Shown: positions 1 through 64,000 of the stretch, one piece after another
Position numbering within the stretch: position 1 is the stretch's first letter
Layout of the letters: each line of letters opens with the position of its first letter
Source: Pseudogemmatithrix spongiicola
Lineage (GTDB): Bacteria; Gemmatimonadota; Gemmatimonadetes; Gemmatimonadales; Gemmatimonadaceae
Reading direction: 5' to 3'
DNA: 64,000 nt
Assembly (NCBI RefSeq): GCF_030623445.1
Contig: NZ_CP130613.1
Span: 2,232,001 to 2,296,000, forward strand
Notes under the pieces: generated by a model
What the model saw: the letters and a program-made list of their open reading frames with translations, nothing else
What the model was told of the DNA's origin: nothing
The model's database searches: none
Made by a program: the position numbers and the translations under genes

Positions 1-2
1 AC

Positions 3-2627
3 GCGCGGCAGTTTCTCGAGCGCATGCCCAAGCCGGATGTCGATTCCATCGACGGCCTCTCGCCGTCGGTGGCCATCGAACAGAAGAACCCGACGCGCAC
101 CTCGCGCTCGACGGTCGGCACGGCCACCGAGATCACCGACTACCTGCGGCTGCTCTGGGCCCGCGCCGGACACACGCTGTGCCCGCACTGCGGACGCGAG
201 CTCAAGCCGGATTCCGCGGAGTCCGCCTGCGACGCCGTCCTCGCCTGGCCGGCAGGCACGCGCCTCATGGTCGCCTTTCCGTTCGCGCGCTCGGCCAAGC
301 TCACGCACGCACGCATCCTCGAGCATCTGCGCGCAAAGGGCTTCGTGCGCGTCGCCGCGGATGGAATCGTGCTGCACCTCGACGAGATCACGGGCAGCAA
401 GCCGAACCTCGCGAAGGTGAAGGAGCTGCTCGTGGTCACGGACCGCCTGTCGGTCGGCACGGAGCAGCGCACGCGCCTGACCGACGCGCTCGAGACGGCG
501 TTCCGCGAGGGGGACGGCGACGCTGTCGTGATTCCGGTGTCCGAGCCGATCGCACTCGCGCCGCTACGCTTCACGACCGCGTTTCGCTGCCCGAACGACG
601 GGCACGTCGCGCCGCCGCCCTCGCCCCAGCTCTTCTCGTTCAACAACCCGCGCGGCGCCTGCGAGACCTGCAACGGCTTCGGCGCCACCCTGGAGTACGA
701 CGAAGCGCTCATCGTCCCGTACCCCGAGCGCACGCTCGCCCAAGGCGCGCTCGATCCGTGGACCAAGCCGCGCTACGAGAACAAGCGCCGCGCGCTGGCG
801 GAGTTCGCCAAGGCGAATGGCATCCCCATGGATGTCGCCTGGCGCGACCTCGCATCGGCGCAGCGCGAAAAGCTGCTGCGCGGCAAGGCCAAGGGCTACG
901 TCGGGATGTTCCCCTTCCTCGAAGCCCTCGAGCCGAAGAAGTACAAGCAGTACATCCGCGTGTTCCTGCGGCAGTACCAGACCGCGCAGACCTGCACGAG
1001 TTGCCAGGGCGCACGGCTCAAGCCCGACGCGCTGCACGTGAAGGTCGCGGGCAAGACCATCGCCGAGGTGCAGGCCATGCCCGTCGGCTTGCTGCGCGCG
1101 TGGATCGACACTCTCGCGCTCTCGCCGCAGGAGACGGCCATCGCGGCGCACATCCTGCGCGAGGCCCGCGATCGCATCGCCTTCCTCTGCGATGTCGGGC
1201 TCACGTATCTCGCGCTGGACCGCGCCACGCGCACGCTCTCGGGCGGCGAAGCCCAACGCATCGGCCTCGCCAACTCGCTCGGCGCGCGCCTCGTCGACAC
1301 GCTCTACGTGCTCGACGAACCCAGCATCGGCCTCCACCCGCGCGACCTCGGGCGCCTGCTCGACTTGCTGAAGCGCCTGCGCGACACGGGCAACACCGTG
1401 CTCATGGTCGAGCACGACCTCGAAGCCATCCGCCTGAGCGACTGGATGCTCGAACTCGGCCCCGCCAGCGGCGAGAAGGGCGGACAAGTCGTGTTCAGCG
1501 GCCCGACGGTGAACGCGGCCGACAGTCCGCTCACCGGACAGTTCCTCACCGGCGCCCGCACGATCGCCGTGCCCGCCAAGCGCCGTCGCGTCGGACCGCA
1601 GTGGCTCACCCTCAGCGGCGCGCGCGAGCACAACCTGCGCGAGGTCGCCGTGAAGATCCCGCTCGGCGCGCTCACTTGCGTCACCGGCGTGAGCGGCAGC
1701 GGCAAGAGCACGCTCGTGCACGACGTGCTCTTCCGCGCCCTCGAGCGCCAGCTCACCGGCGAGCACACGGCGCGCCAGCACCTCGGCGAACGCGTCGGCG
1801 CCTTCGACAGCCTCGACGGTTGGCAGGCGCTCGACGAGGTCGTCCTCGTGGATCAGGAGCCGATCGGCAAGTCGCCGCGGTCGAATCCCGTGACCTACGT
1901 GAAGGCCTTCGACGAGATCCGGCGCATCTTCGCCGAGGTGCCGCTCGCGCGGCAGCGCCGCTACAGCGCGGGCACCTTCTCGTTCAACGTGGCCGGCGGG
2001 CGCTGCGAGACCTGCGAGGGCGCCGGCGCGCTCGAGGTCGAGATGGTCTTCATGGCCGATGTCTTCGTGCCCTGCGAGACCTGCGGCGGCACGCGCTACA
2101 AGCCCGAGGTGCTCGAAGTGACGTACTTCGGCAAGCGCATCACCGATGTGCTCGACATGACCGTGGACGAGGCGATCCGCTTCTTCCCGCGCGAGGAGAA
2201 GCTCGGCCAGGCGCTGTGGCAGATCCAGCAGGTGGGCTTGGGCTACCTCCGCCTCGGTCAACCCGCGACCACCCTGTCCGGCGGCGAATCGCAGCGGCTC
2301 AAGATCGCGCGCGAACTCGCGCTCGCCGCGAAGAAGGGCGGCCGCAAGTGCTACATCCTCGACGAGCCCACGACGGGCCTGCATCCGCGGGATGTCGAAG
2401 TGCTCTGCGACGTGCTCGACCGGCTCGTGGACAACGGGCACACCGTCATCGTGATCGAGCACGACATGGACGTCGTCAAGCGCGCGGACTGGATCATCGA
2501 TATGGGGCCGGACGGCGGCGACGGTGGCGGCCGGGTCGTCGCGATGGGGCGGCCGGAAGACATCGTAACCGTCGCGGCGTCGCACACGGGGCGATTCCTC
2601 GCCCCGGAGCTCACCGCCAAGCCCTGA
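3..2627 (+). CDS. uvrA: UvrA, excinuclease ABC subunit A (5'-truncated by window edge)
   Basis: Damage-recognition ATPase of nucleotide excision repair; it loads UvrB on damaged DNA. The reading frame is open from base 3, so the true start and the first Walker A lie outside the window; about 100 N-terminal residues are missing. Visible are the first ABC signature (TLSGGEAQR, near base 1240) with its Walker B (VLDEPSIGLHP), the second Walker A (GVSGSGKST, near 1690), the C-terminal zinc module (CETCEGAG ... CETCGGTRY) and the second signature/Walker B pair (TLSGGESQR, ILDEPTTGLHP). The first zinc module keeps GACETCNGFG, but its other pair reads CPND rather than CPxC. Function is certain; the variant subgroup is inference. 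Confidence 0.97.
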   Translation, partial: ARQFLERMPKPDVDSIDGLSPSVAIEQKNPTRTSRSTVGTATEITDYLRLLWARAGHTLCPHCGRELKPDSAESACDAVLAWPAGTRLMVAFPFARSAKLTHARILEHLRAKGFVRVAADGIVLHLDEITGSKPNLAKVKELLVVTDRLSVGTEQRTRLTDALETAFREGDGDAVVIPVSEPIALAPLRFTTAFRCPNDGHVAPPPSPQLFSFNNPRGACETCNGFGATLEYDEALIVPYPERTLAQGALDPWTKPRYENKRRALAEFAKANGIPMDVAWRDLASAQREKLLRGKAKGYVGMFPFLEALEPKKYKQYIRVFLRQYQTAQTCTSCQGARLKPDALHVKVAGKTIAEVQAMPVGLLRAWIDTLALSPQETAIAAHILREARDRIAFLCDVGLTYLALDRATRTLSGGEAQRIGLANSLGARLVDTLYVLDEPSIGLHPRDLGRLLDLLKRLRDTGNTVLMVEHDLEAIRLSDWMLELGPASGEKGGQVVFSGPTVNAADSPLTGQFLTGARTIAVPAKRRRVGPQWLTLSGAREHNLREVAVKIPLGALTCVTGVSGSGKSTLVHDVLFRALERQLTGEHTARQHLGERVGAFDSLDGWQALDEVVLVDQEPIGKSPRSNPVTYVKAFDEIRRIFAEVPLARQRRYSAGTFSFNVAGGRCETCEGAGALEVEMVFMADVFVPCETCGGTRYKPEVLEVTYFGKRITDVLDMTVDEAIRFFPREEKLGQALWQIQQVGLGYLRLGQPATTLSGGESQRLKIARELALAAKKGGRKCYILDEPTTGLHPRDVEVLCDVLDRLVDNGHTVIVIEHDMDVVKRADWIIDMGPDGGDGGGRVVAMGRPEDIVTVAASHTGRFLAPELTAKP

Positions 2628-2641
2628 TCGCGCGCGCCGCG

Positions 2642-3859
2642 CTATTCGTTGCGCATCGCGTCGACGGGACTCAGGCGCGCCGCCCGCCGCGCCGGATACA
2701 GCCCGAACGTCAGCCCGATCACCACCGAGATCACGACGGCGAAGCCGACGGTCGGCAGCGTGACCGCCGCCTGCACCGGCGCCTGCGTCTGCATGCGCAT
2801 CACCGCGGCCGTGGCGTAGGCGACGCCGAGCCCGAGCAATACGCCGATCAGCGCGCCCGCGCCCGTGATCGCCACCGACTCGGCGAGGAATTGCGTGAGG
2901 ATGTCGCGGTCGCGCGCGCCCGCCGCCTTGCGGATGCCGATCTCGCGCGTACGCTCGGCCACCGACGCCAACAGCACGTTCATGATCCCCACGCCGCCGA
3001 CCAGCAGCGACACGCCGGTGATGGCCGCCATCAGCAGCTTGAACACGCGCATCGCCGTCGCCGCCTGCTCCGCACGATCGCGGCGATTCACCACCTGGAC
3101 CTGTTCGCGCCATTCGGTGCCGATGCGCTGCTGCGCCCATCGCTCCGCCCCCGCCCGCAGGGAGTCCACGTCCTCGATCCGCGCCGCTTGGATGACGAGC
3201 GACGCGGCGACGCGCGGCCCGAGGGCGCGCTCGGCGTCTGCCACGGGCACGTAGGCGACCAGACCGCGGTCGCCGTCTCGCGGAGCCAGGACGCCGATCA
3301 CCGTGTGCGGCTGCCCACGCAGGCTCACCGAAGCGCCGAGTGCCTGCTGCGGCGCCGTGGAGTCGCCGGCCACAGCCCCAGCGGCCGCGTGGGCGAGCAC
3401 GATCACGGCGGTGTCGGCATCCGTGATCCAGCGGCCCGTCGCGAGTGTGGGCACGCCTTCGCTTTCCCCTTCCGCTGGGACGGCGCGGATCTCCAGACCG
3501 CGTGGCGCCTCACTACTGCCCAGGCGCACAATCGCACCGCCGCGCGCCGACAGTCGCACGGCCGCGGCGGTCGGCAACGCGCGGCGCAGCGCCTCGGCGT
3601 CATCGAGGCTGAGGCGCAGCACGGAGTCGCGGGCGAGGAACATGCCATCCACCTCGACCGCCGTCCGGGGCGAGATCGCGACGGTCAGCAGGTCCGTGGT
3701 ACGGGCCAGTTCCTCGCGGGCGTAGCGTTCGACGCCGTCGCCGAGGGCGAGGACCGACACCATGGCACCGACGCCCATGACGACGCCGAGCGTGGAGAGG
3801 ATCGTGCGGAGCGGATTGGCGCGGAGGGCCTCGACGCCGACGTGCAGGGAGTGTCGCAT
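2642..3859 (-). CDS. MacB/FtsX-type ABC transporter permease
   Basis: 405-residue inner-membrane protein with the MacB layout: an N-terminal membrane segment (about residues 17-42, after LRANPLRTILSTLG), a large periplasmic MacB core domain, and three C-terminal membrane segments (about 280-400) ending in the typical tail GLYPARRAARLSPVDAMRNE. Such permeases work with a separate MacB-type ATPase and a periplasmic adaptor in mechanotransmission or efflux, but neither partner is adjacent here, so the substrate cannot be guessed. The gene converges on uvrA with 14 bases between the stops. The family is clear; the role is not. Confidence 0.9.
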   Translation of the reverse strand: MRHSLHVGVEALRANPLRTILSTLGVVMGVGAMVSVLALGDGVERYAREELARTTDLLTVAISPRTAVEVDGMFLARDSVLRLSLDDAEALRRALPTAAAVRLSARGGAIVRLGSSEAPRGLEIRAVPAEGESEGVPTLATGRWITDADTAVIVLAHAAAGAVAGDSTAPQQALGASVSLRGQPHTVIGVLAPRDGDRGLVAYVPVADAERALGPRVAASLVIQAARIEDVDSLRAGAERWAQQRIGTEWREQVQVVNRRDRAEQAATAMRVFKLLMAAITGVSLLVGGVGIMNVLLASVAERTREIGIRKAAGARDRDILTQFLAESVAITGAGALIGVLLGLGVAYATAAVMRMQTQAPVQAAVTLPTVGFAVVISVVIGLTFGLYPARRAARLSPVDAMRNE

Positions 3860-3989
3860 GGTGGGAAATACGGCGCGGGCGGCGGGAGGTTACGAGGGCC
3901 GCCCGCGCGGGGAGGCGTCCGAGGGGGAACCCGAGACTGGTCCGACGCCTTGAACGCGGGCGGTTGGCCCGTTTATCTTACGCGTCTAT

Positions 3990-4062
3990 TCCGGCGTAGC
4001 TCAGTTGGTAGAGCAGGTGACTGTTAATCACCGGGTCACAGGTTCGAGTCCTGTCGCCGGAG
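3990..4062 (+). tRNA. tRNA-Asn (GTT)
   Basis: 73-base cloverleaf. Acceptor arm TCCGGCG pairs with CGCCGGA; the anticodon stem GGTGA/TCACC encloses loop CTGTTAA with anticodon GTT at 4023-4025; the T arm carries GGTTCGAGTCC. No encoded CCA follows the discriminator G. A strong terminator hairpin lies five bases downstream. Confidence 0.98.
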
Positions 4063-4066
4063 CTTT

Positions 4067-4109
4067 CCGAACGCCCCGCCCTGCATCGCAGACGGGGCGT
4101 TCGGATTTT
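4067..4109 (+). terminator. Rho-independent terminator of tRNA-Asn
   Basis: A 12-bp perfect stem, CCGAACGCCCCG (4067-4078) with CGGGGCGTTCGG (4093-4104), 14-base loop, then ATTTTC. It lies directly behind the tRNA and ahead of the SDR gene. Confidence 0.85.
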
Positions 4110-4144
4110 CGGAACGTGACATCGGGGCCAGCCGTTCGCCTCGC

Positions 4145-4915
4145 ATGACGCTCAATCGCGACCTCTCGTCCGCCGGCGCCTTCGTGATCCTCGGCGCCGC
4201 CGGCGGCATCGGCTCCGCCATCGCCCGCTCCCTCGCCGCCGACGGCGCACGGCTCGTCCTCGCCGGCCGCCGCCCGGAGGCGCTCGACGCGCTTGCCGCT
4301 GGGCTGCACGCGCACGGCGCCGAAGTCGAAACCGCGGCGGTCGAGGCGAGCGACTTCGCCGCCGTCGAGGCGCTGGTCGCCGGCGCCGCGCAGCGGCATG
4401 GCCTTGTGGCGGGCATCGTCAATGCCGTGGGCTCCATTCTCCTCAAGCCGGCGCACATGACGAGTGAGGCCGACCTCGCGGACACGCTCCGGCAGAACGT
4501 GCAGACGGCCTTCGCCGCCGTCCGAGCCGCCGGCAAGGTCATGACCGACGGTGGCAGCGTGCTGCTCTTCGCGAGCTCGGCCTCGGAGGTCGGACTGCCA
4601 AACCACGAGGCGATTGCCGCGGCGAAAGCCGCCGTGGGCGGTCTCGCGCGCAGCGCCGCCGCGACGTATGCCGGCCGCAAGCTGCGCGTCAACGCGCTCG
4701 CGCCGGGATTGGTGGAGACGCCGCTCGCCGCGCGCATCACGGGCAACGCGAAGTCGCTCGAAGTCTCCGTGGCCATGCACCCCGCCGGCCGGATCGGGCG
4801 TCCGGAGGACGTGGTACCCGCGGCGCGCTGGCTGCTCGATCCCGCCAGCGATTGGGTGACAGGTCAGGTCATCCCCATCGACGGCGGGATGTCGCGGGTG
4901 CGCGCGGGGCGCTAA
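4145..4915 (+). CDS. SDR-family protein lacking the catalytic tyrosine
   Basis: 256-residue Rossmann-fold protein of the short-chain dehydrogenase/reductase superfamily. The nucleotide-binding glycine motif GAAGGIG is at residues 17-23, followed by the basic AGRRPE segment. The usual active-site motif YxxxK reads IAAAK (Ile157, Lys161); the serine region LFASSASE (142-148) is present. The C-terminal signature WVTGQVIPIDGG is intact. Loss of the tyrosine suggests either a non-oxidoreductase role or a subfamily with a different acid. It starts behind the tRNA-Asn terminator and is followed after 11 bases by a DUF1697 gene, probably in one transcript. Substrate unknown. Confidence 0.88.
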   Translation: MTLNRDLSSAGAFVILGAAGGIGSAIARSLAADGARLVLAGRRPEALDALAAGLHAHGAEVETAAVEASDFAAVEALVAGAAQRHGLVAGIVNAVGSILLKPAHMTSEADLADTLRQNVQTAFAAVRAAGKVMTDGGSVLLFASSASEVGLPNHEAIAAAKAAVGGLARSAAATYAGRKLRVNALAPGLVETPLAARITGNAKSLEVSVAMHPAGRIGRPEDVVPAARWLLDPASDWVTGQVIPIDGGMSRVRAGR

Positions 4916-4926
4916 GCTCCCGGGCG

Positions 4927-5436
4927 ATGCCCACGCACATCGCCCTGCTCCGCGCCATCAACGTCGGCGGTACCGGCAAGCTGCCGATGGCCGAGCTGCG
5001 TGCGCTCTGCGAGTCGATTGGCTTCACGAACGTGCGCACCTACATCCAGTCCGGGAACGTGGTCTTCGAGAGCCGACTGTGCGCCGTGCGCGCCAGACGC
5101 GCCCTGGAAGACGCGCTCGAGCGCCGTCTCGGAAAGCGCCACGCGGCACTGCTCCGCAGCGTGGACGAGCTCGTGGAGGTCGAGACCCGCAATCCGTTTC
5201 GGGATGCCGATCCCAAACGCGTCCTGGTGGTGTTCCTTGATGACGCACCGCCTCGCACGGTGATGAAGGGCGTGAAGATTCCCGGCCGCGAGCAACTGCA
5301 TCTCGACGGCCGCGAGCTGTTCATCCACTTCCCCGACGGCATGGGCACGTCGAAGCTCAAGGTCCCGCTCGCGGACCAAGGGACGGGTCGCAACCTGAAC
5401 ACCGTGCGGGCGCTGCTGGAGCTGGCGGCGCCCTAG
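4927..5436 (+). CDS. DUF1697 family protein
   Basis: 169-residue protein beginning [15 protein letters not shown], the typical start of DUF1697, with the family's [15 protein letters not shown] segment (about residues 38-52) and C-terminal [21 protein letters not shown] chose the ATG at 4927 because homologous sequence begins there; an upstream in-frame start would overlap the SDR gene. The biochemical function of this family is not established to my knowledge. Eleven bases separate it from the SDR stop. Confidence 0.88.
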
Positions 5437-5474
5437 CGTGGCGCCGTCCCCCGCCCTGCGGGCATATTTCCCCT

Positions 5475-5960
5475 ATGACCGCACCACTCGTCGGCGTCAT
5501 CATGGGCTCCAAGTCCGACTACGAGACCTTGGCCCCCGCGTGCGAGCTGCTGGCGCACTTCGGCATCCCCTTCGAAGCCAAGGTCGTCTCGGCCCATCGC
5601 ACGCCGGATGAGATGTTCAAGTACGCAGAGTCCGCGGAATCGCGCGGCCTGCTCGTGATCATCGCCGGTGCCGGCGGCGCGGCGCACCTGCCGGGCATGG
5701 TCGCCTCGAAGACGCTGGTGCCCGTGCTTGGCGTCCCGGTGAACATCACGGCGCTCAACGGGCTCGACGCCCTGCTCAGCATCGTGCAGATGCCGGCGGG
5801 TGTTCCGGTCGGCACGCTGGCGATCGGCAAGCCCGGCGCGACGAACGCCGCCGTGCTCGCCGCGGAAATCGTCGGCACGCACAAGCCCGAGGTGCGCGCC
5901 AAGCTGAAGGCCTGGCGCGAGAGCCGCGCCGCCGACGTCCGCGCGCAGACGCTGCCGTGA
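5475..5960 (+). CDS. purE: PurE, N5-carboxyaminoimidazole ribonucleotide mutase
   Basis: 161-residue class I PurE, which converts N5-CAIR to CAIR in de novo purine synthesis. The substrate-binding motifs are visible: [11 protein letters not shown] near residue 7, SAHRTPDEM near residue 42 and [12 protein letters not shown] near residue 67. It overlaps purK by four bases (GTGA), the normal coupling since PurK makes its substrate. A weak -10-like hexamer CATATT (5463-5468) ends six bases before the ATG, fitting the leaderless pattern seen at other genes here. Confidence 0.98.
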
Positions 5961-7102
5961 GCGGCGGCGCTCATCCCGCCGTTCCCGCCGGCGCGACGAT
6001 CGGCTTTCTCGGCGGCGGCCAGCTCGGCCGCATGACGGCGATGGCCGCGCGCACGCTGGGGTACGATGTGCGCGTGCTGGACCCCGAGAAGGATTGCCCG
6101 GCGCGCGGCGTGTCGTCGCACACGATCACTGCCGCGTGGAGCGATGCCGCCGCCGCAGCCGAGCTCGCGCAGGGCTGCGCCGCGGTCACGCTGGAAATCG
6201 AGCAGATTCCCCGCCCCTCGCTCGAAGCCGTGGCGCGCACCGCACCGCTGCATCCGGGCGTCGACGCCGTCTTCACGGTGCAGGAACGGGCGCGGCAGAA
6301 GCAGTGGTTGGAGCGACATCACTTTCCTCTCGGCGCCTTCCGCGTCGTGACGGATGCCGCCGGGGCCGAGGCTGCGGTGGCGGCGTTGGGCCCGAGCATC
6401 GTGAAGGCGGCGATGGGCGGCTACGATGGCCGCGGCCAGGTACGCGTGAAGACCGCCGCCGAGGGCCGCGCGGCGTTCGAGCAGCTCAAGGCGCCCGTGT
6501 GCGTCGTCGAAGCCTTTCTCGACCTGCACACCGAGATCTCCGTGCTCGTCGCGCGCCGCGCCGACGGCACGAGCGTCGCGTATCCGCCGTCACGCAACCA
6601 TCACACGCAGGGCGTGCTCACGTGGGCGGTGACGCCGTCGGGCGTGAGCGCCGAGATGGCCGACCGCGCCGAGTCACTGGCGCTGCGCATCGCTGAGGCG
6701 CTGGGCATCGTCGGGCTGCTCGCCGTCGAGATGTTCATCCTCGGCGACGGCCAGCTGCTCGTGAACGAGCTCGCGCCGCGGCCGCACAACACGTACCACC
6801 ATTCCGAGCGCGCGCACCCGACGAGCCAGTTCGAGCAACTCGTGCGCGCGGTCTGCCACCTGCCGCTGGGCAGCACGGAGATCGTCCGGCCTGCGGCGAT
6901 CCACAACCTGCTCGGCGATCTCTGGGACGGCGGTGCGCCGGACGTGACGAAGGCGCTGGCGATTCCCGGCGTCCGGGTGCATCTGTATGGGAAGAAGGAG
7001 GCGCGTCCCGGTCGCAAGATGGGACACCTCTCCGCAGACGGCGACACGCCCGAGCAGGCGCTCGAACGCGTATGCGCCGCCTACGACGCACTCACGCGCT
7101 AG
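5957..7102 (+). CDS. purK: PurK, N5-carboxyaminoimidazole ribonucleotide synthase
   Basis: 381-residue ATP-grasp enzyme that makes N5-CAIR from AIR, bicarbonate and ATP. Starts at a GTG overlapping the purE stop. The N-terminal preATP-grasp motif [12 protein letters not shown] (about residues 15-26), the ATP-grasp core ([15 protein letters not shown] near 143) and the metal/phosphate region ([17 protein letters not shown] near 264) are all present, and the length matches the family. With purE it forms a two-gene operon, followed after eight bases by an FMN-binding protein gene. Confidence 0.98.
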
Positions 7103-7110
7103 GAGGCAGC

Positions 7111-7563
7111 ATGGCGACGCCACGGCCGGTCTTCCGCGAGCTCAGCACCGACGAGTGCATCACGCTGCTGCATCGGCACAATGTGGGGCGGATGGCGATC
7201 AGCCACCGCGATCGCATCGAGCTCGTGCCCATCCACTACGTGTATGACGACGGATGGCTGTATGGCCGCACGGCCGTCGGCACGAAGATCGAGATGGTCT
7301 CGCACAATCGCTGGGTCGCCTTCGAGGTGGACGAAGTGCGCGACGTCTTCGATTGGGCTTCGGTGGTCGTCAAGGGCGGGCTCTACCTGCTGCGCAAGGA
7401 CGGCAGCGCGCAGGAGAAGGCCGTGTACGACAAGGGCGTGAGCCTCGTGCGTACGATCATTCCCGAAGCACTCACGCCGGACGATCCGGTGCCTGAGCGC
7501 GCGCTGCTCTTCCGCATCCACGCCGACGAGCTCAGCGGTCGCGCGGCGTCGCCGGGCTCTTGA
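7111..7563 (+). CDS. Pyridoxamine 5'-phosphate oxidase-like FMN-binding protein
   Basis: 150-residue split-barrel flavin-binding protein. The motif GRMAISHRDRIELVPIHYVYDDGWLYGRT (split over residues 26-55) is typical of the Pyridox_ox_2 group, often called nitroimidazole-resistance-like. The start at 7111 is set by a good ribosome-binding site, AGGAGG at 7101-7106. It lies eight bases behind purK and may be read through from it. The precise substrate is unknown; pyridoxal synthesis is less likely than a general flavin- or haem-binding role. Confidence 0.85.
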   Translation: MATPRPVFRELSTDECITLLHRHNVGRMAISHRDRIELVPIHYVYDDGWLYGRTAVGTKIEMVSHNRWVAFEVDEVRDVFDWASVVVKGGLYLLRKDGSAQEKAVYDKGVSLVRTIIPEALTPDDPVPERALLFRIHADELSGRAASPGS

Positions 7564-7572
7564 CCACCATCA

Positions 7573-7692
7573 TCACCACGAAGACACGAAGGCACGAAGT
7601 AATTCGTCCTGCCCGGACCCTCAAAACACGTTGATCGCCAGGACACCTTCGACAACTGCCATTTCCTTCGTGTCTTCGTGCCTTGGTGGTGA
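7573..7692. repeat. Inverted-repeat intergenic element with CACGAAG heptamers, copy 1
   Basis: Left arm 7573-7599 starts TCACCAC and carries two heptamer-spaced CACGAAG units; right arm 7665-7692 is its imperfect reverse complement (CTTCGTG units, ending GGTGGTGA). The core of about 65 bases has no clear hairpin. It lies between the convergent stops of the FMN-binding protein and the S58 peptidase. A second copy with nearly the same arms is at 35476-35602. Confidence 0.85.
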
Positions 7693-7704
7693 AAGCAGTC
7701 GTAG

Positions 7705-8838
7705 TCAGGGCGGTGTCACGCCGTAGCGTCGCAACACCTCGCGCAGCCGATCCAGCGGAATCGCCTCGATCGTCCGCCCGTTGCCCGTGACGGTCGTCGC
7801 CATGAACAGCGAGTTGAGGATCGCCTCCTCCGTGGCCTCGACCACGGCCTGGAACAGCGCCGACATCTGTTCGTTGGCGATCTCAGTGGTGCTGAGCCGC
7901 GGCGCGTCCCAGGCGCGACGGACCTCGGCGGCCGTCGAGAACGCCAGCACATAGTCTCCACTGCCGTTGCTCGCCGAGCTCCCCGTGCGGGAGACGCCGA
8001 GCATCGCGCGGGAGGCGAGGCGTTCGAGATTGCGGTCGCTGAGCGGCGCGTCGGTCGCGACGACGATCATGATCGATCCATCGCCGTCGTCCGCTCCACC
8101 GTTGGAGGCACCGCGGAACGCGTACTGGTCGAGCTCGCGGCCCACCGGCGCGCCCAGCACCTGCAGGATGCCGCCGAAGTTACTCTGCACGAGCACGCCG
8201 ATGGTGTAGCCGCCGAATCGTGTGGGCAGCACACGGGAACTCGTGCCGATGCCACCCTTCCAGCCGAAGGCCACGGTACCCGTGCCGGCCCCGACGCTGC
8301 CCTCCGCCACGGGGCCATCGGTCGCCTCCGTGAGCGCGCGGCGCACCGCGTCTGCAGTGACCGGCCGTGCGCGGATGTCGTTGAGCCCGCCATCATTGGT
8401 CTCGCCGACCACGACGTTGATCGACCGCACCTGCTGCATGTCCGGCGCCGCGAGCAGATGCTCGACCATCGCGTCGGCGGCCTTCCAGACGCAGAGCGTG
8501 CAGGTGAGCAGGATCGGCGACTCGAGTTCCCCGAGCTCCCGCAGCTGCGTGACGCCAAGCAGCTTGCCGAAGCCGTTGCCCACATGCAGCGCCGCGGGCA
8601 CGCGATCGCGGTAGAGGTTGCCCGCGTGCGGAAGGATGGCCGTCACGCCGGTCCGCACGTTGTCGCCCTGCGTGAGCGTGACCTGGCCGACGCGCACGCC
8701 CGCGACGTCGGTGATGGCGTTGTGCCGTCCAGGTGCAAAGACGCCCGGCGCCACGCCGAGCTCGCGGGCGCGAGCGCGCTGGGCGAGGAGCGCCGGGGCC
8801 GAGACAGCCAACAGGAAGACTGCGCGGAGGATCGTCAT
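7705..8838 (-). CDS. S58 (DmpA/P1) family aminopeptidase, exported
   Basis: 377-residue N-terminal nucleophile hydrolase of the L-aminopeptidase/D-esterase group. Family members cleave themselves before a serine that becomes the catalytic N-terminus; here the site is Gly254-Ser255 in DGDGSIMIVV, followed by ATDAPL. The N-terminal block NAITDVAGVRVGQVTL (40-54) is diagnostic. Residues 1-19 (hydrophobic, ending ALLA) look like a signal peptide, so the enzyme is probably periplasmic. The ATG at 8838 is chosen because of this leader and the -10-like TAAAAT seven bases upstream. Divergent from holB with only 18 bases between the two starts. Confidence 0.93.
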   Translation of the reverse strand: MTILRAVFLLAVSAPALLAQRARARELGVAPGVFAPGRHNAITDVAGVRVGQVTLTQGDNVRTGVTAILPHAGNLYRDRVPAALHVGNGFGKLLGVTQLRELGELESPILLTCTLCVWKAADAMVEHLLAAPDMQQVRSINVVVGETNDGGLNDIRARPVTADAVRRALTEATDGPVAEGSVGAGTGTVAFGWKGGIGTSSRVLPTRFGGYTIGVLVQSNFGGILQVLGAPVGRELDQYAFRGASNGGADDGDGSIMIVVATDAPLSDRNLERLASRAMLGVSRTGSSASNGSGDYVLAFSTAAEVRRAWDAPRLSTTEIANEQMSALFQAVVEATEEAILNSLFMATTVTGNGRTIEAIPLDRLREVLRRYGVTPP

Positions 8839-8856
8839 GCCGAGTATTTTACGGGT
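8839..8856. promoter_or_regulatory. Overlapping divergent -10 elements for S58 peptidase and holB
   Basis: The 18-base gap contains TATTTT (8845-8850), six bases before the holB GTG on the plus strand, and TAAAAT (8851-8846), seven bases before the peptidase ATG on the minus strand. The hexamers share five base pairs. This spacing implies leaderless transcripts from two promoters that cannot be occupied together. Inference from sequence only. Confidence 0.5.
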
Positions 8857-9918
8857 GTGCCGATTCTCCCGCTCTACGGTCATGAGGCGATGCGCGAGCA
8901 GCTCGCCGCACAGATGGATCGCGGCGTGCTGCCGGCCTCGCTGCTGCTGCATGGCCCCGCGGGCATCGGCAAGCAGCGTTTGGCCCTCTGGATGGCGCAG
9001 CGCCTGCTCTGCGGCGGCGCGACGGCCAAGCCTTGCGACGAGTGCCAGCACTGCCGCTACGCCCTCGAGCTGCAGCATCCGGACCTGCACTGGATCTTCC
9101 CGCACGAGAACGTCTCCGGCTCCGCGGATTGGGAGTACGACGACCTCAAGCCGCTGCATGACGCGCGCGTCGCCGAGCGCGCAGAGGCGAAGGGGCTCTA
9201 CGCGCGCCCCGATGGCTCCTGCGGCATCTACAAGGGCGACACCAAGTACCTCAGGCACGTCGCCTCACGCTCGCCGGCGCTGGCCTCACGCAAGGTGATC
9301 ATCGTCGGCGATGCCGAGCGCATGGTGCCGCAGCAGGCGAATCCCGAGGCGGCCAACATGTTCCTCAAGCTGCTTGAGGAGCCGCCGGCAGATACCACGA
9401 TCATCCTGACGTCATCCGAACCACACGCGCTGCTGCAGACCATCCGCTCGCGCGTCGTGCAGCTGCGCGTCGCGCCGCTGCCCACGGAGGCGATGCGCGC
9501 CTTTCTTGCGGATGTGGCGGCGGCGGAGAAACTGCCCAACCTGCCGCCGGCGGAGCTGCTGCGCATCGCCGGCGGCGCCCCCGGCAAGTTGCTCGGCGGC
9601 GACGATCAGCAGGTCGCCATGGACCGCGCGCGCAAGTTGCTCGCCGCCGCCGACGGCGGGGCCGAACAGCGCTTTCGCGCCGCATTCACGTCCGGCACGT
9701 CCAAGGCGCGCGGGGCCTTCAGCGACGTGCTCGATGCCCTGAGCGTCGTCGTGCACGAGCGCGTCCGTGACGCCGCGGCGCGGGGCGACGAACCCGCCGC
9801 GCGCCGGGCCGCGAAGGTCATGCCGCTCATCGAAGACGCCAAGCTCGCCGCGGCCGGCAATGCCAATCCGCAGGTCGTGACCGCACAGTTGCTCGAATCC
9901 ATCGCGGAGCTGCGCTGA
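8857..9918 (+). CDS. holB: DNA polymerase III delta' subunit
   Basis: 353-residue clamp-loader subunit. The P-loop GPAGIGKQ (33-40) has Gln at the last position, and the zinc module cysteines are at 52, 60, 63 and 66 (CDECQHC). [25 protein letters not shown] and [11 protein letters not shown] are the standard delta' segments of the AAA+ core. The GTG at 8857 is chosen because homology begins at once ([15 protein letters not shown]). A 45-residue insert after the zinc module ([18 protein letters not shown]...) enlarges it. The stop overlaps the moaC start (TGATG). Confidence 0.93.
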
Positions 9919-10373
9919 TGTCCAAGAACCTCTCGCACGTCAACGCGGCCGGTGAGGCGTCGATGGTCGACGTCAGCGCCAAGCCCAGCGTACCACGCCT
10001 CGCCCGTGCCGCGGGCGAGATCGTCATGAGCACGGAGGCCTACGCCAAGGTGCGCGATGCGCAGCTTCCCAAGGGCGACGTGCTCGGCACCGCGCGCATC
10101 GCCGGCGTGATGGCCGCCAAGAAGACCGCCGAGCTGATTCCGCTCTGCCATCCGCTGGCGCTCACCGATGTGCAGGTGGTCTTCGCGCTCGACGAATCGC
10201 TGCCCGGCGTGCGCTGCGAGGCGACGGCCCGCACGGTCGGGCCCACGGGTGTGGAGATGGAGGCGCTGACCGCGGTGAGCGTCGCGCTGCTCACCGTCTA
10301 CGACATGGCCAAGGCGGTGGACAGCGCGATGGTGATCCAGCGGGTGCGGCTCGAGGAGAAGCGGAAGGGCTGA
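9918..10373 (+). CDS. moaC: MoaC, cyclic pyranopterin monophosphate synthase
   Basis: 151-residue enzyme of molybdenum-cofactor synthesis, acting after MoaA. Motifs: [11 protein letters not shown] at the N-terminus, [27 protein letters not shown] (the conserved histidine) and [18 protein letters not shown]. The usual Cys in YDMCKA is Ala here. Its start overlaps the holB stop by one base, so the two are co-translated; no other Mo-cofactor gene is nearby. Confidence 0.96.
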
Positions 10374-10379
10374 CCGCGC

Positions 10380-11807
10380 TCAGCGCACCCGCAGCCGCTG
10401 CCCAGGCCGGATCACATCGCTCCGCATGCGGTTCCAGCGCTTGATCTGCGCGACCGTCGTGCCATGCCGCCGCGCGATCGCGCCCAGCGTGTCCCCGCGC
10501 CGCACCGTGTAGCTCGCCGAGGCGCCATAGCGCTCGACGCTGGGATTCGGCACGTCGCGCGCCGCCGCGACCACATCGCGCCGCGGCACGAGGATGCGCT
10601 GGCCGGCATGCAGGTTCCCGTTGCTCAGGCGCGTGGCCTGCGGGTTATACCAGTTGAGTTCCTTCGCCGTCAGTCCGTTGGCGCGGGCGATCCGCGTGAT
10701 GAAGTCGCCGTCGCGCGTCACGTGGCGCTTCGTGGCCGTGCGTTGCTCCTCGGGGAGCGCGGCGAACGCGGAGTCGAAGCCCTCCGCGGTGCCGACCGGC
10801 ACGCGCAGCCACACGGCGGCGCCGGTCGGCGGCGTCATGCCACGCAGGTACTGCGGGTTGTAGTCGCGGATCGTGTCGAGCGGCACACCGGTCACCGTGG
10901 CGACCGCGGCCAGCGGCACGTTCGACTCGACCTGCACCGAATCGAAGGTCCACGGGGTCGTGGCTCGCACATCGATGCCGTAGCGCGCCGGATCCTTGCC
11001 CACGAGGGCTGCGGCGATGAGCTTCGGCACGTAGTCGCGCGTCTCGGGCCGCAGTGCGCGGGTGTTGTCCCGCAGGGCAAAGAACAAGTCGTCACCCGCT
11101 GCGCCCTCGAGCGCCTCGGCGTGCGCGTTGAGCCCGCGCTGCACGCGACCGGGGCCGCCGTTGTAGGCCGCCGACGCCAGGTAGATCGAGCCGAAGGTCT
11201 CGCGCAGTTCGTTGAGATACGCGACCGCGCCCTCCGTGGAGCGCACCGGGTCACGCCGCTCGTCCACCCACCAATCCACCCGCAAGCCCACGCCACGCGC
11301 CGTGGTGGTCATGAACTGCCACATCCCCACGGCTGCCGCGATCGAATACGCATGCGGGTCATACCAGCTCTCGATCAACGAGAGATAGATCATGTCTTCC
11401 GGCAGGCCACCCGCGCGCAGGCGTTCGCGAATCATCGGCGCGTAACGGCCCTGCCGTTCCATCGCGAGTTCGAACGAGGCCTTGAGCGGGCCCGAGAAGC
11501 GGCCCACGAAGTATTCGACCCGCTCATGCGACTCGTAGGGTGCGACTTCGATGTCCCACGCCGGCGGCGGGCTGCTCGGCTCCGCCGCAGCATCTTCGAC
11601 GGCCGGTCCGGTCGACTCCGGGTCAGCGGCATCCTCCGCGCTCGCGACCGCGCGGGAGGTGGGCAACAGGACTTCGACCGCCACGGGCGTCCCCGCCGTC
11701 GACGCGGAGGTGGCCGGCGCCGGCGCGGTCCGCGGCAACAGGCCGGCCCGGCCGCAGGCCACGAGCGCGAGCAGGCTCAGGGCGAGCCATGTCCTGGATA
11801 TCGTCAT
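10380..11807 (-). CDS. MltD-like membrane-bound lytic transglycosylase, lipoprotein
   Basis: 475-residue murein hydrolase that cuts the glycan strand to 1,6-anhydromuropeptides. The start at 11807 gives a lipoprotein signal with lipobox LVAC (Cys18). A proline/alanine-rich linker (about 22-85) precedes the SLT domain; the catalytic Glu146 is in LSLIESWYDPHA and AAAVGMWQFM and SAAYNGGPGRV follow. Two LysM peptidoglycan-binding domains end the protein (about 375-420 and 430-475; YTVRRGDTLGAIARRHGTT). Convergent with moaC, six bases between stops. Confidence 0.95.
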   Translation of the reverse strand: MTISRTWLALSLLALVACGRAGLLPRTAPAPATSASTAGTPVAVEVLLPTSRAVASAEDAADPESTGPAVEDAAAEPSSPPPAWDIEVAPYESHERVEYFVGRFSGPLKASFELAMERQGRYAPMIRERLRAGGLPEDMIYLSLIESWYDPHAYSIAAAVGMWQFMTTTARGVGLRVDWWVDERRDPVRSTEGAVAYLNELRETFGSIYLASAAYNGGPGRVQRGLNAHAEALEGAAGDDLFFALRDNTRALRPETRDYVPKLIAAALVGKDPARYGIDVRATTPWTFDSVQVESNVPLAAVATVTGVPLDTIRDYNPQYLRGMTPPTGAAVWLRVPVGTAEGFDSAFAALPEEQRTATKRHVTRDGDFITRIARANGLTAKELNWYNPQATRLSNGNLHAGQRILVPRRDVVAAARDVPNPSVERYGASASYTVRRGDTLGAIARRHGTTVAQIKRWNRMRSDVIRPGQRLRVR

Positions 11808-11991
11808 GCGCGTTCCCAGCGGGTGGTGAGACCCCCGAAACGCGCGGGGGTGTCCAGACGGCCCAACCGACGCAAAATGCGGCGCCGGGGCCAGGTGTGC
11901 TACCCCGAAGGACGATTTGGATGGCTTCGGGGACACGATGTATCCCGAGGCCGACATGGGCGCGCGTCCTGCACCGCGTCCGGCCGCGGCA

Positions 11992-12522
11992 TCACCACGC
12001 CCCGAGGACCAGCGCGGCCGTCGCCAGCGCGATCGCCTGCCCGGCGAGCACGTCGCCGGGATAATGGACGCCGAGGCGCACGCGCGACCAGCCGACGAGG
12101 CCCGAGAGCAGCAGCAGCGGCCACGCGAAGCTCGGATACGCCACCGCGTACACCGCCGCGACGCTCATCACCGCGCAGCTGTGGCCGCTCGGGAAGGAGA
12201 ACTTGTCGGGCACCGCCACGTGCGAGTGGTCGAGCACGCGCACCGTCGGTCGCTCGCGGAGCACGCCGCGCTTGATCACCTGCACCACGAGGTGCGAGAG
12301 GGTCAGCGCCCAGGCCGCCTTGATGGCCACCAACTGGAGCGCCGCGCCGGCGAAGAGCATCGGCAGCAGCACCGCGAGGATCGTGACCCGCGCGCCGCCG
12401 ACATGCGTCAGCACCCGCCACGCGCGGGTCGCGCGGAGCGGCGTGCGGTCGCTGATGACCCAGCGCAGGAAGAGCGCGCGGTCACGGGCGTCGAGGCGGG
12501 TGATCAATGGAGCTCGCATCAT
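11992..12522 (-). CDS. PAP2-family membrane phosphatase
   Basis: 176-residue integral membrane phosphatase. All three PAP2 signatures are visible: KRGVLRERP (about 84-92), PSGHS (112-116) and SRVRLGVHYPGDV (about 144-156), with four to five hydrophobic segments. Such enzymes dephosphorylate phosphatidate, undecaprenyl diphosphate or similar lipid phosphates. The gene is divergent from a family-4 glycosyltransferase of the type that uses diacylglycerol, and the shared 268-base region has two phosphate-box-like repeats (12569-12585 and 12739-12766). Phosphatidate phosphatase in lipid remodelling is therefore the favoured role, as inference; undecaprenyl-diphosphate recycling is the alternative. 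Confidence 0.9.
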   Translation of the reverse strand: MMRAPLITRLDARDRALFLRWVISDRTPLRATRAWRVLTHVGGARVTILAVLLPMLFAGAALQLVAIKAAWALTLSHLVVQVIKRGVLRERPTVRVLDHSHVAVPDKFSFPSGHSCAVMSVAAVYAVAYPSFAWPLLLLSGLVGWSRVRLGVHYPGDVLAGQAIALATAALVLGAW

Positions 12523-12568
12523 GATGCTGAAACCTCAGGTTGGTGTGTCGCGGACACCCGTCGGCTCG

Positions 12569-12585
12569 GCAACGGCTCGGTAACG
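12569..12585 (-). promoter_or_regulatory. Candidate Pho box upstream of the PAP2 gene
   Basis: On the minus strand the site reads CGTTAC-N5-CGTTGC, the two hexamers 11 bases apart, and lies 46 bases from the PAP2 start. The plus strand shows it as an 11-base direct repeat, GGCTCGGCAAC then GGCTCGGTAAC (12563-12584). It has the same two hexamers as the site upstream of the TonB-dependent receptor (44090-44106). Confidence 0.45.
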
Positions 12586-12738
12586 TCCAGCCTACGCGGC
12601 GGCGACGGCCGGGGCGGCCTCGAAGGCCCGGACCATGGCGCGCCCGGCATGACTCTCCGGTTGGGGGACGCCTAAGGCCCAACAGATCGTCGCGGATTCG
12701 TCACGGCGCGCCCACGTTCGTCCTACGGCGCAGCCACT

Positions 12739-12766
12739 CGTGACCGCGCCGTCACACCACGGTTAC
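12739..12766 (+). promoter_or_regulatory. Candidate Pho box (three phased half-sites) upstream of the glycosyltransferase
   Basis: CGTGAC (12739-12744), CGTCAC (12750-12755) and GGTTAC (12761-12766) follow each other with an exact 11-base period. Ten bases later a -10-like GAGCTT (12777-12782) precedes the ATG at 12791. In OmpR-type phosphate promoters the box replaces the -35 and ends about ten bases before the -10, which this arrangement matches. Confidence 0.5.
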
Positions 12767-12790
12767 GAGGGCCCGAGAGCTTCCGCGCGC

Positions 12791-13846
12791 ATGCGTATCC
12801 TTTTCTGCACGGACACCTATCCCCCACAGGTCAACGGCGTCAGCGTCGTCACGGCACTGTCCGTGCAGGGCCTGCGCGAACGCGGCTGGGAGGTCGAGGT
12901 CATCGCCCCGCGGTATCCCGAGGGGGATGCCGACATCTTCGGGCCCGGCGTGAGCCACGCGCAGGTGACCAGCATTCCCTCCGTGCCGCTGCCGGGGTAT
13001 CGCGACATCCGGCTCGCGGCGCCGGCGCGCGGCAGCGTGCGCGACGTCGTCGACCGCTTCACGCCTGACATCGTGCACAGCGCCACGGAGTTCGTGATCG
13101 GGCGCATGGGCCAGCGCGCGGCGCGCGATCGCGGGCTCGTGGTCACCACCTCGTACCACACCGACTTCGCCAAGTACACGTCGTCCTACGGCGTGCCCTT
13201 CCTGCGCGGGCCGGTGCAGCGGTGGATTCGCCGCTTCCACGCCCACGCGGCGCGCATCTTCACGCCGTCCGAACCGTCGCGCCAGGACCTGCTGGCCCTC
13301 GGACTCACGGACGTCGAGGTCTGGGGCCGCGGCGTCGATGACGTGCTCTTCCACCCGTCCAAGCGCGCGCTCGCGCTGCGTCAGCGGCACTCGCTCGGCA
13401 ACGCGTTCACCTTCCTGCACGTGGGGCGCCTCGCGCCGGAAAAGGGCGTCGACGTGCTGCTCGAGGCGTTCCGCCAAGTGGAGGCCGCGCTCGGCGCCGA
13501 GCACGTGAAGTTCGTCGTCGCCGGCGCGGGGCCCAGCCTCGAGGCGCTGCGCGCGCAGGCCCCGAAGAACGTCACCTTTCTCGGCAACCTCGATCGCACG
13601 CGTGAACTTCCGGCGCTCTACGCCAGCGCCGATGCCTTCCTCTTCGCGAGCACCACCGAGACGCTGGGCCTCGTCGTCCTCGAGGCGATGGCGTCAGGCC
13701 TGCCGGTGATCGCGACGCCCGCCGGCGGTGTGGCCGATAACCTGCGCGATGGCGCGCGGCACTGGGCCGAGCGCCGCACCTGGGCGATGGAGCTCGATCG
13801 CCTCGACGCGTCCTACCGCGAGCTGCTCAGGCCAGCGGCAAGGTAA
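12791..13846 (+). CDS. Family-4 (GT4) glycosyltransferase with a shortened C-terminal domain
   Basis: 351-residue glycosyltransferase similar in layout to SqdX and MgtA-type glycolipid or mannosyl transferases: FCTDTYPPQVNGVSVV (5-20), TTSYHTDFAKYTSSYG (119-134), VGRLAPEKGVDVLLEAF (211-227) and the nucleotide-sugar E-x7-E motif ETLGLVVLE (Glu290, Glu298). After PAGGVADNLRDG (309-321) the sequence passes straight to ARHWAERRTW; family members carry about 40-45 residues here (NGLLVPPGD and a helix), so an in-frame deletion near base 13750 is likely. Start at 12791 because homology begins there. Its 3' end overlaps the convergent histidine kinase by 20 bases. Confidence 0.87.
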   Translation: MRILFCTDTYPPQVNGVSVVTALSVQGLRERGWEVEVIAPRYPEGDADIFGPGVSHAQVTSIPSVPLPGYRDIRLAAPARGSVRDVVDRFTPDIVHSATEFVIGRMGQRAARDRGLVVTTSYHTDFAKYTSSYGVPFLRGPVQRWIRRFHAHAARIFTPSEPSRQDLLALGLTDVEVWGRGVDDVLFHPSKRALALRQRHSLGNAFTFLHVGRLAPEKGVDVLLEAFRQVEAALGAEHVKFVVAGAGPSLEALRAQAPKNVTFLGNLDRTRELPALYASADAFLFASTTETLGLVVLEAMASGLPVIATPAGGVADNLRDGARHWAERRTWAMELDRLDASYRELLRPAAR

Positions 13847-15668
13847 AGCGGAAGCTGCTGCCCTTGCCCACGATGCTCTCGGCCCAGAGCGTGCCGCCAT
13901 GGGCCTCGACGATGCCGCGGGCGATGGCCAAGCCGAGGCCCGTGCCGCCCTTGGGCGCGTTGCGCCGCACGGTCCAGTAGCGCTCGAAGATCCGCGGGAG
14001 CTCGGAGGGCGGGATCCCCGCGCCGTTGTCGTGCACCGCGACTTCGACGTGGCCTCCGACGCGACGGGCCCCGACACGCACGCTGCCCCCGCGGTCCGTG
14101 AACCGCAGCGCGTTCCCCAAGAGGTTGGCGAGCACCTGCACGACGCGTTGCTCGTCGCCGATGACCTCCGGCAGCGGCGACGGCTCGTCCAGCGCCAGCG
14201 CGACGCCGCGCTCGGCGGCATCGCGCCGGAAGAGTTCCATGGCCTGCGCCAGTACCGGCGGAAGGGCCAAGGCACGGCGCTCGATGTTGAGCCGCCCCAG
14301 CTCGATGCTCGCCACGTCCAGCAGGTCGCGGATCATCCGCTGGGTGAGATCGGTCGAGTCGGCGATGGTCGTCACCAGCGCGCGACGCTCGGTGTCATCG
14401 GCCGGAGTCGCCGCCAGGAGCGCGCGGGCGCACATGCCGATGGCCGAGATGGGATTGCGCAGGTCGTGCGACACCACGCCGAGCGCATGGTCCCGCGCGA
14501 TCGTCGCTTGCTGCGCCGTCTCGTAGAGGCGCGCGTTGTCGAGCGCGAATGCGGCGCGCAGCGCCAGCTCCTTGGCGCTCGTGATCTCGGCGTCGCTGAA
14601 CGCGCGGCCTGCCGACGTGCGGAAGATCGAGAGCACGCCCAGCACGTGTTCGCGCGCCACCAACGGCAGCAGGAGCACGGCGCGCACCTGCATCGCCTTG
14701 GCGCGCGCGAACTCCTCCGCCGAGTCCGTATGCGCCTCAAGCCACTCGTCGTCCACGTTTGGCACGTGCTCCACCTGCGCCCGCCGGAACACGTCCACCA
14801 CGCGTGACGGCGAATCCATGTCGATGCGCTGCTCGGCCATCTGCGCGAGCAGGGCGGCCAGCGCGGGGTCCGATGGCGTCGAGACGACGCGTCGCAGGCT
14901 CCCGCCGCCGGCCTGCACGTCCAGCACCGCGCCGTCCGCCAGCCAGCCGACGGGCAGCTGCACGATGGTCCGCTCGGTCCCCGCCACTTCCAGCGTCTCA
15001 CCCAGCACCGCCACGGCATGCGTCAGCCGCTGCTGCGCCTCCTCGCGCCGGTGCCGATCCGTCACGTCGCGCAGCAGCACGGTGTAGATGCGCTCGCCCG
15101 AGGCGAGCACCAGCTTGGAGATCGACGCCTCGGCGGGAAACTCGCTGCCGTCGCGCCGAAGCCCGGAGATGGCGCGGCGCTCACCCATCTGCCGGGAGCG
15201 CTCGGCGGCCATGCCGAATCCGTGCACGAACTGCCCGTGGCCTTTCCGGTGCCGCTCGGGGAGCAAGAAGGCCAGCTCCCGGCCCAGCGCCTCCGACGCG
15301 GACCAGCCGAAGATACGTTCGGCGCCGGAGTTGAAGTGCACGATGCGTTGCCGATCGTCCACGGAGATGATGGCGTCAGCGGCGATCTCGAGGATGCCCG
15401 AGAATTTCGCTTCGCTGGCGCGCAGCGCTGCCTCGACGGCCGCGCGGCGCGTGATGTCGTCATGCAGGCTGGCGTAGGCCAGCCACGCGAGCACCACGGC
15501 GAGGATCATCAGGATGATCACCAGCGCCTGCGCGAGACGCAGCGCCGGATCGTCCATGCCCCCGGCAAAGGCGCGGCGCGTCGCGGCGAGCGTCACGCTC
15601 CCCACGAGCAGCAGCGCCACCACCCCGGCGCCGACGATCAGGCGCAGCTTGGATTGCGTCGAGACCAT
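13827..15668 (-). CDS. Membrane sensor histidine kinase with PAS and GAF domains
   Basis: 613-residue kinase. Two membrane segments (about residues 10-28 and 44-66) with almost no periplasmic loop are followed by a PAS domain (about 80-205, FSGILEIAADAIISVDDRQRIVHFN), a GAF domain (about 220-375), a HisKA helix with phospho-acceptor His in VVSHDLRNPIS (about 395) and a HATPase with N box (NLLGNALRFTD) and G boxes (DNGAGIPPSELPRIFERYW, GGTGLGLAIARGIVEAHGG). It probably phosphorylates the NarL-type regulator encoded 72 bases upstream on the same strand. Signal unknown. Confidence 0.95.
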   Translation of the reverse strand: MVSTQSKLRLIVGAGVVALLLVGSVTLAATRRAFAGGMDDPALRLAQALVIILMILAVVLAWLAYASLHDDITRRAAVEAALRASEAKFSGILEIAADAIISVDDRQRIVHFNSGAERIFGWSASEALGRELAFLLPERHRKGHGQFVHGFGMAAERSRQMGERRAISGLRRDGSEFPAEASISKLVLASGERIYTVLLRDVTDRHRREEAQQRLTHAVAVLGETLEVAGTERTIVQLPVGWLADGAVLDVQAGGGSLRRVVSTPSDPALAALLAQMAEQRIDMDSPSRVVDVFRRAQVEHVPNVDDEWLEAHTDSAEEFARAKAMQVRAVLLLPLVAREHVLGVLSIFRTSAGRAFSDAEITSAKELALRAAFALDNARLYETAQQATIARDHALGVVSHDLRNPISAIGMCARALLAATPADDTERRALVTTIADSTDLTQRMIRDLLDVASIELGRLNIERRALALPPVLAQAMELFRRDAAERGVALALDEPSPLPEVIGDEQRVVQVLANLLGNALRFTDRGGSVRVGARRVGGHVEVAVHDNGAGIPPSELPRIFERYWTVRRNAPKGGTGLGLAIARGIVEAHGGTLWAESIVGKGSSFRFTLPLA

Positions 15669-15740
15669 CAGGCGGAATATGCGGACGGCGCGCGCCCGAT
15701 GGTACTCGGGACGCGCGCCGTCGCTCGGGGGGAACCGCGC

Positions 15741-16400
15741 TCAGGCGTGCAGCAGGCCGAGCCGCAGGGCGAACTGCACGTACTCGTGCCGGTGACTCAG
15801 GCCCAGCTTGTCCTGGATGCGCTGCTTGTACGTGTCCACCGTCTTCGGCGAGATGAACAGCCGTTCGCCGATCTCCGGCGCCGAGTACCCCTGGGCCGTC
15901 AGTCGCAGGACATCGCGCTCGCGCTCGGTGAGCTTCTCGTAGCGCGTGCGGTCCTCGTGCATCGGATCCTTGCGCTGATACCCCTTGGCGAGGATCCGCG
16001 CCGCCTCCGCCCGCACGTAGATCTCGCCGCGCGCGACCGTCCGCACCGCGTCGAGCAGCTCGCGGTCGGGGGCCGTCTTCGGCAGGAAGCCGCTCGCGCC
16101 AGCCTCGAGCATCGGCACCAAGTACTCCTCCTCCGGATGCATCGTGAGGATCAGCACCTTGGACGGAATGCCCTTCTCGATGAGCATCTTGGTGGCCTGC
16201 CCGCCATCGACTTCACCGATGGAGAGATCCATGATCACCACGTGAGGCTTCAGGCGCTCGGCCAGCGCGACCGCCTCGGGTCCGCTGGACGCCTCACCGA
16301 CGACGTGCATATCCTTCGCCGCCCCAATCACTGCCTTGAGGCCGGCGCGGACCACGCTGTGGTCATCGGCGAGGATTACGCGAATCAGGTCGTCGCTCAT
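15741..16400 (-). CDS. NarL/FixJ-family response regulator
   Basis: 219-residue two-domain regulator: receiver with acidic pair Asp12-Asp13, phospho-acceptor Asp58 (VIMDLS) and KT pair in FLPKTAPD, then a LuxR-type helix-turn-helix (LTERERDVLRLTAQGYSAPEIGERLFISPKTVDTYKQRI). The ATG at 16400 gives the normal family start MSDDLIRVILADDH. It lies upstream of the histidine kinase gene in the same direction and is divergent from the asparaginase gene; a 15-base palindrome between them is a candidate operator. Confidence 0.95.
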   Translation of the reverse strand: MSDDLIRVILADDHSVVRAGLKAVIGAAKDMHVVGEASSGPEAVALAERLKPHVVIMDLSIGEVDGGQATKMLIEKGIPSKVLILTMHPEEEYLVPMLEAGASGFLPKTAPDRELLDAVRTVARGEIYVRAEAARILAKGYQRKDPMHEDRTRYEKLTERERDVLRLTAQGYSAPEIGERLFISPKTVDTYKQRIQDKLGLSHRHEYVQFALRLGLLHA

Positions 16401-16458
16401 GGCGTGTAGTCTGGGGCCGGGCGCCGGCAGGGCCAATAAAGCATAGGCGGATTTTGAC

Positions 16459-16473
16459 TAGGGGAATCCCCTA
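16459..16473. promoter_or_regulatory. Palindromic candidate operator between the regulator and asparaginase genes
   Basis: TAGGGGAATCCCCTA is a perfect 7-1-7 inverted repeat in the 115-base divergent region. A -10-like TATATT follows at 16480-16485 for the asparaginase gene. The adjacent NarL-type regulator binds as a dimer in its family, so it is the natural candidate; no direct evidence. Confidence 0.45.
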
Positions 16474-16515
16474 CCCTTCTATATTGTCACACTCTCGCCC
16501 CCAGCCACGAGCCCG

Positions 16516-17631
16516 ATGCCCCGACTCCTGCTGCTGCTCGCCGTCCTGATCGGCTGTGCGGCCCACCCCGCACCGGCCAGCACACAGGCGCGTCCCGACA
16601 CGGCCAACCTGCCGAAGGTCGTCGTGATCGCCACCGGCGGCACGATCGCGGGCGTGCAGTCCGCGCCCGGCACCCTCGGGGAGTACCGCGCCGGCACGCT
16701 CACGGCCGAGCAGATCATCAGATCGGTGCCTGAACTCTCGCGGCACGCGCGCATCGAGACCGAGCAGTTCTCCAACGTCGCGAGCACGCTCATCACGCCC
16801 CAGCAGTGGATCGGCCTGTCGCGTCGCATCCACGCCGCGTTGAGCCGCGAGGATGTGGCCGGCGTCGTCGTCACGCACGGCACGGACCGGCTGGAAGAGA
16901 CGGCGTTCTTCCTGTATCTCACCGTGCGCTCGGAGAAGCCCGTCGCCGTGGTCGGCGCGCAGCGGCCCGCGACCGGCATCAGCCCCGACGGCCCCGTGAA
17001 CCTGCTGTCGGCGGTCCGCACCGTCGTCTCGCCGCAGGCGGTCGGCAAAGGCGTACTCGTCGTCATGGATGACCGCATCCTCTCGGCGCGAGAGTCGCGC
17101 AAGCACTACCAGCGCGTCGGGGGCTTCGAAGGCGGCGACATGGGCACACTGGGCATCGTCGGCAACGGCGACCCGGAGTTCTTCTTCGCGCCGGTGCGCC
17201 GCCGCGGACCGCGCAGCGAGTTCGACGTCCTGCGGATCGACTCGCTGCCGGCGGTGGACCTCACGGTCTCGTACCCCGGCGGCCGCGGCCCGCGCTACGA
17301 CACCTTGCCCGCCGGCATCGTCGTCACGACCACCGGCTTCACCCGCGCCGAGCAGGCCACGTTCCGTCAGCTGCGGCAGCGCGGCGTCGTGGTCGTCACG
17401 GCGTTCCCCTCGGGCGACAACGTCGCGGCGGGACGGCAGAACCCGCCGTCCTCGGATTCCACACGCGTGCCGGTCACGCCAGAAGACTCGGCGCGTGTCG
17501 CCGAACGCAACGCCCCACCGACAGTGGGCGTGCAGCATCTGACGCCGCAGAAGGCCCGCATCCTGCTGATGCTCGCGCTGACCATCACCCGCGACCCCGT
17601 CGAGATCCAGCGGATGTTCCGCGAGTACTGA
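16516..17631 (+). CDS. L-asparaginase, lipoprotein
   Basis: 371-residue type II-like asparaginase, hydrolysing asparagine (and often glutamine) in the periplasm. A lipoprotein signal ends in lipobox LIGC (Cys14). Both active-site threonine motifs are present: ATGGTIAG (Thr40) and VVTHGTDRLEET, followed by RPATGISPDGPVNLLSAV, a close match to the family. The C-terminal region has a less typical proline/serine-rich insert (AGRQNPPSSDSTRVPVTPED). It is followed by a tRNA-Lys gene on the other strand. Confidence 0.93.
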   Translation: MPRLLLLLAVLIGCAAHPAPASTQARPDTANLPKVVVIATGGTIAGVQSAPGTLGEYRAGTLTAEQIIRSVPELSRHARIETEQFSNVASTLITPQQWIGLSRRIHAALSREDVAGVVVTHGTDRLEETAFFLYLTVRSEKPVAVVGAQRPATGISPDGPVNLLSAVRTVVSPQAVGKGVLVVMDDRILSARESRKHYQRVGGFEGGDMGTLGIVGNGDPEFFFAPVRRRGPRSEFDVLRIDSLPAVDLTVSYPGGRGPRYDTLPAGIVVTTTGFTRAEQATFRQLRQRGVVVVTAFPSGDNVAAGRQNPPSSDSTRVPVTPEDSARVAERNAPPTVGVQHLTPQKARILLMLALTITRDPVEIQRMFREY

Positions 17632-17644
17632 GCGCGCCTGCGGA

Positions 17645-17717
17645 TGACCCGGGTGGGGATCGAACCCACGACCTGCGGATTAAAAGTCCGTTGCTCTACC
17701 GACTGAGCTACCGGGTC
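17645..17717 (-). tRNA. tRNA-Lys (TTT)
   Basis: 73-base tRNA on the minus strand. Acceptor GACCCGG/CCGGGTC, D arm TAGCTCAGTCGGTAGAGCA, anticodon loop CTTTTAA with anticodon TTT, T arm GTGGGTTCGATCCCCAC, discriminator A at 17645. The first anticodon-stem pair is an A-C mismatch. No encoded CCA. Confidence 0.97.
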
Positions 17718-17748
17718 GGACTGCCGCCGTGAAAACTAACGGCCTGCC

Positions 17749-19269
17749 CTAGCGACCGAGAAACAGCGGCGCCCCGGGACCCGTGGGGATGCCCATCCAC
17801 ACCCAGCACACGAGGAACAGGGTCCACACGACCATGTTCAGCAGCGTGTACGGCAGCATCGTCGCCGAAAGCGTGCCGATGCCGGCCTTGGCGTCGTAGC
17901 GCTGGAAGAACAGCAGCACCAGCGGGAAGTTTGACGACAGCGGCGTGATGATGTTCGTGAGCGAATCGCCCAGTCGGTACGCCGTCTGCGTGAGCTCGGG
18001 GCTGTACCCGAGCAGCATGAACATCGGCACCATCACCGTGCCCAGCATCGCCCACTTCGCGGACGCCGAGCCCATGACCATGTCGATCGCGGCCGTCAGC
18101 AGCACGAGCCCCACCATCAGGGGGATGGCGCCGAGTCCCAGCGCCTTGAGGGTCGCCGCGCCCTCGACCGCCGCGAGCACGCCCAGCCCGCTCCAGGCGA
18201 AGAGATTCACGAACTGCGCGATGAAGAACACCGCGACGATGTAGCCGGCGACGACCTCCATGTTCTTGGCCATGCCCGCATAGACATCGCGGTCGCGGCG
18301 AATGGTCCCCGCGACGATGCCATACACGAGCCCGGGCACCAAACCGAAGACGAAGATCCAGAACACCAGGCCGCGCACGAGGTACGAGCCGAGGAAGCCG
18401 GGCCGCTCGGCGTCCAGCAGGAAGCCCACCGGCGGCCACAAGCCGAGCGCCACGATCGCGGCCAGTGCGAGCAGCGCCAGCAGCGCCCAGCGCAGTCCGG
18501 CGCGCTCCTGCGGCGTCAGTGGCACGGCCGGCTCCGGCACCGCACTTCCGCGATACGCGCCGAGCCGCGGCTCCACCAGCCGCTCCGTCACGAAGGTGCC
18601 CGTGAGCGTCACCAACAGCACCGAGCTCGCCAAGAAGTAGTAGCTCGCCATCGGCGTCACCGTGTACGCCGGATCGACGATGCGCGCCGCTTCCTGCGTG
18701 ATGCCGGCCAGCGTCACGTCCGTCGGGGAGAGCAGCATGTTCGCCGCGAAGCCGCCCGATACGCCGGCGTACGCGGCGGCCAACCCCGCAATCGGATGCC
18801 GCCCCACCGTGTGGAACAGCGCCGCGGCCAGCGGCAGCAGCAACACGTAGCCCACGTCGCCCGCCGTGTGCGACATCGCGCCCGTGAACACGATCACGAG
18901 CGTGAGGAAGCGCGCCGGCGTCGCCCCCACCACCACGCGCACCACCGCGCCGAGCAAACCGGCGTGCTCGGCGACCGAGAGCCCCAGCAGGCAGACCAGC
19001 ACCGGTCCGAACGGCCCGAAGTTCAGGAAGTTCGGCACGAAGCCTTCGATCAACCGGTGCAGCCCGTCGAGCGAGAGCAGGTTGGTGGCACCCACCGGCG
19101 CGCCGCCCGTCGGATGCGGAACGGTCCAGCCGAGTGCATGCACGGCCCACGACGCGACCACGACGGCGAGCGACAGCAGTACGAACAACGACGCCGGATG
19201 CGGCAGCCGGTTGCCCACGCGCTCGACCGTGTCGAGCGCGCGCACCAACCAGCCGCGCGCCGCGATCAC
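17749..19269 (-). CDS. AbgT-family transporter
   Basis: 506-residue polytopic membrane protein with the AbgT signatures VERVGNRLPHPASLFVLL near the N-terminus, GPFGPVLVCLLGLSVAEHAGLLGA, MSHTAGDVGYVLLLPL and SGGFAANMLLSPTDVTLAGITQEAA, and the C-terminal GYSPELTQTAYRLGDSLTNIITPLSSNFPL. AbgT members move p-aminobenzoyl-glutamate or export antimetabolites using the proton gradient. The GTG start at 19269 overlaps the stop of the N-formylglutamate amidohydrolase (GTGA), which makes an N-acylglutamate-type substrate attractive, as inference. Confidence 0.93.
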   Translation of the reverse strand: MIAARGWLVRALDTVERVGNRLPHPASLFVLLSLAVVVASWAVHALGWTVPHPTGGAPVGATNLLSLDGLHRLIEGFVPNFLNFGPFGPVLVCLLGLSVAEHAGLLGAVVRVVVGATPARFLTLVIVFTGAMSHTAGDVGYVLLLPLAAALFHTVGRHPIAGLAAAYAGVSGGFAANMLLSPTDVTLAGITQEAARIVDPAYTVTPMASYYFLASSVLLVTLTGTFVTERLVEPRLGAYRGSAVPEPAVPLTPQERAGLRWALLALLALAAIVALGLWPPVGFLLDAERPGFLGSYLVRGLVFWIFVFGLVPGLVYGIVAGTIRRDRDVYAGMAKNMEVVAGYIVAVFFIAQFVNLFAWSGLGVLAAVEGAATLKALGLGAIPLMVGLVLLTAAIDMVMGSASAKWAMLGTVMVPMFMLLGYSPELTQTAYRLGDSLTNIITPLSSNFPLVLLFFQRYDAKAGIGTLSATMLPYTLLNMVVWTLFLVCWVWMGIPTGPGAPLFLGR

Positions 19270-20105
19270 GCGAACTCCCGCGCAGCCGTCGCCAGCGCGC
19301 GCACGCAATCCCCGCAGGCCGCGCGCAGTGCAGCGAACTCCTGGGACTTGGTGAACGCCGCCTCGTCCATGTACCGGGCGCGGTTCACCTCCACTTGCAC
19401 CGCATGCACGCCATCCGCCGGCGCGCCGAAGCTGCGCACCAAGTCACCACCCTGGTATGGGTCGTTGAGCTGCACCGAGTATCCCTGCGACCGGAACCGG
19501 TCCGCCACGAAGGCCGTCACGCGTGGATCGGCCGTCGTGCCGTGGCGGTCGCTCACCACCACGTCCGGCCGTGCCGCATCGGCATCGACATTCATGGCGT
19601 TGCCCCGCGACTTCATCGAGTGCGCGTCGAGATAGATCGCGATGCCATGGGTGGCACGGCACGCCGCGATGCGCGCGCGCAGCGCCTCGCGGTACGGGCG
19701 GTAGTAGCGGACGAGCCGCGCCTCCACCGCCTCGACCGCCAGCGGCGCTGCGTACATCGGCACCTCGGGCAGCGCGAGCCGTCGGATCAACCCCATGCCG
19801 CGCCGCGAATAGTCCGTCGGCGCGAGCGGCGTCGGCCACGGCGTCGCGAGCAATGCGGGGTCCAAGTCATCCTCGCGGCGGTTCACGTCGATGTACGCGC
19901 GCGGGAACGACGCGGCGACCAACGTCGCGCCATGCGCCGGCGCGTCCGCCCAGAGCTCGTCCACGAACGCATCCCAGGTCGTCCGCAGCGCATCCAGCGT
20001 GGCGATGGTCCCGAAATCCTCCGGCATCTCGAGCCCGCTGTGCGGTGAGTCCACCACGATCGGCGACGGCGCCCCCGCGGGCTCGTGGATGCGGAATGGA
20101 ATCAC
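19266..20105 (-). CDS. N-formylglutamate amidohydrolase family enzyme
   Basis: 279-residue zinc hydrolase. The family motifs DSPHSGLEMPEDF (about residues 18-30), RAYIDVNREDD-like block (here AYIDVNRREDDLDP), IYLDAHSM and VQVEVNRARYMDE are all present. N-formylglutamate deformylases release formate and glutamate, usually at the end of a histidine-degradation branch, but no hut genes are near. Start at GTG 20105, which overlaps the stop of the upstream transporter gene by four bases; its own stop overlaps the AbgT gene. The trio is a single operon. Confidence 0.92.
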   Translation of the reverse strand: MIPFRIHEPAGAPSPIVVDSPHSGLEMPEDFGTIATLDALRTTWDAFVDELWADAPAHGATLVAASFPRAYIDVNRREDDLDPALLATPWPTPLAPTDYSRRGMGLIRRLALPEVPMYAAPLAVEAVEARLVRYYRPYREALRARIAACRATHGIAIYLDAHSMKSRGNAMNVDADAARPDVVVSDRHGTTADPRVTAFVADRFRSQGYSVQLNDPYQGGDLVRSFGAPADGVHAVQVEVNRARYMDEAAFTKSQEFAALRAACGDCVRALATAAREFA

Positions 20106-21583
20106 GCGCGCTCCGTGCGCCACACGAGCAACAGACCCGCCACGGCCAGCGCGCCCATCACCACCGGCGCGCGATGCGAGCCGAGGAACACGAAGGCCGT
20201 GAGGTACACGCTGCCCACGAGCAGGGACCCCACCGCGACTGGCACGCCGGTCCGCATGAACGCGCGGAACGTGACCCGCAGACCCTCGCGCTCGGCGAGG
20301 CCCAGCGTCGTGACGTTGGCCGACGCGCCAATCGGCGTCGCGTTGCCGCCCAGGCAGGCGCCGAGCGCCAGCGCCCACCACAGCACCGCGCTCTCGCCCG
20401 GCAGCTGTCCGACCAGCGCGCCGATGATCGGGATGCTCACCGCCACGAACGGAATGTTGTCCATCACCGCCGAGAGCGCCGCCGCCACCCAGGCCACCAG
20501 CAACGCCGAGAACAGCAGCGTGCCGGCATCGCCGAGCCCGAAGGTCTCACGGCCCGCGACGATGCCGCGCTCGAGCAGACCCGCGAGCGTGGCCGTGAGC
20601 CCTGTTTCCACCGCCGCGCCGACGAGGATGAACAGCAGCGCGAAGAACGTGAGGGTCGGCCACTCGACCTCGCGCTCGAGCACATGCAGGATGCCGTGCG
20701 TGCGCTCCTCGTGCGTCGGCTGGTGGGTGCGCAGGTAGCGCAGGTCCTGCACGATCAGCGCGACGGCCGCACCGATCAGCGCCGGCACGGCCGTCGGCAT
20801 GCCCGTGGCGCCGTGCGTCACGAAGCCCAGCAGGACGAAGGCGCAGATGACGCCGAGCCAGCGCAGCAGGCCCGGATCGGCGATCTGCGGGCCCTGTCCC
20901 GGCGCGTCGGCCTGCGCCGGCGCATCGGCCGCGGCGCCCATCGCGCGCCGCAGGCGGCCGACGGCCCACACGTGCAGCAGCGCCATCATCAGGATCACCG
21001 GGAGCGTGAGTTCCTCGATGAAATCCATGAAGGTCAGGCCCGCGCCCGACCCGATCATGATGTTCGGCGGGTCGCCGATGAGCGTCGCCGTGCCCCCGAT
21101 GTTCGCCGCCATGATCAGCGGAAGCACGACCAACGGTAGCGGTGCCCGCACGCGGCGCGCCGCCGCCAACGCCACCGGCGTCACGAAGATCACCGTCGTC
21201 ACGTTGTCGAGGAACGCCGACGCGATACCCGTGAACCACCACAGCACGGCCATCGCCCGTGCGGGATTGTGACCGAAGCGCTCCAGCAAGCGCTCGACGG
21301 CCCAGTCGAAAACCCCCGTCTCCTTCAACACGCCCACCAACGCCATCATCGCCGCGAGCAGCAGCAGCACATTGAGGTCGAGGTGCGCGATGGCCGCCTC
21401 GACCGGCAGCAGGTGGAACGGCGTGAGGTACGTGATGGCCCAGAGCAGCGCGACGGCGCCCAACACCACGAGCACGCGATGCGCGGCCTCGAGGGCGAGC
21501 ACGGCGAAGAGCGCGACGAGCAGCGCCGCGACAATCAGCTGGGAGACGGGATCGGTGCTGCTGGCGGCGAGGGTCTCGTGCAC
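20102..21583 (-). CDS. Ion-transporter-superfamily permease (ArsB/NhaD/SLC13-like)
   Basis: 493-residue membrane protein with 10-12 hydrophobic segments and the two re-entrant hairpin motifs of the superfamily: ANIGGTATLIGDPPNIMIGS (about residues 155-175) and GGNATPIGASANVTTLGLAE (about 414-433). These occur in Na+/H+ antiporters of the NhaD type, arsenite permeases and dicarboxylate carriers, and the sequence alone does not separate them. Its operon with an N-formylglutamate hydrolase and an AbgT protein favours an organic-anion or sodium role. Confidence 0.88.
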   Translation of the reverse strand: MHETLAASSTDPVSQLIVAALLVALFAVLALEAAHRVLVVLGAVALLWAITYLTPFHLLPVEAAIAHLDLNVLLLLAAMMALVGVLKETGVFDWAVERLLERFGHNPARAMAVLWWFTGIASAFLDNVTTVIFVTPVALAAARRVRAPLPLVVLPLIMAANIGGTATLIGDPPNIMIGSGAGLTFMDFIEELTLPVILMMALLHVWAVGRLRRAMGAAADAPAQADAPGQGPQIADPGLLRWLGVICAFVLLGFVTHGATGMPTAVPALIGAAVALIVQDLRYLRTHQPTHEERTHGILHVLEREVEWPTLTFFALLFILVGAAVETGLTATLAGLLERGIVAGRETFGLGDAGTLLFSALLVAWVAAALSAVMDNIPFVAVSIPIIGALVGQLPGESAVLWWALALGACLGGNATPIGASANVTTLGLAEREGLRVTFRAFMRTGVPVAVGSLLVGSVYLTAFVFLGSHRAPVVMGALAVAGLLLVWRTERA

Positions 21584-21652
21584 GCCACAAAGCTACCAAG
21601 GCTCGCCGCAGCGCGTCACGGCGGCCCGTCGCCGCGCCGACCGGCCCGGGCC

Positions 21653-22276
21653 TCAGAGTTCGAGCTGTCCGCCCAACGCCGTGCGGCAGAACTGCACTCG
21701 ATGGTGCGCGGTCAGCCCGTGCGTCCGCAACGCGGCGATGTGCGTCGGGGTCCCGTAGCCGGCGTTCCGCTCCCACCCGAAGTCGGGGTAGCGCGCCGCG
21801 AGCCGCGTCATGAGCCGGTCACGGACCACCTTGGCGACGATGCTGGCACAGGCGATCGAGTAGCACTTGGCATCGCCGCCGACGATGGCGTGGTGCGCGA
21901 CCGCGAGCGTCTTGATCGGCTTGCCGTCGACGAGCACCTCGTCGGGAGCCCGCGGCAGCCGCGCCAGCGCCCGCGCCATGGCCCGGGCCGTGGCCTGATA
22001 GACGTTCCAGCGGGCGATCTCCCGCACACTGGCGGCCGCGAGCGCCAAGGCCACCGCGTCCTGCCGGATGCGCGCCGCAAGGCGCTCGCGCTCGGCGGCA
22101 CCGAGCTGCTTCGAATCCGTCACGCCGGCGATGGCGCGACGTTCGGCGGGCATGATCACCGCGCAAACGACGACGGGGCCCGCGAGGGGGCCCCGTCCGA
22201 CTTCATCCACGCCGGCGATGTGCGCGGCACCCGCGGCCCGCAGCGAACGCTCGAAGGCGCTCCAGCCGCCAGCCAC
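21653..22276 (-). CDS. rnhB: Ribonuclease HII
   Basis: 207-residue enzyme that removes RNA from RNA/DNA hybrids and single ribonucleotides from DNA. The catalytic acidic residues lie in GVDEVGRGPLAGPVV (about 22-36), DSKQL, VDGKPIK and ASIVAKVVRDRLM, the type-2 RNase H set. A GTG start at 22276 is used. It follows rplS by 11 bases at the end of the ffh-rpsP-rimM-trmD-rplS cluster, a common bacterial arrangement. Confidence 0.96.
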   Translation of the reverse strand: MAGGWSAFERSLRAAGAAHIAGVDEVGRGPLAGPVVVCAVIMPAERRAIAGVTDSKQLGAAERERLAARIRQDAVALALAAASVREIARWNVYQATARAMARALARLPRAPDEVLVDGKPIKTLAVAHHAIVGGDAKCYSIACASIVAKVVRDRLMTRLAARYPDFGWERNAGYGTPTHIAALRTHGLTAHHRVQFCRTALGGQLEL

Positions 22277-22287
22277 GGGTCGACGAC

Positions 22288-22668
22288 TTACGCCTGGGCC
22301 GCCTCACCCGTGGCCGGCACCTGCACGCGCACCTTCTTCTCGGCGATACGCGCGGCCTTGCCGGTCACGTTGCGGAGGTAGAAGAGCTTGGCGCGGCGGA
22401 CGCGGCCACGGCGCACGACCTTGATCTCGGCCAGCATCGGCGAGTGCAGCGGGAAGATGCGCTCCACGCCCACGCCGTTCGAGATCTTGCGGACCGTGAA
22501 GGTGGCCGAGACGCCGGCGCCCTTGCGGCCGATGCAGACGCCTTCGAAGGCCTGCAGACGCTCCTTCTCGCCTTCCTTCACGCGGACGTTCACGCGGAGC
22601 GTGTCGCCGGCACGGAAAGCGGGGACGTCCTTCAGGTATTCCTTCTGGGTTTCGGAGAAAGCGTGCAT
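22288..22668 (-). CDS. rplS: 50S ribosomal protein L19
   Basis: 126-residue ribosomal protein at the 30S-50S interface. The core [26 protein letters not shown] is followed by [21 protein letters not shown] and [19 protein letters not shown], all standard. The ATG at 22668 is taken because homology starts at [17 protein letters not shown] 120-base gap separates it from trmD, enough for its own promoter. Confidence 0.97.
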
Positions 22669-22788
22669 ATACGACTCCGGGCGCGAAGCGGCCCGCTGAG
22701 GTGACAGAGTTGAGCCTTGTAAGCTACTGCCCGGTTTAGGCTTGCGCAACTGGGCTTGGTCGGCCATCCGGGCGGCTGGGCCGCCCGT

Positions 22789-23448
22789 TCAGCCGCCGCG
22801 CTCGCGGGTCAACCGCTCCCCTTCCTCCCGGCGCCAGCGGTCGATCTCGGCGTGATTCCCGCTCAGCAGCACATCCGGGACCTTGAACCCCCGGTACTCG
22901 GCGGGCCGCGTGTACGAGGGGGCAGAGAGACCGCGGTCAAAGAACGAGTCCGTGCGGGCGGATTCGATGTCGCTCATTGCGCCGGGCAGCAAGCGCACCA
23001 CGGCGTCCACCACCGCCAGAGCCGCCGGCTCCCCCCCGCTGAGCACGAAGTCGCCGAGGGAGATCTCCTCGGTGGCCAGGTGGTCAGCGACGCGCTGATC
23101 GACATCCTTGTAGTGGCCGCAGAGCAGCGTCAGCTCCGTCCCCTCGGCGAATCGCACGGCATCCGCGTGACTGAACACCTTCCCGCGGGGCGAGAGCAGC
23201 ACGATCGGCGCGGTCGCGCCCACGGACTCGACGGCGTCGAAGAAGGGGGCGGGTTTCATCACCATGCCCGGGCCGCCGCCGAACGGTGCGTCGTCGACGG
23301 TCTTGTGCTTGTCCGTCGCGAAGGACCGCAGGTCGACGCAGTTGTACCGCACCAGGCCCGCTTCGGCGGCACGCTTCGGGATGCTCAGGCCCAGCGGCCC
23401 CGTGAAGAAGTCCGGGAAGATCGAGATGATGTTGATCGTCAGCATCAC
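22789..23448 (-). CDS. trmD: TrmD, tRNA (guanine37-N1)-methyltransferase
   Basis: 219-residue SPOUT methyltransferase that makes m1G37 in tRNA and prevents frameshifting. INIISIFPDFF at the start, DDAPFGGGPGMVMKPAPFFDA (about 52-72), and the trefoil-knot segments LLSPRGK, LLCGHYKDVDQR and EISLGDFVLSGGEPAALAVVDAV are conserved. It is some 20-30 residues shorter than most family members at the C-terminus. ATGA overlap with rimM. Confidence 0.97.
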   Translation of the reverse strand: MMLTINIISIFPDFFTGPLGLSIPKRAAEAGLVRYNCVDLRSFATDKHKTVDDAPFGGGPGMVMKPAPFFDAVESVGATAPIVLLSPRGKVFSHADAVRFAEGTELTLLCGHYKDVDQRVADHLATEEISLGDFVLSGGEPAALAVVDAVVRLLPGAMSDIESARTDSFFDRGLSAPSYTRPAEYRGFKVPDVLLSGNHAEIDRWRREEGERLTRERGG

Positions 23449-23999
23449 GTCTCCAGCAAGCCGTCTGGCAGGCGAACCCGGATGGTCCGCGCCTCGCGGT
23501 CCACATCCTCGACGAACTCATCCACGAACGGCAGGCTGGCCACGCGCCCCTGCGGCGTCCGGAAGTCCAGCAGCAACCCCTGCGGCAGCTCATAGAACTC
23601 GACGACCTCACCAATCTCCGCCGCGCTGTCAGCGTCGACCAGCTGCATGCCGACGAGCTCGTGGGCGAACACCTCGCCGTCATCCGGCTCGGAGAGTTCC
23701 TCCACCGGCACGAGCAGGCAGCGCCCGTTCCACTTCTCGGCTTCGGTGCGGTCGGCGATCTCGACCAACGTGAGCAGGAAACCGTCCTTCACGGGGCGCA
23801 GCGCCTTCACCTCGAGCGTGCGCGGCTGCCGCGTGCGCGGGTCCAGCCACAGCGCGCCGTCCGGCGTGCCCTGGAAAACGCGACGGCCAGGCGCGAAGAT
23901 CGCGCCTGGCTCGTCGGTCAGTGCTTCCAGCAAGAGCTCCCCGCGCACGCCGTGCGGCCGACGGATGCGGCCCACCGCAGCGCAGTCGGGAAGCGTCAC
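23445..23999 (-). CDS. rimM: RimM, 16S rRNA processing protein
   Basis: 184-residue 30S maturation factor with an N-terminal RimM domain (VGRIRRPHGVRGELLLEALTDEP) and a C-terminal PRC-barrel (about 95-175, HELVGMQLVDADSAAEIGEVVEFYELPQGLLLDF). The stop overlaps the trmD start by four bases; eight bases separate it from rpsP. Position and sequence agree. Confidence 0.95.
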   Translation of the reverse strand: MTLPDCAAVGRIRRPHGVRGELLLEALTDEPGAIFAPGRRVFQGTPDGALWLDPRTRQPRTLEVKALRPVKDGFLLTLVEIADRTEAEKWNGRCLLVPVEELSEPDDGEVFAHELVGMQLVDADSAAEIGEVVEFYELPQGLLLDFRTPQGRVASLPFVDEFVEDVDREARTIRVRLPDGLLET

Positions 24000-24007
24000 G
24001 CCGTCAC

Positions 24008-24313
24008 TTACTCCTTCACCGGGACAGCCTTCGCGGCGAGCTTCGTCGCGAGGCGGGTCTCGTGGCGGGCCTTGAGCACGCCAGCCTTGCGGAGCAGCGA
24101 ACGCACGGTGTCGGACGGCTGGGCGCCGTTGTCGAGCCAGTAGTTCGCGCGCGCGACGTCGAGCTGGACGGCCTGCTCACCGGCCCGCGGCGCGTACTGC
24201 CCGAGGATCTCGATGAACTTGCCATCGCGCGGGCTGCGGCCATCGGCCACGACGATGCGGTAGGTCGGGGCCTTCTTGCGGCCCTGACGGCGGAGACGGA
24301 TACGAACTGCCAT
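24008..24313 (-). CDS. rpsP: 30S ribosomal protein S16
   Basis: 101-residue protein with the standard start [20 protein letters not shown] followed by [23 protein letters not shown] and a C-terminal extension rich in alanine and lysine. It sits between ffh and rimM, the usual order. Confidence 0.98.
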
Positions 24314-24406
24314 GGGGAAATCCTCGGTGCTACTGGTTGCGTCCTGCCCACTGGCTCATCGCGCATCCGGCGTTTCCGGTGCGCACCAGGGTCCAACACA
24401 GACGGC

Positions 24407-25705
24407 CTAACGCTTCACGGCCATCCGCTTCATCATCTTCTGCATCTCGCGGAACTGCTCGAGCAGACGATTCACTTCGCTCACCGGTCGTCCCGAGCCC
24501 TTCGCGACGCGCGCCCGACGCGAGCCATTCAACAGCTCCGGCTTCTTGCGCTCCTGCGCTGTCATCGAGAGCACGATGGCCTCGAGGTGCTTCATGCGCT
24601 TCGGGTCGACCTTGCTGGCCTGCGCCAGCACCTTGGAATTTACACCCGGCAGCATCTTCAGGATGTTCTGCATGCTGCCGAGCTTCTCCATCTGCTTCAT
24701 GGCGGAGAGGAAGTCCTGGAGGTCCATGCCCTCCTTCTTGATCTTCTTCTCCATCCGCTTGGCTTCGTCGGCGTCGAAGGCGCCTTGCGCCTTCTCGACG
24801 AGCGTGAGCACGTCACCCTGCTGGAGGATGCGGCCCGCCATGCGGTCGGGGTGGAACTCTTCCAGGGCGTCCGGCTTCTCGCCGACGCCGATGTACTTGA
24901 TGGGCTTCTTGGTGACGCCGTAGATCGACAGCGCCGCACCACCGCGGGCATCGCCGTCCATCTTCGTGAGGATCACTCCGGTGACGCCGATCGCGTCGTT
25001 GAAGCCCTGCGCGATGCGCACGGCGTCCTGACCGGTCATGCCGTCGGCCACGAGCAGGATCTCATCCGGCTGCACCGCCTCCTTCACGCGGCGCAGCTCC
25101 TGCATCATCTCGTCGTCGATCTGTGTGCGGCCCGCGGTGTCGATGATGACCACGCGGTCGCGCTCCTTCTTGCCCTGCTCGATACCAGCCTTGGCGATCT
25201 TCACCACGTCCTGCGTGCCGCGGTCCGCATAGACCGGCACCTGCAGGTCGCGGCCCAGCGTCTCGAGCTGGTCGATCGCCGCGGGGCGATACACGTCCGC
25301 CGCTACGAGGCGCGTCGCCTTGCCCTCGGCCTTCAGCTTGCGGGCGAGCTTCGCCGACGTCGTCGTCTTACCCGAGCCCTGCAAGCCGACCATGAGCACC
25401 ACCGTCGGCGGCACCGACGAGAGCTTGAGGCCTTCCTTGCGCTCGCCGAGCATCAGCGTGAGTTCGTCGTAGACGATCTTCACCAGCTGCTGCGCGGGCG
25501 ACACGCTCTTGAGCTGCGTGACGCCGACGGCGCGCTTCTCGACGCGCGCCAGGAACTCCCCCGTCAACTGGAATGACACGTCGGCTTCAAGCAGGACCCG
25601 GCGCACTTCGCGCAGGCCGTCCTTGATGTCGGCGTCGGTCAGGACACCACGGCCGCGCAGACGCGCGAACGTGGCTTCCAGTTTCTCGGAGAGTTCAGTG
25701 AACAT
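24407..25705 (-). CDS. ffh: Ffh, signal recognition particle protein
   Basis: 432-residue SRP54 homologue that targets nascent membrane proteins. N domain (residues 1-95), GTPase domain with P-loop GLQGSGKTT (108-116), DTAGR (about 190) and TKMDGDARGGAAL, and a methionine-rich M domain (about 300-432; KMEKLGSM-type segments with many Met). The start at ATG 25705 gives the usual MFTELSEKLEATFARLRG. First gene of the conserved ribosomal cluster. Confidence 0.98.
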   Translation of the reverse strand: MFTELSEKLEATFARLRGRGVLTDADIKDGLREVRRVLLEADVSFQLTGEFLARVEKRAVGVTQLKSVSPAQQLVKIVYDELTLMLGERKEGLKLSSVPPTVVLMVGLQGSGKTTTSAKLARKLKAEGKATRLVAADVYRPAAIDQLETLGRDLQVPVYADRGTQDVVKIAKAGIEQGKKERDRVVIIDTAGRTQIDDEMMQELRRVKEAVQPDEILLVADGMTGQDAVRIAQGFNDAIGVTGVILTKMDGDARGGAALSIYGVTKKPIKYIGVGEKPDALEEFHPDRMAGRILQQGDVLTLVEKAQGAFDADEAKRMEKKIKKEGMDLQDFLSAMKQMEKLGSMQNILKMLPGVNSKVLAQASKVDPKRMKHLEAIVLSMTAQERKKPELLNGSRRARVAKGSGRPVSEVNRLLEQFREMQKMMKRMAVKR

Positions 25706-25751
25706 ACAGCCTTGAAACATAACGGCTTAGGACCGTTTTTCCAAGGCCGCC

Positions 25752-26222
25752 CTAGCGGAAGGCTATGCCCTCGAAGCTGTTCGTCACCAGGCGCACCTCG
25801 TCGAGGTCGAGCGGGGCGATGGTCACGATTGGACCGGCGCCCATGTCGTAGGGCAGCACGAACAGCACCAACCGATGCGCGCCGTCGCTGGAATTGAACG
25901 GCATCTCGACCACAAAGTCCGCCGGCTGGCCCGGTCCGAAGGCGAGCCACGCGGGGTTGCAGTTGGTCGGCTGGGCCGGAGCGTCGGCCCAGCCCTCCGC
26001 ATACCGGCGCTGGACGCGGACGGCACAGGCGCTCGCGTACCGAGTCCCGTCTTGCGATCTGGTGACGCGCACCCGCACCTGGCCCATCGGAGCGACCAGC
26101 GCATCCCGCACCGTGGCCACGCCGATCGGCGAGACCGGCTCCGTTCCGGGACGGCACGCCGCAACGCCGATCAGCACGCCGATGATTCCCACGGCCAGCC
26201 GCCGGCCACCGACGACGCGCAC
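25752..26222 (-). CDS. Hypothetical lipoprotein (second of a pair)
   Basis: 156 residues from a GTG two bases after the stop of the preceding lipoprotein gene, so probably coupled. A hydrophobic signal ends in GVAAC (lipobox). The mature part has an N-terminal beta-rich stretch (VRVRVTRSQDGTRYASACAVRVQRRY) and two further cysteines, and resembles nothing I recognise. The start is uncertain because no ATG fits. Confidence 0.65.
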   Translation of the reverse strand: MRVVGGRRLAVGIIGVLIGVAACRPGTEPVSPIGVATVRDALVAPMGQVRVRVTRSQDGTRYASACAVRVQRRYAEGWADAPAQPTNCNPAWLAFGPGQPADFVVEMPFNSSDGAHRLVLFVLPYDMGAGPIVTIAPLDLDEVRLVTNSFEGIAFR

Positions 26223-26224
26223 GC

Positions 26225-26674
26225 TCAGCGCACCACGAAGGACGTGCTCGCCGGCCGATGCGCGACGTCGGGCGTCTGCGGGGCACGCATGGTGAAGACG
26301 AATCGATACGTCCCCTGCGCGAGACCGGCAGGAACGTCCACGTCTTCCGTGCGCTCGCCATTCGGTTGCAGGATGTACGCCATGCTGTTGCAGAGGCGCA
26401 TCTCCTGAATCGGCGTGCTCCAACTCTCGCCTTCGAGGCGCTGCACGCTGCGTTCGCAGGGGTTGAACCAGAACTCCGAGGCAACGGTGTTCGTGAAGCG
26501 CACCGCGACGACGGCACCGGGCGCCGCGGACTCGGCCTGCACCGTGGCCACGATCGGGCCTTGCTCCTCGATGCGCTGCAGCGGCTCAGATGGGCCAGGC
26601 TCGGCGGCGCAGGCGGCAAGCGCTGCAGCGGCGAAGACCGCGAAGGCGCGACGACGGACAGCGGACAACGGCAT
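26225..26674 (-). CDS. Hypothetical lipoprotein (first of a pair)
   Basis: 149 residues with a lipoprotein signal ending ALAAC (about Cys22). The mature part looks like a single immunoglobulin-type beta domain (VRFTNTVASEFWFNPC ... GTYRFVFTMRAP), with two cysteines that could form a disulfide. No family recognised. It is divergent from lon, with a 177-base region that holds a palindrome (26776-26793). Confidence 0.7.
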   Translation of the reverse strand: MPLSAVRRRAFAVFAAAALAACAAEPGPSEPLQRIEEQGPIVATVQAESAAPGAVVAVRFTNTVASEFWFNPCERSVQRLEGESWSTPIQEMRLCNSMAYILQPNGERTEDVDVPAGLAQGTYRFVFTMRAPQTPDVAHRPASTSFVVR

Positions 26675-26775
26675 AAGTCGTACCTCATGAAGGAATCGGT
26701 TGACGCGCGGAGGCGAGGTATCCCCGCGAATGTGATGCCCCTTCTACCCGCTGCCGTCGGGGACGCGTCAATCGG

Positions 26776-26793
26776 TTCGTCCCGAGGGACGAA
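26776..26793. promoter_or_regulatory. 18-base palindrome upstream of lon
   Basis: TTCGTCCC-GA-GGGACGAA is a perfect 8-2-8 inverted repeat, ending 58 bases before the lon GTG and 102 bases from the lipoprotein start. It has no T tract, so operator is more likely than terminator. Confidence 0.4.
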
Positions 26794-26839
26794 GCGTTCC
26801 CGACGCGCCGAGGGGATGCGCGATTCCGAGCAAGCGGCC

Positions 26840-26845
26840 TACATT
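26840..26845 (+). promoter_or_regulatory. -10-like hexamer of lon (leaderless type)
   Basis: TACATT lies six bases before the GTG at 26852, with no Shine-Dalgarno sequence between. The same spacing is found at holB, the SET gene and the 5'-nucleotidase gene. Confidence 0.4.
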
Positions 26846-26851
26846 TGACGC

Positions 26852-29326
<2,475 letters not shown>

Positions 29327-29336
29327 CCTCAGCGCC

Positions 29337-29417
29337 CTAGCAGCAGTCGCAGGACCCGCAGCAGGTTCCGCCTTCGCAACATCCGGTCGTATCGGCCTTC
29401 ACTGAGTGCTTCCGCAT
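29337..29417 (-). CDS. Putative 26-residue cysteine-rich peptide behind the sigma factor gene
   Basis: Short ORF starting ATG at 29417, preceded by GGAGG four bases upstream, 38 bases after the sigma factor stop and in the same direction. The product has seven cysteines in its last 14 residues (CCEGGTCCGSCDCC at the very C-terminus) and a polar N-terminus (MRKHSVKADTTG). Such density suggests a soft-metal or metalloid ligand or a redox peptide. No family recognised. A 30-codon ORF in another frame from the ATG four bases earlier is less likely because it lacks any recognisable composition. Expression is unproven. Confidence 0.5.
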   Translation of the reverse strand: MRKHSVKADTTGCCEGGTCCGSCDCC

Positions 29418-29455
29418 ACATCCTCCAGGAAGTGAGGCGGCGGGAGAGTCCGCCG

Positions 29456-30076
29456 CTACTTCTGTCGACGCTCGATGCGATGGAAGGACGCAGGCGGCGC
29501 GCAGCCCTCGTCGGCGCCGAGGCCGCGGACGACGCCGCGGGCGTCGCGATGCAGCCCGCAACAGTGCTGCACCTCGCGGAGCACACGCTCGCGGGCCCGC
29601 TGCACGCGGGATTTCATGCCCGAGAGGGAAATGCCCTCGCGGCGCGCCGCCTCGTCCTGGGTGAGGCCCTGCAGGGCCGTCAGCTCGAGCGCGCGCCGCG
29701 AGGGCGCGTCGAGCGCCGCGATGAACGGGAGCACGCAGGCCGAGATCTCACGGCGCCCTTCGGCAGGGTCCTCCTCGGCCGTGGGCAACTGATCCGGATC
29801 CGTCTCGGAGCTGCGGGCACGCCGACGTTGCTCGGCGCGCCAGGCATCGGTGAGCGCGCTCCGCGCCACACGGAAGATCCACGCCTCGACGTCCGCCACG
29901 TCCTCAAGCGTCGCCCGATGCCGCGCGAGGCGCAGGAAGACCTCCTGCGCCACGTCCTCGGCGTCCACACCCGGCGGGACGCGGCGGCGCAGAAACGCAC
30001 GCAGCGGCTCGACGAAGGCGAGCCAACGCGCATCGTCGTCCAGTGGGGAATCCGGCGGAGGTGTCGGGTGTGTCAT
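29456..30076 (-). CDS. SigZ-like ECF RNA polymerase sigma factor
   Basis: 206-residue ECF sigma factor. Region 2 (about 20-90: LRAFLRRRVPPGVDAEDVAQEVFLRLARH, VEAWIFRVARSALTDAWR) and region 4 (about 115-165: LPFIAALDAPSRRALELTALQGLTQDEAARREGISLSGMKSRVQRARERV) are clear. A C-terminal tail has HCCG and a further Cys, as in SigZ-type factors. No anti-sigma gene adjoins it, so control may be by the cysteine tail itself or by transcription. The small cysteine-rich ORF follows. Start at ATG 30076 with GGGGAG upstream. Confidence 0.88.
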   Translation of the reverse strand: MTHPTPPPDSPLDDDARWLAFVEPLRAFLRRRVPPGVDAEDVAQEVFLRLARHRATLEDVADVEAWIFRVARSALTDAWRAEQRRRARSSETDPDQLPTAEEDPAEGRREISACVLPFIAALDAPSRRALELTALQGLTQDEAARREGISLSGMKSRVQRARERVLREVQHCCGLHRDARGVVRGLGADEGCAPPASFHRIERRQK

Positions 30077-30138
30077 CGGGCTCTCCCCAATATGACGCCG
30101 CATCCCGCGGAAGGACGCAGCGCCGTTAGCTTTTGCGG

Positions 30139-30678
30139 ATGCCCCGCCCCTGGGTCGTCCGCAACTCGCCGCGTCACGGCAAAGGCGTCTACGCCACGGC
30201 CGTCATCAAGGCCGGCACCAAGATCATCGAGTACACCGGCGAGCTGATCAGCGAAGCCGAAGGGGAGCGCCGCTACCCGACCGCCCCTGACGGCCACGAG
30301 GAGCCCGAGCACACCTACCTCCTCACGCTCGACGAGCACCGGGTGATCGACGCCAATGTCGGCGGGAACGCGGCGCGGTTCATCAATCACTCGTGTGAAC
30401 CGAATTGCGAGCCGATCGCGTATGGCGACCATATGTGGATCGTCGCCGTGCGGGACATCAAGCCGGGCGAGGAACTCGCCTACGACTACGCCATCGAGCT
30501 CGACGAGCCGCACACGCCGTCGCGCAAGAAGCGCTTTCCCTGTCGCTGCGGCGCCCGGCGCTGCCGCGGCTCCATCCTGAAGCCCAAGTACCAGCCGCTG
30601 CATCCCTTGGTGCGCGCGGCCATCCGGCGCTACGGACCCGAGGCCGAGGCGCGGCGCGCGGCGGGAGCGCGGCGATGA
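30139..30678 (+). CDS. SET-domain protein lysine methyltransferase
   Basis: 179-residue protein consisting of a whole SET domain: RHGKGVYATAVIKAGTKIIEYTGELIS (12-38), NHSCEPN (83-89), EELAYDY (111-117) and a post-SET motif CRCGARRCRG (Cys135, 137, 142) that should bind zinc with Cys86. SET proteins transfer methyl groups from S-adenosylmethionine to lysine; in bacteria the targets are mostly unknown. A -10-like TAGCTT (30127-30132) ends six bases before the ATG. The stop overlaps the DUF445 start (ATGA). Confidence 0.92.
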   Translation: MPRPWVVRNSPRHGKGVYATAVIKAGTKIIEYTGELISEAEGERRYPTAPDGHEEPEHTYLLTLDEHRVIDANVGGNAARFINHSCEPNCEPIAYGDHMWIVAVRDIKPGEELAYDYAIELDEPHTPSRKKRFPCRCGARRCRGSILKPKYQPLHPLVRAAIRRYGPEAEARRAAGARR

Positions 30679-31784
30679 GCCCGTTGCTGCGCGAGTTCCT
30701 GCTCAACGTCGCCATCGGCACCATCGCCGGCGGCGTCACGAATGCGGTCGCGGTGTGGATGCTCTTCCACCCCTACGAGCGGAAGTTCGGCCTGCAGGGC
30801 GCGATCCCCAAGAACAAGGCGCGGCTCGCCAAGAGCATCGGACGCACGGTCGGCGAGAAGCTGCTCACGCCGAAGGACCTGCTCGACGAGCTGCATCGGG
30901 CCGGCTTCCGCGACACGCTCGACGCCAAGCTCACCGCGCTCATCAAGCATCTGCTCGACGTCGAGCGGGGCTCCCTGCGTGAGATCCTCCCGCCGAGCGT
31001 GATCGGCGAGGTCGAACGCGCGCTGGCCGGACTCGGCCCCGCGGTCGGCGACAGGGTCGCCACATGGACCGCGACGCCGGCCTTCGAAGTGAAGGTCCGC
31101 GAAGCCCTCGCGCGCCTGCGCAAGGAGCTCGGGGATCGACCGGTGAGCGAGGTGCTCACGGAAGCGCGCCGTCAGGAGCTCGCGGCGCAGGCTGCGACTC
31201 TGGCCGCCGAGTTGCTCGACGAGAGCCGTCGCGCCGAGCAGCGCTCGGCGGCGGCGCGCATCGGCGATGCCGTCCTGCGCCTTGCCGGCGAGGAACGCAC
31301 GAAGGCCTTCATCGAGAAGGCCGTGCACGACGCGCTGGGCCGCGCGGGCTCGCGCACCTGGAGCGATGTGCTCGATGCCATCGGCGAGGACGTGGTCGTG
31401 CAATGGATGCTCGAGGCGGGCCGCAGCCCGCGGGCGCACGACCTCGCCGCCGAGGGCGCCGGCACGGCCGCGCTCGCCCTGCTCGACCGCCCCATCGGCC
31501 GGCCCTCGCGCTTCCTCGCCGACGACGCGCCCGCACGCCTCGGCGCGCTCGCCGGCCCGGCCGTGTGGGAGCTGATGGAACGCGAGATGCCGAAACTCGT
31601 CGAGCAGCTCGACATCCCCGCCATCGTCGAGCGCAAGGTCTTGGGCTTCAGCACGGCGCGCATCGAGGAGATCATCCGCGGCGTCACGCAGCGCGAGCTG
31701 AACTTGATCGTGAACCTCGGCTACCTGCTCGGTGCCGTGATCGGTACCCTGACCTTCCTCGGCGGGCGGCTGCTGCGCGGCTGA
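30675..31784 (+). CDS. DUF445 family membrane protein
   Basis: 369-residue protein with one membrane segment at each end (residues 8-30 and about 340-362) around a long charged helical region. The start LREFLLNVAIGTIAGGVTNAVAVWMLFHPYERKFG, with IPKNKARLAKSIGRTVGEKLLTPKDL, is the DUF445/YheB signature. Function unknown. It is translationally coupled to the SET protein, so the two may act together. Confidence 0.9.
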   Translation: MSPLLREFLLNVAIGTIAGGVTNAVAVWMLFHPYERKFGLQGAIPKNKARLAKSIGRTVGEKLLTPKDLLDELHRAGFRDTLDAKLTALIKHLLDVERGSLREILPPSVIGEVERALAGLGPAVGDRVATWTATPAFEVKVREALARLRKELGDRPVSEVLTEARRQELAAQAATLAAELLDESRRAEQRSAAARIGDAVLRLAGEERTKAFIEKAVHDALGRAGSRTWSDVLDAIGEDVVVQWMLEAGRSPRAHDLAAEGAGTAALALLDRPIGRPSRFLADDAPARLGALAGPAVWELMEREMPKLVEQLDIPAIVERKVLGFSTARIEEIIRGVTQRELNLIVNLGYLLGAVIGTLTFLGGRLLRG

Positions 31785-31798
31785 CGCCGCGCCCGCGG

Positions 31799-33061
31799 TC
31801 AGGGCTGCTCGAGCCGCACCGCCGCCCGGTTGAGCACGCCGGGGCGCGTGCCAGCGGGCAGGTCTTCCCAGATCACCACCGCGCGGCCGCCGATCTCCGT
31901 CTGCTCGAGATGCAGGCTGCGGCCACGCACGGTCCAGCTGCGCGCACTGCCCTCGCCGCCGGCCCCACGCCGCGTCGCGAAGCGCCGCTCAACCATACGC
32001 TCCATGCGGTCGCGGAACTCCGACGCCTCAACGGCGTCATCCCACACGGTGAGCCAGACGATGCCGTTGCCCGCACCGACCTGCACGAGCTGATAGCGGT
32101 CGCCATCCCAGCCGGCGGCTGCGGCGGCCGCACCGCCGATGTCCTTGATGTGCTCGTAGAGGAACAGCCGCGTCTCGAACTCGCCAAGATTGTCTTCGTG
32201 CACGACCTCGGCGCCTCGCGGCGCGCCGAGCGTCACGCGCGTCGGCAGGTCGGGCACGGAGTCGAGGTACTTGTTCGCGTGCAGGATCTGCTCGGTCGAG
32301 GCCGGCGCCGGCGCGTACGGGACCGCGCCTGGGCGCGCGCGCTTGAACTGCCGCACGAACTCCGCGCCCGCGATGTACGGGAAGAGCAGCGTCTCCTGCA
32401 GCAGCGTCGGCGCCGACGCGAACTTCGGCATCGAGGCTTGGGCCGAGCGGATCTGCTCGCGGACGTTGTCCCAGCCGCCGGGCAACGCGAGGCCCATGTC
32501 GGAGCCGCCGAGCATGATGGACATCTGCTCGTACACGGCCTGCCCCTCGATCATGGCCTGCATCGCGACCTGGCGGTCGTTGTCACCCTTGAGCGACCGC
32601 GTGGAGTCGATCGGGAAGTGCATGTGCTGCAACGCATGCACCAGCTCGTGGCTGACGGTCACGCTCGTGATTTCCGGCGACCCATCCTTCACCACATAGA
32701 GCACCCGCGTAGCGGGATCGTAGTAGCCGGCCACCTGCTCCGTGAGCAGGTCGAGCAGGAAGGCGCGCAGGTCCATCGTATCGGGGATCATCCCGAGGCG
32801 CTTGTACGCCGCCTCGGTGCCGGCGAGCTCCAAGGGCGTCAGCTGCTCAGCGAATTGGCGCTCGAGGAACTCGCGGACCTCGTCGCGATCGCGTTCCTCC
32901 AGCTTCGGCGGCGACGTGAACGTGAGACCCGTCGCCTTCTCGAGCTGCGGGATCGCCCGACGGACTTCGTTGCGGTAGGGGCCGTCGTACTCGACCGATG
33001 GGCGCTCCGCGCAGGCGGCGGCGACGAGGGCGAGGAAGGTCCACAGGACGCGCGAGTGCAT
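31799..33061 (-). CDS. Lipoprotein zinc metallopeptidase (gluzincin-like)
   Basis: 420-residue lipoprotein with lipobox VAAAC (about Cys17). HELVH in SVTVSHELVHALQHM (about residues 142-146) and a downstream Glu in MIEGQAV, about 30 residues later, give the HExxH...E pattern of gluzincins. The surroundings (DLLTEQVAGYYDPATRVLYVV) recur in uncharacterised bacterial proteins. No known protease family is matched with certainty. It is the last gene of an operon with a prepilin peptidase and an RNA methyltransferase gene. Confidence 0.8.
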   Translation of the reverse strand: MHSRVLWTFLALVAAACAERPSVEYDGPYRNEVRRAIPQLEKATGLTFTSPPKLEERDRDEVREFLERQFAEQLTPLELAGTEAAYKRLGMIPDTMDLRAFLLDLLTEQVAGYYDPATRVLYVVKDGSPEITSVTVSHELVHALQHMHFPIDSTRSLKGDNDRQVAMQAMIEGQAVYEQMSIMLGGSDMGLALPGGWDNVREQIRSAQASMPKFASAPTLLQETLLFPYIAGAEFVRQFKRARPGAVPYAPAPASTEQILHANKYLDSVPDLPTRVTLGAPRGAEVVHEDNLGEFETRLFLYEHIKDIGGAAAAAAGWDGDRYQLVQVGAGNGIVWLTVWDDAVEASEFRDRMERMVERRFATRRGAGGEGSARSWTVRGRSLHLEQTEIGGRAVVIWEDLPAGTRPGVLNRAAVRLEQP

Positions 33062-33068
33062 GGGCAAG

Positions 33069-33899
33069 TCAGAGTCCGGAATACGAGAGGTACGCCGCCA
33101 CGAGGGCATCGCCCCAGAGCAGCGCCACGAGACCAGCCGGTGCCAGGAATACCCCGAAGGGCACGAGCGGGGGCTCGAACTCCGCGCCCGCGCGCTTGGC
33201 CCGCACGGCGCCGATGGGCAGCACCACGGCAAGGAACACCACGGCGCCGATGGCCGCCGCCAGGAACACCGTCAGCAGGCTGCGGCCAGGCCCCACCATC
33301 GCGCCGATCATTGCCATGAGCGTGATGTCACCTTGGCCCATCGCCTCCTTCTTGAACGCGATCTCACCGAGCCACGCGACGACCGCGATCAGGCCAGCGC
33401 CGGTGAACGCGCCGATCACGGCGTCCCACGGAGCGGCAAAGGGCCCCTGCTCCCCGACGAACATCGCGACGATGGGGAACGCCAATCCCAGCAGGAAACC
33501 CGTCAGCGTGAAGCCGTCGGGAATCACGTAGTGCTGCAGGTCCGTCATCACCACACCCAGCAGGATCGTCGCGGCAAGCGCGAGTCGCAGCGCGGTGAGC
33601 GAGGGGCCGTAGTGCCAGACGCTCAGCACCCAGATGAGGCCGACCGTCAGCTCGACCAATGGATACTGCGCACTGATCGGTAGCGCGCAGCCGCGGCACT
33701 TGGCGCGCAGCAGGAGCCACGACACGATCGGGATGTTGTCGTACCACGCGATGGCGTGGCCGCAGCGCGGGCAGCGCGACCGAGGGCTGACGACGCTTTG
33801 CTCCGCCGGCCAGCGGGCGATGCAGACGTTCAGGAAGGAGCCCAGCGAGGCGCCGAGAAAGAAGACCACCGCCCACACGGCGAGGAGGAGGGGATCCAC
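33069..33899 (-). CDS. Prepilin peptidase / N-methyltransferase (type IV leader peptidase)
   Basis: 276-residue membrane aspartyl protease that cuts and methylates type IV pilin-like proteins. N-terminal methylase region with LGSFLNVCIARWP and zinc cysteines 43, 46, 68 and 71 (CPRC, CRGC); catalytic aspartates at 120 (MTDLQHYVIPD) and 191 (MGQGD, where most members have GGGD). Eight membrane segments. No pilin genes are in the window. Seven bases upstream of the lipoprotein metallopeptidase gene. Confidence 0.95.
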   Translation of the reverse strand: MDPLLLAVWAVVFFLGASLGSFLNVCIARWPAEQSVVSPRSRCPRCGHAIAWYDNIPIVSWLLLRAKCRGCALPISAQYPLVELTVGLIWVLSVWHYGPSLTALRLALAATILLGVVMTDLQHYVIPDGFTLTGFLLGLAFPIVAMFVGEQGPFAAPWDAVIGAFTGAGLIAVVAWLGEIAFKKEAMGQGDITLMAMIGAMVGPGRSLLTVFLAAAIGAVVFLAVVLPIGAVRAKRAGAEFEPPLVPFGVFLAPAGLVALLWGDALVAAYLSYSGL

Positions 33900-33902
33900 G
33901 GG

Positions 33903-34667
33903 TCAGGCGTCGGGTCGGAGCACGTGAAGGAGAATGCCCGCGGCGACGGCGACGTTCAAGCTCTCCGCGTCGTCGGCCATGGGAATGGCGACCATCGCCG
34001 TGCAGGCGGTTCGGACCTCGGGGCTCAGTCCGTTGCCCTCATTGCCGACCGCGATGGCGAGCCGCGGCGGTACCGCCTGCCGTCCGAGCATCACGCCATC
34101 CGCTGCGGCGCCCCAGAGCGCCATGCCCTGTGCGTCGAGGAACGCGCGCAGCTCCTCGATGGTAGCAAGCACAGGAGGATGCCGGAATTGATGACCAACC
34201 GCCGACCGCACGACCTTCGCATTCCACGGGTCCACCGTACCGGGCAACACGACGGCTGCGGTGGCGCCGAGCGCGGCCGCGCTGCGCAGCAGCGTCCCGA
34301 CGTTGCCGGGATCCTGGATGCCATCGAGCACGAGCAGACGCGCGGCCGGCGCAAGCATCAGGTCGGCCAAGGCGCGGTCGGGCTGCTCGGCGATGGCCAA
34401 CACGCCCTGCGGTTGCTCGGTGTCCGCCGCGGACTCGAACTCCGCGTCGCTCACGCGAAGGTGCTCCACGCCGGCGGCGTTGAGCCGCGACAGCAAGTCG
34501 GCGCCGCGGGGCGTGCGATCAAGGACGTCGCTGGTCAGGACGCCGCGCAGGCGAAGCGGCGAGTCCAGCAACGCCTCGACCGTCCGCAGCCCTTCGGCCA
34601 CGAAGAGTCCCTGCCGTTCGCGCGCCTTGCGGCGCTTCAGGTCCCTCGCTAGGGTCAACAATCGCAT
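33903..34667 (-). CDS. SpoU/TrmH-family RNA 2'-O-methyltransferase
   Basis: 254-residue SPOUT methyltransferase. N-terminal RNA-binding part (RRKARERQGLFVAEGLRTVEALL, about 11-33), then the SPOUT motifs LLVLDGIQDPGNVGTLLRSAAALGA, IAVGNEGNGLSPEV and IPMADDAESLNVAVAAGILL. The substrate (rRNA or tRNA) cannot be told. The ATG used (34667-34665) shares two bases with the ATG of the divergent M48 gene; a start further upstream would overlap that gene even more. Confidence 0.92.
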   Translation of the reverse strand: MRLLTLARDLKRRKARERQGLFVAEGLRTVEALLDSPLRLRGVLTSDVLDRTPRGADLLSRLNAAGVEHLRVSDAEFESAADTEQPQGVLAIAEQPDRALADLMLAPAARLLVLDGIQDPGNVGTLLRSAAALGATAAVVLPGTVDPWNAKVVRSAVGHQFRHPPVLATIEELRAFLDAQGMALWGAAADGVMLGRQAVPPRLAIAVGNEGNGLSPEVRTACTAMVAIPMADDAESLNVAVAAGILLHVLRPDA

Positions 34668-35469
34668 GCGTACGCTTATCGCTCTCAGCCTTGTGGCCGC
34701 GCTCTCCGGGTGCGCCATCTCGACCCAGCAGGAAGTCGAGATGGGGGCCGGGTACGCCGCCGAGTTGAATCGCCAGCTGCCGCTCGTGCAGGACGCGGAG
34801 CTCAATCGCTATATGAACGTACTCGGCGACTCGATTGCCCGCATCGCCGACACTCGGAATCTCGACTGGTCGTTCTACATCGTCGACAGCCCCGACGTGA
34901 ACGCCTTCGCCGTGCCCGGTGGCTTCATCTATATGAATCGCGGGCTGATCGAGCGCGCCACCAACCTCGCGCAGGTGGCGGGGGTCCTCGGGCACGAGAT
35001 CGGCCACGTCACGCAGCGGCACTCGGTGGAGCAGATGCAGAAGGCCCAGCGGACGAACGTGGGCGTGGTCGGACTGTGCATCTTCCTGCCCAACCTCTGC
35101 GCCAGCCAAGCCGGGTCGGCCGCAATCCAACTCGGTGCCGGTGCCGCGATGGCGAGCTTCTCGCGCGCCGACGAGGACGAGGCGGACGCGGTGGCCATCG
35201 ACTACATGGTGCGGGCCGGCATCGACCCGAACGGCGTGCCGGAGATGTTCCAGATCCTGCTCGAGGAGCGCCAGCGGAAGCCGGAAGGCCTCGACACCTG
35301 GTTCCGCTCGCACCCCCTCGAGGAAGACCGCGTGGCCGCTGGCAAGCGCCGCGTCGCGCAGTATCCGCCTGATCAGCTGATCGGACTCACCCGCGACACG
35401 CCGTCCTTCCAGAACTTCCAGAAGCGGCTCAAGGCGTTGCCGCCGTCTCCGGCCGCGCCGCGGCAGTAG
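34666..35469 (+). CDS. M48-family metalloprotease, lipoprotein
   Basis: 267-residue periplasmic zinc protease of the BepA/LoiP type. The lipobox is LSGC (about Cys15). HEIGH in GVLGHEIGHVTQRHSVEQM is the zinc site and the third ligand is the Glu in ADEDEADAVAIDYM. No TPR domain follows, so it is the short form. Ends in a proline-rich tail. Divergent from, and overlapping, the methyltransferase start codon. Confidence 0.94.
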   Translation: MRTLIALSLVAALSGCAISTQQEVEMGAGYAAELNRQLPLVQDAELNRYMNVLGDSIARIADTRNLDWSFYIVDSPDVNAFAVPGGFIYMNRGLIERATNLAQVAGVLGHEIGHVTQRHSVEQMQKAQRTNVGVVGLCIFLPNLCASQAGSAAIQLGAGAAMASFSRADEDEADAVAIDYMVRAGIDPNGVPEMFQILLEERQRKPEGLDTWFRSHPLEEDRVAAGKRRVAQYPPDQLIGLTRDTPSFQNFQKRLKALPPSPAAPRQ

Positions 35470-35475
35470 GTCCTT

Positions 35476-35602
35476 TTCACCACGAAGGCACGAAGACACG
35501 AAGTCTTCTGTCAGTTACGAAGGGCCCGCAGCCTGCTCGTTGGAGCGGTGCGGGCCCTCTTGTTTGACGCGGTTCCTTCGTGTCTTCGTGCCTTCGTGGT
35601 AA
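35476..35602. repeat. Inverted-repeat intergenic element with CACGAAG heptamers, copy 2
   Basis: Left arm 35476-35503 and right arm 35575-35602 are reverse complements over about 25 bases, built from CACGAAG units. The core contains a terminator-like hairpin (35521-35558). It lies between convergent stops, as does copy 1 at 7573-7692, whose arms are the same but whose core is unrelated. Confidence 0.88.
35521..35564. terminator. Terminator hairpin inside repeat copy 2
   Basis: AGGGCCCGCA (35521-35530) pairs perfectly with TGCGGGCCCT (35549-35558), 18-base loop, then CTTGTTT. Its place between convergent genes suggests it stops the M48 transcript and perhaps the opposite one. Confidence 0.7.
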
Positions 35603-35612
35603 GTGCAGTGCC

Positions 35613-36461
35613 TTACAACTTCGCGACGAAGCGTTCGACGAGTCCGCAGAAGGCATCCCCGGCCTTGCGGCCCTCTTCCATGACTTCGGCGTGGTTGAGC
35701 GGTGCGTCGCTGATGCCCGCCGCGGGATTCGTGATGCAGCTGACGCCCGCGACCTCCATGCCGATCGCGCGCGCGACGATCGTCTCCGGCACCGTGCTCA
35801 TGCCCACGGCATCGGCTCCGAGCGTCGCGAGCATGCGCACCTCGGCCGGCGTCTCATAGGTGGGCCCGAGCAGCCCGGCGTAGACGCCGCGCGCGAGCGA
35901 GAGCCCGCCCTCCACCGCCGCAGCCTCTAGCAAGCGCTGCAACCGCGGCGCGTAGGGTGCGCTCATGTCGGGGAAGCGGATGTCGCCCGGCTCCAACGCA
36001 CCGACGAGCGGATTGCGGAACTGCAGGTTGAGATGGTCGCTGATCATCATCAGCGTGCCCGGCGGAAACGCCCGGTTGATGCCGCCGGCGGCGTTCGAGA
36101 CGAAGAGCACCTTGGCGCCCAGGGCATGCACGACGCGCACCGGGAACGCGGCCACCTGCGCGCTGTGGCCCTCATACATATGAAAGCGCCCGGCCAGCAG
36201 CAGCACCTCGCGACCGCCGAGCATGCCGCGGATCAGTTCGCCGCGGTGGCCTTCGACGCCGGGCGCGTGGAAGCCCGGGATCTCCGCATAGGGCACGCGC
36301 GTCGCACCCTGCGCGCGGTCGGCGAGTCCGCCAAGACCGGAGCCGAGGACGATCGCCGCCACCGGCGATTGCACGCCGAGTCGCGCGCGGATGGCCTCGG
36401 CCGCCTGCTGCGCGGCCTGCGTACCGTGCGAATGCTCGCCAGACACCGACGCGCCGCTCAT
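35613..36461 (-). CDS. Purine nucleoside phosphorylase (inosine/guanosine type)
   Basis: 282-residue PNP class enzyme that splits inosine and guanosine with phosphate to base and ribose-1-phosphate. Motifs: VLGSGLGGLAD (phosphate loop), GRFHMYEGHS, VSNAAGGIN and GPTYETPAEVRMLATLGADAVGMSTVPE. The start at ATG 36461 overlaps the stop of adenosine deaminase by four bases. It is the last gene of the nucleoside-salvage operon, and uses the inosine made by the preceding enzyme. Confidence 0.96.
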   Translation of the reverse strand: MSGASVSGEHSHGTQAAQQAAEAIRARLGVQSPVAAIVLGSGLGGLADRAQGATRVPYAEIPGFHAPGVEGHRGELIRGMLGGREVLLLAGRFHMYEGHSAQVAAFPVRVVHALGAKVLFVSNAAGGINRAFPPGTLMMISDHLNLQFRNPLVGALEPGDIRFPDMSAPYAPRLQRLLEAAAVEGGLSLARGVYAGLLGPTYETPAEVRMLATLGADAVGMSTVPETIVARAIGMEVAGVSCITNPAAGISDAPLNHAEVMEEGRKAGDAFCGLVERFVAKL

Positions 36462-37501
36462 GCCGCGCTCCGCGTCAGCGTGGCGAGCTCGGCGTCGACG
36501 CGCGCGAGCAAGGCGCTGCGTTCCGTCTCCGGCAAGAACGCGTTCTCGAAGCCGGCGCGAGCCAACTGGCACAGCTCCTCGAAGCTGAAGCCTTGGTGCT
36601 TGGCCGCGAGGCCGTACTCGGTCACGAGATCCGTGCCACTCATGAGGCGATTGTCCGTGTTGAGCGAGACCTTGAGTCCCGCGTCGAAGTAGCGGCGCAG
36701 CGGATGCTCGTCGAGATGCTCGACGGCACGCGTCTGCACGTTGCTGGTGAGGCAGCATTCGATGGCGACCCCGGCCCGCTTGGCCTCGGCCATCAGCGCC
36801 GGGTCCTCGATGAGGCGCGTGCCGTGTCCGATGCGATGCGCGTGGCAGTGGTGGATGGCGGCCGCCACGGACGATGCGCCCGCGCCCTCACCGGCGTGGC
36901 AGGTGCAGGGCAAGCCGTGCTCGAACGCATAGTCGAACGCCGCCTTGTGCAGCTCCGCGGGGTTCCCCGCCTCGCCGCCGGCCAAGTCGAAGCCGACGAC
37001 GCCGCGGCCCTTGAAGTCCACGGCGAGCCGCGCGAGCTCGAGCGACACGCTGGGATCCATGTTCCGGATGCCGCAGACGATCACGCGGGCGACGATGCCA
37101 TGCTCGCGTTCGGCGCGGGCGAGGCCGCGCAGCGGCGCTTCCACCGCTTGGGCGAGCGAGAGGCCGCCCGCGATGTTGAGCACCGGCGCATACCGCGCCT
37201 CGAGGTAGCGCACGCCTTCCTTGGCGCAGTCCTCGGCCAGCTCGTAGGCGATGCGCTCCATCGCCTCCTCGGTCTGCATCACGCTCAGCGTGTGGCCGAA
37301 GCGCGCGAGGTAGTCCTCGAGGTTGCGCGCGTCGTCGACGCGCATGTACTCGCGCAGCGCCTCCGCGTCGTCCTCGGGCATGGTGACGCCGTGGTCGCGC
37401 GCCAGCTCCAGCATCGTCGCCGGCCGCAGGGAGCCGTCGAGGTGGCAGTGGAGCTCGGCCTTCGGGAGCCGCCGCAGCAGCTCGCTGGTCACGACCGTCA
37501 C
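36458..37501 (-). CDS. add: Adenosine deaminase
   Basis: 347-residue zinc enzyme turning adenosine into inosine. Metal and active-site motifs: LHCHLDGSL (about 17-25), CHAGEG with the catalytic Glu, HRIGHGTRL and SLNTDNRLMSGT. GTG start at 37501 overlaps the stop of the small beta-grasp gene (GTGA), and its own stop overlaps the PNP start, so expression of all is coupled. Confidence 0.96.
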   Translation of the reverse strand: MTVVTSELLRRLPKAELHCHLDGSLRPATMLELARDHGVTMPEDDAEALREYMRVDDARNLEDYLARFGHTLSVMQTEEAMERIAYELAEDCAKEGVRYLEARYAPVLNIAGGLSLAQAVEAPLRGLARAEREHGIVARVIVCGIRNMDPSVSLELARLAVDFKGRGVVGFDLAGGEAGNPAELHKAAFDYAFEHGLPCTCHAGEGAGASSVAAAIHHCHAHRIGHGTRLIEDPALMAEAKRAGVAIECCLTSNVQTRAVEHLDEHPLRRYFDAGLKVSLNTDNRLMSGTDLVTEYGLAAKHQGFSFEELCQLARAGFENAFLPETERSALLARVDAELATLTRSAA

Positions 37502-37731
37502 GCGTCGATGCCTTCGCGCGCGGCGCGGGCGCTGACGATGCGCATCACGTAGCCGCCGCTGAGCGGCGTGTCGGGGGCGACGCCGATGCCGCGGCTGTCC
37601 ACCACGCCGCGCGTCCCGGCCCGCACCTCGTCGGCGAGCGCCGCATCGGCGGCGGCGACGGCATCGAGGACCGTGCTGCCGCCCGGTACACGCACCGTCT
37701 TGCCGTTCACGAACACCGTCAGCTCGCTCAT
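37498..37731 (-). CDS. Small beta-grasp (ThiS/MoaD-like) protein without diglycine tail
   Basis: 77 residues beginning MSELTVFVNGKTVRVPGGSTVLDAV, the strand-turn-strand-helix start of ThiS-like beta-grasp proteins. The C-terminus is ARAAREGIDA, so the GG needed for sulfur carriage is absent. A distinct motif GTRGVVDSRGIGVAPDTPLSGG fills the second half. ATGA overlap with the double nucleotidase gene and GTGA overlap with add. A subunit, inhibitor or nucleoside-binding accessory is possible; the function is unknown. Confidence 0.75.
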   Translation of the reverse strand: MSELTVFVNGKTVRVPGGSTVLDAVAAADAALADEVRAGTRGVVDSRGIGVAPDTPLSGGYVMRIVSARAAREGIDA

Positions 37732-40700
37732 GGCAGGCTCCGGATGCGCGGCGCCGACAGCGCCTCGGTCATGGTCAGGCGACCATCCGGCACGCGGCGC
37801 AGGTGGGCGATGAGGGCATCCAAGTCGATCACGCCTAGCTCCTCGGGGGCAGACCCCCCGGACAATCCAACCCCGTCGCCACCGCTGGCGATGAAGTCGG
37901 ACATGATCACGCGATAGGTGCGGCGATCGGCCAGCGGCCGACCGTCCGCCATGATGATGCGCCGCACCCGTGCACCGACAGGCGCGTTCGGCGCATAGTC
38001 GATCGTCACACCACTCACGTGCACGTTGATGCGGCTGCCGTCGACCAGCGATTCGATGTAGCGCCGCAGGGCATCCCCGCGCACGGTGATCGCCACGAGG
38101 CGGTTCGCGAACGGTGCGATCTCGTGCAGGTCGCCGTAGGTCACCGCGCCCGCGCGCAGCTCGGCGCGGATGCCGCCGTTGTTCATGACGCTCATGTCGC
38201 CCTGCCCCGCCGCGCGCTGCGCATCGGCGATCAGGTTGCCGAGCGCGTACTGCTCGCCCTGGCGCGGGAAGCGCGCCTCGCTGGTGACGATGGTGTCCTG
38301 CACGATGTGCCGCACGGCCGCGACGGCCTGCGCCACCAGCGGCTCCACCACCGGATCCGGCGTGATGCGGTCGCTGACCACGTCGCGCAGCTCGGGTCGC
38401 CGCGGCGGCATGCCCGCCGCGAGTTCGAGATCCATCACGCCCAGCGCCCCGGTGCTCGAACGGGCCTGCACGATCGGGATGCCGTTCACCACGGTGCCCA
38501 CGGCCGAATGCGTGTGGCCCGAGACGATCGCGTCGACGGTGCCGGGCTCGAGCTCGCGCGCGAGCTCGAAGATCTCGCCGCGGCAATCATCGGGATTGTC
38601 CACGTTGCAGAAGCCGCCGAGGTGCGCGACGACGATCACCCGTTGCGCCCCCCGCGCGCGCAGCGCGGCGGCCGAGCGGCGGATCACGGGCGCGGGCGGC
38701 GTGAACCGGAGATCCGCGACATGCCGCGGCATCGTCGTGCGCGGCGTGGCCGGATCGGCGATGCCCACGATGCCGACCTTGCCGATCGGCGTCTCGAGCA
38801 CGGTGTCGTTCGGGATCCACTCGACGTCGCGGCCATCCGCATACGTCACGTTGGCGCCGAGCACCGGGGCGGTCAGCTGCCGCATGCGCACGCGCAGCGT
38901 GTCCTGCCCGTAGTCGAACTCGTGGTTGCCCAGCGCGTGCGCGGCGAAGCCGATGGCGTTGAGCACGGGCACGACCAGCGCGCCCTTCGTCAGGTCCGAG
39001 GGCGGCGTGCCGGTAAACAGGTCACCGCCGCTCAGCACCAGCGTCGCGCACACCGGCGCGCACTCGGCCTGCGCCGCGCGCACCATCGTCGCGATCTGCG
39101 CGAAGCCGCCGCGGTTGCCGAGGCTGCCCACCGGACGCGGCCGGAACGCGCCGTGCATGTCGTTCATGGCGAGGATGCGCAGCGAGGCCCGCGGCGGGAG
39201 CAGCTCCCAGTTCCGGACGAACACATCCTGCGGCTCCAGCGTCCCGCGGCGGCGGATGTCCTCGATGATCAGCTCACGGATCTCGCGGCTGCCTTCGTAC
39301 ACGACCGGCGCGCCGCGCAGCATATCGTAGCCTCCGCCCCCCGAGGCGCGGTAGCTGTTCAGCGCGACGGTAAAGCTGTCGGTGTCGGCGACGGGGCGGC
39401 CGTTGCGCTCGAGCTTGGTGATGCGCCGCCCCACCGGGCGCGACAGGTCCACCGTGTAGTCGAGGCCCTGCAGCACGTCGTAGTTGTAGCCGGGAATGCT
39501 GGGGTCGTTGCGCACGGTGAACGCGCCGTTCGCGGCCCGCTCCACCACCCAGTACCGGTTGGTGTGCTCGAGGTGCGCGCGGATCTGCGCGCCCGACAGC
39601 TTGAGCGCGCGCAGCGTGTTCTCGTATGGGTACAGCGCGACCAAGCGCTCGACCGTGATGTTCCCCGCCTCGAAGCGCGCCTCAGTGGTGAACACCGACG
39701 CGAAGCTCAGTTCGGCACCGGACTCGCGCAGCTGCACCGCCTGGATCAGGTCGATCATCGGCCGGTCCACCATGCGCGAGGAATCCGTGACCCAGGCGAC
39801 GCTGGTGCGGCCGATGACGGCCGTCGAATAGCGCACGGCCGCCTGATGGCCGCGCTCGACGGCGCGCACGACGGCGCGCTGCTCCGGCCATCCCGCAGCC
39901 TGGACGGTCTCCCCGCGCTTGGACACCAGCGTCCAGCGGCCGGCGCGGCGCTCCAGCTCCAACGTGACGACGGCGACGCTGGTGGCCCAGTTGCGCGGTT
40001 GCACCAACAGCACGCCGTTGATGGTTGAGTCGGTCATCTCGCGGTGCGAGTGGCCGATGACGATGGCGTCGATGCCCCGCACCTCGCGCGCCACGCGGGC
40101 CATGGGGTTCTCGGCCGGCAGGCCCGTCGCGATCGTATCGTAGGAGGTCAGCTCATCGAGCCCGGCATGCGCCACGACAATCACCACGTCCGCGCCGTCG
40201 GCGCGCGCCGAGTCCACTTGGGCCGGCAGTGCCGCCACGATGTCGTCGACGACGAGGCGGTTCCGCAGGTTGTCGCGATCCCAGACCATCGACCCCGGCG
40301 TTGTGGCCCCGATGATCGCGACCTTCACGCCGGCGCGGGTCACCATGGTACGGCCGGGGTACTGATGGCCGCCGTCGAGCCGGCGCGTGTTGGCGGCGAG
40401 GAACGGGAAGCGCGCCTGCGCCACGGCGCGGTCGAACACGCCGAGGCCGTAGTTGAACTCGTGGTTGCCGACGGCAGCCGCGTCGTAGCGCATGAGGTTC
40501 ATGGCCGCGACCACGGGATGCGGCGCCAGCGAGTCGAGGCGCCCCGCCACGAACGTCATGGCATTGCCCTGCAGCAGGTCGCCGGCGTCCACGAGGACGA
40601 CGCGGTTCCGCGCGGCACGGCGCAGGGAATCCACGATGCTGGCGGCCCGGGCCAGCCCGCGGCTCGAGTCGGCGCGGCCCGCCGCATAGTCCCAGCCGCG

Positions 40701-40847
40701 GAGACGCCCGTGCACGTCCGTGGTCGCCGCCACCTTGAGCGTCACCCGGTCTTGGGCGCGCAGCGGCACTGTCAGGGAAGCGCTGAGGACCAGGCCGAGG
40801 ATGGCGCCGGCCGCCGCGCGGCGCACGTCGATGCGAGTGGCAAACAT
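37728..40847 (-). CDS. Tandem 5'-nucleotidase / 2',3'-cyclic phosphodiesterase fusion, exported
   Basis: 1039-residue secreted protein made of two complete metallophosphoesterase-plus-5_nucleotid_C modules. A signal peptide ends LRAQ (about residue 31). Module 1 (about 35-560) has AATTDVHGRLRG, GNHEFNYG, VVIVVAHAGLDE and GHSHREMTDS, in the style of CpdB; module 2 (about 565-1035) has LAMNDMHGAFRP, GNHEFDYG, VVAHLGGFC and GHTHSAVG, in the style of UshA. Each has its own C-terminal substrate domain (YENTLRAL; NNGGIRAELRAG). It would turn extracellular nucleotides and cyclic nucleotides into nucleosides plus phosphate. First gene of the salvage operon; -10-like TAGCTT (40859-40854) ends six bases before the ATG. 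Confidence 0.94.
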   Translation of the reverse strand: MFATRIDVRRAAAGAILGLVLSASLTVPLRAQDRVTLKVAATTDVHGRLRGWDYAAGRADSSRGLARAASIVDSLRRAARNRVVLVDAGDLLQGNAMTFVAGRLDSLAPHPVVAAMNLMRYDAAAVGNHEFNYGLGVFDRAVAQARFPFLAANTRRLDGGHQYPGRTMVTRAGVKVAIIGATTPGSMVWDRDNLRNRLVVDDIVAALPAQVDSARADGADVVIVVAHAGLDELTSYDTIATGLPAENPMARVAREVRGIDAIVIGHSHREMTDSTINGVLLVQPRNWATSVAVVTLELERRAGRWTLVSKRGETVQAAGWPEQRAVVRAVERGHQAAVRYSTAVIGRTSVAWVTDSSRMVDRPMIDLIQAVQLRESGAELSFASVFTTEARFEAGNITVERLVALYPYENTLRALKLSGAQIRAHLEHTNRYWVVERAANGAFTVRNDPSIPGYNYDVLQGLDYTVDLSRPVGRRITKLERNGRPVADTDSFTVALNSYRASGGGGYDMLRGAPVVYEGSREIRELIIEDIRRRGTLEPQDVFVRNWELLPPRASLRILAMNDMHGAFRPRPVGSLGNRGGFAQIATMVRAAQAECAPVCATLVLSGGDLFTGTPPSDLTKGALVVPVLNAIGFAAHALGNHEFDYGQDTLRVRMRQLTAPVLGANVTYADGRDVEWIPNDTVLETPIGKVGIVGIADPATPRTTMPRHVADLRFTPPAPVIRRSAAALRARGAQRVIVVAHLGGFCNVDNPDDCRGEIFELARELEPGTVDAIVSGHTHSAVGTVVNGIPIVQARSSTGALGVMDLELAAGMPPRRPELRDVVSDRITPDPVVEPLVAQAVAAVRHIVQDTIVTSEARFPRQGEQYALGNLIADAQRAAGQGDMSVMNNGGIRAELRAGAVTYGDLHEIAPFANRLVAITVRGDALRRYIESLVDGSRINVHVSGVTIDYAPNAPVGARVRRIIMADGRPLADRRTYRVIMSDFIASGGDGVGLSGGSAPEELGVIDLDALIAHLRRVPDGRLTMTEALSAPRIRSLP

Positions 40848-40937
40848 CCCTGAAAGCTAGCCAGACCGGGCGCGACGATGGAGGTCGGAGGGTGGCGTGC
40901 CCGGAGGAAAACGCGGAACTTTCGGGCAGACACCCTT

Positions 40938-40954
40938 CGATACAGGACCGTGAC
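40938..40954 (+). promoter_or_regulatory. Candidate Pho box upstream of udk-phoB-phoR
   Basis: CGATAC-N5-CGTGAC with an 11-base period, 72 bases before the udk start, on the same strand. It fits the motif seen at other phosphate genes and would mean autoregulation of phoBR. The first hexamer has one mismatch. Confidence 0.4.
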
Positions 40955-41026
40955 AGCCTCCTCGCTTCTTGCCGCGACCAGCTCCCGGCAGATTTCCCTC
41001 GTGCTCCAACCTCGTCTCGGATTCGC

Positions 41027-41653
41027 GTGCGCCCGCTGATCATCGGCGTCGCCGGCGGCTCCGGATCGGGCAAGACCACCGTGGCCCGACGCGTCGCGGA
41101 GGCCCTCGACGGCGCGAAGGTCGCGTTCCTCGACATGGACGCGTACTACCGCGACCACCACGCCCTCACCCACGACGAGCTGCGCCTGCTCAACTGGGAT
41201 CACCCGGATGCCTTTGACCTTGACCTGCTCGCCGCGCACCTCGGCCGACTGGCCGATGGGCATGGCATCGAGAAGCCGGTCTACGACTTTGTCCGCCACC
41301 GACGCGCGCCGGAGTCGCAGCGCATCGAACCGGCCGACGTGATCGTCATCGACGGCATCCTCCTGCTCGTCGAGGAGCGCATCCGCGCACGCCTCGACAT
41401 CAAGGTCTTCGTGGACACCGACGCCGACATCCGGCTCATCCGCCGCATCCGCCGCGACATGGCGCGGCGCGGCCGGCCGCTCGAAGAGATCCTCGATCAG
41501 TACCTGACGACCGTGCAGCCGATGCATCTCCAGTTCGTCGAGCCCAGCAAGCGCTACGCCGATCTCATCATCCCGCGGGGTGGGGAGAACGCGGTCGCCA
41601 TCGACCTGCTGCTCGCGGCCATCAACCGCCGTCTCGCCGGGGCGCGCGCGTGA
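41027..41653 (+). CDS. udk: Uridine kinase
   Basis: 208-residue P-loop kinase phosphorylating uridine and cytidine. Walker A GGSGSGKTT (10-18), DMDAYYRDH, NWDHPDAFDLDLL and YDFVRHRR are standard; VIVIDGILLL is the Walker B region. GTG at 41027 is chosen because homology starts with RPLIIGVAGGSGSGKT; the longer in-frame extension has no conserved sequence. Its stop overlaps the phoB start by four bases (GTGA), an odd partner for a two-component system but close to the nucleotidase operon. Confidence 0.95.
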   Translation: MRPLIIGVAGGSGSGKTTVARRVAEALDGAKVAFLDMDAYYRDHHALTHDELRLLNWDHPDAFDLDLLAAHLGRLADGHGIEKPVYDFVRHRRAPESQRIEPADVIVIDGILLLVEERIRARLDIKVFVDTDADIRLIRRIRRDMARRGRPLEEILDQYLTTVQPMHLQFVEPSKRYADLIIPRGGENAVAIDLLLAAINRRLAGARA

Positions 41654-42360
41654 CCGCACCGGCCGCCGGCGGAGAGCGCATCCTCGTCGTCGACGACGAA
41701 CCGGACATCGTTGCGCTCGTCGTCTACCACTTGGCGAAGGCGGGCTATCGCGTCTCCTCGGCGGCCACCGGGACCGATGCCCTGCAGCTGGCCAAGCGTG
41801 ACCGGCCCTCGCTGGTCGTGCTCGACCTCATGCTCCCGAGCATGAGCGGCTTCGACGTCCTCGCGAAGCTCCGCGAGGACAGCAATACCGCGAACGTCGC
41901 CGTGCTCATGCTCACGGCCCGCAAGGAAGAGCCGGATCGCATCCGCGGGCTGGAGCTCGGTGCCGACGACTACATCACGAAGCCGTTCTCGCCGCAGGAA
42001 CTCGTGCTCCGGGTAGGCGCGATTCTCCGTCGCGTCTCCAGCACCGGCGCGCCCACCGATGTGCTGCAGATCGGCCCGATCCGCGTGGACCGCTCGGCCC
42101 ACCGCGTGCTCGTGAACGAGCACGAGATCGAGCTCACGCCCACGGAATACAAGCTGCTGCTCACGCTGGCCGAGCGGCGGGGCCGCGTGCAGTCCCGCGC
42201 GCACCTGCTCGAGACGGTGTGGGACGCCGCGCCCGACATCCAGACGCGCACCGTGGACATGCACATCCAGCGCCTGCGCACCAAGCTGCACCCGGCGGGC
42301 GACCTGATCGAGACCGTGCGCGGCTTCGGCTACCGGCTCAAGGGCGGCAAGGACGCGTGA
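41650..42360 (+). CDS. phoB: PhoB-like response regulator (OmpR family)
   Basis: 236-residue regulator. Receiver with Asp15/Asp16, phospho-acceptor Asp59 (VVLDLMLPSMSGFDVL) and Lys in ADDYITKPFSPQEL; C-terminal winged helix (about 140-235) with ELTPTEYKLLLTLAERRGRVQSRAHLLETVW and RTVDMHIQRLRTKL. GTGA overlaps link it to udk before and to the kinase after. Adjacent phosphate genes make PhoB the best identity. It is the natural binder of the 11-base repeats described for this window. Confidence 0.92.
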   Translation: MTAPAAGGERILVVDDEPDIVALVVYHLAKAGYRVSSAATGTDALQLAKRDRPSLVVLDLMLPSMSGFDVLAKLREDSNTANVAVLMLTARKEEPDRIRGLELGADDYITKPFSPQELVLRVGAILRRVSSTGAPTDVLQIGPIRVDRSAHRVLVNEHEIELTPTEYKLLLTLAERRGRVQSRAHLLETVWDAAPDIQTRTVDMHIQRLRTKLHPAGDLIETVRGFGYRLKGGKDA

Positions 42361-44060
42361 GGCTCACGCAACGGCTGCTCCTCGGCGCGTTCATCGTCGT
42401 CGGGGTCCTCGCGGTCGTCATGGTCACGATCGTCGACCGCCAGCTCACCAACCGACTGCGCGACGACGCGACGACCTTCCTCGAGCGTGAGGCGGAACTC
42501 GTCGGCGTGCTGTGGCAGCGCGACGCCCAGGCCCCGGACTCGCTGGCCAATGCCATCGGCGCCGCGCTCGGTCGGCGCGTCACGCTCGTGGCGCCCGACG
42601 GCGTAGTCATCGGCGATTCGGAGTTCGATGGCGATGCGCTGCGTGGCCTCCAGAACCACGCCACGCGACCCGAGGTTGCCGAGGCCGTGGCGAGCGGCCT
42701 GGGTTCATCGCGGCGCCCGTCGCCCTCGACGGGCGACCAGGAGCTCTACGTCGCGGTGCGCGTGCCCGCGATGGGCGTCGCCCGCGTCTCGCTGCCGACC
42801 GCCAGCATCGACGCGGTCACCCGCGACGCGCGCTCGGACATCCTCGGGGCGGCGCTGTTCGCCCTGCTCGCCGCCCTCGGGATCGCGTTCCTGTTCTCGC
42901 GGTCGGTCTCGCGGCCGGTGGAAGAGCTGCGCGACGTTGCGGCCGCGCTCGCCGACGGCGATCTCGCGCGGCGGCCGACGCTTAAGGCCCCGGGGGAAGT
43001 CGGCGAGCTCGCCGACGCGCTCAAGGAGCTCGCGGAGCAGCTGTCCGCCCGCTTGCGCGCGCTCGAGGCGGACGAAACGCTGCTCGTCCAGCTGACCGAG
43101 TCGCTCAACGAGGGCGTGATCGCCGTGGACGCGACACGCATGGTCGTGCGCATCAACGAGACGGCCCGGCGCCTCCTCGGCTCGCGCGCACCCCTGCCCT
43201 TCCCCGTCGAAGACTTGCCACGCGACCTCGCGCTGCGCGAGGCGCTGCAGGGCGCGTTCGACGGCACGGTCACGGAGGGCGTTGAGGTCGTCATCACCGG
43301 CCGCACACTCAACATCACCGCGCGCCCGCTCAGCGGCGGCGGCGCCGTACTCGCCCTCTTCGACCTCACGCGCGTGCGCCGGCTCGAGGCGGTGCGCCGC
43401 GATTTCGTGGCCAACGTGTCGCACGAGCTGCGCACACCGCTCACGATCGTCGGGGGCTTCGCCGAGACCCTGGTCGAGGAAGACGTCCCGGCCGAGACGC
43501 GTCGAGGCTTCGCCGAGCGCATCCTCGGCAACACGCGCCGCATGCAGCGCATCGTGGACGACCTGCTCGACCTGTCGCGCATCGAGTCCGGCGGCTGGGT
43601 GCCGAATCCGCAGGCGATCGACCTCGCGTCGGTCGCGACCGACGTGTTCGCCGCGGCACGGGACGCCGCGGACCGCAAGGGATTGGCGCTCGACGCGGAG
43701 TTCCCCGCCGACGCCGCGTCCGTGTATGCCGACAGCACCGCGTTGCGTCAGGTGCTCGGCAACCTCGTGGACAACGCGGTGCGGCATACCGCCAGCGGGC
43801 GCGTGACGCTCTTCTCGCGGCGGCACGAGCGCGGCGTGATCGTCGGCGTGCGCGACACCGGCGTGGGGATCCCGAAGGAGCACCTGCCGCGCATCTTCGA
43901 GCGCTTCTACCGCGTGGACCCGGGGCGGGCCCGGGAGGAAGGCGGTACCGGCCTCGGGCTCGCCATCGTGAAGCACTTGGTCGAGGCGCACGGCGGCCGC
44001 GTGAAGGCCGAATCCGAGGTCGGCGTGGGTTCGTCGATCACGGCCTTCTTCCCAGACTGA
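42357..44060 (+). CDS. phoR: PhoR-like sensor histidine kinase
   Basis: 567-residue kinase: membrane segment (residues 8-27), periplasmic domain (about 30-155), second membrane segment (about 163-183), HAMP (about 184-235), PAS (about 245-340), HisKA with phospho-acceptor His in VSHELRTPLTIVGGFAETL and HATPase (NLVDNAVRHT, DTGVGIPKEHLPRIFERFYRVD, GTGLGLAIVKHLVEAHGG). PhoR of this form, with an extracytoplasmic loop, is usual in Firmicutes and related groups. Start GTG overlaps the phoB stop. Confidence 0.92.
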   Translation: MRLTQRLLLGAFIVVGVLAVVMVTIVDRQLTNRLRDDATTFLEREAELVGVLWQRDAQAPDSLANAIGAALGRRVTLVAPDGVVIGDSEFDGDALRGLQNHATRPEVAEAVASGLGSSRRPSPSTGDQELYVAVRVPAMGVARVSLPTASIDAVTRDARSDILGAALFALLAALGIAFLFSRSVSRPVEELRDVAAALADGDLARRPTLKAPGEVGELADALKELAEQLSARLRALEADETLLVQLTESLNEGVIAVDATRMVVRINETARRLLGSRAPLPFPVEDLPRDLALREALQGAFDGTVTEGVEVVITGRTLNITARPLSGGGAVLALFDLTRVRRLEAVRRDFVANVSHELRTPLTIVGGFAETLVEEDVPAETRRGFAERILGNTRRMQRIVDDLLDLSRIESGGWVPNPQAIDLASVATDVFAAARDAADRKGLALDAEFPADAASVYADSTALRQVLGNLVDNAVRHTASGRVTLFSRRHERGVIVGVRDTGVGIPKEHLPRIFERFYRVDPGRAREEGGTGLGLAIVKHLVEAHGGRVKAESEVGVGSSITAFFPD

Positions 44061-44089
44061 GCCGCCGTTTTCCACACGGCCCGGCGGCC

Positions 44090-44117
44090 CGTTACACAAC
44101 CGTTGCGTTGCTGTCGT
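44090..44117 (+). promoter_or_regulatory. Candidate Pho box upstream of the TonB-dependent receptor
   Basis: CGTTAC (44090-44095) and CGTTGC (44101-44106) with an 11-base period, followed by a weaker third unit TGTCGT (44112-44117). The receptor ATG is 88 bases further on. The two hexamers equal those of the PAP2 site. Confidence 0.5.
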
Positions 44118-44205
44118 CTGCCCGGTACCGGCTCCGGGGAGCTTTGAGGCGTCCCTCGTACCTCGTACAGAGACACCCAAACTTCCGACTATTCACGAGA
44201 CGCCA

Positions 44206-46989
44206 ATGCGCCGTGTACTGCTTGCTGTCCTTGCTGCACTCACCCTGCCGGTCGCCGGACTCTCGGCGCAGGCCGCTCCGGCGGCCCCGGCACCGACCAC
44301 GGGCCGCATCGTCGGCCGCGTGCTGGACGCCTCGAGTGGCGCCGGCCTCGCGGCAGTCGGCATCCAGGTGGTCGGCACGTCGATCGGCACCCAGTCCGGA
44401 GTCGACGGCCGCTTCACCATCGTCGGCGTTCCCGCCGGCACGGTCACGCTGAGCGTGCGCCGCATCGGCTACGCGCCCAAGACCATCACCGGCCTGTTCC
44501 TCGAGGCGGGCAAGACGGTCGAGCAGGACGTGACGCTCGCCGAAGCCTCGCTCCAGATCGCCGCCCAGGTCGTGACGGCCTCGGCCGAGCGCGGCTCGGT
44601 GAACGAGGCGCTCGACGCGCAGAAGAACTCCGTGAACGTGGTCAGCTCGGTGACGGCCGAGCAGATCGCCAAGAGCCCGGACGGTGATGCGGCGCAGGCC
44701 GTGGGCCGCGTGTCCGGCGTGAGCGTGCAGGACGGCAAGTACGTGTTCGTGCGCGGCCTCGGCGACCGCTACACGCAGACCTCGCTGAACGGCGCGCGCA
44801 TCCCGAGCCCGGAGCCCGAGAAGAAGCAGGTGCCGCTCGACCTGTTCCCGACGGGTCTGCTGCAGACCATCACCACGATCAAGACCTTCACGCCGGACCA
44901 GCCGGGCGACTTCTCCGGCGCGACGGTGGACATCCAGACGCGCGAGTTCCCGGCGCGCCGCACCTGGGCGCTGAGCAGCAGCACGGGCGGCAGCGACGCC
45001 GTGGTCGGCCGCTTCCTGCCGATGCAGGGCCGCGTGGGCGGTGACCTGTTCGCCGCGGGCGCCGCGAACCGCGCGCTGCCCGGTTTCATCCAGGGCTTCG
45101 GCAACTTCGCCAGCAGCTTCCCGACGCAGGGCGACTTCAACCGCATGGTGGGCGACTTCCGCAACTCGTGGTCGCCGCGTGGTGGCGAGGGCGGCCTGAA
45201 CGGCTCGACCTCCATCTCGGTGGGCGGCAACGATCCGGTCTTCGGCAAGAACGTCGGCTACCTGGTCAGCGGCACCTACTCGTACGGCCAGGAAGCGAAG
45301 CTCGACCAGGTGCGCGCGCTGGCGCTGGCCCAGACGGGCGCGACGCCCTCGGCGGTGGACCGCTTCGAAGGCCTGACGGGCCGCTCGACGGTGCTCTGGG
45401 GCGGCCTCGCGAACTTCAGCACGCTGCTCGGCCAGCGCACGCGGATCGCGCTGAACAACACCTACAACCGCACGATGGACTCCGAGGGCCGGCAGGAGCG
45501 CGGCTTCTCCGAGAACCTCGGCATCCCGCTGGTCATCACGCGCCAGAAGTACGTGGAGCGCGCCGTGTACTCCTCGCAGCTCCTGCTGCAGAGCGACGTG
45601 ACGGCCAACCAGAAGCTCGAGTTGGCGCTCACCACCACGGGCGTGCGCCGTGACGAGCCGGACCGCAGCGAATTCGTGCAGGGCGTGTTCACGGATGCCG
45701 GGACGGGCATGCCGACCACGCAGTGGCTGTCGTCGTCGAACGAGGGCGCCGTGCGCACGTTCAGCGACCTCGGCGAGAACGCCTACGAGGCGCGCGGCCA
45801 CTACCGGATCCAGTTCGGCGAAGTGGGTCGCCAGCTCGCCCTCAAGGTGGGCGGCCTCGGCCGCTACGCCCGCCGCGACGCCAACAGCACCGCCTACAGC
45901 ATCAACGCCTCGGGCCTCTCGGCGGCGGAGCGTCAGCTGCGTCCGGAGCTGCTGTTCGACGGCCGCTACACGGGTGCCTCGGATGCGGTGTGGCGCGTGA
46001 ACGCCATCGGCGTCGGCGGTGCCTACACGGCGAATGACTACCTCGGCGCCGGCTTCGCGATGGTCGAGAAGGACTTCGGCCCGCGCTGGCAGCTCATCAC
46101 CGGTGCGCGCGTCGAGTACTCTGACGTGCTCGTCAAGGCGGACCCGACCATCGGCGCCCGCACCAGCACCAACCCGACGTTCCTCGACGTGCTGCCGGCG
46201 CTGGCCGTCACGTTCCGTCCGTCGGAGCGCACCAACCTGCGCATGTCGGCGTCGCAGACGGTGTCGCGTCCGGAGTACCGTGAGCTCGCGCCCATCCAGT
46301 ACCGCGAAGTCATCGGCTTCGACAACGTGATCGGCAACCCGAACCTGCAGCGCGCGTTGATCCAGAACTACGACCTGCGCTGGGAGTTCTATCCGGGTGC
46401 TGGCGAGGTCGTGAGCCTCGCGGTGTTCGCCAAGCGCTTCACGGATCCGATCGAGCGCGTGTACATCGGCTCCAGCGGCACGCGCATCATCACCTTCGTG
46501 AACGCCGAGGGCGCCGACAACTACGGCCTCGAGCTCGAGGGGCGCAAGAACCTCGACTTCATCGCCGCGGCGCTGGCCAACTTCTCGGTGAGCGCCAACG
46601 CCACCGTGATGAACTCGGAGATCCGCATCAACCGCAACAGCGGCTCGGTGACCAACGCCAACCGCGCGATGGTGGGCCAGGCGCCGTACATGTTCAACAC
46701 CGGCCTGACCTGGTCGTCGCCGATGGGCACGACCAGCGCCTCGCTGCTCTACAATGTCGTGGGCGAGCGCATCACCGAAGCCGGTGAGATCCCGCTGCCC
46801 GACGTGAAGGAGTTGGCGCGCCACATCGTGGACTTCTCGCTGCGCCTGCCCTTGGGTGAGCGCGTGACGGCCCGCATGGACGCGCGCAACCTGCTCGACG
46901 CGCCCTACCGCATCATGCAGGGCCCGGTGACGCGCGAGTCGTATCGCGTCGGCCGCAACTTCTCGATCGGCCTGAGCTGGCGCCCGTAA
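44206..46989 (+). CDS. TonB-dependent outer-membrane receptor
   Basis: 927-residue receptor. Signal peptide (1-22, ending LSAQ), a carboxypeptidase-like regulatory beta domain (about 32-105, GRIVGRVLDASSGAGLAAVGIQVVGTSIGTQSG), plug (about 110-225, with NGARIPSPEPEKKQVPLDLFPTGLL) and a 22-strand type barrel ending NFSIGLSWRP, with a C-terminal aromatic-Arg-Pro. The first domain marks the Bacteroidota/Gemmatimonadota style of receptor. No TonB box is obvious. Position just after phoBR, with a candidate Pho box, suggests a phosphorus-containing substrate; the sequence itself does not tell which. A terminator hairpin follows. Confidence 0.93.
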   Translation: MRRVLLAVLAALTLPVAGLSAQAAPAAPAPTTGRIVGRVLDASSGAGLAAVGIQVVGTSIGTQSGVDGRFTIVGVPAGTVTLSVRRIGYAPKTITGLFLEAGKTVEQDVTLAEASLQIAAQVVTASAERGSVNEALDAQKNSVNVVSSVTAEQIAKSPDGDAAQAVGRVSGVSVQDGKYVFVRGLGDRYTQTSLNGARIPSPEPEKKQVPLDLFPTGLLQTITTIKTFTPDQPGDFSGATVDIQTREFPARRTWALSSSTGGSDAVVGRFLPMQGRVGGDLFAAGAANRALPGFIQGFGNFASSFPTQGDFNRMVGDFRNSWSPRGGEGGLNGSTSISVGGNDPVFGKNVGYLVSGTYSYGQEAKLDQVRALALAQTGATPSAVDRFEGLTGRSTVLWGGLANFSTLLGQRTRIALNNTYNRTMDSEGRQERGFSENLGIPLVITRQKYVERAVYSSQLLLQSDVTANQKLELALTTTGVRRDEPDRSEFVQGVFTDAGTGMPTTQWLSSSNEGAVRTFSDLGENAYEARGHYRIQFGEVGRQLALKVGGLGRYARRDANSTAYSINASGLSAAERQLRPELLFDGRYTGASDAVWRVNAIGVGGAYTANDYLGAGFAMVEKDFGPRWQLITGARVEYSDVLVKADPTIGARTSTNPTFLDVLPALAVTFRPSERTNLRMSASQTVSRPEYRELAPIQYREVIGFDNVIGNPNLQRALIQNYDLRWEFYPGAGEVVSLAVFAKRFTDPIERVYIGSSGTRIITFVNAEGADNYGLELEGRKNLDFIAAALANFSVSANATVMNSEIRINRNSGSVTNANRAMVGQAPYMFNTGLTWSSPMGTTSASLLYNVVGERITEAGEIPLPDVKELARHIVDFSLRLPLGERVTARMDARNLLDAPYRIMQGPVTRESYRVGRNFSIGLSWRP

Positions 46990-47030
46990 GCGCGAGTGAA
47001 GACCCCGACGGCACCGTGACGGGGCCGTGA

Positions 47031-47068
47031 CGAAAACCCCGCCGTGCAGAGACACGGCGGGGTTTTCG
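47031..47068. terminator. Bidirectional-looking terminator after the TonB receptor
   Basis: A perfect 16-bp stem, CGAAAACCCCGCCGTG with CACGGCGGGGTTTTCG, around a six-base loop. Its stem starts with AAAA and ends with TTTT, so it can work in both directions. It separates the receptor from the next lipoprotein gene, which needs its own promoter or read-through. Confidence 0.85.
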
Positions 47069-47098
47069 TTGGGTATCACCCTCACCGTGGATGCTTCC

Positions 47099-48502
47099 AT
47101 GATCCGACCGAAGTCGATGCGCGCCCTCGGGGCCGCGCTGCTTGCCACCGCCGCGCTCAGCGCGTGCAACAACGACGAAGACCCCATCGGTCCGGTGGAG
47201 CCGGGCGCCGCCGTCATCAGCGCCGACATCACGACGAACCGCACGCTGTCGAAGGACACCGTGTACACCCTGCAGGGCTTCATCAAGGTCACCAACGGCG
47301 CCACGCTGACCATCCCGGCCGGCACGCGCATCGTCGGCGACTTCGAGACCGTCGGTTCCGCGCTGTTCGTCACCCGCGGTGCGCGCCTCGTCGCGAACGG
47401 CACGGCCGCCGAGCCGATCGTGTTCACGTCGGAACGTCCCGTCGGCTCGCGCCAGGCCGGTGACTGGGGCGGCTTGATCATCATCGGCAACGCGACCTCC
47501 AACCGTTCGGGCACCGTGGTGCTCGAGGGCACGGGCACCGGCCCGTCGAACCCGCAGCAGGTCTACAGCGGCGGCACGACGGACACGGACAACAGCGGCA
47601 CCCTGCGCTACGTGCGTGTCGAGTTCGCCGGCTACGCCACGGCGACGGACGCCGAGCTGAACTCGTTCACGTTCGCGGCCGTGGGCTCGGGCACGACGAT
47701 GGAATACCTCCAGGTCATGAACGGCCTCGATGACTCCTTCGAGTGGTTCGGCGGCACGGTCGACGGCAAGTACTTCGTCTCGTACGAGTCGGGTGACGAT
47801 CACTTCGACATGTCGGAAGGCTACCGCGGTCGCCTGCAGTACCTGATCGCCTACCAGAGCCGCCTCGTCATCCCGCGTCCGGGCGCCGGCAACGCGTCCA
47901 GCGATCCGCAGGGCATCGAGAACGACGGATGCGCGGGTGCCGGCTGCGACAACGGCCAGAACTCGACGCCGCTCACCACGCCGGTCGTCGCGAACTTCAC
48001 GCTGGTCGGCCCGGGTGCCGGCACCGACGTGGATCCGACCTCGGGGGGCTACGCGATGGTCCTCCGCCGCGGCACGGGCGGCTACTACGTGAACGGCCTC
48101 GTGGCCCGCTGGCCGAAGGCCGCGCTCTCGATCCGCGACGCCGCCACGCTCACGCGCGTCACGGAAGGCACGTTCGACGCCCGCAACATCCTCGCCCTCG
48201 AGACGCCGGCGCTGTTCCACACGAATTCGCTCGCGGACTCCACGGCCCGGAACCTTGTCCGCAACACCACGGCCACCGCGGCGCAGCAGTTCACCACGCT
48301 GACGCTGCCGGCGACCAGCGCGGCCTCGTTCGACTGGACGCCGCAGGCGGGCTCGCTCGCCGCGACCGGTGGCTTGGCGACCTTCACCGGCAACATGGCG
48401 ACGGCCGCCGGCACCTTCGTGACGGGCACCACCTACCGCGGCGCAGCGGCCCCGGGCGGCACGAAGTGGTGGACCGGCTGGACCGTGTACTACGTGAACT
48501 AA
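47099..48502 (+). CDS. Beta-rich lipoprotein, partner of the TonB receptor
   Basis: 467-residue lipoprotein with lipobox LSAC (about Cys21). After an acidic linker (NNDEDPIGP) the sequence is almost all short beta segments: GATLTIPAGTRIVGDFETVG, GDWGGLIIIGNAT, NSGTLRYVRVEFAGY, GTTMEYLQVMNGLDDSFEWFGGTVDGKYFVSYESGDDHFD. The pattern suggests a right-handed parallel beta helix. Similar proteins, as I recall, lie beside TonB-dependent receptors in Bacteroidota and are functionally unassigned. Surface or periplasmic substrate capture for the receptor is the likely role. Start at the ATG before MIRPKSMRALG. Confidence 0.8.
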   Translation: MIRPKSMRALGAALLATAALSACNNDEDPIGPVEPGAAVISADITTNRTLSKDTVYTLQGFIKVTNGATLTIPAGTRIVGDFETVGSALFVTRGARLVANGTAAEPIVFTSERPVGSRQAGDWGGLIIIGNATSNRSGTVVLEGTGTGPSNPQQVYSGGTTDTDNSGTLRYVRVEFAGYATATDAELNSFTFAAVGSGTTMEYLQVMNGLDDSFEWFGGTVDGKYFVSYESGDDHFDMSEGYRGRLQYLIAYQSRLVIPRPGAGNASSDPQGIENDGCAGAGCDNGQNSTPLTTPVVANFTLVGPGAGTDVDPTSGGYAMVLRRGTGGYYVNGLVARWPKAALSIRDAATLTRVTEGTFDARNILALETPALFHTNSLADSTARNLVRNTTATAAQQFTTLTLPATSAASFDWTPQAGSLAATGGLATFTGNMATAAGTFVTGTTYRGAAAPGGTKWWTGWTVYYVN

Positions 48503-48517
48503 CGCCCTACATTTAGC

Positions 48518-48553
48518 AGAGCGGCCGGCGCCCACCGGGGCGCCGGCCGCTCT
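48518..48553. terminator. Long GC hairpin after the beta-rich lipoprotein gene
   Basis: Sixteen perfect base pairs (48518-48533 with 48538-48553) around a four-base loop ACCG, followed by CGCTTTGG. The weak T tract suggests partial termination, which would lower expression of the downstream lipoprotein-pstS-ppx genes. Confidence 0.7.
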
Positions 48554-48570
48554 CGCTTTGGAGACCCCCG

Positions 48571-49191
48571 ATGCCGTCCCTTCGTTTTCGCGTGCTGCTC
48601 CTGGTCGCGATCGCCGTCACCGCGGTCAGCGCCTGCGACCGCGGCACTCCTGGCGCCGCCACCGTGCAGGAGTATCCACCGGGCTACGTCGTCGACTCGG
48701 CGCTGCCGATCGATACGCTGCTCGCCCGCTTCCGCGCCACGCTGCCCGACACGCCGTCCACGCTGGTCGGCGGTGAAGTCTCGCCGGAGCGCCTCACGCG
48801 CGCGCTCCTCGGCGCCATCTCCGCACAGGACACCGCGACGATCCGTCGCCTCGTGCTCAACCGCAGCGAGTTCGGCTGGCTCTACTATCCGCACACCCGT
48901 TACACGCGCCGCCCCTATGAGCTCGGGCCGGACCTGCTCTGGATCCAGGTGAACGAGAACAGCGAGAAGGGCATCGTTCGCCTGCTGCGCCGCTACGGCG
49001 GCTCGCGCCTGCGCTTCGAGGCGCTGGCCTGCCCGGACAGCGCGACCGTCGAGGGACCGAACACGATCACGGGCCCCTGCACCGTGACCTTCGCCGCGGC
49101 GGACTCGGCGGCGCGCACGCTCCAGATCTTCGGCTCGATCATCGCGCGCGACGGGCGCCACAAGTTCGTCAGCTACGCCAACGAGCTCTGA
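48571..49191 (+). CDS. Hypothetical lipoprotein upstream of pstS
   Basis: 206 residues with lipobox VSAC (about Cys22). The mature part carries ERLTRALLGAISAQDTATIRRLVLNRSEFGWLYYPHTRYTRRPYELGPDLLWIQVNENSEKGI, a tidy alpha/beta pattern that I cannot assign. Preceded by GGAGA. One base separates its stop from the pstS-like ATG, so it is coupled to phosphate-binding and polyphosphate genes. It may be an accessory of phosphate capture. Confidence 0.75.
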   Translation: MPSLRFRVLLLVAIAVTAVSACDRGTPGAATVQEYPPGYVVDSALPIDTLLARFRATLPDTPSTLVGGEVSPERLTRALLGAISAQDTATIRRLVLNRSEFGWLYYPHTRYTRRPYELGPDLLWIQVNENSEKGIVRLLRRYGGSRLRFEALACPDSATVEGPNTITGPCTVTFAAADSAARTLQIFGSIIARDGRHKFVSYANEL

Positions 49192-49192
49192 C

Positions 49193-50287
49193 ATGGACCC
49201 CCGACCGCCGCGTCGCAACGTCGGACTGCTGCAGGGCGCCGCCCTGCTCTGGCTGGGGCTGCTCGTGGGCTTCGCGGTCGGCATCGAGTACATCCGCTCG
49301 CGACCCGTGCCGCCGACGCCGTCGGGCGGCATCGACCTCGTCGGCGCGGGTGCCACCTTCCCGTATCCGCTGTATCGCCGCTGGTTCGCCGACTACGGCC
49401 GCGAGACGGGCGTGCGCATCAACTACTTCTCGGTGGGCAGTGCCGAAGGCATCCGCATGCTCCTCGACGGCAACGCGGACTTCGGCGCCTCTGACCGCCC
49501 GCTCACGGCGGACGAACGCGCGCGGGCGCGCTGCGGCCCCGTCGAGATCCCCATGGTGCTCGGGGCGGTCGCGGTGGCGTATCGCCTGAGCGACCTGACG
49601 ACGCCGCTGCGTCTCGACGCGGACGTCCTCTCGGACATCCTCGCCGGCCGCATCCGCCGTTGGGACGACGCGGCGCTGCGGGCGCTGAATCCCGGCGTCG
49701 CCCTGCCCCCGCTGCCGATCACGGTTGTGCGCCGGGCCCGCATCACCGGGACCAGCGCCATGTTCGCGCGGTATCTCGCCTCGAGCGCGCGGGCGTCGGG
49801 CGACGCCGCGCTGACCGCGGCCGGCGCCCAGGTCGAGGGCAATGAAGGCGTGACGGCGGCGATCAGCGCGCAGCCGGGCGCGCTTGGCATCGTCGAGTAC
49901 ACCTACGCGATGCAGGCGAACCTCGACGTCGCGGCGCTCCGCAACGTCGCCGGCGCCTTCGTGCTACCGAGCCCGGCGTCCATCGCCGCGGCGGCCCGTG
50001 AGCGACTCGATGCGTCGAGCATCGACACCACACTCGGTGTCATCGGCGCGCGGGATGCCGTGGCCTATCCGGTGGTCGGCGTCACCCGCATCGTGGCCGA
50101 TGCGGCGCTTGGCGACACGGCGCGTGCCGCGCACTTCCTGGCCTTCGCCCGCTGGGCCCTCGGCGATGGCGCCGCGGTCGCGGCGGAAGTAGGCTATGCA
50201 GCGTTGCCCGACGCGATCGCCGACGCCCAGCGCCGACGACTCGCCGCCCTGCGGCCCGGCCGCTGCCCCTCGCCCCGCACGCCGTGA
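49193..50287 (+). CDS. pstS: PstS-like phosphate-binding protein with membrane anchor
   Basis: 364-residue periplasmic binding protein. The phosphate-site motifs are conserved: GAGATFPYPLYRRWFADY, GSAEGIRMLLDGNADFGASDRPLT, and GTSAMFARYL. GNEGVTAAISAQPGALGIVEYTYA is the C-terminal hallmark. Residues 11-30 form a hydrophobic segment without a lipobox or clear cleavage site, so the protein is probably anchored in the inner membrane rather than free. PstC, PstA and PstB are not in the window; the only inner-membrane phosphate carrier here is PiT. GTGA overlap with the following ppx gene. Confidence 0.88.
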   Translation: MDPRPPRRNVGLLQGAALLWLGLLVGFAVGIEYIRSRPVPPTPSGGIDLVGAGATFPYPLYRRWFADYGRETGVRINYFSVGSAEGIRMLLDGNADFGASDRPLTADERARARCGPVEIPMVLGAVAVAYRLSDLTTPLRLDADVLSDILAGRIRRWDDAALRALNPGVALPPLPITVVRRARITGTSAMFARYLASSARASGDAALTAAGAQVEGNEGVTAAISAQPGALGIVEYTYAMQANLDVAALRNVAGAFVLPSPASIAAAARERLDASSIDTTLGVIGARDAVAYPVVGVTRIVADAALGDTARAAHFLAFARWALGDGAAVAAEVGYAALPDAIADAQRRRLAALRPGRCPSPRTP

Positions 50288-51900
50288 CGCACCCGAAGCC
50301 GAGCGAGAGTCCGTACCGCAGCGCGCGCGACGAGCGCGAGCAGCGCATCGCGGCCATCGACATCGGTTCCAACTCCATCCGGCAGATCGTCGCGGATGTG
50401 TTTCCCGACGGCACCATCCGCGTCGTCGATGAAATGAAGGCCGCGCCGCGCCTCGGTGCCGGCCTCGACGAACTCGGGCGCCTCGACGATGGCCATATGG
50501 CCGAAGCCATCGAGGCGCTGACGCGCATGGGCACCTTGGCGCGCCAGCTCGGCGCCAAGCGGATCGAGGCGGTGGCCACCAGCGCCGTGCGCGACGCCGC
50601 CAACGGCCAGGGATTCCTGACCCGCGTACGCCGCGAGACCGGACTCAAGGTCCGTCTGCTGCACGGCGAGGAAGAGGCGCGGCTCGCCTTCCGCTCGGCG
50701 CTGGCGCACTTCGAGCTCGGCGCCGGCCGCTCGGTCGTGATGGACATCGGCGGCGGCTCTCTGGAGTTGGCGCTCGCGGCTGAAGGCTTGGTCGAGCGGC
50801 TGATGACCTTCCCCTTCGGCGCGATCCGCATGACGGAGCAGTTCCTCGCGGGCGGCAACGGCCCGAAGGGCGTGAAGAAGCTCCGGAAGCACGTGCGGCA
50901 GGCGATCCGCAAGGCACTGCCGCTGCGCGACTGGCGTGGCGCCGAGGTCATCGGCTCGGGCGGGACGTTCACCAACCTCGCCGGCATGTTCCTCGCACGG
51001 CAGGGCATCCGCGTGCGCAGCGTGCACGGCACGCGCATCCCGCGGCACGAGGTGGAACACATCCTCGAGCAGCTCGCGGCGATGACGCCGGAGGAGCGGC
51101 TCGCGGTCGAAGGCTTGAACCCCGGTCGCGCCGACATCATCGTGGCCGGCCTCGCGGTGGCGGCGGAAGTCCTGGCGCGCGTCGAACCGCGCGAGCTCGC
51201 GGCCAGCGGCTATGGCATCCGCGAGGGACTGCTGCTCGAGACGGCGCGCGTGAAAGCCGTGATCGCCGATCCGGGCGAGGCCCGCGAGCGCTCCGTGATG
51301 GCCTTCGCCGAACGCTGCCACTACGAGGCGCCGCATTCGCAGCAGGTGCGGACCTTGGCCCTGCAGCTCTTCGATGCGTTGGGCACGCGCCTCGGCTGCG
51401 ACCCGGCGGACCGACAGACGCTCTCCGATGCGGCGCTGCTGCACGACGTGGGCTACCACATCAACTATCAGGGCCACCACAAGCACTCGTTCCACTTGAT
51501 CCAGCACGCCGACCTGCTCGGCATTCCGCCTGACGAGCAGATCGTGATCGCGCACGTGGCGCGCTACCACCGCGGCAGCGAGCCCAAGCGCAAGCACGAG
51601 GAGTTCTGTTCGCTGGACCGCGAGACGCGCGAGCGCATCCGACGCCTCAGCGCCATCCTGCGCGTGGCCGACGGCCTGGACCGCGGTCACGTGCGCGCCG
51701 TGGAGCGCGTGAAGGTGCGCTGGCTCGAGCGCGCGATCCGCGTGACGCCGGTCCCGCGGCGCGCCAACGCGCCGCTGCGGCTCGAGCTCTGGGGCGCGAG
51801 CCGCAAGAGCGGCCTCCTGGCGGATGTCGCGGGCCTGCCGGTGGAGATCGTCGGGCCGGACGGCACGGTGTACGTGCCGGACGACGCCGACAGCGCCTGA
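50284..51900 (+). CDS. ppx: Exopolyphosphatase / pppGpp phosphohydrolase (Ppx/GppA)
   Basis: 538-residue enzyme. Two actin-like ASKHA subdomains (AIDIGSNSIRQIVADV at 24-39, MDIGGGSLELAL near 152, VIGSGGTFTNLAGM near 222) bear the polyphosphate hydrolase site, and a C-terminal HD domain follows (LLHDVGYHINYQGHHKHS near 395). Degrades polyphosphate or pppGpp. Coupled to the PstS-like gene by GTGA. Its stop directly abuts the stop of the convergent porin gene, with no spacer. Confidence 0.94.
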   Translation: MTHPKPSESPYRSARDEREQRIAAIDIGSNSIRQIVADVFPDGTIRVVDEMKAAPRLGAGLDELGRLDDGHMAEAIEALTRMGTLARQLGAKRIEAVATSAVRDAANGQGFLTRVRRETGLKVRLLHGEEEARLAFRSALAHFELGAGRSVVMDIGGGSLELALAAEGLVERLMTFPFGAIRMTEQFLAGGNGPKGVKKLRKHVRQAIRKALPLRDWRGAEVIGSGGTFTNLAGMFLARQGIRVRSVHGTRIPRHEVEHILEQLAAMTPEERLAVEGLNPGRADIIVAGLAVAAEVLARVEPRELAASGYGIREGLLLETARVKAVIADPGEARERSVMAFAERCHYEAPHSQQVRTLALQLFDALGTRLGCDPADRQTLSDAALLHDVGYHINYQGHHKHSFHLIQHADLLGIPPDEQIVIAHVARYHRGSEPKRKHEEFCSLDRETRERIRRLSAILRVADGLDRGHVRAVERVKVRWLERAIRVTPVPRRANAPLRLELWGASRKSGLLADVAGLPVEIVGPDGTVYVPDDADSA

Positions 51901-53106
51901 CTAGATCCCGAACTCGAAGGACGTGCGGGCCGTCCAGCCGCCGCGCGTCGCACCGGTCACGCCATTGCGGTAGTCGTCGCGGATGGCTTCCGCCTGCCAC
52001 TTCACGCGGTGCCCATGGAAGTACCGCGTGAACACCAGGGACTGCTGGCGTTGGCGCTCGAACTGTGCCCGCACATCGGCGTGGGGATCCACCGTGCTCC
52101 AGCGCGCGCCGATCTCCACCCCGCGCGGGAAGTAGTACGACGCCTGCACGTTCGTCCCGCTGCCCGTCAGGACGGCCCGCGTCGAGGCTCCGGACGTCGT
52201 GATCGGATTGGCCGCCCGGCGCTGTCCGAACTCCATCGCCGTCGCGAATCCGCGGTATTTGAACAGCAGGTCGGCGAGCAGGACGTCCATGTCCCGCGGC
52301 GCGTAGAGAAAGCGCCCGAGTTGTCCACCGGCACGCTCGGCCTGGTCGTTGTGGTTGAGCGTCACGCCCAGCGCCAGGCGCGGCGCCGGTTCGCGCAGGA
52401 GGTCGCCCTCGAAGTTGTCGCCGCCGCCCGTGAATGCGCCCAGCGGATGCACCTCGACACGCCCCGTGTAGGAGAGACCAGGATTCCCCGTTTGGACGGA
52501 CCGTCCCTCGCCGCTCGTGACGGCGGCGCTGAGGATGACGGGCCGGGTGCTGCGTCCGCGCGTGTATGTCGTCCACAGCCCCATGTCACGGTCGATGGTG
52601 AAGGCGCCGTTGACGATGGAGCGGTCCGGAAACTGCTGCTCGCCGGAGGAGATCACGCGCTGCCGGTTGCCTGGCAGCTTCGTCTGCCCGCCCATGATCA
52701 CGAGCTGCGGGGTGGCCTGAAAGCTCACCGTCGCGTCACGCAACACGTTCGGGAAGCCTGAGTTCTCGAAGTCCATGTCGCCGCGCGAGAACGACAGCTG
52801 CACGTTGACCTTGAAGCGCGGATCCCAGACCACGCTCTCGAAGCGGAAGCGCGCGCGGCGGATCGCCATCGTCGCGCTGCTCAGCCCCTCGGCCCCGTCG
52901 TCCCGGGAGAACACCGCCCACTGCTGGATGCGGAACCGCAACGCGAGGTAGCTGAAGCCGTCGCTGCCGGAGAAGACGAGGCCCTTGGAGGTGAAGTCGA
53001 GCGGGCGGCGGGCGGCGGAATCGCGCGGGGCGGTGGTCTGGGCCGCCGCGATCGCCGGGAGGACACACAGGGCGACGGCAGCGGACCGGACGATGGACAG
53101 GTTCAT
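51901..53106 (-). CDS. OprP/OprO-type phosphate-selective porin
   Basis: 401-residue outer-membrane porin with a signal peptide (1-22, ending IAAA). The signature blocks of Porin_O_P are LDFTSKGLVFSGSDGFSYLALRFRIQQWAVF, RRARFRFESVVWDPRFKVNVQLSFS and FARYFHGH-like end strands, ending FEFGI with terminal hydrophobic residue. Takes up phosphate or polyphosphate. 50 bases after ppk on the same strand, so it may be the last gene of the phoU-pit-ppk operon or have its own promoter. Confidence 0.9.
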   Translation of the reverse strand: MNLSIVRSAAVALCVLPAIAAAQTTAPRDSAARRPLDFTSKGLVFSGSDGFSYLALRFRIQQWAVFSRDDGAEGLSSATMAIRRARFRFESVVWDPRFKVNVQLSFSRGDMDFENSGFPNVLRDATVSFQATPQLVIMGGQTKLPGNRQRVISSGEQQFPDRSIVNGAFTIDRDMGLWTTYTRGRSTRPVILSAAVTSGEGRSVQTGNPGLSYTGRVEVHPLGAFTGGGDNFEGDLLREPAPRLALGVTLNHNDQAERAGGQLGRFLYAPRDMDVLLADLLFKYRGFATAMEFGQRRAANPITTSGASTRAVLTGSGTNVQASYYFPRGVEIGARWSTVDPHADVRAQFERQRQQSLVFTRYFHGHRVKWQAEAIRDDYRNGVTGATRGGWTARTSFEFGI

Positions 53107-53120
53107 GTCGCGAAACCTGT

Positions 53121-53137
53121 CGTGACCTGTTCGTTGC
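53121..53137 (+). promoter_or_regulatory. Pho-box-like repeat upstream of the porin gene, reversed
   Basis: CGTGAC-N5-CGTTGC with an 11-base period on the plus strand, 14 bases from the porin start, but pointing away from it. It fits the motif, though its orientation makes function doubtful. Confidence 0.25.
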
Positions 53138-53156
53138 GTAAAGCCTCGTGACGCGC

Positions 53157-55346
53157 TCAGCCCGCGAACGCCCGAAACTCCGCCGTCGAACTGGGGGGCC
53201 GTCCCGGCGCGCCGCCCTCGCGCCGCAATGCCGAGGTCTCGAACACGAAGGCCCCGCTCTCGCGACTGCCGCCCCAGCTGTCGCGGAGGAGCATCCGGTG
53301 CGTGGCGCGTTCGCCGCGACCGGGCTCCGGGTGCCGCTGCACGTAGGTGCCGTCGGGCTGCAGGTCCCAGGCCTGCCGGTTGTCGGCGAGGCAGACCTCG
53401 AGCACCGACTGCAGGCGCTTCTTGAACAGCGCATGCTCCACGGGCGTCACGACCTCGACTCGGCGATCGAGGTTGCGGGGCATCCAGTCGGCCGATCCGA
53501 AGTAGTACTCCGGCGCGCCGTCATTGCCGAACATCCAGATGCGCGAGTGTTCGAGGAAGCGCCCGATGATGCTGATGACGCGGATGCGCTCGGAGAGCCC
53601 GACCACGCCGGGCCGCAGGCAGCAGATGCCCCGGATGATGAGGTCGATCTCGACGCCCGCTTGCGAGGCCTCGTATAGGGCCTCGATGATCTGCGAGTCG
53701 ACGAGGGCGTTCATCTTGGCGATGATGCGCCCCCCGCGCCCGGCCCGCCCGTGCGCCGTCTCGCGGGTGATGAGGTCCATGATGCGGCCGCGCATGTTCA
53801 CCGGCGCGACGATCAGGCGCCGATACTCGCGCTGGCGCGAGTATCCGGTGAGCGAGTTGAAGAGCTCGCTGATGTCGGCCCCGATGGCTTCGTCGCAGGT
53901 GATCAGCCCGAGGTCGGTGTAGATGCGGGCCGTGCGCGTGTTGTAGTTGCCGGTCCCGATGTGCACGTAGCGGCGGATGCCATCCGCCTCCTTGCGCACG
54001 ACCAGCGCCGTCTTGGTGTGCGTCTTGAGACCCGGCAGGCCGTAGACCACGTGCACGCCGAACGATTCCAGCGTGCGCGCCCAGGCGATGTTGTTGATCT
54101 CGTCGAAGCGCGCCTGCAGCTCGACCAGCACGGCGACCTGCTTGCCGCGCTGCGCCGCCTCGGTGAGCGCCTGCACGATGGCGCCGTCGCCGGAGGTGCG
54201 GTACAGCGTCATCTTGATGGCCAGCACGTGCTCGTCGCGCGCCGCGCTCTCGATGAAGGTCTCGACCGAGGCCCCGAACGAGTCGAACGGGTGATGGACG
54301 AGGATCTCCTGCTCACGCACCACGTCGAAGATCGAGCGCGTCGTGTCGCGCAGCTCCGGCGGCACGGCCGGGATCAGCGGCGGCTCGCGGTGTTCGGGGA
54401 AGTCCAGCGACGACAGCGGCATCAGGTCCGAAAGGTCGAGCATCGGCCCCGGGATGTGCAGCTCGCGCGAAGTGAGCGGCGCCATCTCCGGCGCCTCGCT
54501 GCCGCGGATCTCGTCGAGCAGCAGCTCCTGCAGGTGCGCCGGCGTCCCCTCCTCCACTTCGAGGCGCACCACTTCACCGAAGCGACGCTGGAAGAGCTGC
54601 TCCTCGATCGTCGCCAGCAGGTCTTCCGGCTCCTCGGTGTGCGAGATCTCGAGGTCCGAGTAGCGCGTGATGCGGAAGGTCCAGGCGCCGAGGATCTCCA
54701 TCCCGGGGAACAGCGTGTCGAGCCGCGCCGCGATCAACCGCTCCAGCGCCACGAAACTGTTGGGCCGGCCGGTCGGCACCCAGCGCGGCAGCGACTTCGG
54801 CACCTTCACGCGGGCGAAGCGGATGTCGCCCTTCTCCGGATCTCGCAACTCCACCGCCAGCGACAGCGACAGGTTGGAGATGTACGGGAACGGATGGCCG
54901 GGATCCACCGCCAGCGGCGTCAGCACCGGGAAGACGGTGTCCTCGTAGTACGTGCCGATCGCGGCGCGTTCGTCGTCCTCGAGCGTCCGGGGATCGAGCA
55001 CCCGCACGCCGACGTCCGCGAGCGCGGGCAGCAGCGTCCCGTGCAAGAGCGAACGGGCCCGCGCGTCGAGCTCGCGGACCCGCAGGTCGATCAGGTCAAG
55101 CTGTTCCGCCGGCGTCAGCCCGTCGGACGGCGTCTGGAGCACGCCGGCCGACAGCTGCCGCCGGAGGCCCGCCACGCGCACCATGAAGAACTCGTCGAGG
55201 TTCGAGCCGTAGATGGACAGGAACTTCACGCGCTCCAGCAGCGGCGTGCGCTCGTCCTCGGCCTCGTGCAGCACCCGCGCGTTGAACTCGAGCCACGACA
55301 GCTCGCGGTTCAGGAACGCCGGGTTCTTCGAGGCCAGCGGGATCAT
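53157..55346 (-). CDS. ppk: Polyphosphate kinase 1
   Basis: 729-residue enzyme that builds polyphosphate from ATP. The N domain (FLNRELSWLEFNARVLHEAEDERTPLLERVKFLSIYGSNLDEFFMVRVAGL), head domain, and two phospholipase-D-like catalytic domains are complete. The active-site histidines are in YVHIGTGNYNTRTARIYTDLGL and LKTHTKTALV. It follows pit after four bases and, with the PhoU-like gene, forms a phosphate uptake-and-store operon. Confidence 0.97.
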   Translation of the reverse strand: MIPLASKNPAFLNRELSWLEFNARVLHEAEDERTPLLERVKFLSIYGSNLDEFFMVRVAGLRRQLSAGVLQTPSDGLTPAEQLDLIDLRVRELDARARSLLHGTLLPALADVGVRVLDPRTLEDDERAAIGTYYEDTVFPVLTPLAVDPGHPFPYISNLSLSLAVELRDPEKGDIRFARVKVPKSLPRWVPTGRPNSFVALERLIAARLDTLFPGMEILGAWTFRITRYSDLEISHTEEPEDLLATIEEQLFQRRFGEVVRLEVEEGTPAHLQELLLDEIRGSEAPEMAPLTSRELHIPGPMLDLSDLMPLSSLDFPEHREPPLIPAVPPELRDTTRSIFDVVREQEILVHHPFDSFGASVETFIESAARDEHVLAIKMTLYRTSGDGAIVQALTEAAQRGKQVAVLVELQARFDEINNIAWARTLESFGVHVVYGLPGLKTHTKTALVVRKEADGIRRYVHIGTGNYNTRTARIYTDLGLITCDEAIGADISELFNSLTGYSRQREYRRLIVAPVNMRGRIMDLITRETAHGRAGRGGRIIAKMNALVDSQIIEALYEASQAGVEIDLIIRGICCLRPGVVGLSERIRVISIIGRFLEHSRIWMFGNDGAPEYYFGSADWMPRNLDRRVEVVTPVEHALFKKRLQSVLEVCLADNRQAWDLQPDGTYVQRHPEPGRGERATHRMLLRDSWGGSRESGAFVFETSALRREGGAPGRPPSSTAEFRAFAG

Positions 55347-55350
55347 CGGC

Positions 55351-56382
55351 TCAGCCGCGGAACGCGGCGACGAGCAGGTACGAAATCGCCGCGACCGCCG
55401 CCGAGGCGGGGATCGTGATGATCCAGGCCCAGATCATGCGGCTGGCCACGCCCCAGCGCACCGCCGAGAGGCGCTGCGTCGCGCCCACGCCGACGATGGC
55501 GCCCGAGATCGTGTGCGTCGTCGACACCGGGATGCCGAGGAACGTCGCAAGGAAGATTGCCGACGCGCCACCCGTCTCGGCGCAGAACCCGCCGATGGGC
55601 CGCAGCTTCGTGACGCGCGAGCCCAGCGTGTGCACGATGCGCCAACCGCCCATCAGCGTGCCCATCGCGATGGCGAAGTGCGCGCCGAGCTTGATCCAGA
55701 ACGGGATCTCGTCGCCCGACGAGATGTAGAAGTGCCGGAGGAAGCCGGTCTCGTCGACGAAGTACATCTGCCCCGCGACGAGCAGCGACACGATGATGCC
55801 CATGGTCTTCTGGGCGTCGTTGGCGCCGTGCGACAGCGAGAACAGGGCCGAACTGGTGATCTGCATGCCGCGGAACAGCGGCTCCATCTTGGCCGGCCGC
55901 TGGTTGCGGAAGAGCCACATCGTGCCGACCATCAGCGCCCAGCCCGCCGCCATGCCGACCAGCGGCGAGACCACGATGAAGATGATGGTCTTGGTCCACC
56001 CCGACGCGATGATCGCCGGGAAGCCCGCCTTGGTGATCGCCGCGCCCGCGTAGCCACCGATGAGCGCGTGCGACGAGCTCGAGGGGATGCCGTACCACCA
56101 GGTGATGAGGTTCCAGGTGATCGCGCCGAGCAGGCCGGCGAGGATCACGTCCGGATTCACCACGGCGAGGTCGATCATGCCCTTGCCGATCGTCTTCGCG
56201 ACCTTGGTGTCGAAGAGGAACAGCGCGAGGAAGTTGAACGTCGCGGCCCACACGACGGCCGTGAACGGGCTGAGCACCCGCGTCCCCACGATGGTGGCGA
56301 TGGAATTCGCCGAGTCGTGGAAGCCGTTGATGTAGTCGAAGATGAACGCCACCAGGACGATGACGAGGATATACCAGACCAC
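55351..56382 (-). CDS. pit: PiT-family low-affinity phosphate transporter
   Basis: 343-residue inner-membrane carrier. Both copies of the PiT signature are visible: DYINGFHDSANSIATIVGTRVL near the N-terminus and SHGANDAQKTMGII in the middle, with PSSSSHALIGGYAG and PVSTTHTISGAIVGVG in the repeat halves. GTG at 56382 is chosen so that the first membrane segment starts the protein; a longer form would run into the DUF47 gene. Eight bases behind the PhoU-like gene and four before ppk. Confidence 0.95.
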   Translation of the reverse strand: MVWYILVIVLVAFIFDYINGFHDSANSIATIVGTRVLSPFTAVVWAATFNFLALFLFDTKVAKTIGKGMIDLAVVNPDVILAGLLGAITWNLITWWYGIPSSSSHALIGGYAGAAITKAGFPAIIASGWTKTIIFIVVSPLVGMAAGWALMVGTMWLFRNQRPAKMEPLFRGMQITSSALFSLSHGANDAQKTMGIIVSLLVAGQMYFVDETGFLRHFYISSGDEIPFWIKLGAHFAIAMGTLMGGWRIVHTLGSRVTKLRPIGGFCAETGGASAIFLATFLGIPVSTTHTISGAIVGVGATQRLSAVRWGVASRMIWAWIITIPASAAVAAISYLLVAAFRG

Positions 56383-56390
56383 GGCGACGC

Positions 56391-57002
56391 TCAGGAGTTC
56401 TTGAGGGAGATGCTCTCCAGCACGTTCGCGACGTCCTCGCACTCATCCACGGCGTGCTCGAGGTTGTCGTAGATCTCCTTCCACTTGATCACCTCGAGCG
56501 GATCCGGCTTGCCGGCGAAGAGATCGGACACGGCCTTGCCGTACAGCGCGTCGGCCTTCTCCTCGAGGACCTTCACCTGGCGGGCCGCCTTGTGCACGGC
56601 CTGCGGGTTGCGGATCTCCTTCACGCCCTGCGCGAGCACGGCGCAGGTCTCGACCAGCACGTCCATCATCTCGATGGCCGGGGCGCGGCGCTCGTTGATG
56701 TGGAACATCGTGGCGCGACGGGCGGTGCCGTCCATGAGGTCCACGACGTTGTCGAGGCGGTTGGCCAGGAGGTGGATGTCCTCGCGGTCGAGCGGCGTCA
56801 CGAACGAGCGATCGATGCGCTGCATGATCTCGTAGGTGAGGGCGTCGGCCGCGTGCTCTTCCGCCTTGACCTTGGCCACGAGCTCGTCGAGCCGCTCGGG
56901 ATGCTGGAAGAGTTCGCGCAGGAAGGCGGCCGAGGAGTTCAGGCGCGCCGAGAGCTGATCGAAGAGGCCGAAAAAGCCTTCGTCCTTCGGCAGGAATCTC
57001 AC
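56391..57002 (-). CDS. PhoU-like DUF47 regulator of PiT
   Basis: 203-residue all-helical protein (FFGLFDQLSARLNSSAAFLRELF; EEHAADALTYEIMQRIDRSFVTPLDREDIHLLANRLDNVVDLMDG) of the DUF47/PhoU-like group, which usually accompanies PiT and is thought to regulate it. GTG start at 57002. First gene of the operon phoU-like, pit, ppk (and maybe the porin). A palindromic candidate Pho box with -10-like hexamer lies about 105 bases upstream. Confidence 0.92.
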   Translation of the reverse strand: MRFLPKDEGFFGLFDQLSARLNSSAAFLRELFQHPERLDELVAKVKAEEHAADALTYEIMQRIDRSFVTPLDREDIHLLANRLDNVVDLMDGTARRATMFHINERRAPAIEMMDVLVETCAVLAQGVKEIRNPQAVHKAARQVKVLEEKADALYGKAVSDLFAGKPDPLEVIKWKEIYDNLEHAVDECEDVANVLESISLKNS

Positions 57003-57106
57003 GTGGGGGTCCGCCCTAGGCGGTCGGTGGAGAGTTCTGGGGCGACCGGATGCGTCGGTCGTTAGAGCCCGTCAAAGTTACCCGCCCCCCCGGGGGCACG
57101 GCAAAC

Positions 57107-57138
57107 TATTTAGGGGCCTCCGTAACAGAACTGTTACG
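57107..57138 (-). promoter_or_regulatory. Candidate Pho promoter of the phoU-pit-ppk operon
   Basis: CGTAACAG-AA-CTGTTACG (57121-57138) is a perfect inverted repeat and also contains the 11-base-period pair CGTAAC-N5-TGTTAC on either strand. On the minus strand it is followed after nine bases by TAAATA (57112-57107), a good -10. The arrangement matches a PhoB-activated promoter without a -35. Confidence 0.5.
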
Positions 57139-57144
57139 CGACCC

Positions 57145-57921
57145 TCAGTGACGGATGTCCAAAAGCCCGCGCTGCAACAACATAGCACGCCTGCGTGCGG
57201 TCAGTTCGTCGCGCTCAAACGCGCGCACCAGCAGCGCACCCGCCACGAAGCCACCCACATGGGCCCACACGGCCACGCCGCCACCGGTTTCGGGAAGCGC
57301 CGCGAGGTCCGGCAGACCGAGCAGCACCTGCAACCCGAACCACCACAGGAGCACCACCCACGCCGGCAGCGGGATGATCCGGAAGAAGATCACGAAGATG
57401 AACAGCATGCGGACGCGCACCCGCGGGAACAGCACCAAGTACGCGCCCATCGCCCCGGAAATGGCGCCTGATGCGCCGACGGTCGGCACCGGTGAGCCGG
57501 GCTGCATCCAGACATGCACCGCCGCCGCCGCGAGGCCGCAGAGCAGGTAGAACAGCAGGAACCGCCCCCGCCCCATCACGTCCTCGACGTTGTTCCCGAA
57601 CACCCAGAGGAACAGCCCGTTGCCCAACAGGTGCGCCCAGCTGCCGTGCAGGAACATGGAGCTCAGCGGCGAGATCCAGTTCAGGGGCTCCGCATCGACG
57701 ACGCAGAGCAGCGTGCGGGTCAGCGGCACGCTCGTCCCGAGCGGCGCAGCCCCCGTGAGCTCAGCCGGCACCATGCCGAGGTTGCAGACGCTCATCGCGA
57801 GGATCTCGACGTCGAAACCCGCGCCCTGCAGGATGACCCACGCGCTGGTAATCCCCGCCAGCAGCAGGATGGTCATCACGGGAATGCGGACCGTCGGATT
57901 GTCGTCGCTGAGAGGAATCAT
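57145..57921 (-). CDS. Rhomboid-family intramembrane serine protease
   Basis: 258-residue membrane protein. Six to seven membrane segments, catalytic Ser151 in VGASGAISG and His221 in WAHVGGFVAG, and the WAHLLGN block at 95-101 that orders the L1 loop. It cuts membrane proteins within the bilayer; substrate unknown. An insert of about 50 residues lies after the first segment (MVPAELTGAAPLG...). Divergent from dnaK. Confidence 0.94.
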   Translation of the reverse strand: MIPLSDDNPTVRIPVMTILLLAGITSAWVILQGAGFDVEILAMSVCNLGMVPAELTGAAPLGTSVPLTRTLLCVVDAEPLNWISPLSSMFLHGSWAHLLGNGLFLWVFGNNVEDVMGRGRFLLFYLLCGLAAAAVHVWMQPGSPVPTVGASGAISGAMGAYLVLFPRVRVRMLFIFVIFFRIIPLPAWVVLLWWFGLQVLLGLPDLAALPETGGGVAVWAHVGGFVAGALLVRAFERDELTARRRAMLLQRGLLDIRH

Positions 57922-58081
57922 CCCCGCGGTCCTGTCACCAGAGGGCTGGTCACGGTATTCGGAGTGTCAAAATGGCACGAATCTTTGGCCCAGAGCTTGC
58001 CGTCAACTATCGACGTAACTACGTCCGCGGCCGAAAGCTGGCGGGCGTCCGACTCCGAAAAGATACCTTCCCGAGGAACGA

Positions 58082-60013
<1,932 letters not shown>

Positions 60014-60089
60014 GACGGTTTCGCCGGCGCGTCGGAAACCATCGCCCCACATCGCGGTACTTATAGGGTGTGGGGCGAACGCCCAATCG

Positions 60090-60115
60090 AAGGGCCGCCG
60101 CCGGCGGCCCTTTTG
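60090..60115 (+). terminator. Rho-independent terminator of dnaK
   Basis: AAGGGCCGCC (60090-60099) pairs with GGCGGCCCTT (60103-60112), three-base loop, then TTG. It lies 77 bases behind the dnaK stop and 18 bases before the degP-like gene. Confidence 0.8.
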
Positions 60116-60130
60116 TGTACCTTCCAGCCT

Positions 60131-61660
60131 ATGACCTTCCGTATGTCACGCAGCAAGCTGATTGCAGCCGCCACGGTGGCCTTCGTCGGCGGCGTGTTCT
60201 TCGCGTCCTCCATGGATTGGACGGACCGCATCTTCGCGCAGGGCGGTAGCACGCCGGCGCCGCGGCCGCGCACGGAAGAAGTGCGCTCGATCGCCGATGC
60301 CTCGAATGCCTTCGTGAGCATCAGCGAGTACATCACGCCGGCCGTGGTGAGCATCCAGTCGGAGCGCATGCCGAGCGCCAACCCGCGCCGCCGCGGCGGC
60401 CAACAGCAGCTGCCGCCGGGCTTCGAAGAGTTCTTCCGCATGGACCCGCAGCAGCAGCGGCCGCAGGAGTCCTCGGGCTCGGGCTTCATCGTGAGCCGCG
60501 ACGGCTACATCCTCACGAACAATCACGTGGTGGAAGACGCCGATCGCATCCGCGTCGCGATGCAGGATCGCCGCGTGTACGAGGCCAAGTTGATTGGCCG
60601 CGATCCGACTACGGACGTCGCCGTGCTGAAGATCGAAGGCCGCAACTTCACGCCACTCACCTTCGGCGACGACGAGTCGCTGCGCGTCGGCGAGTGGGTG
60701 CTGGCCATCGGCAACCCGCTGGGCTTGGATTTCACCGTCACGGCGGGCATCGTCAGCGCGAAGGGGCGCGGCCTAAGAGGCCTGAACCAGGACCAGTATT
60801 CAATCTCTGACTTCATCCAGACGGACGCGGCCATCAACCCGGGTAACTCGGGCGGTCCGCTGGTGAACTCGAAGGGCGAAGTCATCGGCGTAAACACCGC
60901 CATCGCCTCGCAGACGGGCTTCTACGCGGGCTATGGCTTCGCAATCCCGATCACTCTCGCGAAGCTGGTGATGGAAGACCTGATCGCGCACGGCGAAGTC
61001 CGACGCGGCTTGCTCGGTGTCGGCATTGACGAAGTGACCCCAGAGGACGCGCAGGTAGCCGGCCTGCGACAGATCGCAGGTGTGAAGGTCAGCGGCTACT
61101 CCGGCGAGGATTCGCCGTCACGGCGTGCCGGCCTCGAGCCTGGCGACATCATCACGAAGGTCGATGGTCGCAACGTGGATCGCGTGAGTGCCCTGCAGCG
61201 CGCCGTGCGCGCGAAGAAGCCGGGCGACACCGTGGAGCTGGAAGCGATGCGCTACGGCACGCGCCACACCTTCCGCGTGCGGCTCGCGGCGGCACCCACC
61301 GAGTCGCGCAGTGTAGCGCGTGCGGGTAATACGGCGCCAGCGCCGACCACCTCACGGCTCGGCATCAGTGTCGAGGCCGTACCGGCTGAGTTCGTGCAGG
61401 CCCGCCGCTTGCCGGAGCAGTATCGCGGATTGCGTGTGGCCAGCTCAGAAGTCGGTAGCCCCTCGTACCAGCGCCTGTTCCCGAACGACGTGATCGTCGA
61501 GGTGCTGTTCCCGCAGCCGAAGACGAAGATCCAGAACTTGGACGACCTGCAGCGCGCATTGGACCGTGTCAAACCCGGCGACATTCTCTCCCTGCTCGTG
61601 TATCGGGGGGTGGAGGGACAAGGCGGGGGCACGGTGGTGGTGAACGTTAGGGTGAACTAA
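60131..61660 (+). CDS. degP: DegP/HtrA-like periplasmic serine protease
   Basis: 509-residue protease/chaperone. N-terminal membrane anchor or signal (about 8-28), trypsin-like domain with triad His132 (NNHVVEDA), Asp162 (TTDVAVLK) and Ser240 (GNSGGPL), then two PDZ domains (about 330-415 and 425-505). A glutamine/proline loop (90-115) is the LA-loop equivalent. The ATG at 60131 is the first start after the dnaK terminator. Confidence 0.95.
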   Translation: MTFRMSRSKLIAAATVAFVGGVFFASSMDWTDRIFAQGGSTPAPRPRTEEVRSIADASNAFVSISEYITPAVVSIQSERMPSANPRRRGGQQQLPPGFEEFFRMDPQQQRPQESSGSGFIVSRDGYILTNNHVVEDADRIRVAMQDRRVYEAKLIGRDPTTDVAVLKIEGRNFTPLTFGDDESLRVGEWVLAIGNPLGLDFTVTAGIVSAKGRGLRGLNQDQYSISDFIQTDAAINPGNSGGPLVNSKGEVIGVNTAIASQTGFYAGYGFAIPITLAKLVMEDLIAHGEVRRGLLGVGIDEVTPEDAQVAGLRQIAGVKVSGYSGEDSPSRRAGLEPGDIITKVDGRNVDRVSALQRAVRAKKPGDTVELEAMRYGTRHTFRVRLAAAPTESRSVARAGNTAPAPTTSRLGISVEAVPAEFVQARRLPEQYRGLRVASSEVGSPSYQRLFPNDVIVEVLFPQPKTKIQNLDDLQRALDRVKPGDILSLLVYRGVEGQGGGTVVVNVRVN

Positions 61661-61663
61661 CTG

Positions 61664-61768
61664 CAACTGCAGTTACGAGTTGGGAGTTGGGAGTAGTGAG
61701 AGGGGCACGCCGACTTGTCGGTGTGCCCCTCTTTCAACTTCCTACTCCCAACTTCCAACTGCTGTTGT
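61664..61768. repeat. Inverted-repeat element with GTTGGGA heptamers around a terminator
   Basis: Left arm 61664-61695 (CAACTGCAGTT ... tandem GTTGGGA, ending GTAG) and right arm 61742-61768 (CTACTCCCAAC ... AACTGCTGTTG) are imperfect reverse complements; the left has one extra heptamer. The core is a terminator (61699-61734). Same architecture as the CACGAAG element at 35476-35602, with different repeat units. Confidence 0.85.
61699..61734 (+). terminator. Terminator of the degP-like gene inside the repeat
   Basis: AGAGGGGCACGCCGA (61699-61713) pairs with TCGGTGTGCCCCTCT (61718-61732) with one G-T wobble, four-base loop CTTG, then TT. Confidence 0.8.
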
Positions 61769-61809
61769 AGTGCCAATCCCGCCCCCGCATGGTATCTTCT
61801 CCCCGGTAC

Positions 61810-61891
61810 GCGGAAGTGGCGGAATTGGTAGACGCGCGGGACTTAGGATCCCGTGCCGCAAGGCGTGAGGGTTCGAGTCCCTCCTTTCGCA
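61810..61891 (+). tRNA. tRNA-Leu (TAG)
   Basis: 82-base class II tRNA. Acceptor GCGGAAG/CTTTCGC, anticodon stem CGGGA/TCCCG with loop CTTAGGA and anticodon TAG, long variable arm (TGCCGCAAGGCG) and T arm GAGGGTTCGAGTCCCTC; discriminator A at 61891. No encoded CCA. It lies 48 bases before crtI. Confidence 0.97.
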
Positions 61892-61939
61892 CTCCCCCGG
61901 GTCGCGAACCGGCGGCGGTTCTCTGGCGTTAGGGGTGGT

Positions 61940-63538
61940 ATGCGTATCGTCGTCATCGGAAGCGGGTTTGGAGGCCTGGCTGCAGCGATTCGCCTGCAGG
62001 CCCAGGGCCATGAAGTCACCATCGTCGAGCAGCGCGACCAGGCGGGCGGGCGCGCGTACGTGTACCGGCAGGACGGGTTCACGTTCGACGGGGGCCCGAC
62101 GATCATCACCGCGCCGTGGCTGATCGACGACCTCTTCGACCTCGCCGGGAAGAAGACGTCGGACTACGTGAAGATCGTGCCGATCGATCCGTTCTATCGG
62201 ATCCGATTCGAGGACGGGTCGGTGTTCACGTACAACTCCGACCGCCAGAACCTGCTCAAGCAGATCCGCGAGTTCCGCGCGGGCGACGAAGCGGGCTACC
62301 TGAACTTCCTGAAGGCCAGCGAGGCCGTGTTCGATTCCGGCATGGCGCTGATCGACAAGCCCTTCGGGACCATCGGCTCGATGGCGAAGGTGCTGCCGGA
62401 CCTGATCAAGCTGCGCGCCGACCGCTCGGTGGCAGGCCTCGCCTACAAGCACCTCAAGGACGACCGCCTCCGGCAGGTGTTCTCCTTCCACCCGCTGCTG
62501 GTGGGTGGGAATCCGTTTCAGACTACGAGCATCTACGCGTTGATCCACCACCTCGAGCAGAAGTGGGGGGTGTGGTTCGCGATGGGCGGCACGGGCGCGC
62601 TCGTGCAGGCCTTCGTGAAGCTCTTCGAGGATATCGGCGGCACGATCCGCTACTCGACGCCGGTCAATGAGATCATGGTGGACGACCGCACGGGCAAGGC
62701 GACGGGCGTGCGCCTGCAGGGCGGCGAGGTCCTCGCGGCCGACACGGTGGTCAGCAACGGCGACGTGGCCTTCACGTACAAGAAGCTCATCGCGCCGAAG
62801 TACCGGAAGAAGTGGACGGACGCAAAGGTCGACGGCCTCGATTACTCCATGTCGCTGTTCGTCATCTACTTCGGCACGAACCGGAAGTACGAGGACATCG
62901 CGCACCATGAGATCATCATGGGCCCGCGCTATCGCGGGCTGCTCGACGACATCTTCAAGACGAAGCAGCTCTCGCCGGACTTCTCGCTGTACCTGCATCG
63001 CCCGACGGCCACCGATCCGTCGCTGGCGCCTGAGGGCTGCGACTCCTGGTACGTGCTCTCGCCCGTGCCGCACCTCGGCGGGCCCACCGACTGGGCCAAG
63101 CAGGGCCAGGCGTACCGCGACGCGATCATCCAGTACCTGGAAGAGCGCTACATGCCGGACCTCTCGAAGCACATCGTCTCGGAGCACCGGATCGATCCCG
63201 TGCATTTCCGCGACACGCTCTCGAGCCACTTGGGCTCTGCCTTCTCGGTGCAGCCGACGCTCTTCCAGAGCGCGTACTTCCGGCCGCACAACAAGAGCGA
63301 GGACATCCCAAACCTGTACTTCGCGGGAGCGGGCACGCATCCGGGCGCGGGGCTGCCGGGTGTGATATCGAGCGGCAAGATCGTCGCGGAGCTGATCGGC
63401 GAGGCACAGGACAAGTCGCGCGTGCGCGTGAAGCGCAGCGCGGAGGTGTCGGCGCCGAAGCGTGAGGCGCGTGCCGCCGCGGTGGCGAATGAGCAAGCCG
63501 GCGGCGCAGGCACGATCGCAGCCGAGGGCGCGCGCTGA
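61940..63538 (+). CDS. crtI: Phytoene desaturase (CrtI family)
   Basis: 532-residue FAD-dependent carotenoid desaturase. The N-terminal dinucleotide-binding motif VVIGSGFGGLAAAIRLQAQGHEVTIVE (about 4-30), GGRAYVYRQDGFTFDGGPTIITAP (about 37-60) and the C-terminal FAD block LYFAGAGTHPGAGLPGVISSGKI are diagnostic. A C-terminal extension of about 40 basic/alanine-rich residues is unusual. AGGGGTGG precedes the ATG. Its stop overlaps the start of crtB (TGATG), so the two are co-translated. Confidence 0.95.
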   Translation: MRIVVIGSGFGGLAAAIRLQAQGHEVTIVEQRDQAGGRAYVYRQDGFTFDGGPTIITAPWLIDDLFDLAGKKTSDYVKIVPIDPFYRIRFEDGSVFTYNSDRQNLLKQIREFRAGDEAGYLNFLKASEAVFDSGMALIDKPFGTIGSMAKVLPDLIKLRADRSVAGLAYKHLKDDRLRQVFSFHPLLVGGNPFQTTSIYALIHHLEQKWGVWFAMGGTGALVQAFVKLFEDIGGTIRYSTPVNEIMVDDRTGKATGVRLQGGEVLAADTVVSNGDVAFTYKKLIAPKYRKKWTDAKVDGLDYSMSLFVIYFGTNRKYEDIAHHEIIMGPRYRGLLDDIFKTKQLSPDFSLYLHRPTATDPSLAPEGCDSWYVLSPVPHLGGPTDWAKQGQAYRDAIIQYLEERYMPDLSKHIVSEHRIDPVHFRDTLSSHLGSAFSVQPTLFQSAYFRPHNKSEDIPNLYFAGAGTHPGAGLPGVISSGKIVAELIGEAQDKSRVRVKRSAEVSAPKREARAAAVANEQAGGAGTIAAEGAR

Positions 63539-64000
63539 TGGTGCTCCCCGGCTTCCTCCGGGAGGACGACGCCGCGCTGGCGAAGAGCGACGCCCAGCAC
63601 TGCGAGTCGATCACGCGCGCGCATGCCCGCACCTTCGCGCTGGCGAGCGGCTTCCTGCCGCCGCGGAAGCGGCGCGGGGCCTTCGCGGTGTACGCGTTCT
63701 GCCGCCTGGCCGACGACATCGTCGACCGCAATCGCGGCAAGGATCCGCAGCACCTGCAGGCCGAGCTCGATGCGTATCGCGCGGGCGTGGCGGAGGCCAT
63801 CAACGGCAATCCCGACGGCCCGGTGTTCCGCGAGCTCTGGCGCTGCGTCAGCGAATACGGCGTGCCGGCGGACGTGCTCGAGGAGCTGCTCAACGGCGTC
63901 GCGCGCGACGTGCAGCCGCAGCGCTACGCGACCTGGGCGGAACTCTCGCTGTACTGCGAAGGCGTCGCGGCCTCCGTCGGCGCGATGTGCACCTACATCT
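63538..64000 (+). CDS. crtB: Phytoene synthase (CrtB), 3'-truncated by window edge
   Basis: First 154 residues of a squalene/phytoene synthase, which joins two geranylgeranyl diphosphates (C40) or two farnesyl diphosphates (C30). ARTFALASGFLPPRKRRGAFAVYAFCRLADDIVDRN contains the first aspartate motif DDIVD, and YCEGVAASVGAMC is the family's middle signature. It overlaps the crtI stop by one base; the gene continues past the window end. Confidence 0.95.
   Translation, partial: MVLPGFLREDDAALAKSDAQHCESITRAHARTFALASGFLPPRKRRGAFAVYAFCRLADDIVDRNRGKDPQHLQAELDAYRAGVAEAINGNPDGPVFRELWRCVSEYGVPADVLEELLNGVARDVQPQRYATWAELSLYCEGVAASVGAMCTYI

Follow-up and report, generated by a model that had tools for sequence, protein, structure and literature searches.

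Does the divergent pair of genes for a PAP2-type phosphatase and a GT4 glycosyltransferase in Pseudogemmatithrix spongiicola form a lipid-remodeling module under phosphate control? The initial annotation had proposed that the pair makes diacylglycerol and glycosylates it, and that it belongs to the regulon of a phosphate island in the same window. Here, the window is the whole stretch of DNA that was analyzed, 64,000 nt corresponding to positions 2232001-2296000 of the genome.

The gene pair and its Pho-box-like elements

Open reading frames, Pfam matches, and half-site positions confirmed the layout described before: two divergent genes separated by a gap of 268 bp (12523-12790), with a box facing each of them.

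11992-12522, minus strand: PAP2-superfamily lipid phosphatase gene, 176 aa, apparently intact (PF01569, E 8.6e-20)
12558-12585, minus strand: PAP2-facing Pho-box-like element, CGTTAC-N5-CGTTGC-N5-CGACGG, 11-bp phase
12739-12766, plus strand: GT4-facing Pho-box-like element, CGTGAC (12739), CGTCAC (12750), and GGTTAC (12761), exact 11-bp phase
12791-13846, plus strand: GT4 glycosyltransferase gene, here GT4-A, 351 aa (PF13439 and PF13692/PF00534 by Pfam)

The PF01569 match of the phosphatase exceeds the curated cut-off in the Pfam search, and inspection of the sequence found the motifs KX6RP, PSGH, and SRX5HX3D, which place the protein in the PAP2 superfamily. It is 81-85% identical to its counterparts in the three nearest relatives, and its dN/dS resembles that of neighbor genes. 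GT4-A has a GT-B fold, an intact EX7E motif, and PF13439 plus PF00534/PF13692 domains and is thus assigned to the GT4 glycosyltransferases. Its orthologs in relatives are 385 aa long and 74-79% identical to the window protein.

The three half-sites of the GT4-facing box were exactly as first read, and they are conserved. The 150 bp before GT4-A were compared among 26 genomes, the window genome and those of 25 relatives. At least seven of the eight fixed bases were present at 11-bp spacing in 24 genomes, versus 2.2 in shuffles; other spacings were matched in 0-7 genomes, except 22 bp (two periods), which was matched in 25. A perfect match occurred in 2 of 53 control upstream regions, both belonging to pst-type genes. 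The GAGCTT that had been pointed out before the ATG is present, but it shows no sign of conservation upstream of GT4-A in relatives.

Furthermore, a PWM trained on pstS sites only (consensus CGTKAC per 11 bp) scored 4.6-17.4 bits on the GT4-A upstream regions of 25 of the 26 genomes (95% level of the null for 150 bp, 1.8). The spacers before PAP2, in the window and in the three nearest relatives, scored 12.5-17.8 bits (99% of the 71-bp null, 6.1). The PAP2-facing box of the window itself reached 15.1 bits, compared with 99% null values of 6.1 (71 bp) and 8.1 (120 bp); it is kept in the three nearest relatives (L031, L032, and L033) between the PAP2 start and the stop codon of a phosphodiesterase gene described below. 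Since both boxes were recognized by the pstS-trained model and are conserved in relatives, we conclude from these comparisons that both are real.

The pattern GTNAC-N6-GTNAC occurs four times in the window, versus 0.56 expected, and 0 of 100 shuffles gave four. Two of these sites make up the GT4-facing box and the other two (47016 and 57122) lie in the phosphate island. Perfect triple GTNAC sites in 11-bp phase are found at three places in the 3.26-Mb genome, one being the GT4-facing box. Another (G000:C1:905633-905659, L197) is upstream of a gene for a 375-aa probable secreted protein, and the third (G000:C1:1730185-1730211, L198) overlaps the start of a B12-binding mutase-type gene with a carboxyltransferase-type gene alongside. 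The boxes detected in the phosphate island were as follows.

44090-44111, plus strand: 11-bp repeat box before the TonB-receptor gene at 44206 (17.4 bits)
47016-47031, plus strand: GTGAC-N6-GTGAC box upstream of an island gene (near 47100), found by pattern count and PWM
57122-57137, minus strand: GTAAC-N6-GTTAC box upstream of PhoU_div (56391-57002) and Pit (55351-56442), found by pattern count and, before PhoU_div, by PWM

A PhoB-type response regulator and a histidine kinase are encoded beside the island boxes, at 41650-44060. Within the island, the PWM found no box before phoB, the pstS-like gene, ppk, or the porin gene. All eight fixed bases were present in 12 of 26 pstS upstream regions, versus 0.19 in shuffles, and about half of these regions were without a box. 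In line with the regulon membership proposed initially, the 11-bp repeat of the gene pair recurs before pstS in relatives and before PhoU_div/Pit and the TonB-receptor gene in the window. As expected for a PhoB regulon, the gene pair and the pst genes of this lineage have direct repeats of 11-bp phase in common. Given the recognition by the pstS-trained model, the conservation, the rarity of the triple site, and the pst/pho neighbors of the locus in relatives, the assignment of PAP2 and GT4-A to the same predicted phosphate regulon as the phosphate-uptake genes is well supported.

At 47016-47075 of the island, the Pho-box-like pair directly precedes a strong terminator-like hairpin (AAAACCCCGCCGTG...CACGGCGGGGTTTT), and the 491-aa ORF downstream of the box and hairpin has no Pfam match. 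The gene at 49193-50287, just before ppx, encodes a PF12849 protein that is the only match of the genome to the pstS model (TIGR02136, below cut-off); it has no recognizable box of its own.

A four-gene cluster in relatives and its remains in the window

In the nearest relatives, GT4-A is divergent from a phosphodiesterase gene (PF01663), which is followed by PAP2 and a second glycosyltransferase gene, GT4-B. Among 16 genomes of the same genus, the phosphodiesterase, GT4-A, and GT4-B co-occur in the same nine and are clearly absent from the other seven, some of which are incomplete. The window genome is the only same-genus genome that has GT4-A and lacks both the phosphodiesterase and GT4-B. 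In G036, G061, and G077, only the divergent PAP2/GT4-A pair, without the phosphodiesterase, was found. The cluster adjoins pstB-like ABC genes, phoU, and ppx in L042, pit and phoU_div in L041, two pstS genes and phoB in L040 and L044, and ppk and ppx in L047 (neighbor ORFs without a Pfam scan were named from their sequence). In addition, pstS lies at most 10 kb from GT4-A in 7 of the 23 genomes in which both were located, representing five genera (nominal p about 1e-10, a value that ignores relatedness). Three places in the window mark what was lost.

11958-11991, no strand: site of the missing GT4-B (about 370-412 aa, downstream of PAP2 in relatives), no trace
12592-12702, minus strand: pseudogene tail, the last 37 codons and stop of the deleted PF01663 phosphodiesterase (tblastn and DNA alignment)
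13741-13753, plus strand: junction of an in-frame 102-bp (34-residue) deletion in GT4-A, between VADNLRD and GARHWAERR

When intact relatives were used as tblastn queries, 12592-12702 was matched at E 1.4e-5 to 8e-3, with identity reaching 62% in an alignment of 24 residues, and the genome search for the phosphodiesterase gave E 6e-6 at the same place. The minus strand here encodes DESATICWALGVPQPESHAGRAMVRAFEAAPAVAAA and a stop; its counterpart in the relative L031 is LDVPATVCWALGIPQPESFAGQPLTMAFETAALVAAA and a stop. In relatives, the deleted gene lies between PAP2 and GT4-A. Much of the region shared by the two genes is therefore pseudogene; the PAP2 box follows closely on its stop codon, and the GT4 box lies right past the point of deletion. 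DNA alignment revealed nothing left of GT4-B in the spacer from PAP2 to the following gene of the window.

The 34 residues missing from GT4-A are present in all 20 relatives of the protein alignment, and DNA alignment shows the deletion as well. As judged from the secondary structure of the model, beta6' and alpha6', a strand and a helix, have been removed from the C-terminal Rossmann domain. This domain is thus incomplete in the window protein, and the PF00534 match ends at 136 of 172. The junction DNA (CTGCGCGATGGC) resembles both ends of the segment missing from the window, as seen in relatives, which suggests that the deletion arose by recombination between short repeats. A candidate for a second natural C-terminal truncation, the GT4-A of G061, was rejected: it is frameshifted in the same C-terminal region (L044:6700-6832) of a metagenome assembly. 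Since the conserved tail continues in another frame, the frameshift may be an assembly error.

We conclude from the comparison with relatives that the locus is the remains of a predicted phosphate-regulated cluster, from which this genome has lost the phosphodiesterase and GT4-B and in which GT4-A is shortened, while PAP2 and both boxes are retained. With these losses, the pair may be unable in this species to produce diacylglycerol and glycosylate it, as had been proposed. The reading as a module was right in kind and wrong in completeness; the pair is a remainder that may be partly defunct.

Enzyme chemistry and comparison with known systems

We infer the chemistry of the cluster from the protein families and the gene neighborhood. 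In the phosphodiesterase of relatives, D15, T51, D156/D158, H162, D203, H204, and H214/H218 are invariant; these are superfamily-type residues, with a putative metal-binding role by analogy with the alkaline phosphatase superfamily. In a fold search, Xac NPP was closest, and LtaS/LtaP and the alkaline sphingomyelinase ENPP7 followed further down. LtaS and LtaP act on phosphatidylglycerol, and ENPP7 is a phospholipase-C-type enzyme. By analogy, the PF01663 phosphodiesterase could take on the release of diacylglycerol that PlcP performs in other bacteria, and PAP2 could dephosphorylate phosphatidate. The NCBIfam matches of PAP2 are all far below cut-off and are led by undecaprenyl-diphosphatases (52.5 bits), ahead of phosphatidate-type models. 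GT4-A reaches no NCBIfam cut-off (best, 148 bits versus 480) and is weakly similar to many polysaccharide GT4 models. The N-acetylglucosaminyl-phosphatidylglycerol synthase model NF053787 is the top model for GT4-A and GT4-B, but their scores of 148-167 bits are far under its cut-off of 480. Neither OlsB-type PF13444 nor BtaA-type PF11899 had a match in the window genome.

Lipid remodeling by PlcP and Agt under phosphate starvation has been described for Phaeobacter, SAR11, Agrobacterium, and P. aeruginosa (PA3219-PA3218 and PA0842) (PMC4796936, PMC8528852). Agt2 (PA0842) of P. aeruginosa is a DAG-glucuronosyltransferase that produces glucuronosyl-DAG under phosphate stress (PMC8528852). Like this system, the Gemmatimonadota cluster pairs one or more GT4s under Pho-box control, here predicted, with a lipid phosphoesterase, and its complete form has two GT4s. 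Unlike it, the cluster has a PF01663 phosphodiesterase and PAP2 in place of PlcP; moreover, it belongs to another phylum, has another box spelling, and is eroded in the window genome. Calcineurin-like PlcP had no match in the window genome, and relatives gave weak matches only (best, 45.9 bits; mostly around 30% identical), outside the cluster, which are probably other calcineurin-like enzymes.

A GT4-A profile identified a probable Agt2 ortholog as the best match in each Pseudomonas genome (E 1e-79 to 5e-84), and in G100 the second best match was the PlcP-adjacent Agt1. We take the best match to be the Agt2/PA0842 group on account of its neighbors Pta, glutathione peroxidase, and an OYE-type oxidoreductase. 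GT4-A is related to Agt, with the Agt2 identity resting on this gene neighborhood, and the Pseudomonas Agt2 (PA0842) group appears to comprise its closest characterized relatives. GT4-A resembles SqdX in its GT4 fold and in the type of its N-terminal motif. Both GT4-A and GT4-B fell in the same broad region of the tree as the Chloroflexota protein L180, which presumably resembles SqdX, with the deep branching weakly defined. In contrast to SqdX, however, they form clades of their own, and no sqdB partner was seen near either gene.

A PAP2 gene is adjacent to a GT4-A homolog across Gemmatimonadota and also in Bacillaceae, Paenibacillus, and Betaproteobacteria. This adjacency across phyla and the Agt2-like homologs agree with the lipid-type function initially suggested for PAP2 and GT4, although the pair is not a complete module. 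The homologs in the Bacillaceae and Paenibacillus pairs are 32-38% identical to GT4-A and are encoded on the same strand as PAP2 or divergently, but no phosphodiesterase is immediately adjacent. TTHACA-type repeats were detected in 4 of 13 Bacillaceae pairs, where a Bacillus-type phosphate box is suggestive only. Same-strand pairs were seen in Bacillaceae (L112, L113, L116, L121, L128-L130, L142, L149, L152, and L156), divergent pairs in Paenibacillus (L114, L118, L119, L124-L126, L131, L138, and L164), and further pairs in L134, L148, L158, and L166. A discussion of this widespread pair in distant phyla was not found in the literature searched.

Proposed pathway and competing explanations

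We consider it likely that the locus is a Pho-regulated lipid-remodeling cluster, PlcP-Agt-like in function, with a different candidate phospholipase C, and eroded in this species. At low phosphate, PhoB-P would bind the boxes. The phospholipase-C-like phosphodiesterase, with or without PAP2 acting on phosphatidate, would free diacylglycerol from phospholipid, and GT4-A and GT4-B would add one or two sugars to it, yielding glycolipids that contain no phosphorus and making phosphate available. Of this pathway, the window species would retain nothing or, at most, the addition of a single sugar to diacylglycerol supplied by PAP2. Against this reading, the GT4 and PAP2 families are broad, the phosphodiesterase is dispensable where the PAP2/GT4-A pair stands alone (G036, G061, and G077), and a box is missing before about half of the pstS genes. 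The structure prediction and dN/dS of the shortened GT4-A, given below, would allow for an enzyme that still works.

A more specific version is put forward tentatively, as somewhat short of probable: the cluster would be Gemmatimonadota's own, with the PF01663 phosphodiesterase replacing PlcP alongside PAP2, two GT4s, and a lineage-specific Pho box, and the window species would represent a natural partial loss. Gemmatimonadota are common in soil and live there with little phosphate. In the Gemmatimonadota literature searched, pst/pho genes are described and a lipid replacement pathway is not; the search returned no expression or lipid data for the phylum and nothing relevant on its glycolipids or on PF01663 enzymes in lipid remodeling. 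If true, the phylum would gain such a pathway and a marker gene, together with a testable conserved Pho box and a non-PlcP candidate phospholipase C. The window genome would be a natural experiment in which the promoter boxes and PAP2 were kept and most enzymes were lost.

Alternatively, the two remaining genes could be a working, streamlined module under PhoB control, in which the shortened GT4-A glycosylates DAG that PAP2 produces from phosphatidate. Both boxes are present, the PAP2 motifs are intact, and the same divergent pair exists in G036, G061, and G077. GT4-A has no stop or frameshift and retains its EX7E and RLAPEKG motifs. AlphaFold2 modeled the 351-aa protein with a mean pLDDT of 91, the C-terminal domain lacking its last strand-helix unit, and pairwise dN/dS with the window gene was 0.19-0.25, close to the values of its neighbors. 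Relaxed selection on the shortened gene was thus not seen, a result that is uninformative if the deletion is recent. Since the fold is confident and dN/dS is not relaxed, the shortened GT4-A may still work. However, the deleted unit is kept in all aligned relatives, the same lineage has also lost two partner genes, dN/dS would not register a loss that is recent, and AlphaFold2 judges deletions poorly. We lean toward an impaired GT4-A and regard a working two-gene module as possible, if doubtful.

The leading PAP2 matches to undecaprenyl-diphosphatases, below cut-off as they are, and the weak resemblance of GT4-A to polysaccharide models would fit an envelope role, with PAP2 as an undecaprenyl-diphosphate phosphatase, GT4-A as a polysaccharide glycosyltransferase, and phosphate control coupling envelope synthesis to supply. 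This is unlikely: around the loci of relatives no polysaccharide gene cluster is evident, the conserved partner is an alkaline-phosphatase-superfamily phosphodiesterase, the box is common to pstS, and the nearest characterized relatives point to lipid glycosylation. It is quite unlikely, too, that the boxes belong to another OmpR-type regulator with an 11-bp repeat and not to PhoB. The half-site CGTKAC differs from CTGTCAT of E. coli, and the pstS upstream regions without the motif would be accounted for, but the motif stands before pstS, PhoU_div/Pit, and more island genes, beside the PhoB-type regulator and histidine kinase, and the only control matches were pst-type genes. It is very improbable that faulty assembly explains the absence of the 102 bp and of the two genes: the genome is a single 3.26-Mb contig (100% complete), an imperfect short repeat marks the site of the deletion, which keeps the frame exactly, and what is left of the phosphodiesterase gene is a diverged remnant, not a clean cut. 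The eroded Pho-regulated cluster is the reading we retain.

At its 3' end, GT4-A overlaps by 20 bp with a convergent gene for a PAS-GAF-type histidine kinase (13827-16436). A LuxR-type response regulator follows this kinase, and the arrangement is kept beside the cluster in several same-genus genomes.
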